Source: Leptospiraceae bacterium (GTDB taxonomy: Bacteria > Spirochaetota > Leptospiria > Turneriellales > Turneriellaceae). From it: a stretch of DNA of 64,000 bases. The stretch covers positions 1 through 64,000 of the forward strand of contig JANWWS010000004.1 of the NCBI GenBank assembly GCA_025055765.1. The letters run 5' to 3'. The notes under the pieces are model-generated. The model was given only the letters and a program-made list of their open reading frames with translations. It did not search any database and had not been told where the DNA came from. The translations under genes and the position numbers were made by a program. Shown here piece by piece: positions 1 to 64,000 of the stretch (positions are counted from its first letter, which is position 1; the number at the start of each line of letters is the position of its first letter).

Positions 1-645
1 TCCAAGGTAGAGTTTCTTCTGTTTTCCTGCTAGTATGTGCGCCAGAGCTCTTGTTATCTTCCTTGTTACAAAGGTCTCGCCCCTTCTTGGGCTTTCGTGG
101 TTGAAAAGTATGCCATTACAGGCAAAGAGACCATAAGCCTCGCGGTAGTTAATAGTCATCCAGTAGGCGTATACCTTAGCCACTGCGTAAGGACTTCTTG
201 GGTAAAAAGGTGTTTTCTCATTCTGCGGTGGTGGTGATGCGCCAAACATTTCAGAAGAGGAAGCTTGATAGAATTTAGTTTTAATACCACTTCTACGAAT
301 TGCTTCTAAGAGTCTCGTAGTGCCAAGACCTGTGATATCTCCAGTATATTCTGGCATGTCAAAGCTAACCCTTACGTGGCTCTGTGCGCCAAGATGGTAA
401 ACTTCATCGGGCTTTAAATTATAAATTAGACTAAGAAGTTGACCTGAATCCGAAAGATCTCCGTAGTGTAAGAAAAGCCTTGCCTTAGATTCATGCGGGT
501 CTATGTATATATGGTCTATTCTATGAGTGTTGAAGGTGCTTGCTCTCCTTATTAAGCCATGAACCTCGTAGCCCTTGGATAGCAAAAACTCCGCAAGATA
601 AGAGCCGTCTTGACCAGTTATTCCAGTTATTAGCGCTCTTTTCAT
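1..645 (-). CDS. gmd: GDP-mannose 4,6-dehydratase, N-terminal 215 residues (cut by window edge)
   Basis: Converts GDP-D-mannose to GDP-4-keto-6-deoxymannose, the entry to GDP-fucose, GDP-rhamnose and related surface sugars, in the cytosol. The reverse strand opens with [20 protein letters not shown]; the short-chain dehydrogenase motif TGITGQDG lies at residues 7-14, SSSEMFG near 129-135, and the catalytic pair YAVAK (Y153, K157) follows. These are the standard GMD signatures. The ATG at 645 is preceded by AGAAGG at good spacing. The family is usually 320-370 residues, so about a third is beyond position 1. It stands next to a decayed IS66 element, and the other polysaccharide genes begin 8 kb away. 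Confidence 0.93.
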
Positions 646-963
646 TTACTAACCTTCTCACAAAACTTCTAGTTATTAGAATAGGTTTCTGTGTACTTTT
701 CCTCAGTCACAATATTTACGCAAAAAACATACAAACTGGCATGGCTTATCTCCAGACGATAAATTTCCTTACCTATCTCCCCTAAAAAATAACTCGTCGT
801 ACTATAAATTATATAGCTCATATTTTGTCAATTTTTCGTATGAGACCATATGATGGTAACCACCTAACCAAAGTTTTAAACAACCCTCGTAGGCGCCAAT
901 TTGGGGGCCAACGCCCAAAATTTGGGTTCGCTGTTTGTCCGGAAAAAATCTAAAGTAGAATCG
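646..963. other. Intergenic region without a convincing gene
   Basis: About 320 bases upstream of gmd and downstream of the IS66 remnant. Open frames here are short and have no recognisable product. It is AT-rich near 780-840. A G/C-rich patch around 890-935 has imperfect inverted complementarity (TTTGGGGGCC against GCCCAAAATT) and might be a hairpin or an element end. The gmd promoter should lie in the first 150 bases, but I could not pick a clear -35/-10 pair. Confidence 0.5.
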
Positions 964-1805
964 CTACGGCGCCAAGGGAAAGGGCATTAGTTCACGGATT
1001 TCCTCCCTGTTGCGCGCATAGGGTAGTTGGTTGAATAAGTAAAGTATTTGTACGGTTCATGGCCACACAATCGCGCAGTGAGCACAAGGCAATAATACAT
1101 AGTACTCGCCTCAGCACCGCGTGGGCCGCCCGCTAGTTTTTGCGATCCACCACAAAAGGACGGATTATATTTTCTACTGCGTTATTGTCCAAAGGAATGT
1201 GCGGGTCGCCCAAAAATAAAACCAACTTTGGCCATTGGTGGAGCGCATGGTTCATCTCTTTATCCAGCATGCCGTGCACACCGTAAGACATGGAGCGACG
1301 TTCATAAAGCCCGTTGCGGAATGTTTCCATCACCGATTTGCCTTTCTCTTTGCGAAACTTGACCAATTCATCCCCAGAAAGATTCGCCTCGCGTGCCTCA
1401 TTCCCAAAGCGATAAAGATCTGCGTAAAACGCAAGTCCTTACCCTCCAGCGTCCCAACATAAGATTTTTTAGTATTTGCCCGTATTTCCTCGTTCATCAC
1501 TTGCTTTTGCTGTGCCGGCAAGCGTACCTCTGGCGAATGACACGTTCGATATACACTTCTGGCCGGCCCATCTCCAGCCCCTCCGATTGGCGCTCACCTC
1601 CACCAACTTACCACCGCAGCATTTGCAAGCTCTCTCTAACTCGGAAAGTTCAATTATGCGCTCGAAGCGCGGCATTTTGCCGGACAAACTTTGACGACCA
1701 CCAAGCCTGCGTTGGTGCGCTACAACTGTGATCTTTTTCTCCTTTTTTCGGCTCTGCCTGCTCTATTTCCGGAAAAGGCAGTTGTGCTAAGTATCTTGCA
1801 GATTT
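964..1805 (-). pseudogene. Degenerate IS66-family transposase (TnpC) remnant
   Basis: No single frame is open, but reverse-strand pieces line up in order with an IS66 TnpC. Near 1,800-1,740 is LPFPEIEQAEPKKGEK. Near 1,730-1,610 come a basic linker and a zinc-finger-like segment with ACKCCGGKLVEV. Near 1,555-1,510 is RPEVYIERVIRQRYACR. From about 1,410 to 1,135 is the C-terminal domain with LDKEMNHALHQWPKL and IPLDNNAVENIIRPF followed by DRKN. Near 1,130-966 are PRGAEASTMYYCLVLTARL and LPYARNREEIRELMPF ending at a stop. The DNNA-E-RP block is the family hallmark. At least four frame changes and a missing catalytic centre show it is dead. The outer ends are estimates. Confidence 0.85.
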
Positions 1806-2080
1806 TCAACAGAGCGATAGTAAATTTTTTTCTTTCGGAGCTCGAGCTCTTCTAAGAGGATTGTGTACCACGTCTTTTCTTCGATGATAAAAAATTTTTT
1901 GTCTGTTTCGTGGATGACGTTTGCAACCCCTTCCCTTGCAAGTTTTGTTGTCACTTAGGACAGGGTTTAAAATGTGACATAATTCGTAAAGAAATCCTTG
2001 GCTCTTTTCGAGCTTTCTCTTGGTTATACGAAAAAAAGTTTTTTTAGTAACACCACTCCCGGTTTTGGGCCAGAGATTTT

Positions 2081-2932
2081 ATGCAAAGAATCTACCTTTT
2101 TCTTATGGGTTTTTTTCTCGAATTTTGTCGGCTATCCCCAGTCAAAGGAGGGTGTTCAACAAAAATTCCCGACATGGCCTGTATCCCTGCGGGTGAGTTT
2201 CTGCGGGGTTACAACATGGGGTTACCCGAAGAGCAAGGTGAGGCACTTATCTTTGTCGATAGCTTCTATATTGATCTCTTTGAGGTAACCAATGCCGATT
2301 TTGAGGAGTGTGTGAAAGCTGGGGGATGTTTGGGCTGTTTAGCTAATAAGACCTGCTCCTATGTTGGGGCCCGTTATGGAAAACCATACCAAAGACCCCG
2401 CCAGCCGGCTATTGGAATTCCCTGGTATGCGGCCCGGGACTATTGTGCTTTTGTGGGCAAACGCCTACCCACAGAAAGCGAATGGGAAAAAGCCGCACGT
2501 GGCGAAAATGGGGAGCTTTATCCCTGGGGGAACGATCCCCCCAATTGCACACGGGCGGTTATTGAAGAAAATGGTCGCAAGGGTTGTGCCACCGAATTAA
2601 AATCCCCGGCCTATCTCATGACCACGCAAGACGTAGGGTCAAGGCCTCCGGGACGCTATGGGCTCTACGACATGGCCGGTAACGCTTGGGAATGGGTCTT
2701 GGATTGGTTTTCTCCTTATCAAAGCTGTGGTGAGGTCTGTTTTGAGAAAAACCCCCGCGGTCCTTGTAGGGGTGCCGAGAATTGTCCCGGTTTTTCCCAT
2801 AAGGTGCTAAAGGGGGGTAGCTGGTGGTGGCCCGCAGAGTACACCCGGGGATCATACCGCCGTCACAATGACCCCGGCTTTTGGGAGGAGTACCACCACT
2901 TTGGTTTCCGATGCGCAAAAGATAGTTACTAA
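2081..2932 (+). CDS. Formylglycine-generating-enzyme/SUMF1-domain protein
   Basis: A single FGE-sulfatase (SUMF1) fold covers residues from about 30 to the end: MACIPAGEFLRG at the start, then WYAARDYCAFVGKRLPTESE, WEKAARG, YPWGN, GLYDMAGNAWEWVLDWF, KVLKGGSWW and a terminal GFRCAKD. These are the usual landmarks. The N-terminus (MQRIYLFLMGFFLEF) is hydrophobic and may be a signal peptide or anchor, with a Cys near residue 25 that could be lipidated; this fits an exported protein. Many bacterial members of this fold are not sulfatase-activating enzymes, so the substrate is unknown. The gene stands alone between the IS66 remnant and a convergent tRNA. Its Shine-Dalgarno is weak, so the start is uncertain. 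Confidence 0.85.
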   Translation: MQRIYLFLMGFFLEFCRLSPVKGGCSTKIPDMACIPAGEFLRGYNMGLPEEQGEALIFVDSFYIDLFEVTNADFEECVKAGGCLGCLANKTCSYVGARYGKPYQRPRQPAIGIPWYAARDYCAFVGKRLPTESEWEKAARGENGELYPWGNDPPNCTRAVIEENGRKGCATELKSPAYLMTTQDVGSRPPGRYGLYDMAGNAWEWVLDWFSPYQSCGEVCFEKNPRGPCRGAENCPGFSHKVLKGGSWWWPAEYTRGSYRRHNDPGFWEEYHHFGFRCAKDSY

Positions 2933-2934
2933 TA

Positions 2935-3006
2935 CGTCCCCTAGGGGAATCGAACCCCTGTTGCGGGAATGAAAATCCCGAGTCCTAACCGCTAGACGAA
3001 GGGGAC
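2935..3006 (-). tRNA. tRNA-Glu (anticodon TTC)
   Basis: The reverse strand folds as a cloverleaf: acceptor GTCCCCT pairs with AGGGGAC, the D arm is GTCT-AGCGGTTA-GGAC, the anticodon arm is CGGGA-TTTTCAT-TCCCG with anticodon TTC, and the T arm is AGGGG-TTCGATT-CCCCT. The discriminator base is G. CCA is not encoded, so it must be added by the nucleotidyltransferase. The gene is convergent with the FGE-like gene and has its own promoter just upstream. Confidence 0.97.
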
Positions 3007-3014
3007 TTTTGGCT

Positions 3015-3042
3015 ATACTAGAGAGAGCCAATGAAGCGTCAA
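3015..3042 (-). promoter_or_regulatory. Sigma-70-type promoter of tRNA-Glu
   Basis: On the reverse strand TTGACG (3042-3037) and TAGTAT (3020-3015) are separated by 16 bases and lie just upstream of the tRNA 5' end at 3006, with transcription expected to begin near 3008. The promoter covers the first bases of the longest reading frame of the next gene, which argues that this gene starts further in. Confidence 0.55.
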
Positions 3043-3104
3043 TCTTTTTTGATGTTGATATGCCAAAGAAGAAAAAAGTCTTTACTTTTTTTCTACGAAG
3101 AGCT

Positions 3105-3623
3105 ATGGTGCACCGCACAGTGGCTCTTTATTCCCTCTTATTTTTATTTTTTTGCTTTTTTGTTAGCTCTTGTCGTTATTTATGGAGACCCGCGTACGAG
3201 AGACGGGATGTGCAGGCCTACCGATGTGGCCGCTATGAAAACCGCCTCTACGTGCGAGAGATTTTCACGGAAGAGTACCCCGATCTAGGCCTGGTTTTGG
3301 GCTACGCCGACGTTTTGGGACTTTCCCCAAAGGAAAAAAATGTTCTTACGGAAAAGGCAGCAGAATGTTACCGTGTGTGTGAAGCTATGCTTGAAGATAT
3401 GTACCGGCTGCAAAATAGCATAAAAGAAAAAATTATGCAAAATAAAGATGACAAACTGCTCTCTGAAATTTCCTACCACCTAAACCTACTCGAAGAGAAA
3501 AAACAAAAGTGGCTTTTATTCCACAAAAAGTGCTATGAGGAGGGACTATCTCTTCTTTCTCGAGAACAATTAAATACCTGGCGCTTCCTTGAAGAAGAAT
3601 ACCGCCCCCTCCCAGGTAGTTAG
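3105..3623 (+). CDS. Putative Spy/CpxP-like envelope lipoprotein
   Basis: From the ATG at 3105 the product is 172 residues. It starts with a short basic segment, a hydrophobic core (LYSLLFLFFCFFV) and the lipobox VSSC, so it should be a lipoprotein. Longer in-frame starts at 3060 and 3009 exist, but the lipobox spacing and the overlapping tRNA promoter favour 3105. The mature part is helical and charged, with an LGLSPKEK segment and later LSREQLNTWRFLEE. The pair recalls the two LTxxQ-type motifs of Spy/CpxP periplasmic chaperones, but the match is by eye only. The stop is one base before the next ATG, so it is cotranscribed with the phosphatase-like pair and may be their envelope-side partner. 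Confidence 0.6.
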   Translation: MVHRTVALYSLLFLFFCFFVSSCRYLWRPAYERRDVQAYRCGRYENRLYVREIFTEEYPDLGLVLGYADVLGLSPKEKNVLTEKAAECYRVCEAMLEDMYRLQNSIKEKIMQNKDDKLLSEISYHLNLLEEKKQKWLLFHKKCYEEGLSLLSREQLNTWRFLEEEYRPLPGS

Positions 3624-3624
3624 G

Positions 3625-4902
3625 ATGGCTCGGCGCAATTTCCAGTTTCGCAAAGTGGTGCTTTGGGGAATTGCTGTTTCTTTGGCTTTTAATATGGCGG
3701 TTCTTATCTCTTACTTTTTGTTGGTAGATTTCTTTAGTCCCAAAGCCCTAGCTCTCACTGGCTTTTTTCTCGTGGTCTTTCTCTTGGTACTCCAGCCACT
3801 GCGAGATGAGCTCTTAGCGTTACTTGCCGAAAAATTGCTTTTTTCTAAAAAGCTTTTAACCTACCAGCTTGAGGAAAAGGCCGCCGCTATTTTTTCTCTA
3901 GAAGAGGCCTTTCGCTTCTTGCAGGATCTTGTTGAACTATGGAAGCTATCTGGGATAAGGCTCGTATTTTACACAGATGGTGGCCGCATTTACTTTATTG
4001 GCAAAAAAAAAGCAAAAAGACGCAGTCTTCCCTTTCGCCAAAAAGAAAATGAGGATTTGCTTTCCTACCTAATAAACTATCCCCAAGCACAAAATGTAAG
4101 CAAGATCCCACAGGTGGTGCGTAGCTATCTACACCGGCGAAGAATACGTGCTGTGGCCCCTGTATATTTTCGCGAAGAGATTTTGGGATTTCTTGGTTTT
4201 TTAGATAATTTAACCGAAACTCAGCTTGAAATTGCCGAAATCATTGCTTTACGAATGGGCTTATTACTTAAGAATGAAAAACTAAAGTCCCAGACTTTGC
4301 GCAGCGCCCTACTTTCTCGAGAATTTTACCTGGCCCAGCGTATTGAAAATTACCTACTCCAAAGACAATTTCCTGCTGTGCCTCTTTACGAGATTAGGCG
4401 TCTGCCTGAACACTGGGACAAGAAATACTTTGCAGCTATGATGGAAATTGCAAGTTATAGGTCCTCAATAAGTGAGTGGCAAAACCATTACCTTTTGCTG
4501 TGCCGGCTCACAACCGCCTCCGTGCGCATGCATACCTTGCAGCTCTTTGCTGTGCAAGGATATTTTCTGTCACTAGCTCAAAGTTGTCCCTCGGTTGAAC
4601 TTTTGGCCGAGCAATTGCAGCTCTCACTTGCTTTACTCGAAAATGAAAAAATCAACTTAGATGGCTTTCTTCTTTCTTTTGCGGATTCACAATTAAAGCT
4701 TGTGCATTTTGGACATGGGCTTAGTCTTAGAGCAGACAAGGAGCTTTTTACTCCCCCAGATACAGCTCCCTTAGGAACATCTTCTTTTACGTTAAATCTC
4801 ATTACTTTAAATAACCCCGAATACATAGAGCTTTCCATTCGGGGTTTTCCCCTTGTTTTGTGCGAGAAACTTAGACCGCTTGCTAGGGATGGACAACCAT
4901 GA
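3625..4902 (+). CDS. Membrane protein with a degenerate SpoIIE/PP2C domain (pseudophosphatase)
   Basis: A 424-residue protein from the ATG at 3625 (an in-frame ATG at 3589 would overlap the previous gene). Two membrane helices (about 11-36 and 42-60) are followed by a GAF-like region and a C-terminal domain that follows the SpoIIE phosphatase of the next gene segment by segment. LVLQPLRDELLALLAEKLLF matches LILDPLRTLFFTYF there. The metal motifs are lost: GDVSGHG is replaced by CRLTTAS, VTGDIIDF by a segment without aspartate, and the terminal RDD is absent, while FGHG survives at the SAGHHP position. I infer a catalytically dead paralogue that may sense or scaffold. Its TGA overlaps the ATG of the active phosphatase, so translation is probably coupled. 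Confidence 0.7.
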   Translation: MARRNFQFRKVVLWGIAVSLAFNMAVLISYFLLVDFFSPKALALTGFFLVVFLLVLQPLRDELLALLAEKLLFSKKLLTYQLEEKAAAIFSLEEAFRFLQDLVELWKLSGIRLVFYTDGGRIYFIGKKKAKRRSLPFRQKENEDLLSYLINYPQAQNVSKIPQVVRSYLHRRRIRAVAPVYFREEILGFLGFLDNLTETQLEIAEIIALRMGLLLKNEKLKSQTLRSALLSREFYLAQRIENYLLQRQFPAVPLYEIRRLPEHWDKKYFAAMMEIASYRSSISEWQNHYLLLCRLTTASVRMHTLQLFAVQGYFLSLAQSCPSVELLAEQLQLSLALLENEKINLDGFLLSFADSQLKLVHFGHGLSLRADKELFTPPDTAPLGTSSFTLNLITLNNPEYIELSIRGFPLVLCEKLRPLARDGQP

Positions 4903-7187
4903 GACCCTTAGCCTGGCTTTTGCCTCTTTTTTTTCTTCTAGGATTTGCTTTTTTCATCTACCAAGATTTCGAAAAATTTATTTTAGAACATCCTGGGCTT
5001 GCTGTGTTGCAATCCCCCCACGGATTGAACATTCACCCTCTGGCCTTTGAATATCCAAATCCTACTTATTATTATACAAAAAGGGTCATTCAGCAAAAAT
5101 CACCTCTCTTAACTGTGGAATGGCTTATGGCCATAAGTCCCGGGATTTCCATGACCTTTCTTTATCTTTTAACAGCAACCTTTCTTTTTCTTTTTGCGAA
5201 AATGCGTAGGCTAGAGAAAGGGTATATTTTGTTTGCCATATTTATTTCCCTCTACACTTTGCTTTATTTTGATTTTCTGACCTATCATCGCTTTACCTTT
5301 TTCTTTTACGCTAATTTATTCTTAACAAATGGTGCCTTTCTTTACCTCTTGCGGGGAATTTATGGTTACGGTACCCGCAGTTACGTACTGTGGACCCTGG
5401 TTACCCCAGCCCTCCTATTGGTCGGCTTCTTGTACCCACGAAAAAGTGAAGATGAGATCTTGCTATTTATTTTAGCTTCCTTAAGCCACATATTGCTTTT
5501 TTTTTACGGTCTTTATTTCGCCCTCGTGCAGCTCGTTCGCTATCGGCAGAGATTACCCATAGGTTTGCATGTCTTAGGTTTTACAGCACTATTTACTGTA
5601 CTGTTGCCTGTCCTTTTTCTTTTTGGGCCTATATATGTTCCTTTGCGCATTAACCACAGCTATAATGTGGCTTATTTTGTGCCGGCTATTTTTACCATGC
5701 TTTTCTTTATCATGGGAGTACGTTTTGGAATTACCCAATTCACTGTCCCCGTCAATAGTCTTTTTCTTCGCATTACTTATTTTCTCTTCTTTTCGCTTTT
5801 ATATTGGTTTGGTATTGGCTTTCATATTGTAAAACTCCCCTACTTTAAGGAAGAAAAAATATCATATATTATTTTTAGTGTAGCTCTCGTGCTTATTTTA
5901 GACCCTTTGCGAACTCTTTTCTTTACCTATTTCCATCGATATTTTATCTTGCGCAAAATCACCTTAGATCGCTATTTAATCCAAGCATCGAGATATGTAA
6001 GTAATCCCCGCCGAATTAATGAGTTTTTAGAGCGACTTTTGGACACTTTGCAGGAGGGACTTGACATTAGCTCCGTGAAGCTTTACTTTAGCTCCGAGAT
6101 CTTCCAAGATTGGCGTATCGCAGAGGCAAGAATAGCATTTTTACCCAAAGATCATCCTGTGTGGTTGCAGTTGCGTCTTTGGCAAAGGACAACCAAAAAA
6201 TACCTTGCCTTTACCCAAACTACGCTGGGCCCAATTCGGGATTTCCTGATAAAAGAGGGTGGCTATCTTTTGCTGAGCTTTGCTCGTTTTCCTGCCCTCG
6301 TCATCTTATCGCAGCGGCGTACACGCCAGCCCTTTCTCACGGAAGACATAAAATTTCTCCAAAAGGTGCTAGCTCTAAGCGAACCTCTCATGGAAAACTA
6401 TCGCTATCTCATAGAATCTTTGACCTTGCGACGGCGAGAGCGAGAACTTGATTATTCAGCACGCATCCAAAAAAAAGTGATTCCTAGAGAACATCATCTT
6501 CCAGGGGTAGAATTTGCTTCTGTCTTTGAGCCTTCGGAAAAAGTAACAGGTGATATTATTGACTTCTTACCCATGAGCCGTTACTCCTACATATTGCTTT
6601 TGGGGGATGTCAGCGGCCATGGTTTGGGCAGTGCTTACCTCATGGCCTTTGTGAGAGCTTTTTTTCGAGGTGGTGCCCTTGTAGCCAATATGGAAATTAA
6701 TGAGATTTTGCAATCGCTGAACAATTTTCTAGTAGAGCAATACCGGGGCCATGATTTTCTCACCTTATTTGTCGCAAAAATCACTCTATCCAAGGAGGGG
6801 GCCGAAGTAAGCTACATTAGTGCTGGCCATCATCCAGCTATTGTTTTTCGCGAAGGCCATGAAAATCCCATCTTTTTAGAAAACAGTCACCGTCTTATTG
6901 GAGTAGTTCACAGCACCTACGTCCCCCAAAAGATTTTATTTAAAGAACCCTTTCGGCTTTATCTTTATTCGGATGGGGCTTTTGAGATTTTCAACCAAAG
7001 AGGAAAAATTTTGGGACAACCAAAGCTTCTGCAGTGGATAAAGGAAAGCCAAGATCTTGGCTTACGCGAACAATTGGAGGAAGTGCACCGCAAAATTAAG
7101 GAATTTTCCCAAAACAGCAAAAGTGCTGAACGCGATGATCTATCTCTGTTGGCATTGTTTGTAGATCCACAAAAGGCCCTAGCTTAG
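4899..7187 (+). CDS. Multi-TM SpoIIE-type PP2C serine/threonine phosphatase
   Basis: 762 residues. An N-terminal membrane helix (about 5-22) and a short extracytoplasmic stretch precede eight or nine further helices (about 80-350), a GAF-like region (about 380-500) and a C-terminal SpoIIE PP2C domain. The metal-binding motifs are intact: VTGDIIDF (near 550), GDVSGHG (near 570), SAGHHP (near 643) and ERDDLSLL (near 746). Such proteins dephosphorylate anti-anti-sigma or STAS-type regulators in response to an envelope signal, and Leptospira carries many of them. No STAS or anti-sigma partner is encoded nearby. It overlaps the upstream pseudophosphatase by four bases, and its 3' end overlaps the convergent chaperone gene. 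Confidence 0.9.
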   Translation: MRPLAWLLPLFFLLGFAFFIYQDFEKFILEHPGLAVLQSPHGLNIHPLAFEYPNPTYYYTKRVIQQKSPLLTVEWLMAISPGISMTFLYLLTATFLFLFAKMRRLEKGYILFAIFISLYTLLYFDFLTYHRFTFFFYANLFLTNGAFLYLLRGIYGYGTRSYVLWTLVTPALLLVGFLYPRKSEDEILLFILASLSHILLFFYGLYFALVQLVRYRQRLPIGLHVLGFTALFTVLLPVLFLFGPIYVPLRINHSYNVAYFVPAIFTMLFFIMGVRFGITQFTVPVNSLFLRITYFLFFSLLYWFGIGFHIVKLPYFKEEKISYIIFSVALVLILDPLRTLFFTYFHRYFILRKITLDRYLIQASRYVSNPRRINEFLERLLDTLQEGLDISSVKLYFSSEIFQDWRIAEARIAFLPKDHPVWLQLRLWQRTTKKYLAFTQTTLGPIRDFLIKEGGYLLLSFARFPALVILSQRRTRQPFLTEDIKFLQKVLALSEPLMENYRYLIESLTLRRRERELDYSARIQKKVIPREHHLPGVEFASVFEPSEKVTGDIIDFLPMSRYSYILLLGDVSGHGLGSAYLMAFVRAFFRGGALVANMEINEILQSLNNFLVEQYRGHDFLTLFVAKITLSKEGAEVSYISAGHHPAIVFREGHENPIFLENSHRLIGVVHSTYVPQKILFKEPFRLYLYSDGAFEIFNQRGKILGQPKLLQWIKESQDLGLREQLEEVHRKIKEFSQNSKSAERDDLSLLALFVDPQKALA

Positions 7188-8401
7188 CTTTCCTCTCTTT
7201 GCCGATAACGACGGATGGACGTCTTTTGGCGCAAAAGATCCATGGTACTGGCAAAAAGCACATTGTAATGGCGCAGCCCCTTTTTTTCTTTTTCAAGCTC
7301 AGCCACAAGTTCGTCGGTAAGAGCTTTCTCACCCTTTTTTTCTTTTTCTATAATTTCACGACCGCTTGGGTAGGATGGCCAAGAAAGTTTTAATATCTCA
7401 ACAAAATAGGTGGTTCCTGCGGCATGAAGCCGAATCATGTCTTTTGAGTCTCGAAAGAGATGATGCAATAACGTATCGGATTTCTGTAAAGCAATGAGAG
7501 ATGGGTAATTTTGAGGCTTTTTGGCATCCCAATTTTCTATTGGGGAAATATCTTTTAGTTCTATAATCCTCTCTTGAACTAAATTTTTCACTTCGTTTAA
7601 AGTACGGCAACGAGAAAGTTCTGCTAAAAATTTTTCCTCGGCCGCCCCCTTCTTTTCATTTTGGATTTGCCGCACAATCGCCTCTCTTTTCAGGGACGTA
7701 AGTTTTTCTTTGGGGTCTTTACTTAAATAATCTCGTCGAAATTTCTCTTGAATTTCTGCCTCTTCTACTGGTACTCTCTTTAAAATAAGTTCCTGCCGGC
7801 GCGAGTCTTGGAGAGCCAGAAGGCGTAGCTCTATACGGGCCTTTTGAAGCTGCAGAAAATCCAGGTCTTCAAAGCGAGAGGAAAAGCTGATATCCCGCAA
7901 AAGGCGCTCTAGTGTTGACATTGCCGCCTCGTCCACAACTTTATTGTCAAAATCTATGCGGGAGCGATTTTGCCGCCCAAGAGTAGCTTCAAAGGCGGCA
8001 AAGTCAAACTTTCCATCTTTCATGAATGCGGTTAGGTTTTCTCGATAAAAACGCGCAAGTATGTTTTGCCTAGCCTCACCACGCGGCAAAAACCGAGTTT
8101 CACGAGTAAGAAGATAAAAAAGTTTTTCTTGTATAGCACTTTCTAGCGCTTGTGATTCCACATAAGAGCGAAGGGAATCAGGTATATTTTCTTGGCCAAA
8201 TCTATTTAATATAGCTTCTTTATGACGACCCACATCATAGGGGTAAATAGGTAGATCCCCTACTTGAGCCATAAGGCTTCTTTTGGCCTCGGCAGAACTT
8301 GTAATAAAATCTGGCATGCCAAAGGCTATGACAATTAAAAGCACAATAAAGCCCATAAAAAGCCCCGATACAACTTGCACAACCTTTTCTTTCCAGAGCA
8401 T
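7184..8401 (-). CDS. Membrane-anchored PpiD/SurA-like periplasmic folding factor
   Basis: 405 residues with one N-terminal membrane helix (about 10-29, LFMGFIVLLIVIAFGM) and a large helical periplasmic part. The segment after the anchor (VGDLPIYPYDVGRHKEAILN followed by QALESAIQEKLFYLLTRE) has the SurA_N/PpiD N-terminal pattern: a short strand, then a helix pair with LxxLIxxxLL-like spacing. I could not see a clear parvulin (PPIase) domain, so catalytic activity is doubtful and a chaperone role is more likely. The rest is rich in charged heptad-like stretches (about 200-260 and 360-390). It is convergent with the SpoIIE gene and divergent from the GT4 gene. Confidence 0.7.
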   Translation of the reverse strand: MLWKEKVVQVVSGLFMGFIVLLIVIAFGMPDFITSSAEAKRSLMAQVGDLPIYPYDVGRHKEAILNRFGQENIPDSLRSYVESQALESAIQEKLFYLLTRETRFLPRGEARQNILARFYRENLTAFMKDGKFDFAAFEATLGRQNRSRIDFDNKVVDEAAMSTLERLLRDISFSSRFEDLDFLQLQKARIELRLLALQDSRRQELILKRVPVEEAEIQEKFRRDYLSKDPKEKLTSLKREAIVRQIQNEKKGAAEEKFLAELSRCRTLNEVKNLVQERIIELKDISPIENWDAKKPQNYPSLIALQKSDTLLHHLFRDSKDMIRLHAAGTTYFVEILKLSWPSYPSGREIIEKEKKGEKALTDELVAELEKEKKGLRHYNVLFASTMDLLRQKTSIRRYRQREES

Positions 8402-8511
8402 AGGCGAGGCTTAAGAAAAAAAGCCTTATGGCAAGTTTTTTTGCAGCCAGCATTTGCTTAAAAGCAAATAGGTTTTACACAATAAAGAGCTTTCCATCTT
8501 GGGTCAAGAGC

Positions 8512-9666
8512 ATGCCAAAAGCACACCCCTTACCAAGAGTTTTACAAATGGGAAAGTTTTACCCGGTGCGAGGGGGGGTTGAACATGTGATGCTACTGTT
8601 ATCCTATGGCCTGCACAAAAAAAGAGTGCGTGTGGATGTCCTCACAGTAAGCAATAAAGAAGGGGATGCCAACAAAACCGAGCGAGTTTTTGATGGCGGG
8701 GTACGTATTTTTCTTGCACATAGGCTCTTTAGTTTCCTCTCGGTTAAATTTAGCCTCGATCTTCTTTTTCTTGCTCGGCGGCTTGTGAAACATTATCCTC
8801 TCGTACACATCCACCATCCTGACCCAATGGCTGCCCTCGCCCTATTTTTGGCAAGAGCCAAGAAAAAACAAAAAATTATCTTACATTACCACAGTGATAT
8901 TGTGCGCCAAAGACTTTTTATGCCGTTATACTACCCGCTGCTAAGCTATCTACTAAGGCAAAGCGATGTCATTATTACCACCTCCCCTATTTATCGGGAT
9001 AGCTCCCCGTATTTGAAGGGCTACAGAGACAAAATCAAGGTGATTCCCATAGGTATAGCGCCTCTCGAGGAAGATAAAAAACTCGTGCGCCAAATAAGGA
9101 AAAACTTCGCTCAAAAGAAAATTATCCTTTCTGTGGGAAGACTTATTTACTACAAGGGGGTGGAATACCTTATTGTAGCAGCAAAATACCTTCCCCCAAA
9201 TTGTGTGGTAATCATTATAGGAGAGGGTCCTCTCTTTGTTGAATATCAGGATCTCATTAAAAAAGAAGACTTAGAAAATAAAGTCTTTCTTTTAGGCCGA
9301 CTTGAGCAAAAAGAGCTTGCTAGTTATTACGCCGCTTGCGATCTTTTCTGCCTGCCCTCCGTTGAAAAGTCGGAAGCCTTTGGCATCGCTCAAGTCGAAG
9401 CGATGTCTTTTGGCAAACCGGTGGTGGCTACAAACATTGAGGGCTCGGGAGTACCTTGGGTAAATGAGCATGGCATAACTGGTCTCAATGTCGAGCCGAG
9501 GAACCCCCAGCAACTTGCTCGCGCTATAGTAGAAATCTTGGAAGATAAAAAAAAATACGATACCTATGCTCGTAATGCAAAAAAACGATATAACGAGCTC
9601 TTTACTCTAGAAAAGATGACCCAAGATGTTCTCAAAATTTATAGAGAGGTGACGGATTTTTCCTAA
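8512..9666 (+). CDS. Family GT4 glycosyltransferase
   Basis: 385 residues from the ATG at 8512, which has AAGAG upstream; the frame is open to 8428 but the first 28 codons look non-coding. GT-B fold: the N-terminal FYPVRGGVEHVMLLL is typical of GT4 acceptor domains, and the donor-site block EKSEAFGIAQVEAMSFGKPV supplies the E-x7-E motif. VGRLIYYKGVEYLI is the usual start of the Glycos_transf_1 domain. The enzyme probably adds a sugar from a nucleotide donor to a lipid-linked oligosaccharide at the cytoplasmic face. It is the first gene of an operon: its TAA overlaps the ATG of the next gene (TAATG). The exact sugar cannot be read from the sequence. Confidence 0.9.
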   Translation: MPKAHPLPRVLQMGKFYPVRGGVEHVMLLLSYGLHKKRVRVDVLTVSNKEGDANKTERVFDGGVRIFLAHRLFSFLSVKFSLDLLFLARRLVKHYPLVHIHHPDPMAALALFLARAKKKQKIILHYHSDIVRQRLFMPLYYPLLSYLLRQSDVIITTSPIYRDSSPYLKGYRDKIKVIPIGIAPLEEDKKLVRQIRKNFAQKKIILSVGRLIYYKGVEYLIVAAKYLPPNCVVIIIGEGPLFVEYQDLIKKEDLENKVFLLGRLEQKELASYYAACDLFCLPSVEKSEAFGIAQVEAMSFGKPVVATNIEGSGVPWVNEHGITGLNVEPRNPQQLARAIVEILEDKKKYDTYARNAKKRYNELFTLEKMTQDVLKIYREVTDFS

Positions 9667-11000
9667 TGAAACTTCTCAAGAAAACGATTCCTTTCTTCTT
9701 GCTTCTATCTGACTTTTTTTTAGTACTCTTTAGTTTTGCCTTTGGACGTAGCCTCGTTCCTGACGGGAGTTTTTCATCGTCTTTTGTAGACCTCTTCGTA
9801 TATGCCCTTGCCCTAAGCCGGCTTTTATGGCTTTATCTTTTTAACAGCTATGATCTCCTAAGCACCGATCTGCGCATGCCTTATGCCACAAGAGCGCTCA
9901 TCGCTGATCTTATTTTTGCTATTCTTACCGTAAACGTAATCATGTTTTCCCCGCTGCGTTACAAAGGTGCTAACTTTGGCCGACTTGCCATTTTAAGCTC
10001 CTTGTTTTTCCTCACTCTCAGCTCTTATTTTCTGAGGCTTTTGCTTTACGCTTACTTTGTAGAAAAAGGAAAAATTCTTGAAAAGGTCTACTTAGTAATG
10101 CCCAGAGAAATAGCCCAAGCCATAGAGCAAGATTTCCCCTACAAAGGAAGACAAAGCCACCTTGAACTTGTACACCTAAACCCCTCTCAAAAAGCCCCAA
10201 CCGATCTCGCAAAGGAGGAAAACGCGGTGATCGTTTTTTACGAACTAAGCAAGTTGCCAGCGAGCTGGCAAAAACTTCTTTTTGAGCTCAAAACGCGTGG
10301 CCATGTGATTTATGATTTGCCCTCTTTTTACGAAAATTATTTTCAAGCCCTACCTGTCCTACATCTTTCGAGAGGTTGGTTCCTGTATAATGAAGGATTT
10401 CACACTTTAAGGAGTTATTTCTCCCTGCGTTTAAAGAGATTAAGCGATGTTTCTTTATCTCTTTTTTTTCTAACCTTGACGATGCCCATAATGCTAATTA
10501 GTGCTTTGTTGCTTTTCCTTGCTGATGGCTGGCCCATAATTTTTCAACAGGAGCGTACTGGACAGGGTGGGCGAACATTCACTATCTACAAGTTTCGCAC
10601 TATGAGACGTGATGCCGAAAAAGAAGGACCTCGCTGGGCGTCCATTGGCGATAGGCGAGTTCATAGCTTAGGTAGAGTCCTTCGATTGTTACGTATCGAT
10701 GAGCTACCCCAACTTTTTAATGTACTAAAAGGCGATATGAGCTTCATTGGACCGCGTCCTGAAAGACCGGAATTTGACAAAAAGCTCGAAAAGAAAATTC
10801 CTTTTTATCAGCTACGATATCTTATGCGTCCTGGAATTACAGGGTGGGCTCAAGTAAACTACCCCTATGGAGCCAGTGAAGAAGATGCACGGCGCAAGCT
10901 TGAGTATGATTTGTATTACGTTAAGAATTTCTCTTTTTACCTTGACCTCAAGATTCTTTTAAGAACTTTTCGTACCGTTCTTTTTGCACGGGGTCGCTAG
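9666..11000 (+). CDS. Polyprenyl-phosphate sugar-1-phosphate transferase (WbaP/WcaJ type)
   Basis: 444 residues. N-terminal membrane helices (four predicted, about 8-140), a loose Rossmann-like central region (150-260) and a C-terminal bacterial sugar transferase domain. Landmarks are KRLSDVSLSLFFLTLTMP (the reentrant helix), FQQERTGQGGRTFTIYKFRTM, RIDELPQLFNVLKGDMSFIG, PRPERPEF and RPGITGWAQVNYPYG. This is the long (PNPT topology) form that starts repeat-unit synthesis by loading a sugar-1-phosphate onto undecaprenyl phosphate. One-base overlaps with the genes on both sides (TAATG, TAGTG) mark a tight operon. It is the priming step for the polymer that the flanking transferases extend. Confidence 0.92.
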   Translation: MKLLKKTIPFFLLLSDFFLVLFSFAFGRSLVPDGSFSSSFVDLFVYALALSRLLWLYLFNSYDLLSTDLRMPYATRALIADLIFAILTVNVIMFSPLRYKGANFGRLAILSSLFFLTLSSYFLRLLLYAYFVEKGKILEKVYLVMPREIAQAIEQDFPYKGRQSHLELVHLNPSQKAPTDLAKEENAVIVFYELSKLPASWQKLLFELKTRGHVIYDLPSFYENYFQALPVLHLSRGWFLYNEGFHTLRSYFSLRLKRLSDVSLSLFFLTLTMPIMLISALLLFLADGWPIIFQQERTGQGGRTFTIYKFRTMRRDAEKEGPRWASIGDRRVHSLGRVLRLLRIDELPQLFNVLKGDMSFIGPRPERPEFDKKLEKKIPFYQLRYLMRPGITGWAQVNYPYGASEEDARRKLEYDLYYVKNFSFYLDLKILLRTFRTVLFARGR

Positions 11001-12112
11001 TGAAACCTAAAATCATTGAAATCTCCATTATTGTCCCTACCTACAACGAGAGGGAAAATGTTGGTCCTCTCATAGAAAAACTTGGCCAGGTCTTAGGCGA
11101 CCGACGCTTTGAAGTCATTGTAGCTGACGATAATTCCCCTGACCTTACTTGGCAGGAGGTTGAGAGGTTACGTGCGAAATATCCCTGGCTACGTCTAATA
11201 CGCCGCTTTTCAAACCGAGGTCTTTCTCCTGCTGTCATGGAGGCTATGGCTGCAGCGCAAGGAAATTACTTTATTGTCATGGATGCCGATTTGCAGCACG
11301 ACCCCCTGGCAATCCCGCGCTTTATAGAAGAGTTGCAAAAAGGCTCAGACCTTGTCATTGGTACACGAAAAAAATATGGGGGCAAGATTGAGGGCTGGTC
11401 AAAAAAACGCCGATTTGTCTCCTGGGTTGCTACATTACTAGCTAATCTTTTTTTGCCTCAGCTCTCTTCTGACCCCATGAGTGGTTTTTTTGGAATTAAA
11501 AGAGACTTTTACTTAGCCGTAGCTGAAAAAATCAACCCACGAGGATTTAAAATTTTACTTGAATTTTTGTCTCAAAGCAAGGGGCGTAAAATCAGTGAGG
11601 TAGGCTACACCTTTCGGCCACGTAAACATGGAAAAAGCAAACTTAGTGGAAATATCATGCTACAATATCTCATAGGACTCTATGAACTGCGTCTTGGAAA
11701 AATCATACCACTCAAATTTATTAAGTACAGTGTCGTTGGCATAAGCGGCATTTTCGTAAACCAATTTGTCTTGTATCTCTTACGCAACGTCTTCAAATTC
11801 GATAACGAAATTGCTTTGGCATTGGCTATTGAAGTTTCTATTATTTCAAACTTTTTTTTCAACAATTACTTTACCTTCCGCCAGCAAAAGTTGTCAGGTT
11901 TTGGGCCACTACTTTTGGGTCTTTTGAAATTTAATTTTATTTGTCTCTTGGGCGCTATTATAAACTACGCAGTAGCTTTATGGCTTACTTATAAATTAAA
12001 TTTTAATATTTATTTATCTAATTTTCTTGGTATTCTGCTTGCAACATTGTGGAACTATGTATTGAATGTGCAGTTAACCTGGCAGGAGAGAAAAACTCTC
12101 CTCCCTGATTAA
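11000..12112 (+). CDS. GT2 polyprenol-phosphate glycosyltransferase fused to a GtrA domain
   Basis: 370 residues, GTG start overlapping the previous TAG. Residues 6-235 form a dolichol-phosphate-mannose-synthase-like GT2 domain with SIIVPTYNERENV, VADDNSPD, DADLQHDP and the GTRKKYGG stretch. Residues about 242-365 form a GtrA-like four-helix membrane domain (FIKYSVVGISGIFVNQFVLY onward). In such fusions the GT2 part loads a sugar on undecaprenyl phosphate and the GtrA part is thought to help flip or use it. With the preceding genes it suggests that the surface polymer is decorated on the periplasmic side. The GT-C enzyme at 15.6-16.8 kb could be a consumer of this lipid-linked sugar, but that link is speculative. 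Confidence 0.9.
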   Translation: MKPKIIEISIIVPTYNERENVGPLIEKLGQVLGDRRFEVIVADDNSPDLTWQEVERLRAKYPWLRLIRRFSNRGLSPAVMEAMAAAQGNYFIVMDADLQHDPLAIPRFIEELQKGSDLVIGTRKKYGGKIEGWSKKRRFVSWVATLLANLFLPQLSSDPMSGFFGIKRDFYLAVAEKINPRGFKILLEFLSQSKGRKISEVGYTFRPRKHGKSKLSGNIMLQYLIGLYELRLGKIIPLKFIKYSVVGISGIFVNQFVLYLLRNVFKFDNEIALALAIEVSIISNFFFNNYFTFRQQKLSGFGPLLLGLLKFNFICLLGAIINYAVALWLTYKLNFNIYLSNFLGILLATLWNYVLNVQLTWQERKTLLPD

Positions 12113-12114
12113 AG

Positions 12115-13329
12115 ATGATACCTGCACCATTATTTCGCAGCGGCACTTTTTTTATTGGGATATGTATAGCTCTATATGCCCAGGAAAAGAGCGAGCTTTC
12201 GTTTATTGATCAAGAGCAAATTGGCACCACATTGAAGGCAGCAGAAGATGCAGGGCTTGTTATTAGCAATGCTGATGGCAGCTATAGCATGAATTTGAGA
12301 GCCCGTATACAAAGTCGCTTTACACAAACCACAAGAGCCTCACAGGGTGCCCCCCGCCAGACGGAGTTTGCTGTCAGGCGTCTTAGACTTTCTTTTCGGG
12401 GAAATATCCACAATCCTTTTTGGCGCTACTACATACAATTCGGCTTTGCTGCTCAAGAAAATGAGCAAGATGTAAATTCTAATCTTCGAGATGCCGTGAT
12501 CTCCTACACAAGATACCGAGACATCAATATCAACATGGGACAAATGAAGGTGCCTTTTAGCCGTCAAAGAGTAAGCTCTTCTGGAAATTTGCAATTTCCC
12601 GATCGCTCTCGCACAAGTGGTGAGCTCAATATGGACCGTGACATTGGTATATCCCTTACCTCAAGCAATCTGTTTAACCTACGAAATTTCCTAGGCTATG
12701 CTCTCGCTGTTTTTGGAGGGGAAGGGCGAAACCGCCAATCTCGATCGCCGGGAGTGATGGGTCTTGCGAAGCTTTTCTTAAGTCCTTTTGGACCACAGGA
12801 CTATCTCTCTGAAGGGGATTTTCAACGCTACGAAAAGCCTAAACTCACCCTTGGCATTGCCTATGCCTACAACCACAACACCGAGAGAAAATTAAGTACT
12901 CTTGGTGAATTCTATCGTTTTAGCCGCTTCGATTACGAACATGTTTGTGCCGATTTTGTAGCAAAGTGGCGCGGCCTTTCCTTAACGGGAGAATATTTAC
13001 TGCGAAAAGCCAATCGCCCCTTTCATGTAAATAGTCTTAATCCCACTGAGGTAGAGTATTCGCGCTCTGCTTGGGGATATTTTCTACAAGCAGGATATCT
13101 CTTTCCCATAGATGTAGAACTTGCCATGCGCTATGGGGAGCTGTTTCCTCTGGGAGAAACCGACCCAACTCTTGTCTATAGCCGTGAGCTCGGAGGGGGG
13201 GTCTCTATTTATTTAAGCGAACATTTGTTAAAAATCCAGGCAGACTACTTTTTTTATGAAGGCAATTTTGCGATAGATCGCCAAAGCAAAAGCCAAGAAG
13301 TACGCTTTCAAATCCAAATGGTGATTTAA
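12115..13329 (+). CDS. Phosphate-selective-porin (OprO/OprP)-type outer-membrane protein
   Basis: 404 residues with a signal peptide (cleavage likely after ALYA, before QEKSE). The mature part has MNLRARIQSRFTQTT, RLRLSFRGNIHNPFWRYYIQ and INMGQMKVPFSRQR, which match the OprO/P family pattern (strand pairs, then the G(Q/K)xKxPFSxxR element). The C-terminal stretch ends in alternating hydrophobic residues, as expected of a beta-barrel. It lies two bases after the polysaccharide transferases and is probably cotranscribed. Substrate specificity (phosphate, pyrophosphate or general anions) cannot be inferred. The 3' end overlaps the convergent HemY-like gene by four bases. Confidence 0.82.
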   Translation: MIPAPLFRSGTFFIGICIALYAQEKSELSFIDQEQIGTTLKAAEDAGLVISNADGSYSMNLRARIQSRFTQTTRASQGAPRQTEFAVRRLRLSFRGNIHNPFWRYYIQFGFAAQENEQDVNSNLRDAVISYTRYRDININMGQMKVPFSRQRVSSSGNLQFPDRSRTSGELNMDRDIGISLTSSNLFNLRNFLGYALAVFGGEGRNRQSRSPGVMGLAKLFLSPFGPQDYLSEGDFQRYEKPKLTLGIAYAYNHNTERKLSTLGEFYRFSRFDYEHVCADFVAKWRGLSLTGEYLLRKANRPFHVNSLNPTEVEYSRSAWGYFLQAGYLFPIDVELAMRYGELFPLGETDPTLVYSRELGGGVSIYLSEHLLKIQADYFFYEGNFAIDRQSKSQEVRFQIQMVI

Positions 13330-14600
13330 TTCTCGGCCACAAGATCTATATCTCTTTCACTTAGATAAGGAGAAAGATCAGGTAAAAAAGATATATGCCT
13401 ATCTGTTTTAGCCCAATTGTAGAGTTCTTCTTTTGCTCGACTATAACCCGAAGAAGGCAAATCAAACTGCAAAAGTTGAGGAAAGACAGTGGTTTGAAGA
13501 GGTTCTGCCTTTAATTTAAAAATTCTTTTCAAGCCCTCCTGTGCAAAAGTTTGCAAGGATTTTTCCCCCAACACATCGGTTTTTCCCGGAATGACAACTC
13601 GTATGAGTTGCTTGGATCCTCCATATTGCTCAGGGAAAAGCTCCGATAGAAATTCAGCAAAATAAAACGAATACTTTTCTTTTCTCGGCAGTATAATACC
13701 ACCTCTTTGTGTGGGAAAAGTTCCCTCCGGATAAAGAAAATAAACCGAGCTTAACTGGGTTTCTCGGAACTTTTCTATACCTATATTTTCTAAAAGAGAA
13801 GAAAAGTCCTTCTCCAAAAGACGGCGGAGGCTTGAAATACGCAAAAATACAAAGACACGCTCATATGGCCCAAATTCACGGCTTCCTGCAATTAAAGAAC
13901 CCCGGCCTCGATAGCGGTTAATAGAAAAATTTTGCCGTACAAGAGAGCCCTGCAACTTTTCACTTAGCATTAATTCCATTTCCTTAAAGCTAAGATTTAG
14001 CTTTAAAAGCTTTAGTTCTTGGCTGCGGATGCTTTCGTAGTAATGCGCGGGTTTTTTACCCTCCTGTAATGTCTTATAAAATTCAGGAAATGCGGTTGCG
14101 AGTTCTATATCCTCGGCTTCACATAGAAATCGGTAACGACTCAAAGGAGAAACAATATACTCAGCAAAGCCTTCACCTAAGAGATTTTTTGCCGCCTCAA
14201 AGAGTGGTATGTCACCCCAGAGAGAATACTTTTTGCGCATGGCAAAAAAAAGCTTTAATTTTTCTGTAAAAAATAAGAGAGAGCTGCGGTAAATTTGGGA
14301 GACCACGGCAGGATATTTCACGAGATAGCCATCTTTTAGGCTCAACGGGGGTATCTTCTTTAAAGAGATTTCCCTTACTTCCAGCTCAGGGAGGTATGTC
14401 TTCAATAAAGAAATAAAATTTGCAGGAAGAAAGCGAAAAAAATCATCTCCGGGCCGAAGTGAAAAGTTATGCCAGTTCTCTATAGGGAAATTGCTATCGC
14501 TTTTTTTAAAAAAAGTAAACTTTGCCTCTGGATATTTCTCTTTGAGAATAATTGCTTTTAAAAGTGACAAAACATTTTCTTGCGAAAAAGCAAATTGCAT
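13326..14600 (-). CDS. Protoporphyrinogen-oxidase (HemY)-like protein lacking the FAD motif
   Basis: 424 residues. The middle and C-terminal parts follow the HemY/PPO layout: a segment ending KDGYLVKYPAVVS, then LLGEGFAEYIVSPLSRY and ATAFPEFYKTLQEG (in PPO, a block ending LxxxFPxLxxLE), then SVYFLYPEGTFPTQRGGIIL, PRKE, LIRVVIPG and a final helical region. The place of the dinucleotide motif GxGxxG at the N-terminus is taken by FAFSQENVLSLLK, with no glycine. FAD binding of the usual kind is therefore unlikely. I infer a diverged, possibly non-enzymatic paralogue; the homology call is from pattern only. The start at 14600 has an AAGGCCAGG-like site upstream. No heme gene is nearby. Confidence 0.5.
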   Translation of the reverse strand: MQFAFSQENVLSLLKAIILKEKYPEAKFTFFKKSDSNFPIENWHNFSLRPGDDFFRFLPANFISLLKTYLPELEVREISLKKIPPLSLKDGYLVKYPAVVSQIYRSSLLFFTEKLKLFFAMRKKYSLWGDIPLFEAAKNLLGEGFAEYIVSPLSRYRFLCEAEDIELATAFPEFYKTLQEGKKPAHYYESIRSQELKLLKLNLSFKEMELMLSEKLQGSLVRQNFSINRYRGRGSLIAGSREFGPYERVFVFLRISSLRRLLEKDFSSLLENIGIEKFRETQLSSVYFLYPEGTFPTQRGGIILPRKEKYSFYFAEFLSELFPEQYGGSKQLIRVVIPGKTDVLGEKSLQTFAQEGLKRIFKLKAEPLQTTVFPQLLQFDLPSSGYSRAKEELYNWAKTDRHISFLPDLSPYLSERDIDLVAEN

Positions 14601-14677
14601 AGCATGAGCCTGGCCTTGCTTGTAGAATGTAAAGTGAAAAGTGCCAAAAGACTTGCTTTTTTTAAAAAGGCATAAAC

Positions 14678-15613
14678 TTGGGTATCATGCAACTTGGTAT
14701 CGTTCAGGGTAAGGAAATTGCTGCCTATGGTTTTCCCCATGGCCATCCTTTTGGACCTGATCGCCATGACCGCTTTTATGAAGGGTTTTACGAAAGAAAA
14801 CTTGAGCAAAAATGCCATCTCTATGAACCCCAAATGGCCTCCATAGAAGAGATTGCCCTTTTTCATGAAAAGCCTTATATTGAGGTGGTACAGAAAAAAT
14901 CTCGTACGGGAACAGGCTATCTTGACTACGGAGATACACCCGCCTTTGTTGGCTGCTTCGAAGCAGCTAGCTTTGTGGTAGGCTCAGGCTTAGAATTAGC
15001 GCGCGAGATCATTAAAGGAAACATCAAACATGGTTTCTTACCCATTGGTGGGCTTCACCACGCCAGACGCAACTCCGCCTCAGGCTTTTGCATTTTTAAC
15101 GACTGCGGTGTGGTCATTGAATACCTCCTGCAGGAGGGTTTCACCAGAATAGCTTATGTTGATATTGATGCCCACCACGGTGACGGTGTCTATTATGCAT
15201 TTGAGGAAGAACCAAGGCTTATTTTTGCCGACATCCACCAACATGGAATCTACCCTGGCACCGGCGATCGTGAAGAAAAAGGCCGAGGTAAGGCATTTGG
15301 AACAAAATTAAACATCCCTCTATCATGGGGGGCAGATGATGAAGATTTCTACGAGGCCTGGAACGAAGTATATGCTTTTCTCGATCAACATAAACCTGAG
15401 TTTATTTTAATGCAATGCGGAGCCGACAGTTTGGCCCACGATCCCCTAACAGGCCTTGCCTACTCGTCACAAGCCCATCGAAAGGCAGCACGGGATCTTG
15501 TAGATTTAGCGGAAAAGTATAGTAATGGCCGGTTATTAGCCTTTGGTGGGGGAGGATATAACCGAGAAAACCTAAAACTTGCTTGGAACGCTGTGGTGGA
15601 GGAGCTTTTGTAA
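14678..15613 (+). CDS. Histone-deacetylase-superfamily Zn hydrolase (AcuC-like)
   Basis: 311 residues from TTG at 14678, which has AAAAAGG eight bases upstream; the ATG at 14687 is the alternative. Arginase/deacetylase fold: the charge-relay His pair sits in GGLHHARRNSASGFCIFND, zinc ligands are in DIDAHHGDGV and in CGADSLAHDP, and GGGGYN closes the active site. It is a cytoplasmic amidohydrolase that removes acyl groups from lysines, polyamines or small metabolites. AcuC acts on acetyl-CoA synthetase in Bacillus, but no acs or acu partner is nearby, so the substrate stays open. It is divergent from the HemY-like gene, and its 3' end overlaps the convergent GT-C gene by 42 bases. A second family member is at 60,330. 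Confidence 0.88.
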   Translation: MGIMQLGIVQGKEIAAYGFPHGHPFGPDRHDRFYEGFYERKLEQKCHLYEPQMASIEEIALFHEKPYIEVVQKKSRTGTGYLDYGDTPAFVGCFEAASFVVGSGLELAREIIKGNIKHGFLPIGGLHHARRNSASGFCIFNDCGVVIEYLLQEGFTRIAYVDIDAHHGDGVYYAFEEEPRLIFADIHQHGIYPGTGDREEKGRGKAFGTKLNIPLSWGADDEDFYEAWNEVYAFLDQHKPEFILMQCGADSLAHDPLTGLAYSSQAHRKAARDLVDLAEKYSNGRLLAFGGGGYNRENLKLAWNAVVEELL

Positions 15614-16836
15614 GTAAGAAAAGCCAAAGCTTGCCAAGGAAAGGAAGTAAAGGAAAAACTGCGGCCATACACTTTTTTCCAATAAGGGGGTATAACTTAG
15701 GTAGTTCCATCCAATGAGAATAGTGAGCAATAAAAAGGTTTTTCTAAAAAAATAAAAATAGCTTAGGTAAAAGAAAAACAAAAAATAATACCAAGGATGT
15801 TGCACAGGGAAAAAGAAAGCAAATACAAAAAAACTGTAGGCCACCGTACGGCTGAGGGATAGCTTTTTTAAAAGACAAAGCAAAAATAGCGCAGAACTCA
15901 ATAGAAAAAAAACTAGCTGCAAAAGCCGAAGAGGCTTTGGCACACCTAATTTCTTAAATAAAAACAAAAATAGCTGACTATGCTGCCATGAGCTCCAATA
16001 GCTCATAAAGCCTGAGGTGTGACCCATGAGAGTAGCATGAAAAAAAAGTGTGGGTACAAACGTAAGACAAAGAAAAACCCAAAATAAAAACCAGAAAAAA
16101 TCAAACTGCCATTTTTGGCGAAGAGAAGCTTTTTTGCCTTTCATGAAATGTAAAAGAAGCATTAACCAAAAGCCATAAATTTTTAGACCCCCCGCAAGGG
16201 CAGAGAAAAAATAAGCAAGCTTGCTTTTTTTCTCAATGAAAAAAGAGTAAGCGAGAATTAAAAAGAAAACAGGTATAATTTCCAGATGTCCCTCGTGCCA
16301 AACCTCAAAGATGGAGAGAGGATTTGTAGCCCAAAACCAAGAAAGCTTTTGTCTTTTTTTTTTAAAAAAGCAAAAAGCCAAAGTTCAAAAATGGCAGGTA
16401 TAACTTTCGCCAAGCTGTGGTGGGGCCATAATTTATAAAGGGAAGCAATAACGAGGAAAAACGGCCAAAAGAATATCGAGTAGAGAGACTTCATTTCTAA
16501 ATATTCCACTTCTTGAAGCAGAGCAGAGTCCAAGTAAGGATTTTTTCCCTCAAGAAGCAAAAGCCCATCGGAAATATAGCGGTAATAATCTCTTGTGTAG
16601 GGTTCTGCCCATAAAGCAAGGGCTCTCAGGACACATGCCACCACAAAGACAACTATCCTTTGACGGAGGGGGAAAAAAACAAGGGGGGCATAAAAGGCCA
16701 AAGCCATGGCATAGATAAGAAAAGGGAAACCCCGGTGAGTCAAATTTTTTTCACCCACAGGAAAACGTATAAACGAAAAGCCTAAGAGAAAAAAGTACAC
16801 CAGTAGAAGTATGACCGCCACGAAATTGCTCTTCAT
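15572..16836 (-). pseudogene. GT-C-type membrane glycosyltransferase interrupted by a homopolymer frameshift
   Basis: Two overlapping reverse frames join into one multi-spanning protein. The N-terminal part starts at ATG 16836 (AGGAG seven bases upstream) and contains the GT-C loop AEPYTRDYYRYISDGLLLLE, with the acidic/aromatic D-YY-Y motif after the first long loop. After LFAFLKKK it runs into an A10 tract and shifts frame; the second frame continues with QKLSWFWATNPLSIFEVWHE and about eight more helices to 15572. One more A, or two fewer, would restore roughly 420 residues, close to the GT87/mannosyltransferase-like norm. It may be a true pseudogene, a phase-variable gene, a slippage-decoded gene or a sequencing error. 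Both halves look well conserved, so decay seems recent or absent. Confidence 0.75.
16354..16363 (-). repeat. A10 homopolymer tract at the frameshift point
   Basis: The plus strand reads GTC, ten T, then AAAAAAG; in coding sense it is CTTTTTT followed by ten A and GAC. The reading frame breaks exactly here. Ten-base homopolymers are classical sites of slipped-strand mispairing and of RNA-polymerase slippage, and also of sequencing error. Confidence 0.85.
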
Positions 16837-16882
16837 CTTCTGGCTCCTAAGGCCTGGCAAGAGCATTTTGTTTGCTTGAAGC

Positions 16883-17314
16883 TTACGGAAGGCCGGGATT
16901 TATATCATCCAAAGAAAAGATATAGCCACCGTTAAATTCCAAGCGAAACCCTGGTTTACTTTCACGATAACGCGTATCTTTAGGCAAGAGGTAAAGCTCC
17001 CCCGTCGCTAAATCGTCTTCTTGGAGGCTTTGCAATACCAGTCTGCTTTGCCCCGATTTCGCATAAAAGCTTACCTCACCCATAGCGTTGCCAAAAGCCT
17101 CATAAAAAAAATTATAATCGCGCGAGTGCACTTCGAGAACATGATTGGGCAAGAGAAAACCATCTGGTCCTATAATTTTGCCCTGAACTTGATAAAGGGG
17201 GGCTGCGTAATTTAGCACAGATTGATAAAAATCGTCTTGCGTGCACGAAACGAAGGTAAACAAGAGAAACCATGGCCATTTGGGGAAAAGGCCACATTTG
17301 CTTGCCTGAACCAT
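16883..17314 (-). CDS. Small lipoprotein with a carboxypeptidase-regulatory-like fold
   Basis: 143 residues from the ATG at 17314, which has GGGGC close upstream. The leader (KCGLFPKWPWFLLFTFVSC) ends in a lipobox, so the mature protein starts at Cys and is lipidated. The short mature part contains YQVQGKIIGPDGFLLPNHVL, followed by EVHSRDYNFFYEAFGNAMGE. That is the typical V-x-G-x-V-x-(D/G)-x-x-G start of a CarboxypepD_reg / beta-sandwich domain. The function is unknown. It is divergent from the alpha/beta hydrolase and lies 46 bases upstream of the GT-C gene, possibly in one transcript with it. Confidence 0.65.
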   Translation of the reverse strand: MVQASKCGLFPKWPWFLLFTFVSCTQDDFYQSVLNYAAPLYQVQGKIIGPDGFLLPNHVLEVHSRDYNFFYEAFGNAMGEVSFYAKSGQSRLVLQSLQEDDLATGELYLLPKDTRYRESKPGFRLEFNGGYIFSLDDINPGLP

Positions 17315-17400
17315 CCTGCCCCACAAAAATTATTCATGCCGCTGTAAATTGTTTTTTCAAGTTATTTTCGGATTTTCTAAGAAAAAGGAGGATAGCTCTC

Positions 17401-18207
17401 ATGTTCTTCATAGTGCTAAACTGTAACAGCTTATTTTATTACCCAGATAAAGTACTATACGAGGACCCTTTTGCTCTAGGGTTCCACTTAAGAGAAATCC
17501 ACATCCATCGATTTGATGGCAAAAAGTTGGCTGCCTGGTTTTTTCTTACTAAGGAAAAACCAAGGGGTACCGTGCTGCAACTTCATGGCAATGCACAAAA
17601 CATGAGCTCCCACTACCGGCTGCTCAGTTGGGTGTTAGAACATGGCTTCCATCTATTCACTTTCGACTATCAAGGTTATGGACTTTCTGAAGGAAATCCT
17701 AGCCCCGAAGGGACGATTGAAGATGCTCTTGCCGCCTTTCGCCAATTATTAACCATAAAAGAAGCGCATAATCTCCCCATTATCATCTATGGACAAAGCC
17801 TTGGTGGAAAAGTAGCCCAAGATTTCCTGGCCTTCTTGCACGCCGAGGAACTTGCCCAAATTGGAGGGGTGATACTCGAAGGCTCCTTTTCATCGTACCA
17901 AAAATTAGCTGCCGAAAAAATGCGAGAGGGGATTCTAAGCTATCCTCTTTTTCCCTTGGCTTATCTTTTAATAAAGGATCCTCCCATACCTGAGCCCAAG
18001 GGTAAGCTTCCTCCCTTTTTAATTATTCACGGAACCCATGATATGGTTGTATCATATAAAAATGCAAAAGAGCTTGCCGAAAAGTATGATGCCCCCCTTC
18101 TGACCCTCCAAGGTGGGTCCCACCTTGACCCTATGACTTACCGTGATCCCATTTACCGCCAAGAAATTTTAGGCTATCTGGATTATTTTTCAAATCGTCT
18201 CAGGTAA
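17401..18207 (+). CDS. Alpha/beta hydrolase (serine aminopeptidase S33-like)
   Basis: 268 residues from the ATG at 17401, preceded by an AGGAGG-type site; the frame is open upstream but overlaps the divergent lipoprotein. The N-terminus is hydrophobic and contains a Cys (VLNC), followed by LFYYPDK, as in membrane-bound BEM46/YfhR-like hydrolases. The fold is clear: oxyanion LQLHGNAQNMSSH, nucleophile elbow GQSLGGKVAQ (Ser), acid in HGTHDMV and the His in GGSHLDP. It probably hydrolyses an ester or peptide at the envelope; the substrate is unknown. It precedes the barrel gene at 18,216 by eight bases, so the two are likely cotranscribed. Confidence 0.85.
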   Translation: MFFIVLNCNSLFYYPDKVLYEDPFALGFHLREIHIHRFDGKKLAAWFFLTKEKPRGTVLQLHGNAQNMSSHYRLLSWVLEHGFHLFTFDYQGYGLSEGNPSPEGTIEDALAAFRQLLTIKEAHNLPIIIYGQSLGGKVAQDFLAFLHAEELAQIGGVILEGSFSSYQKLAAEKMREGILSYPLFPLAYLLIKDPPIPEPKGKLPPFLIIHGTHDMVVSYKNAKELAEKYDAPLLTLQGGSHLDPMTYRDPIYRQEILGYLDYFSNRLR

Positions 18208-18215
18208 GAGAAGCC

Positions 18216-19250
18216 ATGCCATGGAAGATCCTGACTCGCCTGTTTTTCTTTTTCTCATGTGTTTCATCGACACTACATGCTGCCATCAACTATTACTTCC
18301 CTGCTCTTGCAAGTTCCTTTCTTTCCGGTGCCGAGGAATATGGGAAAACCTACGAAGCTTATAGCCGAGCCTTTTGCGTTCACTATGGAAGAGCCATGGC
18401 CTTTACAAACCATTTGAGCTACCCCGTAGGAAAAGATAGCTTAGGAGTCTTTCCGTCCGTATATGTAGGTTTGGGGATGGGTACTGCTTTTTCGAATACC
18501 TTGGCCATGAAGGCGGCCACCAACGAAAATCTCTCCAGTGGTTTTATCCCTAAAGTCTTACCTACAGCAGGGCTTTCTCTGAATGTGGGTATTGGCCTCA
18601 CAAGAAAATGGCATTTTAGAATAGGATTTCTTCCTATAGTGCAGATGGCTTTGCCCCAACAACTATCCGACATTGACTTGAGCCTTCGGTATGGCAATGC
18701 CAAGGCAAGGCTTAGTTATACATGGCTTGAAAGTGCCTTTTTGCGCCCAGGATTATCTGTAGCAGGTTATTTAGCCTATACGGAAGGCAAAGTTCGCTTT
18801 GCCAAAGACAATATAGCAAGTGTAAACCATAGTTATAACTTTTTTGACGGATTTACCAACCATTCTGCCACCGTAAACTTTCAGTATCAAGTGGCAACAG
18901 AGGCTCTCTGGCGCTACCTGGGAGCTGGAGCTGAAATTCGTATTTGGTATGACCTCTGGCTATTGGTACCATATGTGGGGCTAGGTTTAGGAGCCCAAGG
19001 AGGCCGCTTCAGTACCTCTCTAGACATCCAGGGAGATATTGCCGTATCTATCCCAAGTCTCAATCCCGCACCTCAACTTGACACGGGGTATATGAAAATA
19101 ACAGAAAAAGCTCGGGCAGATAGCATCATAAGCCGCTTTTTCCTGGGTCTAGAAATAAACGCATTTGTTGCCAAAACGGCGGTTGAATTACAGTTTGATA
19201 ACATCCACCGGCTTGCTGGAATAGCGCTGGGCGCCTCTGTCACATTTTAA
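18216..19250 (+). CDS. Putative outer-membrane beta-barrel protein (Leptospira-type surface protein)
   Basis: 344 residues with a signal peptide (cut likely after LHA, before AINYY). The mature sequence has many alternating amphipathic strands: SVYVGLGMGTAF, GLSLNVGIGLTRKWHFRIGF, PYVGLGLGAQGG and a terminal LAGIALGASVTF. The C-terminal aromatic residue is that of an outer-membrane protein recognised by BamA. Its look (a conserved opening helix about an N-terminal Cys/Tyr-rich region, then Gly-rich strands) recalls the Lsa36-type surface proteins of Leptospira and the barrels at 59,373 and 63,578 of this window. No enzymatic motif is visible. The role may be adhesion or a pore; this is inference. 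Confidence 0.65.
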   Translation: MPWKILTRLFFFFSCVSSTLHAAINYYFPALASSFLSGAEEYGKTYEAYSRAFCVHYGRAMAFTNHLSYPVGKDSLGVFPSVYVGLGMGTAFSNTLAMKAATNENLSSGFIPKVLPTAGLSLNVGIGLTRKWHFRIGFLPIVQMALPQQLSDIDLSLRYGNAKARLSYTWLESAFLRPGLSVAGYLAYTEGKVRFAKDNIASVNHSYNFFDGFTNHSATVNFQYQVATEALWRYLGAGAEIRIWYDLWLLVPYVGLGLGAQGGRFSTSLDIQGDIAVSIPSLNPAPQLDTGYMKITEKARADSIISRFFLGLEINAFVAKTAVELQFDNIHRLAGIALGASVTF

Positions 19251-19253
19251 AAA

Positions 19254-19282
19254 TTGGCTTAAACAAAAGGTTCTGTTATACT
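19254..19282 (+). promoter_or_regulatory. Candidate sigma-70 promoter for the RND permease
   Basis: TTGGCT (19254-19259) and TATACT (19277-19282) are separated by exactly 17 bases. Transcription would begin near 19289, leaving only about seven bases before the ATG at 19296, so the message would be almost leaderless unless an upstream promoter is also used. AGGG at 19285-19288 may be the Shine-Dalgarno. Confidence 0.45.
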
Positions 19283-19295
19283 TTAGGGTTGTCTT

Positions 19296-22200
19296 ATGAA
19301 ACATCTTATCGCTGCCTTTGTTCGGCGTAGCATTCTTGCTAATCTCATAACCGTTGGTATAATTGCCTGGGGCCTTATATCTCTACTAGGCATACGCCGT
19401 GAAGCCTTTCCCAACATAGATTTTGACATTGTCGCTATCAGCACCTTATACCCTGGAGCATCCCCTCAAGAGGTAGAAAAGCTTGTAACCTATCCTTTAG
19501 AGAAACAAATCAAGGCCGTCGATGGCATTAAAAGAAGCACCTCTTCCTCTCTTGAAGGGAGAAGTGGCATACTTATCACTATCGATCCTGACAAGAAAGA
19601 CAAAAAGCAAGTTGTTGAAGATATCAAGGATGCCGTGGATCGCGCCAAAACAGAGCTTCCAGAGGAAGCCGAAGAGCCTATTGTTACCGAAATTACGAGT
19701 TCTCGTCAACCAATCATTGAACTTGCCCTTTCTAGTGCTCAAGTTTGCACACAAGGCCAAGAGAAAAATTGTCTAAAAGAAAACGAAAAACCATTAGATG
19801 AAAAAGAGCTACGATCTTTAGCTAAGAGCTTGCAAGAAGAATTAGAACTCTTACCAGATGTTGCCTCTGTGAACCGGCGAGGCTTTCGCGACAGGGAAAT
19901 TTTTGTAGAAATCTTTCCCGAGAAAATGGCTTATCTCAATATTTCTGCCGATGACATTGTAAACCAACTACGTTTGCGCAACATCAATATCCCGGGAGGA
20001 ACGATTAACGAGGGACAAAGAGAGTATGCGGTACGAACAGCCAAGGAATTTGAAAATTTAGAGGAAATCGAAAATCTCATTTTAAGATCTAATGACTTTG
20101 GAGGCTACATTCGGCTCAAGGATGTGGCAATGGTACGCTCTGATTTTGAAAAAAGGACAATTATAGAAAAAGCCAATGGGGTTTCTTCCATTGTACTTAC
20201 AGTACTTAAAAAGGAATCAGGTGATGCTATTAGACTCGTTGAGCAAGTCATGAAAACCACAGAGCGCTTTCAAGAAAAAGCTCCCAAATCTTTGCGGATC
20301 GCTTACATGAATGACTTATCTTATTACATTAAGCGAAGACTTAATGTACTTATTGGGAATGTAAGCATAGGCCTTATTCTGGTTCTTGTTTCACTTTTTC
20401 TATTTTTGGGTTGGCGCACCTCAATTATGGTTGCTTTGGGCATTCCCTTTAGTTTTGCTTTTACTTTCATTTTAATGAGCGCCCTTGGTATAACCATTAA
20501 TTTAATTAGTCTCTTTGGCCTCGTTATTGTCTCAGGCATGCTCGTTGACGACGCCATCGTCATTGGTGAGAATATTTATCGCTATTTAGAACAAGGAGAA
20601 GAGCCAGAAAAGGCAGCTATTGAAGGCACGGCCGAAATGGTGGGACCTGTGACAACCGCCGTCACTACTACTATGGCAGCTTTTGCTCCCTTACTTATGG
20701 TAGGAGGCATCATGGGGAAATTCATGTGGAGCCTGCCTACCATGGTTATCTTCGCTCTAACTGGCTCTCTTTTGGAATCTTTTTTTGTGTTACCCTCCCA
20801 CATGAATGATATTTATCGCGGCATTCATATTCACCGCGCCGAGCACGAAAAAAAACTTGAGACAAGGCTTTACCGCGCTTTAGTTCGTTTCTACCGCCCA
20901 GTGCTTAGCTGGGCCTATGACCACCGCTATTTTGTGCTACTCTTGACTTTGTTTGCCTTTATTCTCTCATTAGCTCTCATTCCTGCCACAGGATTCATTT
21001 TATTCCCCAAAAGTGGTATAGAAATTATTTTTCTAAAGGCAGAAGGTCCTCAAGGTATCTCCCTAGATGAAATGGAAAGGCGCATGCGCCCTATCGAAGA
21101 AGTTGTGGCACAACTCCCCAAAGAGGAATTGCAAGACTTCACCACACGAATTGGAATTATACAAGAAAATGTCAACGACCCCTTTACAAAACGCGGAAAG
21201 AATTACTCCACGTTGACTATATACTTAACTCCAGAGAATCAGCGCAAAAGAAAAGCATCAGAAATAATCAGTTACCTCTCAAGCAAATTAAATCCAGATA
21301 CCCCCATTCATCTTTTTGAAAATTTTGAAGGGAAAATTTACGAATTAAACAACAAAAGCGAGCTAAAAATTTATGATGCGGCAACAGGTAAACTAAGGGA
21401 ACAAAAATTAATTAAGGGAGAGCACCCTATTGGCGCAAGTTTAATTAAGGAGCGCAAAAGCATCATAGTATATGACGGAAAAAACACAGTGCGTGAGTTC
21501 TCTTTGCAAAATGCCCTAGAAACAAACTCTTTTTCTCTTTCCCTACGCTCCTACGAATCACCTGTTATTTTTAAGGCTGAACCCAGCGGAAACTTTGGAC
21601 TTCTCTACACTACCCTAGGAAATTTCTACCAAATTCATTTTGAAAAAAAAGAAAAACAAAAAATTGAAGCACCTAGTGGAAAAATCACCTTTTTAAACTT
21701 CTTTCCCTCGCAAAAAGTCTTCATCTTAAGCACGGACAACGGAACCATCGAATGGTATACATATCAAAATAATAAAATTAAGAAAATACATGTTATTAAA
21801 AGTGACCTCGCTCTAGAAAAGAACCATAACCAAGGCTTCTATTTTAGCGAAAGACAAAAAAGACTTTCCTATATCCCCACTTTTTCTTATGATGAGGAGC
21901 GACTCGTTATTCCTTTTTTTGATGGCAGTATTAGAATTATAAATTTAAACCAAAAGCAATTCGAAGACCGCTTTTTTATTAAAGATAAACCAGCTTACTA
22001 TGCCTTTTTTGCTGCACCAGAAAAACTCATAGTAGCTTATCGTGACGAGGCAATTTTATATGACATTCGCCAAAAGAAAATCCTTGCAAGAGAAGAAATC
22101 AACGGTACCATACAAACTCATCTTTTTCCATTTATGGTGGGCACTGCTGGCCTCAAAATAAGGTATGATGATAAAACCATAAAGGTTCTGCAGAAAGCCG

Positions 22201-23384
22201 AGAAGTCCCTTGAAAAAATTGAATATACCCAAGCAGGTGGTGGCCCACCAGTCGGTGCGCCTGTACAACTTGAGATTAAAGGTGATGATTTTACCACCCT
22301 TCGCAAGATAGCTGACCATGCAAAGGAAAAATTGGCCCTTATCGATGGGGTTTATGACATTAGGGACAACTGGGAAGAAGGAAAGGAGGAATTTCATGTT
22401 GAAATTGATGAAAAGAGGGCTATGACTGCCGGTATAACGGTAGCCCAAATAGCCAATTCCCTGCAAACTGCTTTTGAAGGGCGGGTCGCTACGAAAATCC
22501 GTGAGGCTGACGAAGAAATAGAAATTCGAGTTATCTTTCCTGAAGCTATGCGAGAAAGACTCGACAGTCTAGAAAAGGTTAAGGTTAGAAACGCGCTTGG
22601 CAATCTTGTATCAATTACGGAACTCGCCACCTTCTCCAAACATCCCGGTGTAGCCATACTATCTCATGCGGATTTCCGGCGTACCATTTATGTTCGAGCA
22701 AATATTGATGAAAAAAGGAACTCATCAGTTAATGTTAACCGGCAAATACTAAGAGAGTTAAGCGACTATTTAAAAAACTACCCCGGTTACACCGTTAAAG
22801 CAGGCGGGGAATTTGAAGATACCCAAGAATCTATGAAAGATTTAGCTAAGGCCTTTGCTGTTGCTTTGCTGTTTATTTTGGTTATTTTAGTATTGCAATT
22901 TGGTAATTTGCGCCATCCACGGGTGGTTATGGTGGCCATACCTCTTGGGATTATTGGAGTATCACTTACCTTTTTCTTTCATAAGCTTTTGTTTTTTCCC
23001 AACCTCGTCTTTAGCTTTTTAGCCAGCATGGGTATTATTGGCCTTGCTGGTGTCGTGGTAAATGATTCCATAGTCTTAATTGACTTTATTAATAAGTTAC
23101 GCAAAGCCGGGCTTAAAAAGCGAGACGCTGTTATTGCTGCGGGTATCTATCGCCTACGCGCCGTTCTTTTGACAACAATCACCACAGTTTTTGGACTTTT
23201 TCCTACGGCCTATGGTATAGGCGGGGATGATCCCTTTCTGCGACCCATGGCCTTAGCCATGGGCTGGGGACTTGCCTTTGCTACTTTTATTACTTTAATA
23301 GTAGTGCCTATTTATTATTCCATTTGGGAAGACCGAGGTTTTATTTTCCATCGTGCCATCACAGGAAAATATAGGAGGAATTGA
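19296..23384 (+). CDS. RND efflux permease (AcrB-like) with an inserted beta-propeller
   Basis: 1,362 residues, against about 1,030-1,070 for the family. The RND framework is complete. PSPQ-type porter motif ASPQEVEKLVTYPLEKQIK is near 53. In helix 4 the proton-relay pair is in GMLVDDAIVIGENIYRYLE; in helix 10 the counterpart is VVNDSIVLIDFINKL. The second half resumes with GGGPPVGAPVQLEIKGDD at 981. Between about 680 and 975, in the second periplasmic loop (before the PC region), stands an extra block of roughly 295 residues with repeated strand motifs like those of WD40/PQQ propellers. No fusion protein (HlyD/MFP) or TolC gene is in the window. The stop overlaps the following start (TGATG). 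Start: ATG just downstream of a good promoter. Confidence 0.9.
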   Translation: MKHLIAAFVRRSILANLITVGIIAWGLISLLGIRREAFPNIDFDIVAISTLYPGASPQEVEKLVTYPLEKQIKAVDGIKRSTSSSLEGRSGILITIDPDKKDKKQVVEDIKDAVDRAKTELPEEAEEPIVTEITSSRQPIIELALSSAQVCTQGQEKNCLKENEKPLDEKELRSLAKSLQEELELLPDVASVNRRGFRDREIFVEIFPEKMAYLNISADDIVNQLRLRNINIPGGTINEGQREYAVRTAKEFENLEEIENLILRSNDFGGYIRLKDVAMVRSDFEKRTIIEKANGVSSIVLTVLKKESGDAIRLVEQVMKTTERFQEKAPKSLRIAYMNDLSYYIKRRLNVLIGNVSIGLILVLVSLFLFLGWRTSIMVALGIPFSFAFTFILMSALGITINLISLFGLVIVSGMLVDDAIVIGENIYRYLEQGEEPEKAAIEGTAEMVGPVTTAVTTTMAAFAPLLMVGGIMGKFMWSLPTMVIFALTGSLLESFFVLPSHMNDIYRGIHIHRAEHEKKLETRLYRALVRFYRPVLSWAYDHRYFVLLLTLFAFILSLALIPATGFILFPKSGIEIIFLKAEGPQGISLDEMERRMRPIEEVVAQLPKEELQDFTTRIGIIQENVNDPFTKRGKNYSTLTIYLTPENQRKRKASEIISYLSSKLNPDTPIHLFENFEGKIYELNNKSELKIYDAATGKLREQKLIKGEHPIGASLIKERKSIIVYDGKNTVREFSLQNALETNSFSLSLRSYESPVIFKAEPSGNFGLLYTTLGNFYQIHFEKKEKQKIEAPSGKITFLNFFPSQKVFILSTDNGTIEWYTYQNNKIKKIHVIKSDLALEKNHNQGFYFSERQKRLSYIPTFSYDEERLVIPFFDGSIRIINLNQKQFEDRFFIKDKPAYYAFFAAPEKLIVAYRDEAILYDIRQKKILAREEINGTIQTHLFPFMVGTAGLKIRYDDKTIKVLQKAEKSLEKIEYTQAGGGPPVGAPVQLEIKGDDFTTLRKIADHAKEKLALIDGVYDIRDNWEEGKEEFHVEIDEKRAMTAGITVAQIANSLQTAFEGRVATKIREADEEIEIRVIFPEAMRERLDSLEKVKVRNALGNLVSITELATFSKHPGVAILSHADFRRTIYVRANIDEKRNSSVNVNRQILRELSDYLKNYPGYTVKAGGEFEDTQESMKDLAKAFAVALLFILVILVLQFGNLRHPRVVMVAIPLGIIGVSLTFFFHKLLFFPNLVFSFLASMGIIGLAGVVVNDSIVLIDFINKLRKAGLKKRDAVIAAGIYRLRAVLLTTITTVFGLFPTAYGIGGDDPFLRPMALAMGWGLAFATFITLIVVPIYYSIWEDRGFIFHRAITGKYRRN
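21333..22220 (+). other. Beta-propeller insertion within the RND permease
   Basis: Encodes residues of about 680 to 975 of the permease. Seven repeats end in a turn-strand pattern: LKIYDAATGK, VREFSLQNA, YQIHFEKKE, IEWYTYQNN, IRIINLNQK, ILYDIRQKK and IKVLQKAEK. The spacing is 30-50 residues, as expected of propeller blades. On both sides the normal RND sequence is continuous (LNPDTPIHLFENFEG, then GGGPPVG). The block is AT-richer by eye than its surroundings, which could mean later acquisition; I did not compute this. Confidence 0.7.
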
Positions 23385-24136
23385 TGCGCAAAAAGAGAAA
23401 AGAGACAAGTACGCAAACCACAGACATAGTAAAGGCTGCTGAACTTGAATCGGAGTTCATGCTAAAAGCTGAGGCGGGGGAAATCATCCCGGACGAAACA
23501 TATTTGCAAAAACTTCACCTCGATGAGCTATTGGAAATAAAAGATCTCGTCAACCCCGAGCGGGAAGCCGAACTTGCTAAGAGAATCGAGTCTACCATTT
23601 TGCGCTATGAAGAGCCTCGCATTGAAATAGCACGACTGGATGAGCGAATATGGAGTTATTTTTACGAAAAGTATCTCTTGCGTTTTTTGTTTCTTATCTG
23701 GGGAGGCCTTGTCTTTCTTCTCGTGCCCAACAAAACAGAACCTGAAGAGGGTATGCCTATGGCTTTAAAGGTTTTTCTTTTAGGTGCTCTCGTACTTATA
23801 ATAGCATTTCGCCTCTCTCTTGCTATCTTTGAATCCCAGAAGAAGGCAAGTATTCCCGCCAGTCCTTTACGGAGAAAATTAGGTATTGCAGTTTTCATGC
23901 AAGACGGCAATCCCCCAGGTTTTTTCCGTGCTTTGTTAAGGGGTTTCTTTAAATCCTTTCCCTTAATGTTCCTCACGGTTCTCACTATGGAACTTTCTCC
24001 AAATAACAGGGGTATTCACGATAAACTCTTTGGAACCTATGTTTTACGAATAAACAACCCAAATGTTAGTCGGGCCGAAATTCGTGAATTTATAAAAACA
24101 AAATATGCAAGCAAAAGCAAGACTATGTTGTTATAA
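23384..24136 (+). CDS. RDD-family membrane protein
   Basis: 250 residues. The ATG at 23384 shares its A with the TGA of the RND gene and has AGGAGG nearby, so translation is coupled. A charged N-terminal cytoplasmic tail (about 1-85, helical, EAELAKRIESTILRYEEPRI) precedes three or four membrane helices (about 95-115, 128-150, and 195-215). RDD features: SPLRRKLGIAVFMQDGNPPG, then FFRALLRGFFKSFPLMFL and SPNNRGIHDKLFGTYVL. The D-K-x-x-x-T end is usual. RDD proteins are poorly understood; some act as ion transporters. Coupling to the RND pump suggests an auxiliary role, not proven. Confidence 0.8.
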   Translation: MRKKRKETSTQTTDIVKAAELESEFMLKAEAGEIIPDETYLQKLHLDELLEIKDLVNPEREAELAKRIESTILRYEEPRIEIARLDERIWSYFYEKYLLRFLFLIWGGLVFLLVPNKTEPEEGMPMALKVFLLGALVLIIAFRLSLAIFESQKKASIPASPLRRKLGIAVFMQDGNPPGFFRALLRGFFKSFPLMFLTVLTMELSPNNRGIHDKLFGTYVLRINNPNVSRAEIREFIKTKYASKSKTMLL

Positions 24137-24155
24137 AATTCTTCTGGGGACCTAA

Positions 24156-24842
24156 ATGGGTTTTCGCCTCTTACCCGAAAATCATCTTATCGCTCAGCTA
24201 CCCTTGGAGTACCACCAAATTATTGTAAGAACCCATATTAGGCGCTTTCATTTATTTTACGAAAAATACTTTGCCCGAGAGGAAAGTAAAGCCCTAGTCA
24301 CCTTTTTTTTTGAAAAGGTTTATAATCTAGAGGGCAAAACCAGAAGAGATGAAATTGCCTCAAGAACCTACCGGCGATTCCGCTCCCTTCTTTCCGAGCG
24401 CTCTCGAGATCGCTTGGAAAAGCTCTTGTACTTAAATGAGCTTACCGATTATTTAGATAAAAAACTAGCATGGGGCCTTTATCAAAATTCCGCTTGGGCG
24501 GCTCAAGCGATAGCCCAGGGTTATGCGGATGACCTTGTTTACCATGAGCTCTTAAGGCAGGAAAATTCCTTTGAGGAACGAGAACAACAACTGCAACTTG
24601 TCTTATGGAACCTTCAGTCTTTCTTTGAACTTAGTAAGCACCCTCTTGCAGAGGTTGTTATGAGACCCGCTTACATGGCAGCGGTTATGATTGGTGCAAA
24701 AGAGATCTACTACATGTTAGAAGAAGGCTATTTTGCAAGCAAACCTGTTCCCCGTGAGCTTTTTTACGAATTTGTAGAATTTGTTAAAGAGAAGGAAAAA
24801 CAATTCTTTTATTTGGTCTACGGGAAATACCCGCAGGTATAG
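24156..24842 (+). CDS. Conserved hypothetical protein (FFxExxY-type motif)
   Basis: 228 residues, soluble and helical, without signal or membrane segment. It carries ALVTFFFEKVYNLEGKTRRD near residue 47, followed by a long basic/acidic helical stretch and AWGLYQNSAWAAQAIAQGY. The FFxExxY spacing recalls a spirochaete family that I remember being named after an FFLEELY motif; this is a memory, not a search result. No catalytic motif is visible. It starts 19 bases after the RDD gene, so it may share the RND transcript. The 3' end overlaps the convergent PAP2 gene by 25 bases. Confidence 0.55.
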   Translation: MGFRLLPENHLIAQLPLEYHQIIVRTHIRRFHLFYEKYFAREESKALVTFFFEKVYNLEGKTRRDEIASRTYRRFRSLLSERSRDRLEKLLYLNELTDYLDKKLAWGLYQNSAWAAQAIAQGYADDLVYHELLRQENSFEEREQQLQLVLWNLQSFFELSKHPLAEVVMRPAYMAAVMIGAKEIYYMLEEGYFASKPVPRELFYEFVEFVKEKEKQFFYLVYGKYPQV

Positions 24843-25375
24843 GAGCGGACAATTACATAAAACTTAAAGCCAAGGTTTCCTATACCCCACCCCCACAGAA
24901 AACCACATAAAATATCCAAGGGAAAGTGATAGTTAGCTATGATACGCATAATGCCAAGGCAAAGACTGTATACCAAAGCCAAAAATCCCCAGGCAGGATA
25001 AATCTGCCTGTGGGCAACATAGCGCAGGAAGAAGGCAGCCATGGCCATAGAGTTGGCACTATGAGCGGATGGAAACGAGTACGCCGCTTCTTGCCAGTAC
25101 ATACCCATAGCCATACCTGGTCGGGGTCTTGCTACGACATATTTTATTATGTTAACTAAAAAATCATTAATAGCTAAAAGGACAACCAAAGTTGCAAGCA
25201 CCCATAAACTCTCTATTTTGTTTAGATATAAAGCGAAAGCAAAAAGACCCAAAAAGACAAAAAAATACTTTTCAGGATGCACCAAATATTCAGCAATCTC
25301 AAGAAGAATTGGATCACCAGCAAAGAGCAGAATGTGCTCAAAAAGATATTCATCAAGCCAAATGAGCTTCTGCAT
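24818..25375 (-). CDS. PAP2-family membrane phosphatase
   Basis: 185 residues with about five membrane helices. The three phosphatase motifs are present: KYVVARPRPG (K-x6-RP), YSFPSAHSANSMA (PSxH) and LGIMRIIANYHFPLD (R-x5-H-x3-D, with the usual Ser of motif 3 replaced by Met). Substrates in this family include undecaprenyl diphosphate, phosphatidic acid and lipid A phosphates; the periplasmic face is the usual active side. The gene is convergent with the FFxExxY protein and divergent from the acetyltransferase (24 bases apart). A role in recycling the lipid carrier for the surface polymer is possible but unproven. Confidence 0.87.
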   Translation of the reverse strand: MQKLIWLDEYLFEHILLFAGDPILLEIAEYLVHPEKYFFVFLGLFAFALYLNKIESLWVLATLVVLLAINDFLVNIIKYVVARPRPGMAMGMYWQEAAYSFPSAHSANSMAMAAFFLRYVAHRQIYPAWGFLALVYSLCLGIMRIIANYHFPLDILCGFLWGWGIGNLGFKFYVIVRSYTCGYFP

Positions 25376-25399
25376 AGGTCTTTTTAGACTAGCTTTTTA

Positions 25400-25840
25400 A
25401 TGGTACAAGTCAGAAAAGCAACTCTTTCGGATATCCATCATTTATTGGCACTTGAAAAACTCTGTTTTTCCTCCTATTATAATGAAAGTCAATGTGTAAG
25501 TGAAATAGAAAATTGCGAGGTATTTGTACTAAACCTAGACCAAAGATTTTGCGGCTATTTATCTTTGAAAGTTCTTACAAGCGAAGCCGAAATACGCCGC
25601 CTTGCCATTCATCCAGAATTCCGTAGAAAAAAACTTGCTAGCTACCTTTTGAATTATGTGGAACACGAGCTTAGAAAAAGCCAGGTTTCCGCTGTTTTTC
25701 TTGAAGTAGAGCTTACAAATGAGCCAGCAAGGCTTCTTTACGAAAAAGCCGGCTTTATTCCCCTGGCAATTAGGAAAAACTATTACGGGTGGCAAAGACA
25801 TGCTCTTTGTATGAAAAAAGATCTTTTTCCCTTTGCTTGA
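25400..25840 (+). CDS. GNAT N-acetyltransferase (RimI-like)
   Basis: 146 residues with the full GNAT core: VRKATLSDIHHLLALEKLCF, the strand region FVLNLDQRFCGYLSL, the acetyl-CoA segment LAIHPEFRRKKLASYLLNYV (the Q/RxxGxG/A loop is RRKKLA, weaker than usual), then VFLEVELTNEPARLLYEKAG and FIPLAIRKNYYGWQRHALCM. This C-terminal pattern (E-x-N-xxAxxLYxxxGF, then RxxYY) is that of RimI. Ribosomal-protein S18 N-terminal alanine acetylation is the canonical reaction, but other substrates are possible. The usual RimI neighbour tsaB is not here. No good Shine-Dalgarno precedes the ATG. Confidence 0.82.
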   Translation: MVQVRKATLSDIHHLLALEKLCFSSYYNESQCVSEIENCEVFVLNLDQRFCGYLSLKVLTSEAEIRRLAIHPEFRRKKLASYLLNYVEHELRKSQVSAVFLEVELTNEPARLLYEKAGFIPLAIRKNYYGWQRHALCMKKDLFPFA

Positions 25841-25869
25841 CGTCTACGTATAAGCATGTGAGCTGGCCT

Positions 25870-26358
25870 ATGGCAGAACACTCTTTTGATATCGTAAGCG
25901 AAATCAACCGACAGGAACTTGCTAATGCTGTTGACCAAACCCAGAGGGAGATATCGACTCGCTTTGATTTTAAAGGAACAAAAGTATCCATAGAGTTAGC
26001 AAAGGATGAACTTATTCTCATTGGCGATGATGAAAACAAATTAAACCAGCTAAAAGATGTCTTTCATAGTAAATGCGTAAAGAGAGGGATATCCTTAAAA
26101 GCCTTTCAATATGGAAAGGTGGAGCCTGCAGCTGGGGGAACAGTACGACAAAAAGTCGCCTGGGTACAAGGAATTGCCCAAGAACATGCAAAAAAAATCC
26201 ACCAAATTATAAAGGATCTTGGTCTTAAGGTAAAAAGCCAAACCCTGGAGGACAAGATACGTGTTAGCGGCAAATCGAAAGACGACCTGCAAGCAGTGAT
26301 TCACAAGCTAAAATCACTTGATTTCCCTATCCCTCTGCAGTTTACGAATTACCGTTAA
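25870..26358 (+). CDS. YajQ-family nucleotide-binding protein
   Basis: 162 residues from the ATG at 25870 (the frame runs upstream into the acetyltransferase gene but the family N-terminus is MAEHSFDIVSEIN). Matches YajQ throughout: ELANAVDQTQREISTRFDFK near 18, the GKVEPAAGGTVRQ linker, then the AKKIHQIIKDLGLKVKSQ segment, the turn region and a C-terminal PLQFTNYR. The two ferredoxin-like domains bind cyclic di-GMP in Xanthomonas; in other bacteria the ligand is unclear. It is a cytosolic protein, cotranscribed with the GNAT gene (30 bases apart). It is convergent with prfB. Confidence 0.95.
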   Translation: MAEHSFDIVSEINRQELANAVDQTQREISTRFDFKGTKVSIELAKDELILIGDDENKLNQLKDVFHSKCVKRGISLKAFQYGKVEPAAGGTVRQKVAWVQGIAQEHAKKIHQIIKDLGLKVKSQTLEDKIRVSGKSKDDLQAVIHKLKSLDFPIPLQFTNYR

Positions 26359-26367
26359 CACAAAGTT

Positions 26368-27489
26368 TTAGGCACTTTTCCATTCTTTGTTTTGACGCAG
26401 GTAAGCATCAATAAAGCCAGTAAAATCTCCGTCCATGACCTCCTGTACACGGGAGGTTTCATAACCAGTACGCAGATCCTTCACTAAATTATAGGGATGG
26501 AAAACATAAGAGCGGATTTGGTGGCCCCAAGAGATGTCTGTTTTTTCTCCTGATTTAGCCTCAATTTCTTTTCTTTTTTCTTCTTGCGCTAGCTCGTAAA
26601 GACGAGCCCTTAGCATTTTCATGGCAGTCTGTCTATTTTGAATTTGGGAACGTTCGCTTTGACAGGTCACCACTATACCCGTTGGGATATGAGTTATGCG
26701 CACAGCAGATTCTGTCTTGTTTACATGCTGCCCCCCTGCACCACTTGAACGAAAGGTATCGATCCGTAGATCTTTTTCTTGAATATCAACCTCTACATCT
26801 TCGGGTATTTCAGGACTTACATGCACAGCAGCAAAGGAAGTGTGGCGTCTTTTGTTGGCATCAAAGGGAGAAATACGCACAAGACGATGAACACCGTTTT
26901 CTGATTTTAAATATCCATAAGCATTTTCTCCTTTTACATATAAAGTAACGTTTTTAATACCAGCTTCCTCCCCACTTTGGTAATCTAAGATCTCAACGGA
27001 AAAACCCTGCCGTTCACAATAACGTAGGTAAGCGCGCAAAAGCATTTGTGCCCAATCTTGAGACTCTGTTCCTCCTGCTCCTGGATGAATATTTACAAAG
27101 CAATTGCGAAAATCATCTTCTTCTTGAAATAAACTTTCTAAATCAAGTCTTTCAAATTCCTTTTTAAGCTCTTTTAGCCTTTCAGCATATTCACTAGCCA
27201 ACTCTTGTGCGTTTTCCATAATGGCGATTTGCAGATATTCACCAAGATCTTGTACTTTTTGCTTTAAGCTTTGCCACTTCTCAAATTTTCGCTCCAAAAA
27301 TGCTAGCTTTTGTTGAAGGTCTTTCATTTGGGTTAGTTTACCCTCACCCCATAGCGCCGGATCTTCTAGTTTTTTTCTTAGCATCTCTATTTCCCCTTCT
27401 AAGGCAGGCAAATTTAGCTCGTGGTAGCGCTTATGTACCTGCTGTGCAAAAGATTCATACTCGCTTTCTAGTTCTTGAAGAGCATTCAT
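26368..27489 (-). CDS. prfB: Peptide chain release factor 2
   Basis: 373 residues. Recognises UAA/UGA and releases the finished peptide. The stop-codon motif SPF is in [16 protein letters not shown] near 206, and the catalytic GGQ in [14 protein letters not shown] near 250; the N-terminal helical domain contains LEDPALWGE, the usual RF2 block. In many bacteria prfB needs a +1 programmed frameshift near codon 26. Here the frame is open throughout, so it is expressed without recoding. ATG start; next gene upstream is separate. Confidence 0.96.
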
Positions 27490-27550
27490 AAGTTTTTTTG
27501 TGTTAGGCTTGCAGCCTGTAAATGAAAAAGAAATTTTGCTTACACAGCAA

Positions 27551-29785
27551 TTATTTTTTCTTTAATAGGTAGGGTGCTACAACCGTAAGGTTTTCATAGA
27601 GATTAATTAAATTGGCACTTAGCTCAACTAGCTCGTCCACAATCACGAGGTAAGGAACGGTTGTCTTAAGTTTACTCTTTTCTGTTTTCAAGCGACTTAT
27701 CTGGCTTTTGTGGATTTTCGTACGCAAATGTGTTAGCTCATTCCATTTTTTGCGAATGAGAGCTTTTTTTAGGGATTTTTTCATTATCCCTTCCTTAATC
27801 TTTTTTATGAGATCTGAAGCTAAGTCATAGATGTCAAATAAATCCGCGGCTTCCTCTTTGCTAAGGGGGGTTTGATATAAGCTAACATGGTCGACAACCT
27901 GATCACATATCCTCCCAGTTGTATCTACTACCTTTTTGGCAAAATTAAGCGAACTCGTATACGAATAAAAGATGAGCATTTCTCTATCTTCAAAGTGATG
28001 GCGTGCTACCTGTACAATTTGGGCAACCGATATTCGATGAAAACCAGCTAGTTTTGAAAGCCCTTTACGCACTTTTCCTAATTTTTCCAGTTTGGCTTTT
28101 GCCAAATTGTTACAGATAATTTTTAAAAGATCTGCTGCCTTATCGAGAGTATCTGCAATGGCAACTATGCTTTTTTCTATGGCCTTACGTGGATTTTCTT
28201 GCACATAAGCTAGCTCTTGTAATTTTGCATCATAATCTTTTTGCCTTTTACGGTGAAGTTGCCCTAAAAGGTAAATTATAGCCATGGTACTTGGCACAAG
28301 CACAAGCATGGAATAAAAGCCAGCAAAATAAATAATGGTTATTACAATTCCTGCACTGAGGAAGGCAAATACCGCTGTCATGAACCAACCCCCAATAACG
28401 GTAAGTACCCCACTTACCCTAAAAACAGCGTTATCTCTTCCCCAGGCGCGATCAGCTAGAGATGTGCCCATAGCTACCATAAAGGTAACAAAGGTGGTAG
28501 ATAGCGGAAGTTTGTTTAAAGTACCAATAATAATGAGGGAACTTGCCGTCACAATATTTACAGATGCTCGTAGCAAATCAAAGGCATAGCCTTCCCGCAC
28601 AAGCATAGTGTTCTTTCCCCCTGCTGGACGATACCGCAAACGTATGGCATTCTTAATAAATCCCGGTATTATTCTAAAGATGCTATCCCATATAGCAAGA
28701 GAGATTTGCACAAGACCCCGAGCTACATTGTTGGCACTAAAGCTCTCAACAGTTTCACCTTGACTTGCTAAATTAATCTCTGTTTGGGTAACCGTTTGCG
28801 CTTTTCGAGAAAACCACAAAGTCACACTCATAATAGCCGCGGCTATGTAGAGAATGTAAGATGGAGTATGCACCACGCCAGCAAGAGCTACACCGGGAAG
28901 TGATGCATTTCCATTTTGTTCTATGATATGGGCATAGGCGGCATGACTTGCTAACGGAACGCCAATAAAATTCACTAGGTCATTACCCGCAAAAGCAAGG
29001 GCAAGAGAGCCTGTACCTAGAAGTATCACAACGCGAAAGATATTACCTCTTAGAAATGAAATATAGCCCTGGCTTAAAAGGGAAAAGAGAACAAAAGTGA
29101 TAATACAAAAAAGAAGAAGGTGTTCTTCCAAAAACCCAGCTACCCCACTTGGAACCATGTTGCTGCCTTTTAAGGCACTTAAGACCACAAACAATAACAT
29201 GATGGTAAGGGCTAGACCACCAAAGATACCCCCAAGATAGCGGTGGGTTTCCTTGAGATTAAAGGTAAACAAGAGGCGAAAGATGAATTGGACAAAGAGC
29301 CCACTAAAAAAGGCCACCACGACCGACAAGACAATCCCCCCTATAATTCGTAGCGCTCCTGCGGCATTGATAACTTCCCAAACTTTTCCCATTTCGCCAT
29401 ATTTCACCAAGGCTAAGACGACAGCTGAGCCTAAGATTTCAAACACTAACGACACGGTGGTGGAGGTTGGCAGACCAAAGGTATTGTACAGATCGAGCAA
29501 AATGACATCGGTTAACATGACCGCGAGGAAAAGCTGCATCAGTTCTTGAAGACTAAAACTTTGCGGATGAAATAGCCCTTTGCGTGCGATTTCCATCATG
29601 CCACTTGAGGTAAGTGCCCCAAGGATTATGCCAATAGTAGCTACCCCCATAATTATCTTGCGGGAGGCCACACGGGAGCCCATCGCAGAGTTTGTGAAAT
29701 TGACAGCATCGTTTGACACCCCTACGATAAGGTCTAGAGCTCCCAAGAAGAACATCACAACGAGAACTCCCAAAAAGATATCCAT
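27551..29785 (-). CDS. Inorganic phosphate transporter, Pit family, with PhoU-like tail
   Basis: 744 residues from the ATG at 29785, preceded by GGGGAG; a longer start at 29827 is weaker. Twelve or so membrane helices in two repeats, each with the Pit signature: [20 protein letters not shown] early and [20 protein letters not shown] later. The last ~220 residues (from about 530) are a cytoplasmic helical domain rich in Lys/Glu, reminiscent of the PhoU/DUF47 partner of Pit proteins. Long Pit forms with such a tail occur in Bacteroidota and spirochaetes. It should import metal-phosphate by H+ symport. It has no pho-box that I can recognise. It stands alone, 90 bases downstream of nfeD on the same strand. 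Confidence 0.88.
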
Positions 29786-29875
29786 TGGCTCATCTCCCCG
29801 GCGGACAGCTTTCAAGGGGCTTGACAAGGGTAAAGCTTATTTCGTTACTTTGCGAAATGTGCTATTAAGTCCTGT

Positions 29876-31249
29876 CTAGGAGCTCTTATGGGAAGTTCTC
29901 GTTTTGGGCGAACCTAAGGCGCTCACCACTAAAGAGTGATGCTCCACAGCTTCGACCTTGATACCTGTATTGCTTTCTAAGAACTCACCTTTTGTTAAAG
30001 CATCATAGCGCTCCCCCCCAATTTCAACTATGCCAGCGGGCCTCAGGGGAGTCACGCTGCGGCCTGTCGCCCCAATGAGAGACTCCAGTTTTTGTTCTGT
30101 CTCCGTTTTTTCATTCGTTAAAACCTCACTTAAGAATAGACCGGTCCGACTTGGAGCACCAATTCGCACTATTTTCGGCATAAGGTAAAAAAAGAGAGCA
30201 GTGCCTCCCACAAGCAGAAGCATAGCAATGGTCAAAACCCAAAGACCATCAGAAATATTCTCGATACCATAAGACCAGAGGATGGAGGACACAATGAGAG
30301 CAAGGCCTGCTATACCGGCAAAACCAAAACCGGGTATAACAAAAATCTCAAGCAGTAGTAATAAAAGACCTAAGGCAAAAAGTGCGGGTGCCCCCCAGCC
30401 TGAAACTCCCAAGGCAATTCTCGAAATAAAATAAATGGCAAGAAACAGGAGTCCCAGGGTTCCAGGGATGCCCCACCCTGGGGTGCGTATCTCTATGACA
30501 AGACCCAAAAAACCAAGCCCAAGTAAAATCCCCGCTACGACAGGATGCAAAAGAAAGGCTAGGATTTTTTCCCGAAAGGTAAAGGGAACTTCTTCAAAGA
30601 CAACTGGTCGATTTTTCCATAAAGGTATTTCTTCACGCCGATGGGCGATGCCATCTATCATATTTAGGCGAAGTGCTTCGCTTGCACTTAATGTTAACAA
30701 CACTCCACGCTTTTTAGAAAGACCATGCTCTTTTTCTGTTAACACGATATTTTCATCCACAAAGGCCTCAGCTATGGCTGAATTTCGCCCACGAGCCTGG
30801 GCGGTGGCTCGCCAGTTGGCCCTTGCCGCAGAGACCACCTTCTCTGGAGCCTTTTGCATTCCCTCTTGGCCAACGAAAACAGGCTGAGCCGCTCCCATAA
30901 CACCTTGTGGCGCCATGTAGGTTTTTTCGCAAGATAAGGCCACGAGAGATCCCGCCGATAAAGCATGCGAGTTTACAAAACAGACAGTGGGGACTTTGCT
31001 TTGCAAAATCACATCCTTAATGTGAAAAGTTGCACTGAGTTCTCCTCCTGGTGTGTTAATCTCAATTAAGACATAGTCCCATTTCTCTTCTTGAGCTCGT
31101 TTCAGATTGCGCTCGACAAAAGCTGCGTACACCGCATCTTCCATTTCATCCATCCGATGAGGTGGTAAATGCATCACCCTTATCGCAAAGAGAGACTCCG
31201 CAGAAATTTGCCAAAAAAGGGCAATCTTCCAAAAGGAACGCAGTTGCAT
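29876..31249 (-). CDS. NfeD-family membrane-bound serine protease (long ClpP-class form)
   Basis: 457 residues. Signal/anchor at 1-20, then a ClpP-class protease domain (about 25-215): EINTPGGELSATFHIKDVI, VNSHALSAGSLVAL (nucleophile Ser) and MAPQGVMGAAQPVF, with a basic residue in the EKVVSAARANW helix as candidate Lys. Then four or five membrane helices (about 235-365) and a C-terminal OB-fold NfeD domain (about 385-450: LIGATGRSVTPLRPAGIVEI, ERYDALTKGE). NfeD proteins usually work with a stomatin/SPFH partner, which is not in this window. The role is quality control at membranes. A separate, minus-strand neighbour of Pit. Confidence 0.9.
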   Translation of the reverse strand: MQLRSFWKIALFWQISAESLFAIRVMHLPPHRMDEMEDAVYAAFVERNLKRAQEEKWDYVLIEINTPGGELSATFHIKDVILQSKVPTVCFVNSHALSAGSLVALSCEKTYMAPQGVMGAAQPVFVGQEGMQKAPEKVVSAARANWRATAQARGRNSAIAEAFVDENIVLTEKEHGLSKKRGVLLTLSASEALRLNMIDGIAHRREEIPLWKNRPVVFEEVPFTFREKILAFLLHPVVAGILLGLGFLGLVIEIRTPGWGIPGTLGLLFLAIYFISRIALGVSGWGAPALFALGLLLLLLEIFVIPGFGFAGIAGLALIVSSILWSYGIENISDGLWVLTIAMLLLVGGTALFFYLMPKIVRIGAPSRTGLFLSEVLTNEKTETEQKLESLIGATGRSVTPLRPAGIVEIGGERYDALTKGEFLESNTGIKVEAVEHHSLVVSALGSPKTRTSHKSS

Positions 31250-31324
31250 GGTCTAGACCACAAGGCGATGAAATATCCACAAAGTTGTAAAGGAAATTTT
31301 CATATGCCAACTAAAATACTTCCT

Positions 31325-31750
31325 TTAGCGCGACACAACTTGGGATACTTTTTGTACCGTGCAAAATTTATTGGAAAAGGAGCAAATATAAAACCTTCCT
31401 TCTAGAGCATAGCTTTTATTCGGCTCTACGGAAAAACCAACAGGATTAAGCCTAGAAAAATAATTGGTATCTTCTTTAGCTATCTCGCCAGTAAAATTTC
31501 GCCATTGGGCCTTTCTTTCACCAAGAAAAGATTTGGGGACTGGCCCAGCGGGGGAAAGGCCCCCTCCCTTTACCTCGTAAAGTTCTAAAACATTCTTTGC
31601 ATTTACCTGGACACCATAGCCTTGTTTAACAAAAAACTCAACGGAAATTTGCCTCCCTTTTTGCACGGCTTTTATTTCAACTGCCTTTACCCCAAAATCA
31701 TGGGCCCACAGGGGGAAGCTCAATGTAAATAAACTTAGTAGAATCCTCAT
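31325..31750 (-). CDS. Hypothetical periplasmic protein
   Basis: 141 residues with a signal peptide (cut after LWA, before HDFGV). The mature part is a short beta-rich domain: IEFFVKQGYGVQVNAKNVLE and a pair of Cys near the end (FYICSFSNKFCTVQK), possibly a disulfide. In form it resembles small periplasmic domains such as those in DsbD N-termini; no exact family could be assigned. The start is four bases after the stop of dus, so it belongs to the acylase-dus operon. It overlaps nothing. Confidence 0.6.
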   Translation of the reverse strand: MRILLSLFTLSFPLWAHDFGVKAVEIKAVQKGRQISVEFFVKQGYGVQVNAKNVLELYEVKGGGLSPAGPVPKSFLGERKAQWRNFTGEIAKEDTNYFSRLNPVGFSVEPNKSYALEGRFYICSFSNKFCTVQKVSQVVSR

Positions 31751-31754
31751 GTGT

Positions 31755-32723
31755 TTAACTTACGCACAAAAACGGATTTTGGCTTCTCGATTGGCAAACA
31801 TGAAGAAGATAAAGATAGTTTTCCCACCTCGCCAGGTCCGTTGAAGTCATGAGTTTTTCCCCTTCCTGTTGTTCCTCTTCATTGAGATCTAGATGCTCTC
31901 GGTATCTAGCCCAATGTTTTCGAAATAATATAGTTGCCGACTCTCCGTAAAAATTTTTCATGAGGCAAAAATGCTCCCAAGCAATACGTCTTTTCTCATT
32001 AAGATTTGGCTCATAGCTGCGAAAGATCCACGGCCGACCAATTGCTGAGCGACCTATATACACGCCATAGACACCATATGTGCGGATTTTTTCTTGCGCG
32101 TCTTCGAAAGAAACCACATCTCCGTTACCAAATACAGGTATTTTTAGACATGCCGCCAGCTCCCCAATGGCCTCCCAATCTGCTTGCCCTCGATATTGCA
32201 TATCCCTTGTGCGACCATGTACGGCCACCATCCAGGCTCCCTCTTCCTGTAAAATGCGACCAATCTCGAGATAGTTGCGCATAGTGGCATCCCACCCCAA
32301 GCGAATTTTCGCGGAAATAGGGATTTGGCATTCTTTGACCAAAGAGGAAATAATCTCTCTTACCTTCCTTGGCTCTCGTAATAGCCCCGCACCTGCACCT
32401 CGCAAAGCCACCTGCCGTGTAGAACAACCCATGTTGACATCAAGCCCATCTGGCCCCAGAGCTAATATTTTCTTAGCTGCTCTAAGTATAATGGCGGGAT
32501 CTTCTCCAAATATTTGAAAAATAATGGGCCGCTCTGCCTCCTCATAGCGCAAAAGCGAAAAAGCCTTAAGCGATCCTCGAAAAAGCTGTGAGGTAGACAC
32601 GAATTCGGTAACGCTAAGAGCAGATCCTTGTTTTCGACAAAGCAGCCGGAAGGGGGAGTCGGAAAAGCCGGCCATGGGAGAGAGCACAACCGAACCACGT
32701 GCAATGGATAGACTCTGTGTCAT
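31755..32723 (-). CDS. dus: tRNA-dihydrouridine synthase
   Basis: 322 residues, TIM barrel with FMN. Family landmarks: VVLSPMAGFSDSPFRLLCRK at the start, IIFQIFGEDPAI, then DGLDVNMGCSTRQVALRGAG with the catalytic Cys (usual motif NxGCP; Pro is replaced by Ser), PISAKIRLGWD, VAVHGRTRDMQYRGQADWEA and YIGRSAIGRPWIF. It reduces uridines in the tRNA D-loop. The ATG overlaps the TGA of the upstream acylase by four bases. Subtype (DusB-like) is likely but the GCS variant is unusual. Confidence 0.93.
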   Translation of the reverse strand: MTQSLSIARGSVVLSPMAGFSDSPFRLLCRKQGSALSVTEFVSTSQLFRGSLKAFSLLRYEEAERPIIFQIFGEDPAIILRAAKKILALGPDGLDVNMGCSTRQVALRGAGAGLLREPRKVREIISSLVKECQIPISAKIRLGWDATMRNYLEIGRILQEEGAWMVAVHGRTRDMQYRGQADWEAIGELAACLKIPVFGNGDVVSFEDAQEKIRTYGVYGVYIGRSAIGRPWIFRSYEPNLNEKRRIAWEHFCLMKNFYGESATILFRKHWARYREHLDLNEEEQQEGEKLMTSTDLARWENYLYLLHVCQSRSQNPFLCVS

Positions 32724-35344
32724 AAGGCAGGGACAAACATTAAAAGATGCGTATATTGCTTATCTTTGTTTGAGCGTTTCATAGGGAGACTATGGCTTTT
32801 CCCTTGTAAGAAATAAGGGATCATATCATCATAATGAGGGGAAAACGGATTTCCTGAAATTCCTGTTGAAATAACAAGCTCAACCGGCTCATCTTGAGAA
32901 AAATCGACTACGAGTCGCATAGCAGGGATCATCCACACAGAAAAGTCGCCCTCCCAGGAAAATGAGGCGAGGTTTAAGGTATGTTTATCGCCACCAGCAG
33001 CATAGGGGCCTCGAGAGAGGAGATATGATAAAAATTTCACACGCCGCGCTATATCATGCTGCCAGTAATAATGGTGGATTTTCCCCCACTGCCAATTTTG
33101 CTGAAGCATGCCCAGTTGCTCTTTGAGATATAAAACACTCTGGGATAGACTTTTGGCAATAATGTACTCCCTTGTTTCTTTATATGGCGTGCGGATATCA
33201 TCCCAAAAAGGACTTTCGGGACGCAAAAACAGGTGATCTTCCACGGCATCGTAGCTACGTCTATTTATTTGCTCAAAGGACTTCCACTCTTCCCCTTCTC
33301 CCAACTCATCTAAAAAAATATTTTTCGCCAGCATGTGCCAAAAAGTGCCATAAAATGCCGCCGAAGCCGAAGATGCTTTCAATTCCCCCTCGAAATCCTG
33401 CATAATAAGAAGCGCCTCTCTAAGGTGCTGCTTTTGTGCGAAAGCAAGATTTTGAGCCAGTAATTCATCCCTTTTTCTTAGCAAGAGCTCACGAACCCGC
33501 CGAGCTATTACGGATTGAACATCTTGCTGCATAGTATGCATGTCTTTGCGAGTAAATTTCTTGTTCTCAGACAAAATCTCCATGGCACGCCAAAATCGCC
33601 CTGGAGAATACCAAGAAGAAGAAAGATGGATATCTCGCCGTCTCGTCGTCTTGTTGTTTGCCGTAACGAGAAAACCCTCCTTGGGGTTAATTTGGTAAGG
33701 ATTTGTCGCAAAGGAGTGATAACCTTTCCACGCATAGTCCCTGTCCCAACCAGGCACAGGAAAAAGCCCTCGATGCTTTTCTCGTTTAGGATAGCGCCCT
33801 GTTACTTGCCAGGCAATGTTTTTTCCATCTGACATGACTATGTTTAAATAAATACCATCAATATAAGCAAGGGCCTGGCGGGCCTCGCTAACTGATTTTG
33901 CCTTATTAAGTAAATAAAAACCTATGGGAGAGCGGTCACCATCAGCCAAACTTTGCCTTAAGGAGAGACCATAGGCAATATCAACTACCCGAGGTTGAAG
34001 TGGAATAAGGGGTTTTTGCCGAGCCGCTTCGTGTATGAGAGGACCCCTTTTCGTGAAATAAAGCTTTCTTTCAAAGCTATCCCCACCTTTGACACGGAAG
34101 ATTTCTTTTCTTTCAAGAGCCTTAAGCCATTTTCCGTCATCGAGGTAATAGAGATCCTCACCCTCCTTCTTAATTTTTTCAATGTATACATCTTGACTGT
34201 CTGCCATGACCATGGTAGCTCCCCATGCTATATGACCATTATACCCCAATGCTACCATAGGCACACCCGGCAGAGCAACCCCAGAAGCTTTATAGTTTTC
34301 GCTTTCTAAATTGAGCATATACCATGCCGACGGCAAAGTAATCTGTAAATGGGTATCATTAGCCAATAATGGCATGCCCGTCTTTGTTTTCTCACCGCTT
34401 ATTACCCAATTGTTTGAGGCAGCTAGCACCACTGGATTAAATATTTCTAAGTGATTTGCGAGATAAGCGAGGTTCTCCTTATGTAAGAGACTTGCAAGCG
34501 ACAAATCTTTAAGATGCCTTAATTCGCCAAAAGGCAGGTCTTCATCAGGGTTAATCGGAAAAAGCCATGCTGCCTTTTGTGGACCCAATCTTTTCGCTAA
34601 GGTTAAAAAGCCCAACTCCTCTATGTGGTTTGTGGAGAGACTAAAAGTAAAAAGACAATATAAGACAATGGGATCAAGGGGGCTCCATCTCTCCGGTGTA
34701 TAAGAAGCCAAATAAAACTCCATAGGCAGGATAGCCGTTTGAGAAAGGTATTCGTTAACCCCACCAGCAAAGGCTAAGAGATTTTCTTTGTAAAAATTAG
34801 GCAAAGATTCATAGATACGTTCGGCATAGCGCTTGGCACCTACAAGACGCATGTGGTAGTCAAGCTCAAGGACTTTTTCCCCCATAAGCTCGGCCAATCT
34901 ACCCTCAGCTAAAAGCTTTAGAGAATACATCTGCCAAAGTCTATCTTCGGCCATCGCATAGCCAATGCCAAAATAAAGGTCTCGTTCCCTCATAGCGCGG
35001 ATGTATGGAACCCCTAAACTATCCCGCCGAATCTGCACTTCGGAAACAACGCCTCTTGTGTAAACCTTACCTCTGTGGTGTGAGGCAGCCTCAATAAGAA
35101 CATTTCTTATAAGAAAAACAATAAAAGCAACAAACACAAGGGCTATGGCAAATAACCAGATTTTTCTAGAGAATTTTCTTTTTTGTGAAATTGGCTTTGA
35201 AGTTATGTCTTCTCTTGTTTCTAAAAGAGCAGTAAGCTCCTCTTCACTTACAGGTAAAGCTTGCCTGTCGCTCTTTTTTGGGGGAGCTGATTTGCGAGAA
35301 GGTTTTCTTGTTGCTTTGGATTTTCCTTTCTTTTGACGAGCCAT
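32720..35344 (-). CDS. Penicillin-acylase-family Ntn hydrolase, membrane-anchored
   Basis: 874 residues. A Lys/Arg/Ser-rich cytoplasmic tail (1-58) and one membrane helix (about 60-81) anchor it; the rest is periplasmic. The alpha chain carries RRDSLGVPYIRAMRERDLYF and GYAMAEDRLWQMYSLKLLAE, and the beta chain would begin at the Ser of LAASNNWVISGEKTKTG after autocleavage. Later come LLANDTHLQITLPSAWY and ALPGVPMVALGYNGHIAWGAT, all standard. Members hydrolyse N-acyl compounds such as acyl-homoserine lactones, beta-lactams or aculeacin; the physiological substrate is unknown. The stop overlaps the dus start, forming an operon. Confidence 0.93.
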   Translation of the reverse strand: MARQKKGKSKATRKPSRKSAPPKKSDRQALPVSEEELTALLETREDITSKPISQKRKFSRKIWLFAIALVFVAFIVFLIRNVLIEAASHHRGKVYTRGVVSEVQIRRDSLGVPYIRAMRERDLYFGIGYAMAEDRLWQMYSLKLLAEGRLAELMGEKVLELDYHMRLVGAKRYAERIYESLPNFYKENLLAFAGGVNEYLSQTAILPMEFYLASYTPERWSPLDPIVLYCLFTFSLSTNHIEELGFLTLAKRLGPQKAAWLFPINPDEDLPFGELRHLKDLSLASLLHKENLAYLANHLEIFNPVVLAASNNWVISGEKTKTGMPLLANDTHLQITLPSAWYMLNLESENYKASGVALPGVPMVALGYNGHIAWGATMVMADSQDVYIEKIKKEGEDLYYLDDGKWLKALERKEIFRVKGGDSFERKLYFTKRGPLIHEAARQKPLIPLQPRVVDIAYGLSLRQSLADGDRSPIGFYLLNKAKSVSEARQALAYIDGIYLNIVMSDGKNIAWQVTGRYPKREKHRGLFPVPGWDRDYAWKGYHSFATNPYQINPKEGFLVTANNKTTRRRDIHLSSSWYSPGRFWRAMEILSENKKFTRKDMHTMQQDVQSVIARRVRELLLRKRDELLAQNLAFAQKQHLREALLIMQDFEGELKASSASAAFYGTFWHMLAKNIFLDELGEGEEWKSFEQINRRSYDAVEDHLFLRPESPFWDDIRTPYKETREYIIAKSLSQSVLYLKEQLGMLQQNWQWGKIHHYYWQHDIARRVKFLSYLLSRGPYAAGGDKHTLNLASFSWEGDFSVWMIPAMRLVVDFSQDEPVELVISTGISGNPFSPHYDDMIPYFLQGKSHSLPMKRSNKDKQYTHLLMFVPAL

Positions 35345-35536
35345 AAATACCTAAGTAGTTTAATTCGACACCTTTGTAAACAAAAAGACAAAATATATTG
35401 TCTTGCTAATTCACGCTTACCAAAATCAAAAAGGGATCTCAAAACTCTTGTTACCAAAATATACAGTGCCTCTTATTTATGGGTTGAAATAATTTGGGTT
35501 TTTGAAAATTTTTGACTTGCAAAAAAGAAGCTGAGC

Positions 35537-36937
35537 TTGGCCCAGCTAAAGGTTATGTCAGAGACAGCAAAAAACCTACAAGATAGCCATGGCGCTAATA
35601 AGAAAACCGAAACTTTGCCTGATGCCGTCTTGTGGCATATGGTGTATGAAAAACTACAAGAACACGTTCCCCAACAATTTTTCTTTGCCTTTTTTGAACA
35701 TCTTAAGGTAGAAAACTACGACGGCAAGACCTTACGCTTAAGTGGGCAAAACCCGCAAATCGTAGAACATATTAAGAAAAGATATCTCAAACTCTTAACT
35801 GACCTAGCCTCTCAAGCTGCAGAGCAACCAGTAGAGGTAGAGCTTACCTCCTCAGGAAAACCGCAAAGGCCTCCATCTCTCGTAAACCAGGAGCGCAACT
35901 ATCCGCAAACTATCCACCTTAATCCAAACTACACTTTCGAGCGCTTTATTAAAGGACCCTCTAACGAGCATGCCTACTCCGCGGCCAAAGGAGTAGCGGA
36001 AAGGCCCGGTGAATTCCACAATCCACTTTATATATATGGAGGTGTTGGGCTTGGCAAAACCCACCTCATGATGGCTATTGGCAATGAAATTAACAAGACC
36101 AAGCCTTGGCTTAAAGTGCAGTATACTCCTGCGGAGAGTTTTCAAAGTGATCTAGTAGAAGCAGTGAGAAATGGTCTCCACGCTCACTTTAAAGCACGGT
36201 ACCGAAATGTGGATGTCTTTTTATTTGATGATATTCAGTTTATTGGACAAAGAGCCGAATATACACAAGAAGAAATATACCACACCTTTAATTATCTTTT
36301 TCAAAACAAAAAGCAAATTGTCATATCCTCAGACAGACCGCCTCAGCAATTATCGAAACTACATGATCGCCTACAAAGCCGCTTTCATTCAGGTCTTGTT
36401 ATCGATATAAAACCACCTAATTTAGAAACCAGGTTAGCTATTTTACAAGCACGGAGCGAAGAAATGAAACTAAAAATAAGCTTCGATGTACTTCGCTATC
36501 TTGCTAGCCGTTTTACAGGGCAGGTAAGAACTTTAGAGGCTGCTTTGGTTAAACTACAATTTTACTCGGAACATGAAAAACGACCTATTGATTTGCAAAT
36601 GGCGAAACTTGCTTTGCGTGATCTTCCACAAGAGGATTCTGGACCGCAGGTCACTATTGACGAAATTCTACGAGTAGTGGCACGTACCTTTCAAGTAAAT
36701 GAAGAGGATATTAAAGGCGCAAGCCGTGTAGAAAATGTAGCTCTGGCAAGACATGTATGCATGTACCTTGCTCGTCAAATCCTGCCATCATTGTCACTGG
36801 CTCAGATAGCCCAGGCCTTTGGCCGCTCCGACCATACAACGGTTCTCCATGCGGAAAAAAAAGTCAAGGAGCTAGCCGATCGCGATGATGCCTTTCGAGT
36901 TCAACTGCAGGAGCTACGAGCAGAGTTGCAATTTTAA
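35537..36937 (+). CDS. dnaA: Chromosomal replication initiator DnaA
   Basis: 466 residues from TTG at 35537 (a GAAG sequence lies six bases upstream); the ATG at 35555 is an alternative but its AAAGG is only two bases away. N-terminal domain I (VLWHMVYEKLQEHVPQQFFF), linker, then the AAA+ domain: LNPNYTFERFIKGPSNEHAY, Walker A GGVGLGKTHL (near 169), Walker B VFLFDDIQFI (near 226), and the C-terminal helix-turn-helix with SLAQIAQAFGRSDHTTVLHA. It binds ATP and melts oriC. dnaN and recF are not next to it: the following gene is a VKOR-DsbA fusion. The 192 bases upstream are AT-rich but I see no clear DnaA boxes. Confidence 0.96.
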   Translation: MAQLKVMSETAKNLQDSHGANKKTETLPDAVLWHMVYEKLQEHVPQQFFFAFFEHLKVENYDGKTLRLSGQNPQIVEHIKKRYLKLLTDLASQAAEQPVEVELTSSGKPQRPPSLVNQERNYPQTIHLNPNYTFERFIKGPSNEHAYSAAKGVAERPGEFHNPLYIYGGVGLGKTHLMMAIGNEINKTKPWLKVQYTPAESFQSDLVEAVRNGLHAHFKARYRNVDVFLFDDIQFIGQRAEYTQEEIYHTFNYLFQNKKQIVISSDRPPQQLSKLHDRLQSRFHSGLVIDIKPPNLETRLAILQARSEEMKLKISFDVLRYLASRFTGQVRTLEAALVKLQFYSEHEKRPIDLQMAKLALRDLPQEDSGPQVTIDEILRVVARTFQVNEEDIKGASRVENVALARHVCMYLARQILPSLSLAQIAQAFGRSDHTTVLHAEKKVKELADRDDAFRVQLQELRAELQF

Positions 36938-36955
36938 ATAAGATATTTTTGGCTT

Positions 36956-38182
36956 ATGCAAACTTGGCTTTTAGGGGTTAGCTTGATTGGATCACTAAGT
37001 GGTCTTTTCTTGAGCGCCATACTGATGGCCCACCATTTAGGAACTCCCCATTTCCAAGACATCGTGGCCCAAACCTGTGGCATGGAGAATACGGGAGGCT
37101 GCCATGTCGTAAACCGCTCAGGTCTCTCGCGCTTCCTGGGTCTTCCAATTGCCTTTTGGGGATGGCAATATTATATGGCTAACCTCTTACTAGTAATTGG
37201 CTACCTCCTAGAGAGAAAGCACACTGTTTTTCTAAAACTTGCGCTATACCTAGGCTTTGCCGCTCTTGCGATAGATGCCCTACTTTTTTTATACAGCTTC
37301 TTTGTTTTAAAAACCCTCTGCCCTTTATGTGTTTATAGCTATATTGCTACTGTGCTCTCCCTTGTACCTCTTTTTTTTTATGTACAATACCACAAGCGAA
37401 CACAAAGGGGCTCCACAATGTTTTTCCAAGAACTAAGATCATTACTTGCGCAAAAGATCACCTTCGTTCTTTTAGCTGTCTTTATCATCTCCATGTCACT
37501 TACCTTTCTCTATTGCCATAAAGGAGAAAGTGAAAACAAAGCCCAGGATTTCCACAAAGTTCTAGAACAGGCAGCCCAGGATTTCCTTAAGGCTTATGAA
37601 AAAGAACCAATAGTTGACTTGGGTAAGCCAGCCACACCGGGGCGTGGTGCCACCCAGGGTATTCTAACGATTCATGAATTTGCGGACCCACTTTGCCCTT
37701 ATTGCAGTCTTATGGGCAAAAAATTAAAAGATTTTAGTGAGAGAAATCCGGAAAAAGTAAAAATAATCTACCGGCACTTCCCCTTAGATAAGAACTGTAA
37801 CAAGAATTTAAAAACACAAATTCATCCAGGAGCATGTGAGCTCTCCTATGCGCTGCAATGTGCGGCAGATCAAAATAAATTCTATGAAATGCATGACGCT
37901 ATTTTTGCAGACCAAAGCAATTGGTCCCGTAATGCTAATTTAGCCGAACTAACTTCGCTGGCAGAAAAGTTAGGAATGCGCCCTTCTCTTTTTAAAACCT
38001 GTTTTAGCTCAAGAACAGCTCGGGAAAAAGTTAGCCAAGACATGGACCATGCTCACCGCTTGCAAGTTACAGGAACCCCCACCTTGTTTGTAAACAACCG
38101 CCGTTTACCCACGGTTCATAATGACTTCTTGGAATTCTTCCTACAAAAATTACTAGAACATGAGGCCAAGAAAAAGAAGTAA
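36956..38182 (+). CDS. VKOR-family quinone reductase fused to a DsbA-like thioredoxin domain
   Basis: 408 residues. Residues about 4-145 form the four-helix VKOR part, with Cys pair QTCGMENTGGCHVV and the CxxC LKTLCPLCVYSYIA; RFLGLPIAFWG is the usual G-x-P block. A linker and a fifth helix (about 165-185) lead to a periplasmic DsbA-like thioredoxin fold with active-site DPLCPYCSLMGKK and cis-proline TGTPTLFVNNRRL. The protein passes electrons from substrate dithiols through DsbA and VKOR to quinone, a one-protein disulfide-forming system. Fusions of this type occur in spirochaetes and cyanobacteria. It follows dnaA by 18 bases and overlaps the next gene by one base (TAATG). Confidence 0.93.
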   Translation: MQTWLLGVSLIGSLSGLFLSAILMAHHLGTPHFQDIVAQTCGMENTGGCHVVNRSGLSRFLGLPIAFWGWQYYMANLLLVIGYLLERKHTVFLKLALYLGFAALAIDALLFLYSFFVLKTLCPLCVYSYIATVLSLVPLFFYVQYHKRTQRGSTMFFQELRSLLAQKITFVLLAVFIISMSLTFLYCHKGESENKAQDFHKVLEQAAQDFLKAYEKEPIVDLGKPATPGRGATQGILTIHEFADPLCPYCSLMGKKLKDFSERNPEKVKIIYRHFPLDKNCNKNLKTQIHPGACELSYALQCAADQNKFYEMHDAIFADQSNWSRNANLAELTSLAEKLGMRPSLFKTCFSSRTAREKVSQDMDHAHRLQVTGTPTLFVNNRRLPTVHNDFLEFFLQKLLEHEAKKKK

Positions 38183-38565
38183 TGGCTCTCCACTGGGTAT
38201 CTAATAATCTCCTGACAGATAAAGATCAGGACAAAAATCTTGAATTATGTTTCTATTTCGACTCCTTTGAGAGAGCTTCTCTCCATATTTGGCGGGACCG
38301 GAAAACTCTTGAATGGAAGCGTATGCAATTTTCTCTCCGGGATATACTCATTGAATGGAAAAAAGATCAAGGTCTACGATTTGGCAGGGTAGACGAGGGA
38401 GAAACCTCTTTTGGAATTAAGCAAAGCCCTTTGATTTACATGACAAAAGACTTTGACGAAAAATCCCTCCAGGAGGTGTTAGCCTACTTAGAAAGCCAAA
38501 CTCTACCGGCAGAAGTCCAACGCCTTGTCGAATTGTTAAAAAAAAAGAAGGATGCAGAGAATTGA
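38182..38565 (+). CDS. Conserved hypothetical protein
   Basis: 127 residues, cytosolic by appearance, with no signal or membrane helix. Sequence begins MALHWVSNNLLTDKDQDKNL; there are ELCFYFDSFERASLHIWRDR and IEWKKDQGLRFGRVDEGE segments and a Lys-rich C-terminus. No known motif was recognised. It overlaps the VKOR-DsbA stop by one base and the aroE start by 14 bases, so it is translationally embedded in the dnaA-aroK operon. Its position suggests a tie to disulfide metabolism or to the shikimate pair, but no function can be claimed. Confidence 0.6.
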   Translation: MALHWVSNNLLTDKDQDKNLELCFYFDSFERASLHIWRDRKTLEWKRMQFSLRDILIEWKKDQGLRFGRVDEGETSFGIKQSPLIYMTKDFDEKSLQEVLAYLESQTLPAEVQRLVELLKKKKDAEN

Positions 38566-39484
38566 CGCAAACACACAGATATTTGGCATAATTGGCTATC
38601 CTCTAAGCCATACCTTTTCGCCTGCCATGCACAACGCTGCTTTTGAGGCTATGGGAATAAACGCTATTTATCTGGTTTTCCCTATGAAAAACCTCTATCA
38701 ACTAAAACATGCCATGCGCCAATTCCATATCAAGGGACTTTCTGTTACCATACCTCATAAAATTACCGTACGCCGTCTACTAGATACAATTGATCCTTTG
38801 GCATTGCAGATTGGTTCTGTCAACACCATTGTCTGGAACGAAAAGGGACTTCTCGAAGGTCATAATACCGATGGTATAGGAGCTCTGTGGGCAATTCGCG
38901 AAAGTGGTTTTTCCTTGGAGGGTAAGAAAGTTCTTGTCATAGGTACGGGGGGCTCCGCTCGTGCCATCTGCTTTACCTTGAGCAGAGAGAAGATTAGCCA
39001 ACTTGGGATTCTCGGACGGAATCGATATAAGTTGGTACAGCTAGCCAAGAATTTGCGTTTATTAAAAAGTGCACCACCTTTGGAATTAATAGAGTTTCCC
39101 CATGGCCAGAAAATGAAGCAGCCCCTAATTAAGCCCTGGCGATGGAGGCGAAAAACGTTACATTCCCCTGCCGATACAGAACCATATGATTTGATCATCC
39201 AAACTACACCGCTAGGTATGAGTGGCCATGAAGAAGCAGAGAAATCTCCTCTTTTGTCTTCTTACTTATTCCCTCATCAAACCGTTTTTGATATTGTCTA
39301 TAACCCACATAGGACCCCCTTTTTAGAGTTGGCTTTAAAAAGAAAATGCCAGGTTATCTATGGCTATAAAATGCTCCTCCATCAAGGGGTAAGACAATTT
39401 GAACTTTTTACGGGTGTAAGTCCAGATATCAAAACCATGGAAAAAGCACTATTAAAGGTGATGGCAAAAACCCATGGGAAATAA
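38552..39484 (+). CDS. aroE: Shikimate dehydrogenase
   Basis: 310 residues. Reduces 3-dehydroshikimate to shikimate with NADPH in aromatic amino acid synthesis. Substrate-site motifs: FGIIGYPLSHTFSPAMHNAA and LSVTIPHKITVRRLLD (the catalytic Lys of TxPxK); IGSVNTIVW and GHNTDGIGA; the nucleotide loop VLVIGTGGSARAIC; and the C-terminal YGYKMLLHQGVRQFELFTG. Start ATG at 38552 has AGAAGG immediately upstream and overlaps the previous gene. A basic insert (about 190-212, KPWRWRRKTLHSP) before LIIQTTPLG is somewhat unusual. Forms a unit with aroK. Confidence 0.96.
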   Translation: MQRIDANTQIFGIIGYPLSHTFSPAMHNAAFEAMGINAIYLVFPMKNLYQLKHAMRQFHIKGLSVTIPHKITVRRLLDTIDPLALQIGSVNTIVWNEKGLLEGHNTDGIGALWAIRESGFSLEGKKVLVIGTGGSARAICFTLSREKISQLGILGRNRYKLVQLAKNLRLLKSAPPLELIEFPHGQKMKQPLIKPWRWRRKTLHSPADTEPYDLIIQTTPLGMSGHEEAEKSPLLSSYLFPHQTVFDIVYNPHRTPFLELALKRKCQVIYGYKMLLHQGVRQFELFTGVSPDIKTMEKALLKVMAKTHGK

Positions 39485-40058
39485 AACCCAGCGCAAAAAA
39501 CCTAGGCAAAATAAGAATAAGAGCCCTCTTCGGCGCAAGATTGCCCTCATCGGCTTTCGCGGTATTGGAAAAACCACCCTCTCTCAACTATTAGGCAATA
39601 TTTACAAAACGGAGGTCATTTCCTTAGATAAGAAAATCGAAGATGAGGTGCAGATGAGTATTGAGGAGTTTGTAAAAAAAGAGGGTTGGGCAAAGTTTCG
39701 CGAATTGGAAAAAAAAATATTGAAAGAGATTGCGCAAAAAGATGGGGTATTTATTTTAGATACCGGTGGGGGGGTTGTCGAGGACCCAGACGGCAATCTT
39801 AGCCAAGAAAAGATTGACATTCTAAAAAACTCCTTTTTTTGCATCTACCTAACGATGCCGGACCAATTGCTACTTGAGCGGCTTTCGCAATTAAAAAATA
39901 CAAAGACAAGACCAGACCTACCAGGAGGGGCAGAGAAGCTACCCGACATTTTGGAAAAAAGAAAACCTATGTATCTTGAGGCAGCCCATGCCGTCGTGGA
40001 TATCTCCTCTGCTACACCTGCGGAGGCCGCCGAGAGAATCCGTCGGCTAATTGGATAA
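39474..40058 (+). CDS. aroK: Shikimate kinase
   Basis: 194 residues. Phosphorylates shikimate with ATP. Walker A is GFRGIGKTTL at 27-36; VISLDKKIEDEVQMSIEEFV supplies the shikimate-binding Asp, LDTGGGVVE is the GGG motif near 95, and the lid has RLSQLKNTKTRPDL. An N-terminal extension of about 20 basic residues (MGNKTQRKKPRQNKNK) precedes the fold; no good internal ATG removes it, so it may be real or a minor annotation artefact. It overlaps aroE by 11 bases, so the pathway steps are coupled. Confidence 0.95.
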   Translation: MGNKTQRKKPRQNKNKSPLRRKIALIGFRGIGKTTLSQLLGNIYKTEVISLDKKIEDEVQMSIEEFVKKEGWAKFRELEKKILKEIAQKDGVFILDTGGGVVEDPDGNLSQEKIDILKNSFFCIYLTMPDQLLLERLSQLKNTKTRPDLPGGAEKLPDILEKRKPMYLEAAHAVVDISSATPAEAAERIRRLIG

Positions 40059-40074
40059 TTAGGGAGGAAAAGTT

Positions 40075-41493
40075 ATGCCAAAAAAGCTCATTTTCTTTTT
40101 GACCATGGTCTATACCTCTGTGCTTTTTGCTCAGGGAGCAACAGAAAAAAAAGAAGAGAAAAAAGAAGGAGAGCCCGAGTACACCTTCTTTGGTTTTAAA
40201 AATCCCAACCCCCCCATGCCAGGTTTGGAACGCAAGCGACGACTAGCTCAAAGGGATATCGACAAGAAAAAAGAGGGTGGTTTTTTTACAGGCCTTCCTC
40301 TTGTAAACTTTGATCCCAACACAGGAGTTGGCTATGGTGTACGGCTCTTTTACTTCAACAACGGAAAAAGGGGTGACCCTCTATTCGAATACACACCCTA
40401 TCGCCACCAACTCTTTGTGCAGTACTTTGCCACTACTTTAGGCTGGCAATATCACTGGATCGACTATGATGCTCCCTATATATTTGACTCACTTTTTCGC
40501 ATCCGGACGGGTATCATCTTTGACCGCAATATCAATGCCCAATATTATTCCCGCGGTACGCGTTCCATGAAAAAGCTAAGCGTAAACGGGGTTGAATACT
40601 CGAAATTTAGCGACTATACCGCTGAGATTCGCAAAATCGATGTAAATGGGGAAACCCATGCTTTTCGCAATAAATATGAGTACATTAGACCAACGATGTA
40701 TGCCTCCTTGGAAAGAGACCTCTTAGGAGGAATCCTAAGACCACAGCTTGGCTTTCAAATTGCCCATTTTACCATTCGCGATTATACGGGAAAACAAGTT
40801 CTAGCAGAAGGTAATCAGAAAGCTATACAAAAATTAACCCTTCTAAAGGAGGAATGCAATCAAGGCTTAATTCAAGGTTGCAACGGAGGTTGGAACAACA
40901 CCATAAAATTGGGTATTGCTTTGGATACCCGAGATTTTGAGCCAGATCCCAACAATGGTTTATTCTGGGATGCCGTGGTAGAAGGGGCGGGAAAAAACAC
41001 AGGATCTGATTTTACTTATATTCGCTATACCGCTGCCGGTAGGATCTACTATAGCCCAATTCAAAAAATCGCCGACCTTGTGCTTGCTGCCAGAGGTGTA
41101 ATCTCCCATATGGAAGGAGATCTCCCCTTTTTTGCCATGAACACTCTCGGTTTTACCGCAGGTAACCAGAGTGGCTTAGGTGGTCTTAGAACTCTACGAG
41201 GATATAAACAAGACCGCTTTGTGGGTCGCACCATGACTGTAGCAAACTTTGAAGTTCGCTGGACCTTTTTTGACTTTAACTCCCCTATTGGGCATCTTGC
41301 TTTTATCCTAGCTCCCTTTTATGATGTGGGTAGACCCTTTGACGGTTACCAAAAGATTTCACTTAATGATTGGCGTTCAAGCTATGGAGCAGGCTTTCGC
41401 ATTGCCTGGAACCAAGCCACCATTATTATTGTGGATTACGGACGTAGTGAGGAGGATTCGTCTCTATTTATTAACTTTAACCACATCTTCTAA
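40075..41493 (+). CDS. Omp85/surface-antigen D15-type outer-membrane protein
   Basis: 472 residues with a signal peptide (cut after LFA, before QGATE). A charged, Pro-containing stretch (PNPPMPGLERKRRLAQRD) comes before the barrel. The barrel part resembles the D15/bacterial surface antigen domain: PNTGVGYGVRLFYFN at the start, then IRYTAAGRIYYSP, GGLRTLRGYKQDRFVGRTM (the LRGY element of Omp85 barrels) and GHLAFILAPFYDVGRPF, ending in FINFNHIF. No POTRA repeats are visible, unlike BamA. Role: a stand-alone export pore or assembly accessory; unknown. It follows aroK by 16 bases. Confidence 0.82.
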   Translation: MPKKLIFFLTMVYTSVLFAQGATEKKEEKKEGEPEYTFFGFKNPNPPMPGLERKRRLAQRDIDKKKEGGFFTGLPLVNFDPNTGVGYGVRLFYFNNGKRGDPLFEYTPYRHQLFVQYFATTLGWQYHWIDYDAPYIFDSLFRIRTGIIFDRNINAQYYSRGTRSMKKLSVNGVEYSKFSDYTAEIRKIDVNGETHAFRNKYEYIRPTMYASLERDLLGGILRPQLGFQIAHFTIRDYTGKQVLAEGNQKAIQKLTLLKEECNQGLIQGCNGGWNNTIKLGIALDTRDFEPDPNNGLFWDAVVEGAGKNTGSDFTYIRYTAAGRIYYSPIQKIADLVLAARGVISHMEGDLPFFAMNTLGFTAGNQSGLGGLRTLRGYKQDRFVGRTMTVANFEVRWTFFDFNSPIGHLAFILAPFYDVGRPFDGYQKISLNDWRSSYGAGFRIAWNQATIIIVDYGRSEEDSSLFINFNHIF

Positions 41494-41514
41494 GGAACTC
41501 ATGATTAGGGCAGG

Positions 41515-43242
41515 ATGCTTGAAGAGTTATATATAAAGGACTTTGCCCTCATCCGGGAAGTAAGGGTAAGTTTTGGTCCTGCCCTAAATATCCTAACCGG
41601 CGAAACAGGGGCGGGAAAATCCATTTTACTTGGAGCGCTTCACCTTGCCCTTGGCGGTAAAGCCACCACAGATATGATCCGCTCGGGCCAGGAGAGGGCT
41701 ATATCGGAAGCAGTCTTTCGCATATCCGGGGGTGAAAAAGACAGACTTTTACGGGATAAACTTGAGGAGCATGGTCTTGAAGCAGACGAGGATCTTGTTA
41801 TCTTGCGTCGGGAAATCACTATAGAGGGCAAAGGTAGGTCTTTTATAAATGCTCGCCAGGTCCCGGTTCAGCTTTTAAAAGACGTGGGCCGTCTTCTGGT
41901 AGATATCCATGGTCAACATGAACACCAAAACATCATGCAACTTGAATTTCACCGGCAAATTCTAGACCGCTATGCTGGTCTTGGAGAAAAAGTAAAGGAG
42001 GTGCGTCGACTCTATGAAGAGCGAGAAAAATTAGTCGATCAATTGCAAAGCGTGACCCTAAGTGCAGAAGAAAAAAATCGTCGCATTGCACTTTTGGAAC
42101 ATGAAATTAAAGAGCTAAGTGAAGCAAGGCTAGTTGACAGCCGAGAATTTGAGGAATTGCAAAACGAAGAAAAATCGCTTTCCCATGCCGAAACTGTGCT
42201 AAACCACATTCATGAATGTACCCAAATCCTCATGCACGAGGAGGAAGGTGTCTTAAAAAAAATTGCCTTACTAGAGAGAATCTTAGATCATGATGCTCAA
42301 CTTGAAGTACGTCTGGCTCCTATCTTGGAACAAATAAGGGAGGCTTTTTATGTTTTAAAAGATGTTGCCCATGGCCTACGCCAGAGAGCTGATGAAATTC
42401 GTGTTGATCCTGAACGCTTGAGCTATGTCAAAGAACGGCTAGATCTCTTGCAAAAAATATTACGCAAATATGGGCCAACTATAGAAGATGCCCAACGCTA
42501 CCTCGAAAAGGCAAAGAGAGAACTTGCCGGAATTGAATTATCAGAAGAAGAGGAAGAGAAAATTCGAAAAAAAATTGAGGAGATTAACCTCGAGCTCTGC
42601 CAGCGCTGTGCCGAGCTCTCCCAAATCCGACAAAAAAAGGCACGGGAACTTGAAGAGAAGGTAGCTCAGGAGCTCAAATACCTGGGTATGGAAGAAACAA
42701 AGCTGCGATTATCTTTAAAATGGGATTTAGATCCCTCTGGTATTTTCTTTTTAAAAGATAATCCTGAAAAACGCTATCGCATTTACCCTCACGGACTTGA
42801 CCAGGTAGAATTTCTCCTCGCTTCTTCCGCTAACGAGGTCTTGCGTCCTCTAAGAAAAATAGCCTCGGGCGGTGAGATGAGTCGCATCATGCTAGCGTTA
42901 AAAAAGGTCATCATTGACACTGATCCCGTGCCTACGATGATTTTTGATGAAGTAGACACAGGCGTGGGTGGTCGTATTGCCGAGGCAATTGGCGAGCGAC
43001 TTGCCTCTTTGGCAGAAAAAGCACAAGTCCTTGTAGTAACCCACCTTCACCAAATTGCGGGTATCTCTAGTCCAGAAACGGTTCATTTTAAAGTAGTTAA
43101 AGATCGCGAAGAGGGTAGCCGTATTTTTCGCCTAAATCGAGAAGAGCGCATCCAAGAAGTAGCGCGCATGCTATCGGGAAGTCAAATAACTGAGTCAGCG
43201 CTAGCTTACGCCCGTAAACTTATTATGGCCAATGCTTCCTGA
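41515..43242 (+). CDS. recN: DNA repair protein RecN
   Basis: 575 residues, SMC-like ATPase used in double-strand-break repair. The Walker A loop GETGAGKS is at 29-36 after MLEELYIKDFALIREV; a coiled coil runs from about 150 to 370 (EEREKLVDQL, EIKELSEARLVDS, EEEEKIRKKIEEIN). The C-terminal lobe has the ABC signature LRKIASGGEMSRIMLALK, Walker B TMIFDEVDTGVGGRIAEAIG and the VVTHLHQIAG switch. The length agrees with the family (550-560). It starts 21 bases after the Omp85 gene and overlaps the next ATG by 11 bases. Confidence 0.97.
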   Translation: MLEELYIKDFALIREVRVSFGPALNILTGETGAGKSILLGALHLALGGKATTDMIRSGQERAISEAVFRISGGEKDRLLRDKLEEHGLEADEDLVILRREITIEGKGRSFINARQVPVQLLKDVGRLLVDIHGQHEHQNIMQLEFHRQILDRYAGLGEKVKEVRRLYEEREKLVDQLQSVTLSAEEKNRRIALLEHEIKELSEARLVDSREFEELQNEEKSLSHAETVLNHIHECTQILMHEEEGVLKKIALLERILDHDAQLEVRLAPILEQIREAFYVLKDVAHGLRQRADEIRVDPERLSYVKERLDLLQKILRKYGPTIEDAQRYLEKAKRELAGIELSEEEEEKIRKKIEEINLELCQRCAELSQIRQKKARELEEKVAQELKYLGMEETKLRLSLKWDLDPSGIFFLKDNPEKRYRIYPHGLDQVEFLLASSANEVLRPLRKIASGGEMSRIMLALKKVIIDTDPVPTMIFDEVDTGVGGRIAEAIGERLASLAEKAQVLVVTHLHQIAGISSPETVHFKVVKDREEGSRIFRLNREERIQEVARMLSGSQITESALAYARKLIMANAS

Positions 43243-44635
43243 TTTGGCCTTTGCTCCACTACCCCCTTACTTTTTTATTTTTCCACTTATACTACTATTA
43301 CTCTTCATCTGGCAGCGCCAAAGAATACCGACTTGGTTTTTTTGCATTCCCTTTATCTTATTTATTTGGCTTCTTGGCCCTACCCTGCGCACAAGCCGGG
43401 AGGAAAAGATCCGGGCCATTAGGCTTGATACAAGCCAAAGTTTCTATCTTGTTAAAAAAGAAGAACTTGATAAAGTTCTTTTGTTCCTAAAAGAAAAATT
43501 GGGGTCTCTACCAGTTGTGGATTTCATGGGAAAAAAAATCACCAAAGAAACAGAAATAAGCTATACATCTTTTCATGAACCACCTCTTTTTCGAGATGAA
43601 ATTTTAATCTCAGACCAATATGCCAAAGCTTCTTGGAGAGCTATTCGAGTAAGATCAAGTAAACCCCAGAAGGCCATCCTCTCCCTTGATATCCCACCCG
43701 TGTGCCTGCGACGTGAATTATGCCAGTTAGTAGTGCATACATTTACTCAAGAACCAACAGAGCTTATGCTTTTTGTAAATAACAAGAAAATCTTATCAAA
43801 GAAAATATCTTCCCAAGAGAAAAATCATGTTTTAAGTTTTTTTATTGCTTCTGATTTTCCTTTGGGCCCAAGTTTTGCAAAGCTTATTTTAAGCGGGGAA
43901 AATACCCCTTTTAGTTACTATCCCTTTCTTATATCGGTAAGAGAAGGGCGCCTACGCGGAGCTCTCGTTTTGGATGCACCCTCTCTGGCAGGTTGGCAGC
44001 TTGCCCGTAGACTGCGTCATTTTGATTTCTTAGAAATAGAGACTATAAGGTTAGAAAAATTCCAAGACAAAGACTATCGCTTTTATATTGATTTAACAGG
44101 CAAGCTTACGAAAAAATCACAGTCTCTATTAAATTTACATTCTTTTTTTACTAGGCAAGGATACCAAGAAAAGGAAGATCTTTTTGCTGAAAACAAAGAG
44201 CTTGATCAAATATTGGAAAAATTTGTCCAGAGTCTTGGTGGCCATGAACAAAGCCTCGAAGGCATGCCTCTTTCTGTTGAGCTGCCAGTTTGCAGTAAAA
44301 ACAAACTAGAGATAAGCTCTGGGGAACAAATACTAAACTTTGAAAAAAGGCATGAAAAATTTTGCTATTACTTTCCTGAAAGAGGTCTTTATACGCTTAA
44401 AGCTGAGCGGCAGCTTAATATTGAGGTTGGTATTTCTCTTAAAGAAAGAGCTTCGCTTGCCAATTTTCAAAACCCTACAGAGGATTTAGAGGCTTTTTTA
44501 GAGGAAATTAAGCGTCAAAAGCGCGAAATGTGGATTCAATTTAGCTTAGCCAAAAAAGAGGAAAGTTGGGAAAGTATTTTTGCGATCATATTCTTCTTTG
44601 GAATTCTTTTTATTAGCTGGTATATCCGTCATTAA
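43232..44635 (+). CDS. Hypothetical BatA-like-topology membrane protein
   Basis: 467 residues. Two N-terminal helices (about 12-28 and 34-52, separated by WQRQRIPTWF) and one C-terminal helix (about 447-464) enclose a large extracytoplasmic region. The shape is that of BatA/von-Willebrand double-helix membrane proteins, but no VWA metal motif (DxSxS) was found. The interior is beta-rich (KAILSLDIPPVCL, LSFFIASDFPLGPSF) with a segment GALVLDAPSLAGWQLARRLR that looks like a glutaminase-amidotransferase-like core strand. I do not recognise the family. It overlaps recN by 11 bases, so it is cotranscribed. Confidence 0.55.
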   Translation: MLPDLAFAPLPPYFFIFPLILLLLFIWQRQRIPTWFFCIPFILFIWLLGPTLRTSREEKIRAIRLDTSQSFYLVKKEELDKVLLFLKEKLGSLPVVDFMGKKITKETEISYTSFHEPPLFRDEILISDQYAKASWRAIRVRSSKPQKAILSLDIPPVCLRRELCQLVVHTFTQEPTELMLFVNNKKILSKKISSQEKNHVLSFFIASDFPLGPSFAKLILSGENTPFSYYPFLISVREGRLRGALVLDAPSLAGWQLARRLRHFDFLEIETIRLEKFQDKDYRFYIDLTGKLTKKSQSLLNLHSFFTRQGYQEKEDLFAENKELDQILEKFVQSLGGHEQSLEGMPLSVELPVCSKNKLEISSGEQILNFEKRHEKFCYYFPERGLYTLKAERQLNIEVGISLKERASLANFQNPTEDLEAFLEEIKRQKREMWIQFSLAKKEESWESIFAIIFFFGILFISWYIRH

Positions 44636-45867
44636 TGAAGAAATTTTACCGTGCAGTGCTTGACCAAAAAGGAGAAAAATGGGTTCTCTTCGTTGTTACC
44701 AAAGGCCACAAAGGCAAGGCTTTTGCGTGCCCGGGTCATAGCTACATAAAGGATGCGCACTTCCTCATCATGATCACCGTGGCGGTGGGGCATGATATGC
44801 GGTGCGATGCCAAAAACCACGACATGGTCGAACTCAAGCCCCTTGGCTGCATGGATAGTGAGCACCTCCTCCCCTGGAGTTAAACGAGGAGAAATAAGAT
44901 TTTTTAAAGTGTTGGTACGCACAAGAAAGGTGCGGGAAAGCTTATCGCTAATCTTTCGACGGTAGTCTTGGAAAGCCGCCAAAGCCTCATAAGGTTCCGT
45001 ACCTCGGTGTACATAAAGAACAACTTTTTCACCAAAAGAGTTTTTTGCCCTCAGCCTCTTGGGAATATATTGGTCGCTTAATTTAATGGCCTTATTTGAC
45101 AATGAGACAATCGGACGGCTACTGCGGAAATTTTTCGTTAAAAAAAGTCTAGCTGAATCCGGAAAGTGTGTGGAAAAGGTAAGCGAAATATTTACATCAG
45201 CACCGCGAAATTTGTAGATACTTTGCCAATCATCTCCCACAGCAAAAAGCTTGGCCACTTTTAAAGATTTAATAAAGGCAAGTTGGTCTGGCGAGGTATC
45301 CTGAAATTCATCGATAAATAGTACATCAAAGTGATTTTTGCCAGCTTCAAGCTCAGTTGCTAAATGAATAATATCATCAAAATCTACTAGCTTTTCATTT
45401 TTTTTGTACATTTCGTAGCATAAAAAAATCTTGTTTTTTTCTTCCGGTGGGATAATCGGCGATGTCACAAGGAAGGAGGCGGGTATATGGCTCCATTGAG
45501 GAAAGTAATCCCGTACTATTTCCGATAAAACCTGTTCTCTATTTTCTAAAATTTGACTTCCTTCAAACCTATGGCGTATTAGTCTCCATGCTAGGGCATG
45601 GATAGTGCCAACAAAGCCAGCTTTCATGCCTCTAGCTAAAAGCCTCGCTCTCATCTCTGCCGCTGCTTTGCGGCTAAAGGTTAAGAGCACAACACGCTCT
45701 GGGTTAAACTGTGATCTACTCTCAAGCACCGCTTGCACAAGAGTAGTTGTTTTTCCACTGCCGGCTCCTGCCACGAGGTGTAGGGCACTTTTACTATGCC
45801 ACCACAAAAAAGAAGCCGCCCTGCGTTGCTGTTTTGTCACAAAACAGCCAAAGCAGCTGCTTGACAC
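44632..45867 (-). CDS. Compact UvrD/Rep-type superfamily 1A helicase
   Basis: 411 residues, versus about 650-750 for UvrD. Present motifs: LVAGAGSGKTTTLVQAV (Walker A), VVLLTFSRKAAAEMR (Ia), VGTIHALAWRLIRHRF, VLFIDEFQDTSPDQ (II), VGDDWQSIYKFRGADV (III), LTIHAAKGLEFDHVV (V) and LYVAMTRARKSL (VI). The length is short because the 1B and 2B subdomains are small or absent: between motif Ia and II there are only about 120 residues. The GTG start at 45867 is uncertain; GTG ten codons in (TKQQRRAASF) is also possible and matches the Q-motif. It is divergent from folD by 29 bases. Compact forms are known in some phage and mobile elements, but no such genes are nearby. Confidence 0.88.
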   Translation of the reverse strand: MSSSCFGCFVTKQQRRAASFLWWHSKSALHLVAGAGSGKTTTLVQAVLESRSQFNPERVVLLTFSRKAAAEMRARLLARGMKAGFVGTIHALAWRLIRHRFEGSQILENREQVLSEIVRDYFPQWSHIPASFLVTSPIIPPEEKNKIFLCYEMYKKNEKLVDFDDIIHLATELEAGKNHFDVLFIDEFQDTSPDQLAFIKSLKVAKLFAVGDDWQSIYKFRGADVNISLTFSTHFPDSARLFLTKNFRSSRPIVSLSNKAIKLSDQYIPKRLRAKNSFGEKVVLYVHRGTEPYEALAAFQDYRRKISDKLSRTFLVRTNTLKNLISPRLTPGEEVLTIHAAKGLEFDHVVVFGIAPHIMPHRHGDHDEEVRILYVAMTRARKSLAFVAFGNNEENPFFSFLVKHCTVKFLH

Positions 45868-45896
45868 AAGGTCAAGAAAACAAAGAGTGCAAATTC

Positions 45897-46784
45897 GTGG
45901 ATTTTAAAGCGCTTGGGATCCCAAAAGCGCAATGGGTTGAGGGCAACATTTTAAGGGGAAATAAACTTGCCCAAGAGATCCGCAAAATAATTAAAGAAAA
46001 GATTTCGAGCGCAAGCCAAAAACCAGGCCTTGCGGTTATTTTAGTGGGTGAAAACCCTGCCTCTGTGATTTACGTAAACCAAAAGGAAAAAGCAGCTCGT
46101 GAGGTAGGTTTTCACTCCCAAGTTTTGCGACTACCCTCAAATACCACCGAAAATGACATTTTATCTCTTATCCAAGAATTAAATGATAATCCCCTAATCC
46201 ATGCCATTTTAGTGCAACTTCCTCTGCCCCCTCATTTACATGAAGAAAAAATTTTGCAAAGTATTTTGCCCCAAAAAGATGTCGATGGCTTTCACTACGA
46301 AAATGTCGGAAAGCTTTATGCGAAAAACCCTACCGCTCGCATTCCTTGCACCCCTCTTGGTATTTTTGTGATGCTCTCTCTTTTGGAGATCCCTCTCGTA
46401 GGGCTCCACGCGGTGGTTCTTGGCCGTTCCCGCATTGTTGGAAAACCTATGGCCCAGCTCTTGCTTGATTATTGCAATACCACCGTAACCATGTGCCATT
46501 CTAAAACAAAACATTTAGATAAAATAATCTCCTCTGCCGACATTTTAGTTTCCGCCATGGGACAACAAGATGTGGTAAAAAGTAATTGGGTTAAAGAAGG
46601 TGCGATTATCATTGATGTAGGCATTCACCGTAAAGAAGGTAAGCTAGAAGGAGACTTGAACTTCGAGGAATTATGTCCTAAAGCCTCTTATATCACCCCT
46701 GTGCCGGGTGGAGTTGGCCCTATGACTATTGCTATGCTTTTGTGGAATACGCTACAAAATTTTCATGAGCTTTATGGACTCTGA
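45897..46784 (+). CDS. folD: Bifunctional methylenetetrahydrofolate dehydrogenase/cyclohydrolase
   Basis: 295 residues from GTG at 45897; the frame is open back to 45747 but those codons lie inside the divergent helicase gene. FolD interconverts 5,10-methylene-, methenyl- and 10-formyl-THF. Motifs: GLAVILVGENPASVIYVNQK (catalytic Lys of YxxxK), HAILVQLPLPPHL, then DVDGFHYENVGKLY, VLGRSRIVGKPM and the closing TPVPGGVGPMTIAML. An in-frame TTG at 45861 is another start option. It precedes the M14 peptidase, overlapping it by 11 bases, so they are cotranscribed. Confidence 0.95.
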   Translation: MDFKALGIPKAQWVEGNILRGNKLAQEIRKIIKEKISSASQKPGLAVILVGENPASVIYVNQKEKAAREVGFHSQVLRLPSNTTENDILSLIQELNDNPLIHAILVQLPLPPHLHEEKILQSILPQKDVDGFHYENVGKLYAKNPTARIPCTPLGIFVMLSLLEIPLVGLHAVVLGRSRIVGKPMAQLLLDYCNTTVTMCHSKTKHLDKIISSADILVSAMGQQDVVKSNWVKEGAIIIDVGIHRKEGKLEGDLNFEELCPKASYITPVPGGVGPMTIAMLLWNTLQNFHELYGL

Positions 46785-47508
46785 GGTCAAGGATTTTCAG
46801 CGCTACCCATACCCGGAACATTTTCTCTTTCGCTCTCCTCCCTTTCACGTGGAAGGCCAATCTGCAGGCGGGCATGATATTTTTTCTCTAAAGCTTAACG
46901 CAGCTCGCAAGCTCCCCCGCGCCCTTCTCATTGCGGGTGTACATGGCAATGAAACCGAAAGCCATGCCTTTATACACGATTTCTTAGAGGAATTTCAAGA
47001 TAGCGAACACAAACTACCTGTTGAGCTATATGTTTTGCCTAACCTAAATCCAGATGGCTTCTTTGCCTTCACACGGCAAAATGCGAATGGAGTTGACCTT
47101 AACCGCAATATGAAAACAAAAGATTGGCAGCCAGGCATCCCTGGAGACCGCTATTATGGTGGCAGCTATCCCGAATCCGAGAATGAGACAAAAATTCTTA
47201 CAAGAATTATTTTGAATTTTAAACCACAACTTATCATATCGCTACATTCGTGGAAACCCATGATTAATATCAATGGCCCTGCTCATCCTTTTGCCGAGGC
47301 TATGGCAGGTAAACTTACCTACCCTATTACAGAAGATGTGGGCTACCCCACTCCCGGCTCTCTTGGCACCTTCGCAGGCTGGGAGCGTCAGATCCCCACA
47401 ATCACCCTTGAAATTGAAAGGGGGATGTCATTACAAAAGGTCTACCCCCTATGTCGCGATGCTGTTTTAGAGGCTTTTTTCTTGCTTGCGCGCCTCCAAA
47501 GTAGCTAA
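46774..47508 (+). CDS. M14-family zinc carboxypeptidase (MpaA-like)
   Basis: 244 residues from ATG 46774; ATG 46765 is also possible. Zinc ligands come from GVHGNETESHAF (HxxE) and the His in LIISLHSWKPM; NLNPDGFFAFTRQNANGVDL, followed by NRN, is the substrate-pocket block of MpaA/DL-endopeptidase types, and the catalytic Glu is in TITLEIERGM. No signal peptide, so it is cytosolic, like MpaA, which cleaves gamma-glutamyl-diaminopimelate bonds in murein recycling; the substrate here is inferred. Overlaps folD by 11 bases. The 3' end overlaps the convergent CWC gene by four bases. Confidence 0.85.
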   Translation: MDSEVKDFQRYPYPEHFLFRSPPFHVEGQSAGGHDIFSLKLNAARKLPRALLIAGVHGNETESHAFIHDFLEEFQDSEHKLPVELYVLPNLNPDGFFAFTRQNANGVDLNRNMKTKDWQPGIPGDRYYGGSYPESENETKILTRIILNFKPQLIISLHSWKPMININGPAHPFAEAMAGKLTYPITEDVGYPTPGSLGTFAGWERQIPTITLEIERGMSLQKVYPLCRDAVLEAFFLLARLQSS

Positions 47509-47894
47509 ACTTTTTTCCCTTTGTAACCATAGGCGCAATGGCGACAAAGTGAGCCACAGCAGTACCCTCGCAAAATATGGTAGTACTCGGTAAATACCAG
47601 CTTTCCTCCCTCTATGTAAAAATGCACACCCTCTCGCAAATGTTGCGGATTTAAAGGAAAGTCCTCCTCTAAACTTTGTCTAACAAGTTCGTTTAACTCC
47701 AAAAGACAAAAGACACAAAGACAACCATAATAGGTTTTTTGCAAAAACTTAAGTGTTTGGGGCATGAGGTGTACGCTGCTACACTGGCAGTTGGCAATGT
47801 CCCCTCTTTTGCAGACAAAATTGCGACCGCAACGGGGACAAATAAGCTCCTCATGCTTGCCATCTCCCCAAAGATAGTTAGCCTTGGCCGGCAA
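47505..47894 (-). CDS. Cysteine-rich CWC-domain protein fused to a DUF5522-like tail
   Basis: 129 residues. The N-terminal half is the cysteine-rich CWC pattern: ICPRCGRNFVCKRGDIANCQ, then a C-x-CxxC group in GCLCVFCLLEL. The C-terminal half (KLVFTEYYHILRGYCCGSLC, followed by RHCAYG) is the DUF5522 pattern usually found as a separate 50-residue protein. In some bacteria the two short domains are neighbouring genes; here they are one chain. The Cys groups probably bind zinc, but the function is unknown. Start overlaps the membrane gene stop by 17 bases, so it is the third gene of the B12-riboswitch operon. Confidence 0.75.
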   Translation of the reverse strand: MPAKANYLWGDGKHEELICPRCGRNFVCKRGDIANCQCSSVHLMPQTLKFLQKTYYGCLCVFCLLELNELVRQSLEEDFPLNPQHLREGVHFYIEGGKLVFTEYYHILRGYCCGSLCRHCAYGYKGKKV

Positions 47895-48447
47895 GAAAAG
47901 ACTCTCTTTTGGAAGATTTATAGGCGAGCCCTACGGCACCAAAAAGGAGGGCACCATAAGTTAGATCACCGAGAAGGGCATTGCGGAAAAAAGGTAAAGC
48001 CGCTATGTAACACTGAACCAATCCTTCGAGGGTGAGAGGGTAAAGTTTGCCTAGAAGCCACACCCCAAAATTAGATAGGAGGAAAAATAAGACGCTTGAA
48101 CTTAAAAGAGAACCTATTATGGGATAAAAAGCAAACTTTCTTATAGCGATGCGACCCCAAAGGCTTATCAGGAGATAGGATAGATACTGCCAGTAAAAAC
48201 CGTCATAGAAAAAGACAAACCTACCAAAAAATTCGTGGAAAAGGAGATTATTTACCAAAAGGTCACTTAGCCAGAGCGATCCTAGAAAGAGCAGAAGAGA
48301 CATTAAGAAAGGAGAGACCATGGCCCCGGAAAAGAGAGCCATGGCTGTCATGGGGGCAAAGTTAGCAGGGTGAGGCAGAAGCCGCGTTAGAGCTGCCAAC
48401 GCCAGTAGAAAAAGAGCAAAAAGGGGCTTTACGGATAGCTTGGCCAT
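47878..48447 (-). CDS. DUF6580-like membrane protein, possible vitamin-uptake S-component
   Basis: 189 residues and about six membrane helices. The sequence has TRLLPHPANFAPMTAMALFS near the N-terminus, FGVWLLGKLYPLTLEGLVQC, then YIAALPFFRNALLGDLTYGA, which is the outline of the DUF6580 family. Its topology and size are those of the substrate-binding S-components of ECF transporters, so binding a vitamin is plausible, but no EcfT/A genes are here. A B12 riboswitch and a propeller lipoprotein upstream make a cobalamin-linked role likely. It starts one base after the stop of the lipoprotein gene and overlaps the next gene. Homology by eye only. Confidence 0.6.
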   Translation of the reverse strand: MAKLSVKPLFALFLLALAALTRLLPHPANFAPMTAMALFSGAMVSPFLMSLLLFLGSLWLSDLLVNNLLFHEFFGRFVFFYDGFYWQYLSYLLISLWGRIAIRKFAFYPIIGSLLSSSVLFFLLSNFGVWLLGKLYPLTLEGLVQCYIAALPFFRNALLGDLTYGALLFGAVGLAYKSSKRESFLAGQG

Positions 48448-49533
48448 CTAGTTTTCCAGGATGTGGAATTGGAAATCCATCGCACTCGGCAAGATGACAC
48501 TTTGAATTAAGGAGCCTCCTTGCAAGACGAGACTATTACCTTCCTTGTATACCTCGTATAGTTGGTTTGGGTGACTGCCTAGCCAGCGATATTGCCTGCT
48601 ATTATCCCGGTTTCTAAGTCCACTTTTCGTAAATTCATAGCGTGAACAGCTTTCCTCATATACGGGTTGAAATTGGACTCGACATAAAGTAGCAAAATTT
48701 TTTCCACCTGCACGGGCCATGCGACCACCAAACGCAGGTCTTTCCTGGTTCTGAGCCCCCGAAAGAGATATTTCAGGTGCTAAGGATTGGGAGGTGACAG
48801 ATTGGATATCATAGCTTATGGACCCCGGTGTCAACTGGTTAGAAGAATTAAAGTACCCAGCGTTATACGACCAAAGGGTCTCGCCGTCCCAGAGAAGGGC
48901 TACCGGGTTATGACCTACCCACACCGTGGAAATAACCGTATTGGTCCAAAGACTAATAACAGAGACGGTAGGATTTTGCATGTCAATGAAATCTTGATTT
49001 GTCACATAGAGCGTATTACCCACTCTTAAAAGGTTTGTGGGTTTTTTCCCGACGGGAATCGACTGTACCGTTCCAGGCGAGGCAGGATTTTCCAGGGAAA
49101 AATAGCGCACCTCATCTTTGTTTTGCACGGCATAATATACTTTTCTCTGAGCTATCTCTAGCTCTTGCGAGTAGTCATCCGTGTTCACCGAGGCTAGAGG
49201 GCCTCCCATGTTATCTAGGTCATAGATACGGATGGCGCCACCTGTCGACCGTGAATCCGAAAGTATCAGATAGCTTTTGCCTTCACAGTTGTGATAGAGC
49301 TCGACATCCTTAATACCTGTCGAGCCATTTAAAGTAACCTTTTGCGCTTCCACCGTACCATTGGCATAAATAAGATCGAGATAATAAGTGGTAAAATTTG
49401 AGCTGTGGCTAAAGGCTAGAATAGGGTTGTTTGGCCTTATTCGGCAAACTTGGCCTGCCTCATCACTGGCACACCTATACCCGAAGAAAATCATAAGCCC
49501 AAGGAACCAGATTCTTGGCTTTTGCAAAATCAT
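48448..49533 (-). CDS. YVTN-type beta-propeller lipoprotein under B12 riboswitch control (BtuG-like)
   Basis: 361 residues. The leader (MILQKPRIWFLGLMIFFGYR, then C) ends in a lipobox, so it is a lipoprotein, probably on the outer membrane. The body consists of propeller blades: GGAIRIYDLDNMG, YYAVQNKDEVRYFSLENP, SIPVGKKPTNLLRVGNTLYV, NPTVSVISLWTNTVISTVWV and GHNPVALLWDGETLWSY, the YVTN pattern (NTVSVIDxxTNxVxxxIxVG). In Bacteroides, BtuG is a propeller lipoprotein that caps BtuB and binds B12 very tightly; the riboswitch upstream makes a similar role attractive, though no btuB is in the window. First gene of a three-gene operon; GGGAGGAG is a strong Shine-Dalgarno. Confidence 0.7.
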   Translation of the reverse strand: MILQKPRIWFLGLMIFFGYRCASDEAGQVCRIRPNNPILAFSHSSNFTTYYLDLIYANGTVEAQKVTLNGSTGIKDVELYHNCEGKSYLILSDSRSTGGAIRIYDLDNMGGPLASVNTDDYSQELEIAQRKVYYAVQNKDEVRYFSLENPASPGTVQSIPVGKKPTNLLRVGNTLYVTNQDFIDMQNPTVSVISLWTNTVISTVWVGHNPVALLWDGETLWSYNAGYFNSSNQLTPGSISYDIQSVTSQSLAPEISLSGAQNQERPAFGGRMARAGGKNFATLCRVQFQPVYEESCSRYEFTKSGLRNRDNSRQYRWLGSHPNQLYEVYKEGNSLVLQGGSLIQSVILPSAMDFQFHILEN

Positions 49534-49536
49534 AAA

Positions 49537-49579
49537 CTCCTCCCTAATAAGGTAATTTTTTTAAGGAAGGAGCCCGCAA
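49537..49579 (-). promoter_or_regulatory. Ribosome-binding site and sequestering hairpin (expression platform)
   Basis: On the reverse strand the Shine-Dalgarno GGGAGGAG (49544-49537) can pair over eight bases, one of them G-U, with CTCCTTCC (49572-49565). The adjoining TTGCGGGC (49579-49572) can pair perfectly with GCCCGCAA of the aptamer core (49697-49690). The two pairings compete, so cobalamin binding should free the sequester and shut off translation. This is inferred from complementarity. Confidence 0.6.
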
Positions 49580-49765
49580 ACTTGGGGTATTTGACACCAC
49601 ATGGTCATGGGGCAAAACCCAATCCTCGAGGTTTTAACCCAAAGGAGTTCCCGACTTGCCTGGTATGGATTTCCATACGAGACTCACGGTTGCGGGCCAG
49701 CGCCGGAATTTCACCGGACTTCCTCCTGCAGGGTAAAACCCTGCAGGACATAGCTGATCTTTATT
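49580..49765 (-). promoter_or_regulatory. Cobalamin (B12) riboswitch aptamer
   Basis: Reverse-strand sequence has the cobalamin core: GGAAGTCCGGTG (49723-49712), the complementary TTCCGGCGC, and the B12-box-type GGCCCGCAACCGTGAG, which fits the usual CCCGCxACTG element. A strong P-stem CCTGCAGGGT-TTT-ACCCTGCAGG lies just 5' (49747-49725). The aptamer is followed by AAGTCGGGAACTCC, similar to the AGTCAGGA region of the consensus. Limits are approximate. It controls the operon that begins at 49533, so those three genes are likely repressed when cobalamin is plentiful. Confidence 0.88.
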
Positions 49766-49840
49766 CACATTTCGTCAATCAACTTACTTTTGAACCGCTT
49801 TTTTATTGACAGTCTCTGGAGCGACTTCTCAGGAGACATA

Positions 49841-52159
49841 ATGCAAAACCACAAGGCGCAGAGCTGCAAAGGCATTTTTGCCATTTTAGGCGGGGGTCTA
49901 TTCCAATGTGAGCTTATTAAAAAAGCTTCTCAAAAAGGCTATAAAACCCTTGTTCTAGATAAAAATCCAGAAGCAGCAGGCGCCTCTCTCGCGGACATCT
50001 TTCTTCCCGTTGATATTTCAGATAAGGATGCTGTTTGTGGGGCGCTTAGACCTTACAAACAAGATTTAGCCCTATGCGGAACCGTGGGGACGGACTTTTC
50101 CGACAGTGTGGCCCAGGTAAACGAGGTTTACTCCCTTCCTGGCCCCCGCCCTAACCACAGTGGGCTTACTACCCATAAGGGAAAGATGCGGGATTTTCTG
50201 GGAAGACATGGAATTAACCAAATGGCCTATTTTTACACTTCCCAGGAAGAAGAGGCCTTAGCTTGGCTAAGACAGAACCCCTCCTACCAAGGCTACGTGA
50301 TTAAGCCTGCCCGGAATATGGGGGCCCGGGGCGTGCTTTTCTTTCGTGACCCCGATGAGCTCTCCTATGCCTTTGAATACGCCGCTTCCTATGATAAAAA
50401 CAAAGAAGTGATTGTAGAGCAATATCTTGAAGCTCAGGAGCTATCGGTCGATGCCCTGGTCTTTCAAGGGGAGGTTTATATTACGGGCATAGCAGATCGG
50501 CTCATTTTCTTAAAAGATAACCATTACTTTATTGAAAAGGGTCATCTCATGCCATCGGTTTTTCATGAAGAGTTACATGCTAAGGTACGAGAACTCTTTC
50601 AAAAAATAGCTCAAGCCCTAGAAAAAGAAACCGGGATTGTCTATCATGGTGCTCTTAAGGGGGATATTCGGCTTACTCAAGAAGGTGACCTTTATGTGGG
50701 AGAGATAGCCTCGCGTCTTTCCGGTGGTTTCATGAGCACTCATACCTATCCCCTCGCATCCGGAAATGACCTGCTCTTGGCCTACATAGAACTCCTTGAG
50801 GGGAAGCGCTCTTCGTTCTTGCAAACAGAAACCCCTCCTAGATATGAGCGCTATGCTTTAGAACATGCGCTTTTCGCTCCACCAGGGGAAATCATCTCGC
50901 TTGAAATCCCACAAAAATTTTTCAATCAAGATGGGGTAAAGCTTTTCTTTCATTATCGCCCTAAAGACATTTTACTCGATTTAAAAAGCAATGTGGGAAA
51001 ACTTGCCAATATTATTGTTACAGCACCTAGTCCAGAAGAGGCCAAGCTAGCTTTTGAATCTCTAGCAAGGGAAATTAAAGTACGCACGGGTCCCGTAACT
51101 TTAAAACCCGTGGAAATTGAGCGGCTAGCTCGTAAAAAATTCAACCATGCCTACTGTTGGGTTTGCAAGGTATGTGATGGAGAGCATTGTGCCTCCTCGG
51201 TACCGGGTATGGGCGGCCGCGGCAACGGTGCGTCATTTCGAGATAACCTCTACGCGCTAGCTGAGTACCTTATCATACCTCGCTACCTTTGCTTAGAAGA
51301 AGAACCTTTTACAGAAAGCGATATGAGCCTAGAACTTTTTGGTAAAACCTTCCAAGCTCCTCTTGCCAGTGCTCCCATAACAGGGAGTATCACCAATATG
51401 GGCGGATCTATTACAGAGTGGGAGTATGCTATAGAAACCGCCACTGCCTGCCACAAAATGGGACTCTTGCCCTTTTTTGGCGATGGGGCCAAACACAATA
51501 AATACAAGATTGGTCTCTACGCGATAGCTGAGACTGGGCCAGGATGTCCTGTATTTAAACCTAGAAATTTGGAAGAGCTCGAAAGACGTGTAAAAGAAGC
51601 AGAAAGCTCTGGTGCTCTTGCCTGGGGCATTGACATAGACGGCATTTCCTTTAAAACACTCGAGGACAAGAAAGTTGAGACTCAAAGAAAATCACAAAGA
51701 GAGCTTGCAAGTCTTGCGGCATGCTCACGTTTACCCTTCTTTGTCAAGGGTGTCTTAAGCGTAGAAGATGCCCGACTTGCCTGTGAGGCAGGTGCCGCAG
51801 CCATAATCGTGAGTAACCATGGTGGCCGGGTACTCGAATCAGCTCCCGGCTCAGCTCGCGTCTTACCTGAAATAGCAGACTTTGTAAGAAAGAATTTTCC
51901 CCACGTACGTATCTTGGCTGACGGTGGTATTCGTAGTGGGGGGGATGTATTTAAGATGCTTGCCTTAGGCGCTGAAGCTGTGCTGGTCGGCCGACCTGTA
52001 GCTATTTACACGGTAGCTCTGGGCCGCTTGGGGGTAGAAGCTCTTTTTCGGCGCTACCTAGATGAACTTCGCCAAATTATGCGTGTCTGTGGCCTAAAAA
52101 GCCTCAAAGAAATCCATGCGGGTTTTTTAAAAAAATCAGGCGAGAAAACCTTTGCCTAG
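49841..52159 (+). CDS. ATP-grasp ligase fused to an FMN-dependent alpha-hydroxy-acid oxidase-like domain
   Basis: 772 residues from the ATG at 49841 (AGGAGA upstream). Residues 1 to about 430 form an ATP-grasp protein: IFAILGGGLFQCELIKKASQ, then QGYVIKPARNMGARGVLFF, VEQYLEAQELSVDALVF and VGEIASRLSGGFMST. From about 435 a Cys-rich linker YCWVCKVCDGEHC leads to VPGMGGRGNGASFRDN and an FMN-binding barrel: IIVSNHGGRVLESAPGSARV (catalytic His), LADGGIRSGGDVFKMLALGA and EAVLVGRP. The second half is the clostridial-type alpha-hydroxy-acid oxidase. A fused pair suggests that one enzyme joins or activates an acid and the other oxidises it. The substrate is unknown. It is divergent from the B12-riboswitch operon. 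Confidence 0.85.
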   Translation: MQNHKAQSCKGIFAILGGGLFQCELIKKASQKGYKTLVLDKNPEAAGASLADIFLPVDISDKDAVCGALRPYKQDLALCGTVGTDFSDSVAQVNEVYSLPGPRPNHSGLTTHKGKMRDFLGRHGINQMAYFYTSQEEEALAWLRQNPSYQGYVIKPARNMGARGVLFFRDPDELSYAFEYAASYDKNKEVIVEQYLEAQELSVDALVFQGEVYITGIADRLIFLKDNHYFIEKGHLMPSVFHEELHAKVRELFQKIAQALEKETGIVYHGALKGDIRLTQEGDLYVGEIASRLSGGFMSTHTYPLASGNDLLLAYIELLEGKRSSFLQTETPPRYERYALEHALFAPPGEIISLEIPQKFFNQDGVKLFFHYRPKDILLDLKSNVGKLANIIVTAPSPEEAKLAFESLAREIKVRTGPVTLKPVEIERLARKKFNHAYCWVCKVCDGEHCASSVPGMGGRGNGASFRDNLYALAEYLIIPRYLCLEEEPFTESDMSLELFGKTFQAPLASAPITGSITNMGGSITEWEYAIETATACHKMGLLPFFGDGAKHNKYKIGLYAIAETGPGCPVFKPRNLEELERRVKEAESSGALAWGIDIDGISFKTLEDKKVETQRKSQRELASLAACSRLPFFVKGVLSVEDARLACEAGAAAIIVSNHGGRVLESAPGSARVLPEIADFVRKNFPHVRILADGGIRSGGDVFKMLALGAEAVLVGRPVAIYTVALGRLGVEALFRRYLDELRQIMRVCGLKSLKEIHAGFLKKSGEKTFA

Positions 52160-52863
52160 CTTTTCAATATAAAATAAATTAATGACAGATTACGACCTCT
52201 CTCGTGGGCTCTATGGCTAAAAAAAAAGTCGGAGCGGTAAGTGTTTAGATTTAAATAAGAAATTTGAGAGGGCTTTACACCTTCTTTTGTAAGAGCCTTC
52301 TTGGCTAGAAGACCAAGATCGAGGTACGCTTTGTCTCCCCTTTTTTCATAAAATCCTTTGCGAAAAAGAGAATACACATCCTCCCCTACCTCATAGTGGA
52401 TTTTTTGTATATGGGGCCCAATAAAAAATCGCAGATTATTTATTTTTACCCCACCATATTCTCTTAGGTATGTAAGTGTTTTTTCGATAATGTGCAAATA
52501 CAACCCCCGCCAACCGGCGTGAATAGCAAAACAAAGAGCTTCTTGGCTACTATAACCTAAAATAGGCACGCAGTCAGCACTGCGCACAGTACAGGCAAAA
52601 TTTTCTTTGTCTGTATAAATGGCATCTGCTTTGGCCAAGTACATGCTTTTCGGAGCACTTTGAAAATAAAAGAGCTCATCTCCATGTTCTTGCTGCAAAA
52701 ACCCTAGCTTTAGCCTGGGATGTTCCTTTTTCAGCATAGCGTATTCTTGCTCTGGACTGCGCTCTTTTTCGGCCGGCTCTTCTTTTCCCCAAATCTCAAG
52801 GCAATATAAAATATTAGCTGTTTCAAGAAGAGCTCTAAATTTAAGTGCCCCAGGACTGTGCAT
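52156..52863 (-). CDS. pgeF: PgeF/YfiH-family (laccase-domain) protein
   Basis: 235 residues, DUF152 fold. Metal/catalytic landmarks: LGFLQQEHGDELFYF (His), TVRSADCVPIL (Cys), CFAIHAGWRGLYLHII (His) and the C-terminal FFFSHRAHERGRNLSLIYFI. The family is now seen as a peptidoglycan-editing (UDP-MurNAc-L-Ser hydrolase) or purine-nucleoside-cleaving enzyme; laccase activity is an older name. It is about 20 residues shorter than typical (250-260). Four bases downstream of the cold-shock protein gene on the same strand, so cotranscribed. The 3' end overlaps the convergent fusion gene by four bases. Confidence 0.9.
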   Translation of the reverse strand: MHSPGALKFRALLETANILYCLEIWGKEEPAEKERSPEQEYAMLKKEHPRLKLGFLQQEHGDELFYFQSAPKSMYLAKADAIYTDKENFACTVRSADCVPILGYSSQEALCFAIHAGWRGLYLHIIEKTLTYLREYGGVKINNLRFFIGPHIQKIHYEVGEDVYSLFRKGFYEKRGDKAYLDLGLLAKKALTKEGVKPSQISYLNLNTYRSDFFFSHRAHERGRNLSLIYFILKS

Positions 52864-52867
52864 GCTG

Positions 52868-53701
52868 TTAAAAGAGCTGAATATCGTAAGCTTGGTGTCC
52901 TTTGCGCGTTAACTCTAGGCGAAAAGATACCTGCGCCCCCACAAAAAGTTTTTCGTGTGAGAACTTAACTTTACTAACATGAAAGAAAACATCACCATGA
53001 AAATCATAGCAATCTATAAAGCCAAAGCCTCGTTTTTCGTTATAACTCACAATTTCGCCTACGTACGCCTTCCTTTTATATTCAAGAGCTTTTCTTAAGT
53101 CCATAACGGTAAACTTTATTTGCACCTTTTCGCTGAGTAAATTTAGAAAAGCATAAAACTCGTCTAGACTAGCAGAAAATTTTTCGAAACCTAAAGAACC
53201 GTCAAGCCGACCTTGCCAACCCTGAAGATGAACCATGTTGCGCATTTGCGTGCGTATTTTATGGTAGGATTTGCGCAAGTCTTCATTTATTACTTTCAAA
53301 AAGTAAAGTAACTCGATATTTTGGGCGAAGTTGCGCCTATAGATCATATCATGCAAATCCTCATACTCTGCTTTAATACTACGTGTGGAAGGACCTTGAG
53401 TGCTTTTTTCATCTATACAAGGATCAAGCAAAATAGCAACGGCCAAGGCTTCCGCCACGATGCCCATAGTCACCCATTGCTGATAAAAAAAAGCATCGGC
53501 CAAGGAGCAATTAGGTTTAAAAAGTTTATAGATCCATCTTTGGTATTCTAAAAGCTGCAGGAGATTGCAAATGTTCGACTTAAATTCGGAATCTCTGAGA
53601 TAACCAAAGTAGGAATTACTTATCTCACTGATTTTTGGCAATATACCAAAAGGAAAGCGAACAGATAAATTATCACCATATTGCGAGAGAAAATATTGCA
53701 A
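52868..53701 (-). CDS. Hypothetical protein with C-terminal cold-shock domain
   Basis: 277 residues. The last 65 residues (from about 213) form a cold-shock RNA-binding domain: YVGEIVSYNEKRGFGFIDCY, then GDVFFHVSKVKFSHEKLFVG and AQVSFRLELTRKG. Two RNP-like motifs are recognisable: KRGFGFI and VFFHVS. The first ~210 residues are helical and Leu/Tyr/Arg-rich (LYFLKVINEDLRKSYHKIRT) and match no domain I know. Probably an RNA-binding regulator or stress protein. Cotranscribed with pgeF; gcvT lies 59 bases upstream. Confidence 0.72.
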   Translation of the reverse strand: MQYFLSQYGDNLSVRFPFGILPKISEISNSYFGYLRDSEFKSNICNLLQLLEYQRWIYKLFKPNCSLADAFFYQQWVTMGIVAEALAVAILLDPCIDEKSTQGPSTRSIKAEYEDLHDMIYRRNFAQNIELLYFLKVINEDLRKSYHKIRTQMRNMVHLQGWQGRLDGSLGFEKFSASLDEFYAFLNLLSEKVQIKFTVMDLRKALEYKRKAYVGEIVSYNEKRGFGFIDCYDFHGDVFFHVSKVKFSHEKLFVGAQVSFRLELTRKGHQAYDIQLF

Positions 53702-53760
53702 AAGTTCACCTATCTTAAGACTTAATTTCTCCCCCCTCGTACTTTTGCCGGGAAAGGAAT

Positions 53761-54816
53761 TCAGAAACGCCTCCTTTTGATACTTCCTTTGAGAGGAGAT
53801 TTTTTGACAATGGAAATTTTTTTTCGCTGCGAGCGGATCTCCAGGAAAAGACTTTCCTCAAAGCTTACTTCCTTTAGGCGCATGAGACCAAAGCCCCTTT
53901 CCCAGAGAAAAGAATACGAACCACTGGTAACCTCACCTATGGGTCTCTCCCCCGCATAAACTGTATAGCCTGGGCGAGGAATACCGTCCTCTTCTAAGAA
54001 AAAACCCAGCGTTACAAAAGGAGGGGAGGCTTTTTCTCGTAAAATGCGCTCCTTGCCGTAATATACCTTATCTTCGTCTATGAGCCAACCAAGCCGGCAG
54101 CTTGCACAGGTAAGATGGTCGCTTATCTCCTGCCCATAAAGGGGATAAAAGGCCTCAAGACGCAAAAGATCGCGAGCCGCTAGACCACAGGGTTGTACGC
54201 CTTTTGCCAGAAAATGCTGCCAGAGTTTCATTCCCTCCGCTTGAGGTGCTAAAATTTCAAAGCCATCTTCACCAGTGTAACCACTTCGCAGAAGTAAGCA
54301 TGAGTTTACTTCTTTGCCTTCATAGAAATATAAGTCGTCCACACTCCAAAGAGATGAGATGACTTCTTCACTTTGTGGGCCTTGCAATGCCAAAAGCACA
54401 TAATTTTTCATTTCGTACAAGAAAGCTGGGTTTTTTTTTATCTCCTTTGTGAAAATCTGCCTTAGTTTTTGGCGGTTAGCCGCATTAGCGATAATAATGA
54501 ATTTATCTTCTTCTTTTGTAAAAATAGTGACATCATCAGCAATTCCCCCATCTTCGTGCAATATTACGTTGTACTGAAGTTTCCCTGCTCTTTTCTCGAT
54601 CTTACGCGGTGTACACATCTCTAAGATTTGAAGAGCCTTATCCCCTTCTAAGCGAAAGCATGCCATGTGGGAAATATCAAAAAGGCCAGATCTTTCTCTA
54701 ACCGCAGCATGTTCTTCTTTTATGGAACTATAGCTTAAGGGGAGCTCATAGCCTGCAAAGGTGACCATCTTCGAGGCATGGGCCTTATGCCAGTCATAAA
54801 AAGGAGTTTTCTCCAT
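53761..54816 (-). CDS. gcvT: Glycine cleavage system T-protein (aminomethyltransferase)
   Basis: 351 residues. Transfers the methylene group from the H-protein-bound intermediate to tetrahydrofolate. KMVTFAGYELPLSYSS at the start, SGLFDISHMACFRLEGD and GGIADDVTIFTKEE (with the catalytic Asp) then YTGEDGFEIL, CGLAARDLLRLEAFYPLYGQ and GFGLMRL are standard T-protein blocks. gcvH and gcvP are not in this window. It is three bases after birA, thus cotranscribed, and may share folate use with folD. Confidence 0.95.
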   Translation of the reverse strand: MEKTPFYDWHKAHASKMVTFAGYELPLSYSSIKEEHAAVRERSGLFDISHMACFRLEGDKALQILEMCTPRKIEKRAGKLQYNVILHEDGGIADDVTIFTKEEDKFIIIANAANRQKLRQIFTKEIKKNPAFLYEMKNYVLLALQGPQSEEVISSLWSVDDLYFYEGKEVNSCLLLRSGYTGEDGFEILAPQAEGMKLWQHFLAKGVQPCGLAARDLLRLEAFYPLYGQEISDHLTCASCRLGWLIDEDKVYYGKERILREKASPPFVTLGFFLEEDGIPRPGYTVYAGERPIGEVTSGSYSFLWERGFGLMRLKEVSFEESLFLEIRSQRKKISIVKKSPLKGSIKRRRF

Positions 54817-54819
54817 GGC

Positions 54820-55524
54820 TTATCCCGCTTTATCTAAAATCTCCATAGAAGAGAAATAAAAATATTCCGACCCCGTAGACACCTGAAGTATGCCATTCGG
54901 GAAGAGCTTATGCGCCAAGTAAGACTTGCCCTTCTTGGCATAGTAAAACTCACAGGGTAGGTGGGCTGCCTTTTCCCACTGCGAGATAAAAACTTGGTCG
55001 AGTGTCTCTTCCTCTCCCGAAATTTGGCACAGAGAGACTGCCAATTCTCGAGCCAAAAGGTGGCCATTGGCCTCGACATGAGCAACCATCGCTCCTATGG
55101 GTTTTAAATTTACCCCAAGACCTACAACCACCGCAACCGCCGGTGGGCACAAAACTCCTTCTACAGCTTCACAGAGAATGCCCGCTACTTTCTTGCCTTC
55201 TCGCAAAATATCATTGGGCCACTTGATACATAGCGATGAGTCATAGCTCGAGAGAGTTTTGTAGGCGATAAGCCCTACCCGGAGTGGCAAAAGCGAAGCT
55301 GCCCGCCAATTTTGGGCGTGAAGCACCATCGACATGGCGAGATTGCCAGGAGGGGAATACCATATATTACCTAGCCTTCCGCGCCCTGCGCTTTGGTTTA
55401 AGGTGTAAACACCTCGCCCATGTCTTTCTAGAAAATCTTTTCTTTCAATTAAAAAGCTGTTTGTCGAAGGGCATTTTTCTAAATATAAAAATCCCTCAAG
55501 CCTACTAGCGCTCTTTGAGATCAC
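54820..55524 (-). CDS. birA: Biotin-protein ligase
   Basis: 234 residues, catalytic domain only, without the DNA-binding helix-turn-helix of the E. coli protein. LEKCPSTNSFLIER and LNQSAGRGRLGNIWYSPPGN carry the biotinyl-AMP loop (GRGRxG), KWPNDI provides the lysine, and GKKVAGILCEAVEG and VVVGLGVNLKP are the usual follow-on blocks. It attaches biotin to carriers such as acetyl-CoA carboxylase. The start overlaps the small membrane gene by 20 bases; gcvT follows three bases after the stop. Confidence 0.94.
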   Translation of the reverse strand: MISKSASRLEGFLYLEKCPSTNSFLIERKDFLERHGRGVYTLNQSAGRGRLGNIWYSPPGNLAMSMVLHAQNWRAASLLPLRVGLIAYKTLSSYDSSLCIKWPNDILREGKKVAGILCEAVEGVLCPPAVAVVVGLGVNLKPIGAMVAHVEANGHLLARELAVSLCQISGEEETLDQVFISQWEKAAHLPCEFYYAKKGKSYLAHKLFPNGILQVSTGSEYFYFSSMEILDKAG

Positions 55525-55825
55525 TTTTTTCCCACAAGAAATAGCGGCTCCAGTAGTGGTACATAACGAGGGGAAAAAGGAAAATCCAGTAGGAATGATC
55601 CGTATCGTAGGTTAGATAGGAAACCCACATCCACGGTACAAGGGTTACGAGGAAATGGGCAATTAGAAAATTTCGCCACATGGGAGCTTTATTCTTGTGA
55701 AAAGCATACCTTTTGTAGATTGCCCGCCAGGGAATTTTTTCTTTTTTAAGAATAGGTCGCGCTTTTAGGTACGCATAAAACCAGCCCGCCAATAAAAGCA
55801 CGCTGCCTAAAACCAAAAACCACAT
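55505..55825 (-). CDS. Small membrane protein of unknown function
   Basis: 106 residues with about three hydrophobic segments (residues 2-20, 56-72 and 78-95), separated by basic loops (KARPILKKEKIPWRAIYKRY). No motif recognised. The downstream end overlaps birA by 20 bases, so it is cotranscribed with birA and gcvT. The high Trp/Tyr content of the last half (WMWVSYLTYDTDHSYW) is notable, but no family could be named. Confidence 0.5.
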   Translation of the reverse strand: MWFLVLGSVLLLAGWFYAYLKARPILKKEKIPWRAIYKRYAFHKNKAPMWRNFLIAHFLVTLVPWMWVSYLTYDTDHSYWIFLFPLVMYHYWSRYFLWEKSDLKER

Positions 55826-55923
55826 AAAGCGCGAGCCTCTGCTTTGGTAAAGGGTGTCAATTAATTTTCATAGATAGAGAGTTATTTTTCTTTACAAGTG
55901 GTAGGTTCAAAGAATGTTAAGCT

Positions 55924-57015
55924 GTGGAAAGCCCTAATCTTGTTCAAGAAGTAAGGGATTGGTGGAGCCGCACAAACGCCTATCTTGCCATTCCGTATCT
56001 CGACACACAGCATCTCTGGCTTGCTCGCCTTATTTTGCAAATGGAACACGCCTTAAAGCAGGCACAAGATGAAGATTTTCAAAAACTTTACCTTGAATTT
56101 CTAGGCCAGGCAAAACGCTACGCCCAGAGACATTTTCGAGTAGAAGAAGAGCTGATGGGAAAATTCCACTACCCTGCTCTTAGTAGCCACCAAAAGAGAC
56201 ACCAAAATTTCATAGCCGCTCTTGATAACCTTAGCCAGCGAAATTTTCGCAAGGAAAATATCTTTGTTTTGTATCGCTTTTTGCGCCAGTGGATTACCAC
56301 GCATATCCTAAAAGAGGACCGTCATTTTGCCTCCTTTTTTGCTCGTCGCCGGCTTTCTATAAATGAATTTTTTGAATGGTATAGCCGTAAAGAAGGCAAC
56401 GAGCTCTCCCGCGAAGAAAAGGAATTCTACCGAGAGGTCTTAGGAGATATGCACCACATCGTCGATCTAAAGCCAGAGAGGGTGGAAGAAGTGCGCAAAA
56501 TCTTCACATCTTTGCGACTGGAACTCAAGGTACCTATTATAGACATCCAACACTTGTGGCTTATTAAATTAGTGGTGGATTTAGACTACTCTTTAAAAGA
56601 GCGCGGCCAAGTTCGAAATGAACTATTCTCTGCGATTTTGATGGACCTTTTTCGCTATGTAAAAGAGCATTTTTACGCGGAAGAGTGTCTTATGGAAGCT
56701 CTTAGCTACGAGGCTTTCAAGGAACATCAAGACAAACACCGCCAATTTGTGAAGAACCTCGAGATACAATACAAAATATTTGGTGATGCACTTCAGGAAC
56801 GTCTTGGCGTTACTTTGCTTAAAGATCTACGTTCATGGCTTTATACCCATATTGCTTTGGATGATCGCCGACTTGGCCGCTATATTCAAGAACATCGAGA
56901 AAAAAGTGCTCTCGTAAGTAAAAAACTCCTACAAGATAAAAAAATTACCCTTCGACCAGCCCAGATTGCCCTTTACAAAGCGGTGAAAGAACAGCTAGCC
57001 TTACCTAAAACATAA
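55924..57015 (+). CDS. Tandem bacteriohemerythrin-like protein (two hemerythrin domains)
   Basis: 363 residues from GTG at 55924. Two hemerythrin domains, each with the seven-ligand diiron set. Domain 1 (about 22-140): DTQHLWL, HFRVEEELM (HxxxE), HQKRH (HxxxH), HILKED (HxxxxD). Domain 2 (about 205-325): DIQHLWL, HFYAEECLM, HQDKH, HIALDD. All ligands are present in both copies, so each can bind O2 or NO. Bacteriohemerythrins usually have one domain of about 135 residues; here a linker of some 60 residues separates two. Cytosolic. Upstream of the Fur-box locus; no chemoreceptor fused. Confidence 0.9.
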   Translation: MESPNLVQEVRDWWSRTNAYLAIPYLDTQHLWLARLILQMEHALKQAQDEDFQKLYLEFLGQAKRYAQRHFRVEEELMGKFHYPALSSHQKRHQNFIAALDNLSQRNFRKENIFVLYRFLRQWITTHILKEDRHFASFFARRRLSINEFFEWYSRKEGNELSREEKEFYREVLGDMHHIVDLKPERVEEVRKIFTSLRLELKVPIIDIQHLWLIKLVVDLDYSLKERGQVRNELFSAILMDLFRYVKEHFYAEECLMEALSYEAFKEHQDKHRQFVKNLEIQYKIFGDALQERLGVTLLKDLRSWLYTHIALDDRRLGRYIQEHREKSALVSKKLLQDKKITLRPAQIALYKAVKEQLALPKT

Positions 57016-57181
57016 GGTCAAACCACCCACCTAGTTCAGAGCGACACTCAGGGTATTCTTCTAGGAGTGCTTCCCAAGTCACCTGGGAAATCCTCAAAAG
57101 ACGGCCTTGCTCCGGAATATAAATATAAAGGGAGCTATTTGCGAAGAAAAGTCTTTTGGACCCAAGCTCAGAAATTTCCAT
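57005..57181 (-). CDS. Small (58-residue) protein preceded by a Fur box
   Basis: From the ATG at 57181 (TGGAGG upstream at good spacing) the product is 58 residues: MEISELGSKRLFFANSSLYI, then YIPEQGRLLRISQVTWEALL and a short acidic tail. A longer frame to 57229 lacks a ribosome site. The length, the middle strand pair YIYIPEQGRLLRI and the Fur box recall the HemP family of small iron-responsive proteins, but the match is weak, and I would call it unknown. A TTGACA (57234-57229) and the Fur box over the expected -10 make iron repression probable. The 3' end overlaps the convergent hemerythrin gene. Confidence 0.6.
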   Translation of the reverse strand: MEISELGSKRLFFANSSLYIYIPEQGRLLRISQVTWEALLEEYPECRSELGGWFDLMF

Positions 57182-57199
57182 AATATCCTCCACTATAAT

Positions 57200-57218
57200 G
57201 ATAATGAGAATCATTATC
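57200..57218. promoter_or_regulatory. Fur box
   Basis: GATAATGAGAATCATTATC matches the 19-base Fur consensus (GATAATGATAATCATTATC) at 18 of 19 positions. It lies just upstream of the small gene at 57181 (18 bases before the start) and 63 bases before the desaturase start at 57281, so it can act on both divergent genes. Confidence 0.88.
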
Positions 57219-57280
57219 ATTTCCGGCATGTCAAGCTTTTTGCAACTTTTTTAGGTTTAGCTAACTCAAAAGGCTAGAAT

Positions 57281-58378
57281 ATGGAAAAAAAGAGTTTTGA
57301 CTTGCCCAGGGCCTATAACTACCCCACCATCCTGTTTTTGTTAATTACGCCACCTCTAGCATTCATAGGCACATGGTATTGGTTTTCTTCGGGGATGACC
57401 AATTACCCAACAGTAGTCTTAACCCTTGCTTTTTTTGTGCTTACAGGTATGGGGATTACGGTAGGTTATCACAGGCTTTTTGCCCATCAAAGCTTTAAAA
57501 CCAATCCTGTTATGGAAATCCTGTTCTTATTGTGGGGAGCTGCCTCCTGGCAGGGGTCAGCCCTTGATTGGAGTGTCGACCACCGTTTACACCACCAAAG
57601 GACTGATACCCCGCAAGACCCTTACAATATCCGTCAAGGGTTTTGGTACGCCCACATCCTCTGGCTCTTTCATAAAAGGCAAAGGCAGACCCATCCCGAA
57701 AGAGATCGCGATTTATTTCAAAATCCTCGAATTATGTGGCAGGATCGCTACTACGGGATTATTGCAACCCTCATGGGCTTTGTGTTACCCACAGCTTTAG
57801 CCGGTCTTCTCTGGCAGGATTTTTGGGGGGGATTTTTTTTAGCAGGGGTGTTGCGCATGACTGTGAATCACCACCTTACTTTTGCCATAAACTCTATCTG
57901 CCACTTATGGGGAAGCCGTCCCTACAGTGAAAAACACAGTGCCCGAGACAATTGGTTGGCTGCTCTTTTTACTTATGGAGAAGGATACCACAACTTTCAC
58001 CATGAATTTCCGACCGACTACCGCAATGGGATTAAGTGGTACCACTGGGACCCCTCAAAGTGGGTTATTTTTCTCATGGCAAAATTAGGCCTGGCGCACA
58101 ACCTAAAGCGCACCCCGGTTGAGAAAATTATCTTGCGAAAGTGGCAGGTCAAAGAAAAATCCCTGAAAGCTTTAGCTATAGACAAAGTTGCCGAAAGTCT
58201 TGACCACTACCGTTCTCAGCTTACTGAGGCCATAGCAAAACTCAAGTTTCTGCGCCAATACGCAACAACAAAACCAAAGCGGCACCCAAAGGCCCTAGCC
58301 CCGCTCATTCGAAGACATGAGGCAAAACTAGAAAAGCTATTTCGTCAGGCAGTAAGATCGCCCTCTTTTAATGTCTAA
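57281..58378 (+). CDS. Acyl-CoA/fatty-acid desaturase (SCD-type, membrane diiron)
   Basis: 365 residues and four membrane helices. The three histidine boxes are HRLFAHQSFK, HRLHHQRTD and HNFHHEFPTD, as in delta-9 stearoyl-CoA desaturases of bacteria and animals. It needs iron, O2 and an electron donor. Other features: GMGITVGYHRL, WSVDHRLHHQ and PYSEKHSARDNW. The C-terminal 80 residues are basic (KLKFLRQYATTKPKRH). A homopolymer run in the middle (near 57,825) is in frame. The Fur box 63 bases upstream may couple it to iron status. No ferredoxin is adjacent. The 3' end overlaps the convergent GDPD gene by 11 bases. Confidence 0.92.
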   Translation: MEKKSFDLPRAYNYPTILFLLITPPLAFIGTWYWFSSGMTNYPTVVLTLAFFVLTGMGITVGYHRLFAHQSFKTNPVMEILFLLWGAASWQGSALDWSVDHRLHHQRTDTPQDPYNIRQGFWYAHILWLFHKRQRQTHPERDRDLFQNPRIMWQDRYYGIIATLMGFVLPTALAGLLWQDFWGGFFLAGVLRMTVNHHLTFAINSICHLWGSRPYSEKHSARDNWLAALFTYGEGYHNFHHEFPTDYRNGIKWYHWDPSKWVIFLMAKLGLAHNLKRTPVEKIILRKWQVKEKSLKALAIDKVAESLDHYRSQLTEAIAKLKFLRQYATTKPKRHPKALAPLIRRHEAKLEKLFRQAVRSPSFNV

Positions 58379-59369
58379 CCCCTAAATGCATACCACGGAC
58401 ATCCCAGGTGTAAGACATAGGAGAGCTTACTACCTTCATTAGACGGTCGGGATAGTCGGTAATGATACCATCGACGCCTAGGTCTAATAGTTCTCTCATT
58501 TTCTTTTCTTCGTTTACGGTCCAGGGAATTACAAGCAAATTTTGTTCATGGGCTTTTTTTACAAAATCCGCATTGACATAAAGAAAATAAGGAGATATGA
58601 CATCCGCCTGTACCTCGCGGGTTTTGCGTAGGATTTCTTCGCGTACGCCCCCGCCTAGTCCAATGTACATTTTAAAACCTTGCCAATAAGTTGGCTGGAA
58701 GAGGGCACTTGTCCGGATTTTCGGGTTCTTCTTTTTCACAAGGGGCAATACGCTCAAAGCAAAAGATTGAACAGTGGACCGTTCGGCCATTTGGGCCTTC
58801 GTGATTGTCTCCACCATAAGAGTTGCAAACTCCTCTGCTTCCGTGGGCGAAGCCTCACGAAAACCCGGGAATTTCGTTTCTATGTTGAATTGTATCTCCC
58901 GATAACGCCCGTCTTTTTTTTCTAATTCCTTAAAACGAGCAAAAAATTCATCTAAACTAATAAGTTTTTCTCCTGGGCTTGGCACCTGCTCGGGAAAACG
59001 CGGGTTCTTGAGAGAACCACAGTCAAGCTCTTTTAACTCACTTAAGGTAAGGTCTCTAATTGGTTTTGGCTCTACTTTTCTGCCATTGGAGTATTGGCAT
59101 ATTTCGGGATTTAACTCTGTGTCATGGTAGATGATGAGTTTCTTATCTTTGGTAACTACAGTATCCAATTCCAGGACATTCATCCCATGAGCTAGGGCTT
59201 TTTCAAAAGCCACCCAGGTATTTTCCGGGGCAAGACCTCTTGCTCCCCGGTGGCCATGCATCTCAAGTTTCGGGGCAAGCCGCCTTTGTCCTTGAGGCGA
59301 GGCACAGGAAACCAATATGCCAGCAAGGAGAAGGCTACTTTTGACACAAAGCCAAGAGGTCTTGCTCAT
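58368..59369 (-). CDS. glpQ: Glycerophosphodiester phosphodiesterase, lipoprotein
   Basis: 333 residues. Leader with lipobox VSC (LLLAGILVSCASPQG), so the enzyme is tethered at the envelope. TIM-barrel GDPD motifs: MHGHRGARGLAPENTWVAFE (HR, ENT), VLELDTVVTKDKKLIIYHDT (the ELD and HD), NIETKFPGF (acidic ligand), and the late VIPWTVNEEKKMRELLDLGV and DGIITDYPDRL. It hydrolyses glycerophosphodiesters to glycerol-3-phosphate and an alcohol. No glp transport genes nearby. It is followed by, and probably cotranscribed with, the barrel gene upstream (59,373) in the same direction. Confidence 0.92.
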   Translation of the reverse strand: MSKTSWLCVKSSLLLAGILVSCASPQGQRRLAPKLEMHGHRGARGLAPENTWVAFEKALAHGMNVLELDTVVTKDKKLIIYHDTELNPEICQYSNGRKVEPKPIRDLTLSELKELDCGSLKNPRFPEQVPSPGEKLISLDEFFARFKELEKKDGRYREIQFNIETKFPGFREASPTEAEEFATLMVETITKAQMAERSTVQSFALSVLPLVKKKNPKIRTSALFQPTYWQGFKMYIGLGGGVREEILRKTREVQADVISPYFLYVNADFVKKAHEQNLLVIPWTVNEEKKMRELLDLGVDGIITDYPDRLMKVVSSPMSYTWDVRGMHLGVRH

Positions 59370-59372
59370 ATC

Positions 59373-60269
59373 CTAGAACACCAACTGAGCGCTTAGCGAA
59401 AGCCCCATGGCTTCTGATTGAGGTTCATAATCGAATTGGAAACCAATTCTCGACAGGGGTAGCCGGAAGTACAAACCCCCAATGAGTTTGGCTCGAATAC
59501 CCTCGGCCTCGGACTTAACGAGAGAGTTTAGCGAGTAGGCTCCATTGTGGAAAGTACCCGTAGTCTTTGTTTCTACTTCACCTGTAGGGAGATAAAGCTG
59601 CAAACCTGCCAAGAGGCTTAAGAACAAGATATCATAGCCCACTCTCCCTGTAAGATGATAGTTAATAAGATGGGAATGATTTTCTGTCTTAAAATCTACA
59701 TTGTAGGCACCAAAATTTCCCGAGTAAGAATAACTTAGAGTACTGTCTAGGTAGTCAAAACCTGCGGCAATCGAAAGGCCGGGGGTTATACCTTGGGTCA
59801 ATATAGAATAACGTAGCTCTCCACCAAAGCTGGTACTTTTATAGCTAAATTTTTCTACCCCTAGGTTAACGGGTAGACCCACTTTAACACCAATGTCCAA
59901 ATCAACCCCAGGTATACCGACACGGCCAAAGATAGTTGGGTTATAGGGAAGGGGTAGAACATCGTATTTTATAGGCAATTTATCTGTATTAACTATGTTT
60001 TTATTTACATTAAGGTCTTCTGCAGGATTGGGCAAGATGGCGAGACCTCCTGTGACACCCACAGCGAAAAAGGGAAATCCATACTTGGCACCAGTGGCAT
60101 CATGAAGACCGAGCGAGTTTATAAAGGGTTGTTTTTCACTAAAATATTTGCTAATTGCCTCATTCATTTTCTTAAATTCATTTTGAAATTCGCTAGGCGT
60201 GGCTGCGAGAAGCGCAACTGTAGCGTTTAGCAACACAGCCAGACCAATAAACCATTTGCAAATCCGCAT
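59373..60269 (-). CDS. Outer-membrane beta-barrel protein (Leptospira-type surface family)
   Basis: 298 residues with a signal peptide (cut after LLAA, before TPSEF). After a short helical segment (FQNEFKKMNEAISKYFSEKQ) there are Gly-rich strands: FFAVGVTGGLAILPNP, IGVKVGLPVNLGVEKFSYKS, LSIAAGFDYLDSTLSYSYSG, TGRVGYDILFLSLLAGLQLY and a terminal SLSAQLVF. The helical start followed by alternating strands resembles the proteins at 18,216 and the partial one at 63,578. No enzymatic motif. Function is not known; surface adhesin or pore roles have been proposed for similar leptospiral proteins. Four bases upstream of the GDPD gene. Confidence 0.7.
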   Translation of the reverse strand: MRICKWFIGLAVLLNATVALLAATPSEFQNEFKKMNEAISKYFSEKQPFINSLGLHDATGAKYGFPFFAVGVTGGLAILPNPAEDLNVNKNIVNTDKLPIKYDVLPLPYNPTIFGRVGIPGVDLDIGVKVGLPVNLGVEKFSYKSTSFGGELRYSILTQGITPGLSIAAGFDYLDSTLSYSYSGNFGAYNVDFKTENHSHLINYHLTGRVGYDILFLSLLAGLQLYLPTGEVETKTTGTFHNGAYSLNSLVKSEAEGIRAKLIGGLYFRLPLSRIGFQFDYEPQSEAMGLSLSAQLVF

Positions 60270-60329
60270 AAATCCTCCTTACATTCTATTTTGGCCAAAC
60301 TAGGCTTTGTTTTGCCGAAGGCAACCTTT

Positions 60330-61289
60330 TTACAGCATAAAGACCTCTGCTGTCTGCAAATGCAGACTTACCAATTCATCTAATTTGGGAGTGTAACCAC
60401 CGGCCAAGACAATGGTACAAGGGATATTCCAATATTCTAATGATTGCTTCACCAAAATCTCGCGCTGGCGCAGGTCTTCTTTCGTCAGCATAAAGCCCCC
60501 TAAAAGGTCTTTTTCATAAGGATCTACCCCTGCAATGTAAACTAAAAAGTCGGGATGGAAGCGCTGTCTAATCTGTAAGAGAGCTTCCTCTAGAGCTTTG
60601 AGATATTCGGCTCCCTCGGTACCAGAGGGCAGGCCAATATCGAGATGGCCTTTTTCCTTGATGGGGTAATTGTCGCTTTGGTGTAGGTTAAAAACAAAGA
60701 CATCTTTTCTATCTTGAAAATAGTGTACCACCCCATTGCCTTGGTGCACATCAAGATCGATAATTAATACCGACGCTTTATACCTATCTAGAAGTTTTTC
60801 AATACCAACGGCCACATCATTGATAAGGCAAAATCCCTCGGCATGGTCCCGAAAAGCATGGTGGTACCCTCCCGACAAATTCATGAACACCCCGCCTGAG
60901 GCGAAAGCCATTTCCATAGCCTGGATCGTACCCATGGTACCATAGAGGAAGTATTCCAAGATATCATGTGTTACGATAATTTCCGAGCGTTCGATCTCGG
61001 GGGTTAGATTGAGTTCATAAAGATCCTGCAAATATTCTGGGGTATGAACTCTTAGCAAATCTTGTCGGCTTACTTCTCCCTTAACCTCAAAGATGGGCAA
61101 TTTTTTCAGAATAGGATGCTCTTTTATTTTACGGTAAAGTTCGCTATATTTGCGCACAGGGATAATGGTGGTCTCCGGAAGTCCTGCATAGTAGTGGCTA
61201 TATACGAATCCTCTTTTGTGCTTACTTGGCTCAAACTCTTCAGCACGCAAGAATTCCCGAAAGAAAAGACTTGACAGGAAATCGAACAC
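60330..61289 (-). CDS. Histone-deacetylase-superfamily protein, second copy
   Basis: 319 residues, deacetylase fold related to class IV/HDAC-like bacterial proteins. The active-site His pair is in NLSGGYHHAFRDHAEGFCLI, zinc ligands in IIDLDVHQGNGVVHYF and IAGVDPYEKDLLGG, and LAGGYTPK closes the fold. The N-terminus (SHYYAGLPETTIIPVRKYSE) has the substrate-entry layout of this family. It differs clearly from the protein at 14,678 (DVHQGNG instead of DAHHGDG). Acyl group and substrate are unknown. The gene is alone, 60 bases upstream of the barrel gene in the same direction. Confidence 0.87.
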   Translation of the reverse strand: MFDFLSSLFFREFLRAEEFEPSKHKRGFVYSHYYAGLPETTIIPVRKYSELYRKIKEHPILKKLPIFEVKGEVSRQDLLRVHTPEYLQDLYELNLTPEIERSEIIVTHDILEYFLYGTMGTIQAMEMAFASGGVFMNLSGGYHHAFRDHAEGFCLINDVAVGIEKLLDRYKASVLIIDLDVHQGNGVVHYFQDRKDVFVFNLHQSDNYPIKEKGHLDIGLPSGTEGAEYLKALEEALLQIRQRFHPDFLVYIAGVDPYEKDLLGGFMLTKEDLRQREILVKQSLEYWNIPCTIVLAGGYTPKLDELVSLHLQTAEVFML

Positions 61290-61371
61290 TTAGCCTTGCG
61301 TATCCATTTTTGGAAAATTGTCAAGCATTTGTTAAACGAGAGCTTGTCGAACGTGTATTAAAGGGTGTAGC

Positions 61372-61617
61372 ATGAAGGATGTAGAAATCGCCAAAATTTT
61401 ATTTTTAGCCAAACAAAAAAAATATGAGGTAACCTGTGCCATTTTCGATACCGCAGACCATATCTTTAAGCTAGAAATACCAAAACACCTTCGTCGTCGC
61501 AAACTGGCGGTGCAGGCCCTTCATCTCGTAGCTGATGGTCTAGTGAAATATGGGTATGAACCTGCTCCTCGCGCTGCTAGCGACGAAGACGAAGACGAAG
61601 AGGAAAGCACAAACTAG
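61372..61617 (+). CDS. Possible RNA polymerase omega subunit (divergent)
   Basis: 81 residues, acidic at the C-terminus. KKYEVTCAIFDTADHIFKLE and RRRKLAVQALHLVADGLVKY resemble the RpoZ/Rpb6 pattern: (N/R)-(R/K)-(F/Y)-E-(L/V)-...-A-x-x-A-x-x-(L/I), followed by K-x-x-V-x-A-L-x-E-(I/L)-x-x-G. The Lys/Arg-rich spacer and DEDEDEEE tail are also usual in omega. The opening segment VEIAKILFLAKQKKYE replaces the normal MAR(V/I)T start. Omega is small and divergent in spirochaetes, so the call is tentative; a short hypothetical is the alternative. The ATG lies nine bases after a GGTG-like site; the 3' end overlaps the convergent lipoprotein gene. Confidence 0.5.
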   Translation: MKDVEIAKILFLAKQKKYEVTCAIFDTADHIFKLEIPKHLRRRKLAVQALHLVADGLVKYGYEPAPRAASDEDEDEEESTN

Positions 61618-62141
61618 CGTTCGTACCTTAAATTAGACAAATAGCGTTCCACATCTCGGTGCAAGAGGGCATAACTTGTGGCGTCAGCCGATGAAAAAAG
61701 AACCCAGAGTAATACCCCCCCCTCTTTTTTTGCATAAACGCGAGAGATAACTCCAGGCTTTTCTGCAATAAAGTTATGCCAGGTGCCATTTTTTAAGAAA
61801 AGTTCTTCCCTCACCGTAATTGTGTAACCTAGCTTTTTGAGATTACGTGAAAATCCCTCAAGAAAACTCTGGACATCTTCTTGTGTTTTTTGTGCATAGA
61901 GATAGAGCCCTGTGTGTTTCATGTTTCGGTGCTCGAGAGCTTGTAGGCAGTTCTTGGGAGGCTTTTCTATTTCTACCCATGCTTCTCCCGGAAGGCGACC
62001 TTTAACAAAAGCCCCTTCCACAGGCAGGCTTTCCCTTGGCAAGCCAGTGCAGCTCAAAACCGCAATCACGGGGAAAAAATAGCTAAAGCTGCAGTTGAAA
62101 ATGCCCGTCGAGATATTCCTCGTTAAGAAGTAGCTTACCAT
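61614..62141 (-). CDS. Hypothetical lipoprotein
   Basis: 175 residues. The hydrophobic leader ends in VIAVLSCTGLP (lipobox), so it is probably lipidated. The mature part is mixed alpha/beta (YLYAQKTQEDVQSFLEGFSR, NLKKLGYTITVREEL, VYAKKEGGVLLWVLFSS); it resembles small periplasmic domains without catalytic motifs. The start lies inside the 3' end of the upstream gene (59-base overlap), so the two are cotranscribed and perhaps work together. No family assigned. Confidence 0.55.
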   Translation of the reverse strand: MVSYFLTRNISTGIFNCSFSYFFPVIAVLSCTGLPRESLPVEGAFVKGRLPGEAWVEIEKPPKNCLQALEHRNMKHTGLYLYAQKTQEDVQSFLEGFSRNLKKLGYTITVREELFLKNGTWHNFIAEKPGVISRVYAKKEGGVLLWVLFSSADATSYALLHRDVERYLSNLRYER

Positions 62142-63513
62142 CTATGTCCATTTTTCTAATGGAACGAGTAAGCTCTCGAATACTATCCCGGAAATCACCT
62201 AGGGCAGCTGGAGCATAAAAAGGTTGGGTTTTCTCTAGCGCAACGATGAGGCTCTGCAAAATGGGAATTAAGTTACCTTGAATGACAAGTATCCTTTCTT
62301 CCCTTTGCTTTATTGGCCCTGTTTTACCCGCCTTAGTTAAAATTTCCTTTCCTTTGCCATATGCATTTGCGGTGCTTGCCCATAGGAAATAATCTTTTTC
62401 CTCCCCAAAATGGGGGTTAAAAGCCATATACGAGGGATCAGCAAACTCGGAAAAGGGATAGACTATTTGATATTCACCGCTCTCCTTGCGAACTACCTTC
62501 GCTTCTCGATATAAAAAGGCCTCTTTTAAGAAAGAAATAAGTTTTGTCTCTTTTCGATCTATAAGAAACGCAAGGTCGGGAAAAATGCGACCTTGATCAA
62601 CTAAAAAACCATTAAGGAAGAGAGCCACCTGGCGCCCTGTGCTTTTTTTTAATGCAGTGTCTTCCATGAAACTTGTGAGACTAGGAATATCCGCGAGAAA
62701 CTCAAGTAAAACACCACCACCGGAAAGCTGAGTTTGGGCAAAGCGGGGGCTTATAAGAGAAGAAAGGAATTGGGATTTTTCAAGCTCAGTTCTATTCCAG
62801 CGCATATGTGCGCGGCTTCTCACAAATATTCCCTCTGGCTTGAAGGATACCACAAAGGTTTGAGGACCTACCCTGCTCCTCGGAAAAATGGTGCGATAAA
62901 AAGCCCAACTTAAGGCACGCTCTTCTTTTTCCATGGATTCATCTGGATCGAAAACCAGAGCAAGTTCTCCTTTGTCTACCGGTAGAGAGGCAAGTCCTTT
63001 TGCGGGCTTTCCCTTTAGTTTTTGCAGTTGATTGTCTAGAAGTTCTTTTGAGGTAGCGATAAGAGCGTAAGGGCCTAGAAAGGCCTTAGGTAAACCGGCG
63101 GCTTTTTCAAGGAGAAGCCTACCTGCGGGGGTTACTTCAAGCAGAAGCACAGCACCTTTTTCTGTCGAGACATAGAGGAGTGAGCCAGAGAACACCCTCC
63201 CCAAAAGGGACTTTTGCAAGTTCATAGGCAATATCTCAAGCCAGCGAAAGACCTCTGATACGAGCTGCGGTGGCGGCGAAGCGAAGAATTGACTTAGGGG
63301 TTTTCCCTTGAAAAGGACCTCGACAATAAGGTTTTGGCGGGCTTGTGCATATAGTTCCGGCAGATGGGGGATTATGATATAACGAGCAAATCCCTCGGGA
63401 CGATGGAGAAGTGCCGTAAGATCTTTGGTTTCATTTTTTTCGGCATAACTCGGCGAAAAAAGCCAAAGAGAGCCGAGGCTAGACAGGGCAAGCAGCCCGA
63501 GCGAGAGGAGCAT
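62083..63513 (-). CDS. Hypothetical exported protein (DUF3352-like)
   Basis: 476 residues from the ATG at 63513, with GAGAAGAG upstream; an in-frame start at 63570 is less likely. The signal sequence MLLSLGLLALSSLGSLWLFS is followed by an extended mixed domain: PEGFARYIIIPHLPELYAQA, SGSLLYVSTEKGAVLLLEVT, GELALVFDPDESMEKEERAL and IFPDLAFLIDRKETKLISFL. The layout (repeated beta-alpha units with a self-contained LLEV-type strand) is that of DUF3352-type exported proteins, which I judge by shape only. It is cotranscribed with the lipoprotein. No motif for function. Confidence 0.5.
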   Translation of the reverse strand: MLLSLGLLALSSLGSLWLFSPSYAEKNETKDLTALLHRPEGFARYIIIPHLPELYAQARQNLIVEVLFKGKPLSQFFASPPPQLVSEVFRWLEILPMNLQKSLLGRVFSGSLLYVSTEKGAVLLLEVTPAGRLLLEKAAGLPKAFLGPYALIATSKELLDNQLQKLKGKPAKGLASLPVDKGELALVFDPDESMEKEERALSWAFYRTIFPRSRVGPQTFVVSFKPEGIFVRSRAHMRWNRTELEKSQFLSSLISPRFAQTQLSGGGVLLEFLADIPSLTSFMEDTALKKSTGRQVALFLNGFLVDQGRIFPDLAFLIDRKETKLISFLKEAFLYREAKVVRKESGEYQIVYPFSEFADPSYMAFNPHFGEEKDYFLWASTANAYGKGKEILTKAGKTGPIKQREERILVIQGNLIPILQSLIVALEKTQPFYAPAALGDFRDSIRELTRSIRKMDIDGKLLLNEEYLDGHFQLQL

Positions 63514-63577
63514 TTTCACTCTTCTCACCACAGAGTGTTGCCCTGCAAAAACTGGCACAGAAATGCCCACTTATGTG

Positions 63578-64000
63578 TTAAAAATATGCCCTTAGCCCAT
63601 AGGTAATTCCATAAGTATTTGAGGTGAAGCCTAGATTATATTGCAAGAAAATATTTAAAACAGCAAAATCTAACTGCACCCCTCCGAAGCCACGCAAGAC
63701 CAGAAAATCAGGTGAACTTGTCCCACCTAGGTTCAAGGTGGTAGGCGCTTGGATCTCATCGACCTTAGTCGTTCCCTGATAGATATCTGCTTTTAGCTCT
63801 CCTGGAGCTCTTAAGGCGATTTCACTTGATCCCAGATTGAAATCAAGACCAAGACCCCCATAGACCCGGAAAATCCACAGGAATTTCACACCCGTTGAGG
63901 CTTCAAGAGGGATATTGAAGACTCCAATGTCAGGACCTAAACGGAAGGTAGTTGCATAAGTACCTTTCATGCTACTTCCACTTCCAAGATCATAGTCAAA
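63578..64000 (-). CDS. Outer-membrane beta-barrel protein, C-terminal 140 residues (cut by window edge)
   Basis: The frame is open to the end of the window (the upstream residues read FDYDLGSGSS), so the true start lies beyond 64000; the first ATG inside (63970) is probably not the start. It encodes alternating strands: TYATTFRLGPDIGVFNIPLE, RVYGGLGLDFNLGSSEI, LRGFGGVQLDFAVLNIFLQY and a terminal GITYGLRAYF. It resembles the other barrels in the window and ends in an aromatic, as BamA substrates do. It may be cotranscribed with the two genes that follow (64 bases apart). Confidence 0.6.
   Translation of the reverse strand, partial: FDYDLGSGSSMKGTYATTFRLGPDIGVFNIPLEASTGVKFLWIFRVYGGLGLDFNLGSSEIALRAPGELKADIYQGTTKVDEIQAPTTLNLGGTSSPDFLVLRGFGGVQLDFAVLNIFLQYNLGFTSNTYGITYGLRAYF

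Follow-up and report, generated by a model that had tools for sequence, protein, structure and literature searches.

A predicted seven-bladed beta-propeller built into the PC1 subdomain of an RND permease from the class Leptospirae

Few membrane machines have been studied as thoroughly as RND pumps, whose three-part plan with a separate adaptor is taken as the norm in Gram-negative bacteria. In AcrAB, two adaptor copies bind each protomer, one of them mainly on the PC1 subdomain (PMC6975555). PC1 carries part of the adaptor footprint, and it also flanks the drug-entry cleft, where the AdeB residues equivalent to AcrB F664 and F666 contact the drug at the entrance (PMC8545137). The mycobacterial MmpL4 and MmpL5 carry a coiled-coil insertion in PD2, the deletion of which abolished function, and in MmpL5 this coiled coil of the second periplasmic domain is required for efflux (PMC12501195). 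The RND transporter MmpL3 has the seven-bladed propeller protein MSMEG_5308 (Rv1057) in its complex and is stabilised by it (PMC6593404). Among spirochaetes, the Borrelia BesA-BesB-BesC system deviates from standard adaptor-TolC docking, its MFP lacking the alpha-hairpin (PMC3807786).

The permease described here was found in the window, that is, the whole 64,000-nucleotide stretch analysed, which corresponds to C11:1-64000 of a 2.51-Mb genome (G000, 99.4% complete). It combines an RND core with a large additional domain and is followed by a gene for an RDD-family protein that overlaps its stop codon:

19296..23384, + strand: RND permease with inserted propeller, 1362 aa (ORF; ACR_tran E=6.6e-193)
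19296..21308, + strand: N-terminal RND part (TM1-TM7, PN1/PN2/DN, first half of PC1; ACR_tran 2-645)
21309..22211, + strand: inserted seven-bladed beta-propeller, aa 672-972 (AlphaFold2, Foldseek, profile match to SIF2 WD40, self-repeat)
22212..23381, + strand: C-terminal RND part (last PC1 strand, PC2/DC, TM8-TM12; ACR_tran 659-1019)
23381..24136, + strand: RDD-family membrane protein, 251 aa (PF06271 E=1.4e-8)

The ACR_tran profile (length 1021) is spanned end to end on both sides of the insert, with positions 2-645 at 19308-21293 and 659-1019 at 22221-23324, separated by about 300 aa. This places the protein in the AcrB/AcrD/AcrF family, and the description in an earlier note of a 1362-residue permease with intact RND sequence flanking an insert holds. 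Solved structures matched by the permease include MexK, MdtB and CusA. Its D418 and D419 correspond to the TM4 Asp pair D407/D408 of AcrB, and the equivalents of AcrB D407, D408, R971, T978 and F617 (the G-loop Phe) are invariant in the alignment. Judged from these conserved proton-relay residues and the G-loop Phe, the pump core looks active. Full ACR_tran coverage, the TM4 Asp pair, R971, T978 and the G-loop Phe are thus shared with AcrB, MdtB and MexK (NF033617), whereas the 300-aa PC1 propeller, an operon devoid of an adaptor gene and an Asn at the position of AcrB K940, which the permease shares with each of the 14 relatives in the same alignment, set it apart. With NF033617, the model for HAE-type RND permeases, the score is 554.6, below the cut-off of 1250. 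The protein is best read as an RND exporter driven by protons, of the AcrB/MdtB/MexK kind. Besides it, a single further ACR_tran permease of the same genome exceeds the family cut-off; it is of ordinary type and lies at C11:215.6-218.9 kb.

Alignment with E. coli AcrB and 22 relatives devoid of the insert locates the additional domain between AcrB positions ~654 and ~664, after helix 2 of PC1 and before its last strand (strand 4). The computation supports a propeller that replaces the short periplasmic connector from helix 2 to strand 4, as far as can be judged from aligned residues. AcrB F664 and F666 lie on the strand directly after the insert. At the same site, other Leptospirae have ~25-42 extra residues and one relative (G040) has ~115, so the connector tolerates insertions. 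The earlier note had named as one of its refuting cases a loop common to known RND pumps; this explanation was rejected, as AcrB and the nearest insert-free relatives have no such loop.

Modelled alone by AlphaFold2 from an eight-row alignment of orthologues, the insert folds into seven blades of four strands (pLDDT 87.4, pTM 0.83). The model is all-beta, with 27 strands of at least three residues and one two-residue bridge, arranged as follows (strand positions from DSSP, in insert residues):

21312..21410, + strand: blade 1, residues 2-34 (strands 2-6, 9-13, 18-23, 29-34)
21426..21536, + strand: blade 2, residues 40-76 (strands 40-46, 51-56, 60-65, 71-76)
21561..21665, + strand: blade 3, residues 85-119 (strands 85-90, 96-101, 106-110, 115-119)
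21684..21800, + strand: blade 4, residues 126-164 (strands 126-132, 137-142, 146-153, 156-164)
21801..21881, + strand: low-confidence loop between blades 4 and 5, residues 165-191 (pLDDT <50 at 167-182)
21885..21977, + strand: blade 5, residues 193-223 (first strand a two-residue bridge, then strands 198-202, 207-212, 217-223)
21999..22097, + strand: blade 6, residues 231-263 (strands 231-236, 239-243, 247-252, 257-263)
22110..22193, + strand: blade 7, residues 268-295 (strands 268-272, 275-278, 283-286, 291-295)

The loop between blades 4 and 5 is common to all orthologues and variable in sequence. As we read the order of the strands, blade 1 would be built from one end of the insert and blade 7 from the other, leaving the two ends side by side as an insertion requires. 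When the whole second periplasmic loop is modelled, the propeller is mostly predicted at pLDDT 84-93 per 10-residue block and Foldseek retrieves propellers only; the RND flanks come out poorly (mean pLDDT 72), and this model was therefore not used for relative orientation. For the insert itself, Foldseek matches best with WD40 proteins of seven or eight blades and with BamB, at TM-scores of 0.6-0.7 (best TMq 0.70), moderate values that do not warrant conclusions on finer points such as the tilt of the blades. The fold and the four-stranded blades are shared with BamB, WD40 and PQQ-type propellers, and BamB is a periplasmic scaffold, whereas identity is limited to 9-14% and BamB has eight blades.

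At the level of single sequences, Pfam matches on the insert are weak (WDR55, E=7e-5, 22.4 bits for a cut-off of 200; ANAPC4_WD40, E=9e-4, 19.9 bits, below the cut-off of 22.9); none passes a curated WD40/PQQ family cut-off, and NCBIfam gives 0 matches. A profile built from the eight orthologous inserts does significantly resemble PDB entries, with the SIF2 WD40 domain (E=4e-9), a sensor-kinase propeller (E=1.5e-7) and further WD40 and PQQ proteins. Seven b-c hairpins start at insert residues 14, 56, 101, 142, 204, 244 and 278, spaced by 34-45 aa except for the 62 aa where the low-confidence loop intervenes. Aligned on itself with a one-blade shift (47-298 on 5-263), the profile scores 42.4 over 226 columns, for a best of 19.5 among 60 column shuffles, and the repeat pattern is not due to chance. 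The seven repeats and the propeller that the earlier note had read from the letters are thus borne out by the hairpins with their shuffle control, by the structure prediction with its WD40/BamB matches and by the profile comparison, and the boundaries it gave, 21333-22220, fall within 8 codons of the best ones. A complete, independently folding seven-bladed propeller is well supported by these computations, and the predicted fold and its placement, taken jointly, can be considered very probable.

Within the order, the insert occupies the same site in 8 of 18 genomes, which represent three of the four families; the 30 other genomes of the class all lack it. Searched against 393 Spirochaetota genomes, the insert profile has only these eight RND matches, weak matches elsewhere being to non-RND proteins, and a scan of contigs beyond the phylum yielded propeller-length members only in records matching the order genomes already found. 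The conservation that the earlier note proposed to check is limited to one order and patchy even there. The Turneriella-like genus (g6) and the family f3 do not possess the whole pump, their best RND match being 28-31% identical. Four other long RND frames were considered as further propeller pumps: those of G040 and G032 were rejected, as they show no propeller once aligned, and for those of G018 and G005 the insert profile has no match in the genomes concerned. A frameshift or gene-fusion artefact was likewise rejected, because the same uninterrupted frame of 1352-1379 aa is found in seven complete genes, the one in the window and six sequence-complete orthologues; the eighth copy is cut by a contig edge. 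On a tree deprived of the insert columns, from which the partial carrier G013 was left out, the seven full-length carriers are monophyletic with a support of 1.00. This supports a single insertion event, placed in an ancestor inside one order of the Leptospirae, which is probably Turneriellales.

Since this event, the insert has evolved faster than the pump around it. Between genera, inserts are 15-39% identical and flanks 52-84%, the C-terminal RND part being 64-84% identical among propeller-bearing orthologues. For the close species pair G002/G006, dN/dS amounts to 0.13 for the insert and to 0.09 and 0.05 for the flanks, and the computation supports that the insert is kept under purifying selection. 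Inserts that diverged while dN/dS stayed low indicate a domain constrained in its fold and free in its sequence; its invariant columns hold Y, N, L, T and G, and most of them fall in turns.

No adaptor gene is adjacent to the pump in the window or in the seven orthologous loci; for two of the latter (G004 and G013) the contig starts at the permease or inside it, leaving the upstream side unseen. In the window, a 344-aa protein with no significant family match precedes the permease and the RDD gene follows. The gene order is TetR - TolC - RND - RDD in G015, G017, G002 and G006, and TetR - RND - RDD in G003. The statement of the earlier note that neither adaptor nor TolC lies nearby is thus true of the neighbourhood in the window, but a TolC-type (OEP) gene stands directly upstream of the pump in four orthologous loci, and G000 has a 52% identical copy on the same contig, 183 kb from the permease (C11:206065-207555). 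As a propeller-specific partner TolC finds no support, because a relative of it exists class-wide, in 45 of 48 genomes, propeller or not. The RDD protein behaves differently: it is present in exactly 8 of the 48 genomes of the class, those carrying the propeller (8/8 versus 0/40), and always directly downstream. This suggests a consistent new partner of the propeller pump. With the pump itself missing from g6 and f3 too, the shared presence and absence looks like joint loss or gain.

As for a distant adaptor, G000 has no RND_mfp match over the cut-off and no HlyD_D23 match. Its sole clear adaptor-like gene (C1:52.5-53.8 kb) lies between a TolC-like gene and an apparent ABC transporter, an arrangement that, judged from sequence and gene order, looks like that of a type I secretion system. 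Five of the eight insert carriers have an MFP over the cut-off elsewhere in the genome, so an adaptor could act in trans in those five. Moreover, no neighbouring MFP gene was found for insert-free relatives (other Spirochaetes, Bacteriovoracales, Neomarinimicrobiota) either; the absence of a linked adaptor thus probably predates the propeller, and such a gene arrangement does not strictly require one.

The explanation that best accommodates these observations, to which we give a probability of roughly 0.42, is that of a built-in docking or stabilising platform partly replacing the adaptor. From the alignment, each protomer of the trimer would display one propeller on the outer face of PC1, next to the cleft through which drugs enter from the periplasm, at the place where an adaptor copy (one of two per protomer) binds in AcrAB. 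The propeller would then do in cis part of the job that a periplasmic adaptor or a distinct propeller protein performs in trans, and the pump would couple to the class-wide TolC channel, directly or via a partner yet to be recognised, and also to the RDD protein, dispensing with a conventional MFP. This reading is favoured because of the adaptor-footprint site, the absence of a detectable RND-type adaptor in G000, the co-occurrence with RDD and the MmpL3 precedent. Taken alone, the platform mechanism stays tentative, somewhat short of even odds. An insert that evolves much faster than the pump and has no evident invariant surface patch does not indicate one fixed partner, and the independence of TolC from the propeller, the adaptor-less arrangement in insert-free relatives and the MFPs of five carriers are all counted against it. 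In its strongest form, three propellers on the trimer would act as a fused adaptor holding TolC and the RDD subunit in an MFP-free envelope-spanning exporter; we regard this as unlikely, and just as unlikely that it represents a second solution besides the MmpL5 coiled-coil tube.

The main rival, although in itself rather improbable, has the propeller capture substrates or act as a gate at the mouth of the PC1/PC2 cleft, passing a periplasmic ligand (lipid, glycan, peptide or metal) to the entrance site. It holds this rank because the insert abuts the strand bearing the cleft-entrance residues and evolves fast, a fast-diverging insert on a conserved pump being compatible with lineage-specific substrates, whereas the invariant residues, mostly in turns, form no conserved ligand or metal motif and the strict RDD co-occurrence points at least partly to protein partners. 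Alternatively, the propeller may bind envelope structures (peptidoglycan, lipoprotein, BAM or lipid machinery) and keep the pump at envelope-building sites, its substrate being an envelope lipid and not a drug. BamB, an envelope propeller, is indeed among the Foldseek matches and the RND lipid exporter MmpL3 has a propeller partner (PMC6593404), but BamB is only one among many WD40 matches, at 9-12% identity, and the TetR control seen in relatives is more typical of inducible efflux, which makes this role distinctly doubtful. A neutral or purely structural passenger devoid of its own function would suit a connector that accepts insertions of other lengths in other Leptospirae, as well as a conservation lower in the insert than anywhere else in the protein. 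A passenger of 300 aa should decay, whereas the insert is full-length in every sequence-complete orthologue, in two families (the third being represented by a contig-edge fragment), with a dN/dS of 0.13 and a fold conserved beyond its sequence; such a passenger is thus very unlikely.

Among described systems, the pump with its insert has its nearest parallel in kind in MmpL5. Both MmpL4/MmpL5 and the present pump would combine a large extra second-periplasmic domain with an RND transporter outside the Gram-negative tripartite arrangement, whereas the mycobacterial insert consists of an alpha-helical hairpin, which has been proposed to build a tube (PMC12501195). The AlphaFold2 prediction for the insert contains no such antiparallel helical hairpin, and an all-beta propeller is unlikely to form a conduit. 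In the MmpL3 complex, compared here by description only, the propeller is a separate protein associated with another RND family (PMC6593404), whereas the present one belongs to the same chain. For BesA-BesB-BesC, an MFP exists and no propeller is described (PMC3807786). In line with the earlier note, no RND pump with a propeller insert was found in the open-access literature searched.

The locus is thus best read as a new variant of RND pump with a built-in accessory propeller domain, the function of which we infer. It suggests that a propeller and an RND transporter, which work together in trans in the case of MmpL3, have here become linked in cis, and that one small lineage of spirochaete relatives assembles its RND machine differently. 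With a whole propeller in the adaptor-binding subdomain and no detectable RND-type adaptor in its genome, this pump would offer a natural test of the need for the adaptor.

The propeller pump is accompanied in the window by the following genes:

18216-19250, a 344-aa protein with a signal-peptide-like start
23381-24136 (+), an RDD-family protein co-occurring with the propeller pump
24156-24842, a 228-aa protein flanking the pump locus

The distribution of the RDD-family protein, which shares 46% identity with its copy in carrier genome G004, matches that of the propeller pump exactly (8 of the 48 class genomes). The function of RDD proteins is little known; a member from Halobacillus andaensis is reported to have been characterized (PMC5996927). 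For the 344-aa and 228-aa proteins, a Pfam search returned no significant match and the other orthologous loci held no counterpart; the former is perhaps an outer membrane protein.

Relative to AcrB, the permease itself has 15 extra residues following position 147, and these include Cys151 and Cys159 (window 19746-19772). A Cys pair is likewise present in the permeases of carriers G004 and G003, which suggests a periplasmic disulfide. Among class relatives devoid of the propeller, the RND permeases L093 (G040) and L094 (G032) are interrupted elsewhere, on the PN2 side, where some 112-115 residues are inserted behind the position of AcrB residue 317; the G040 permease has an additional ~115 residues at the propeller site.

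The sole other ACR_tran permease over the family cut-off in the window's own genome (L099, G000:C11:215604-218921) likewise lacks an adjoining MFP gene. At five loci from Bacteriovoracales and Neomarinimicrobiota (L048, L049, L050, L052, and L053), a TolC-like gene, called by size and position, is directly followed by an RND permease with no MFP gene, and thus adaptor-less gene pairs may be spread wider than the propeller-pump clade.
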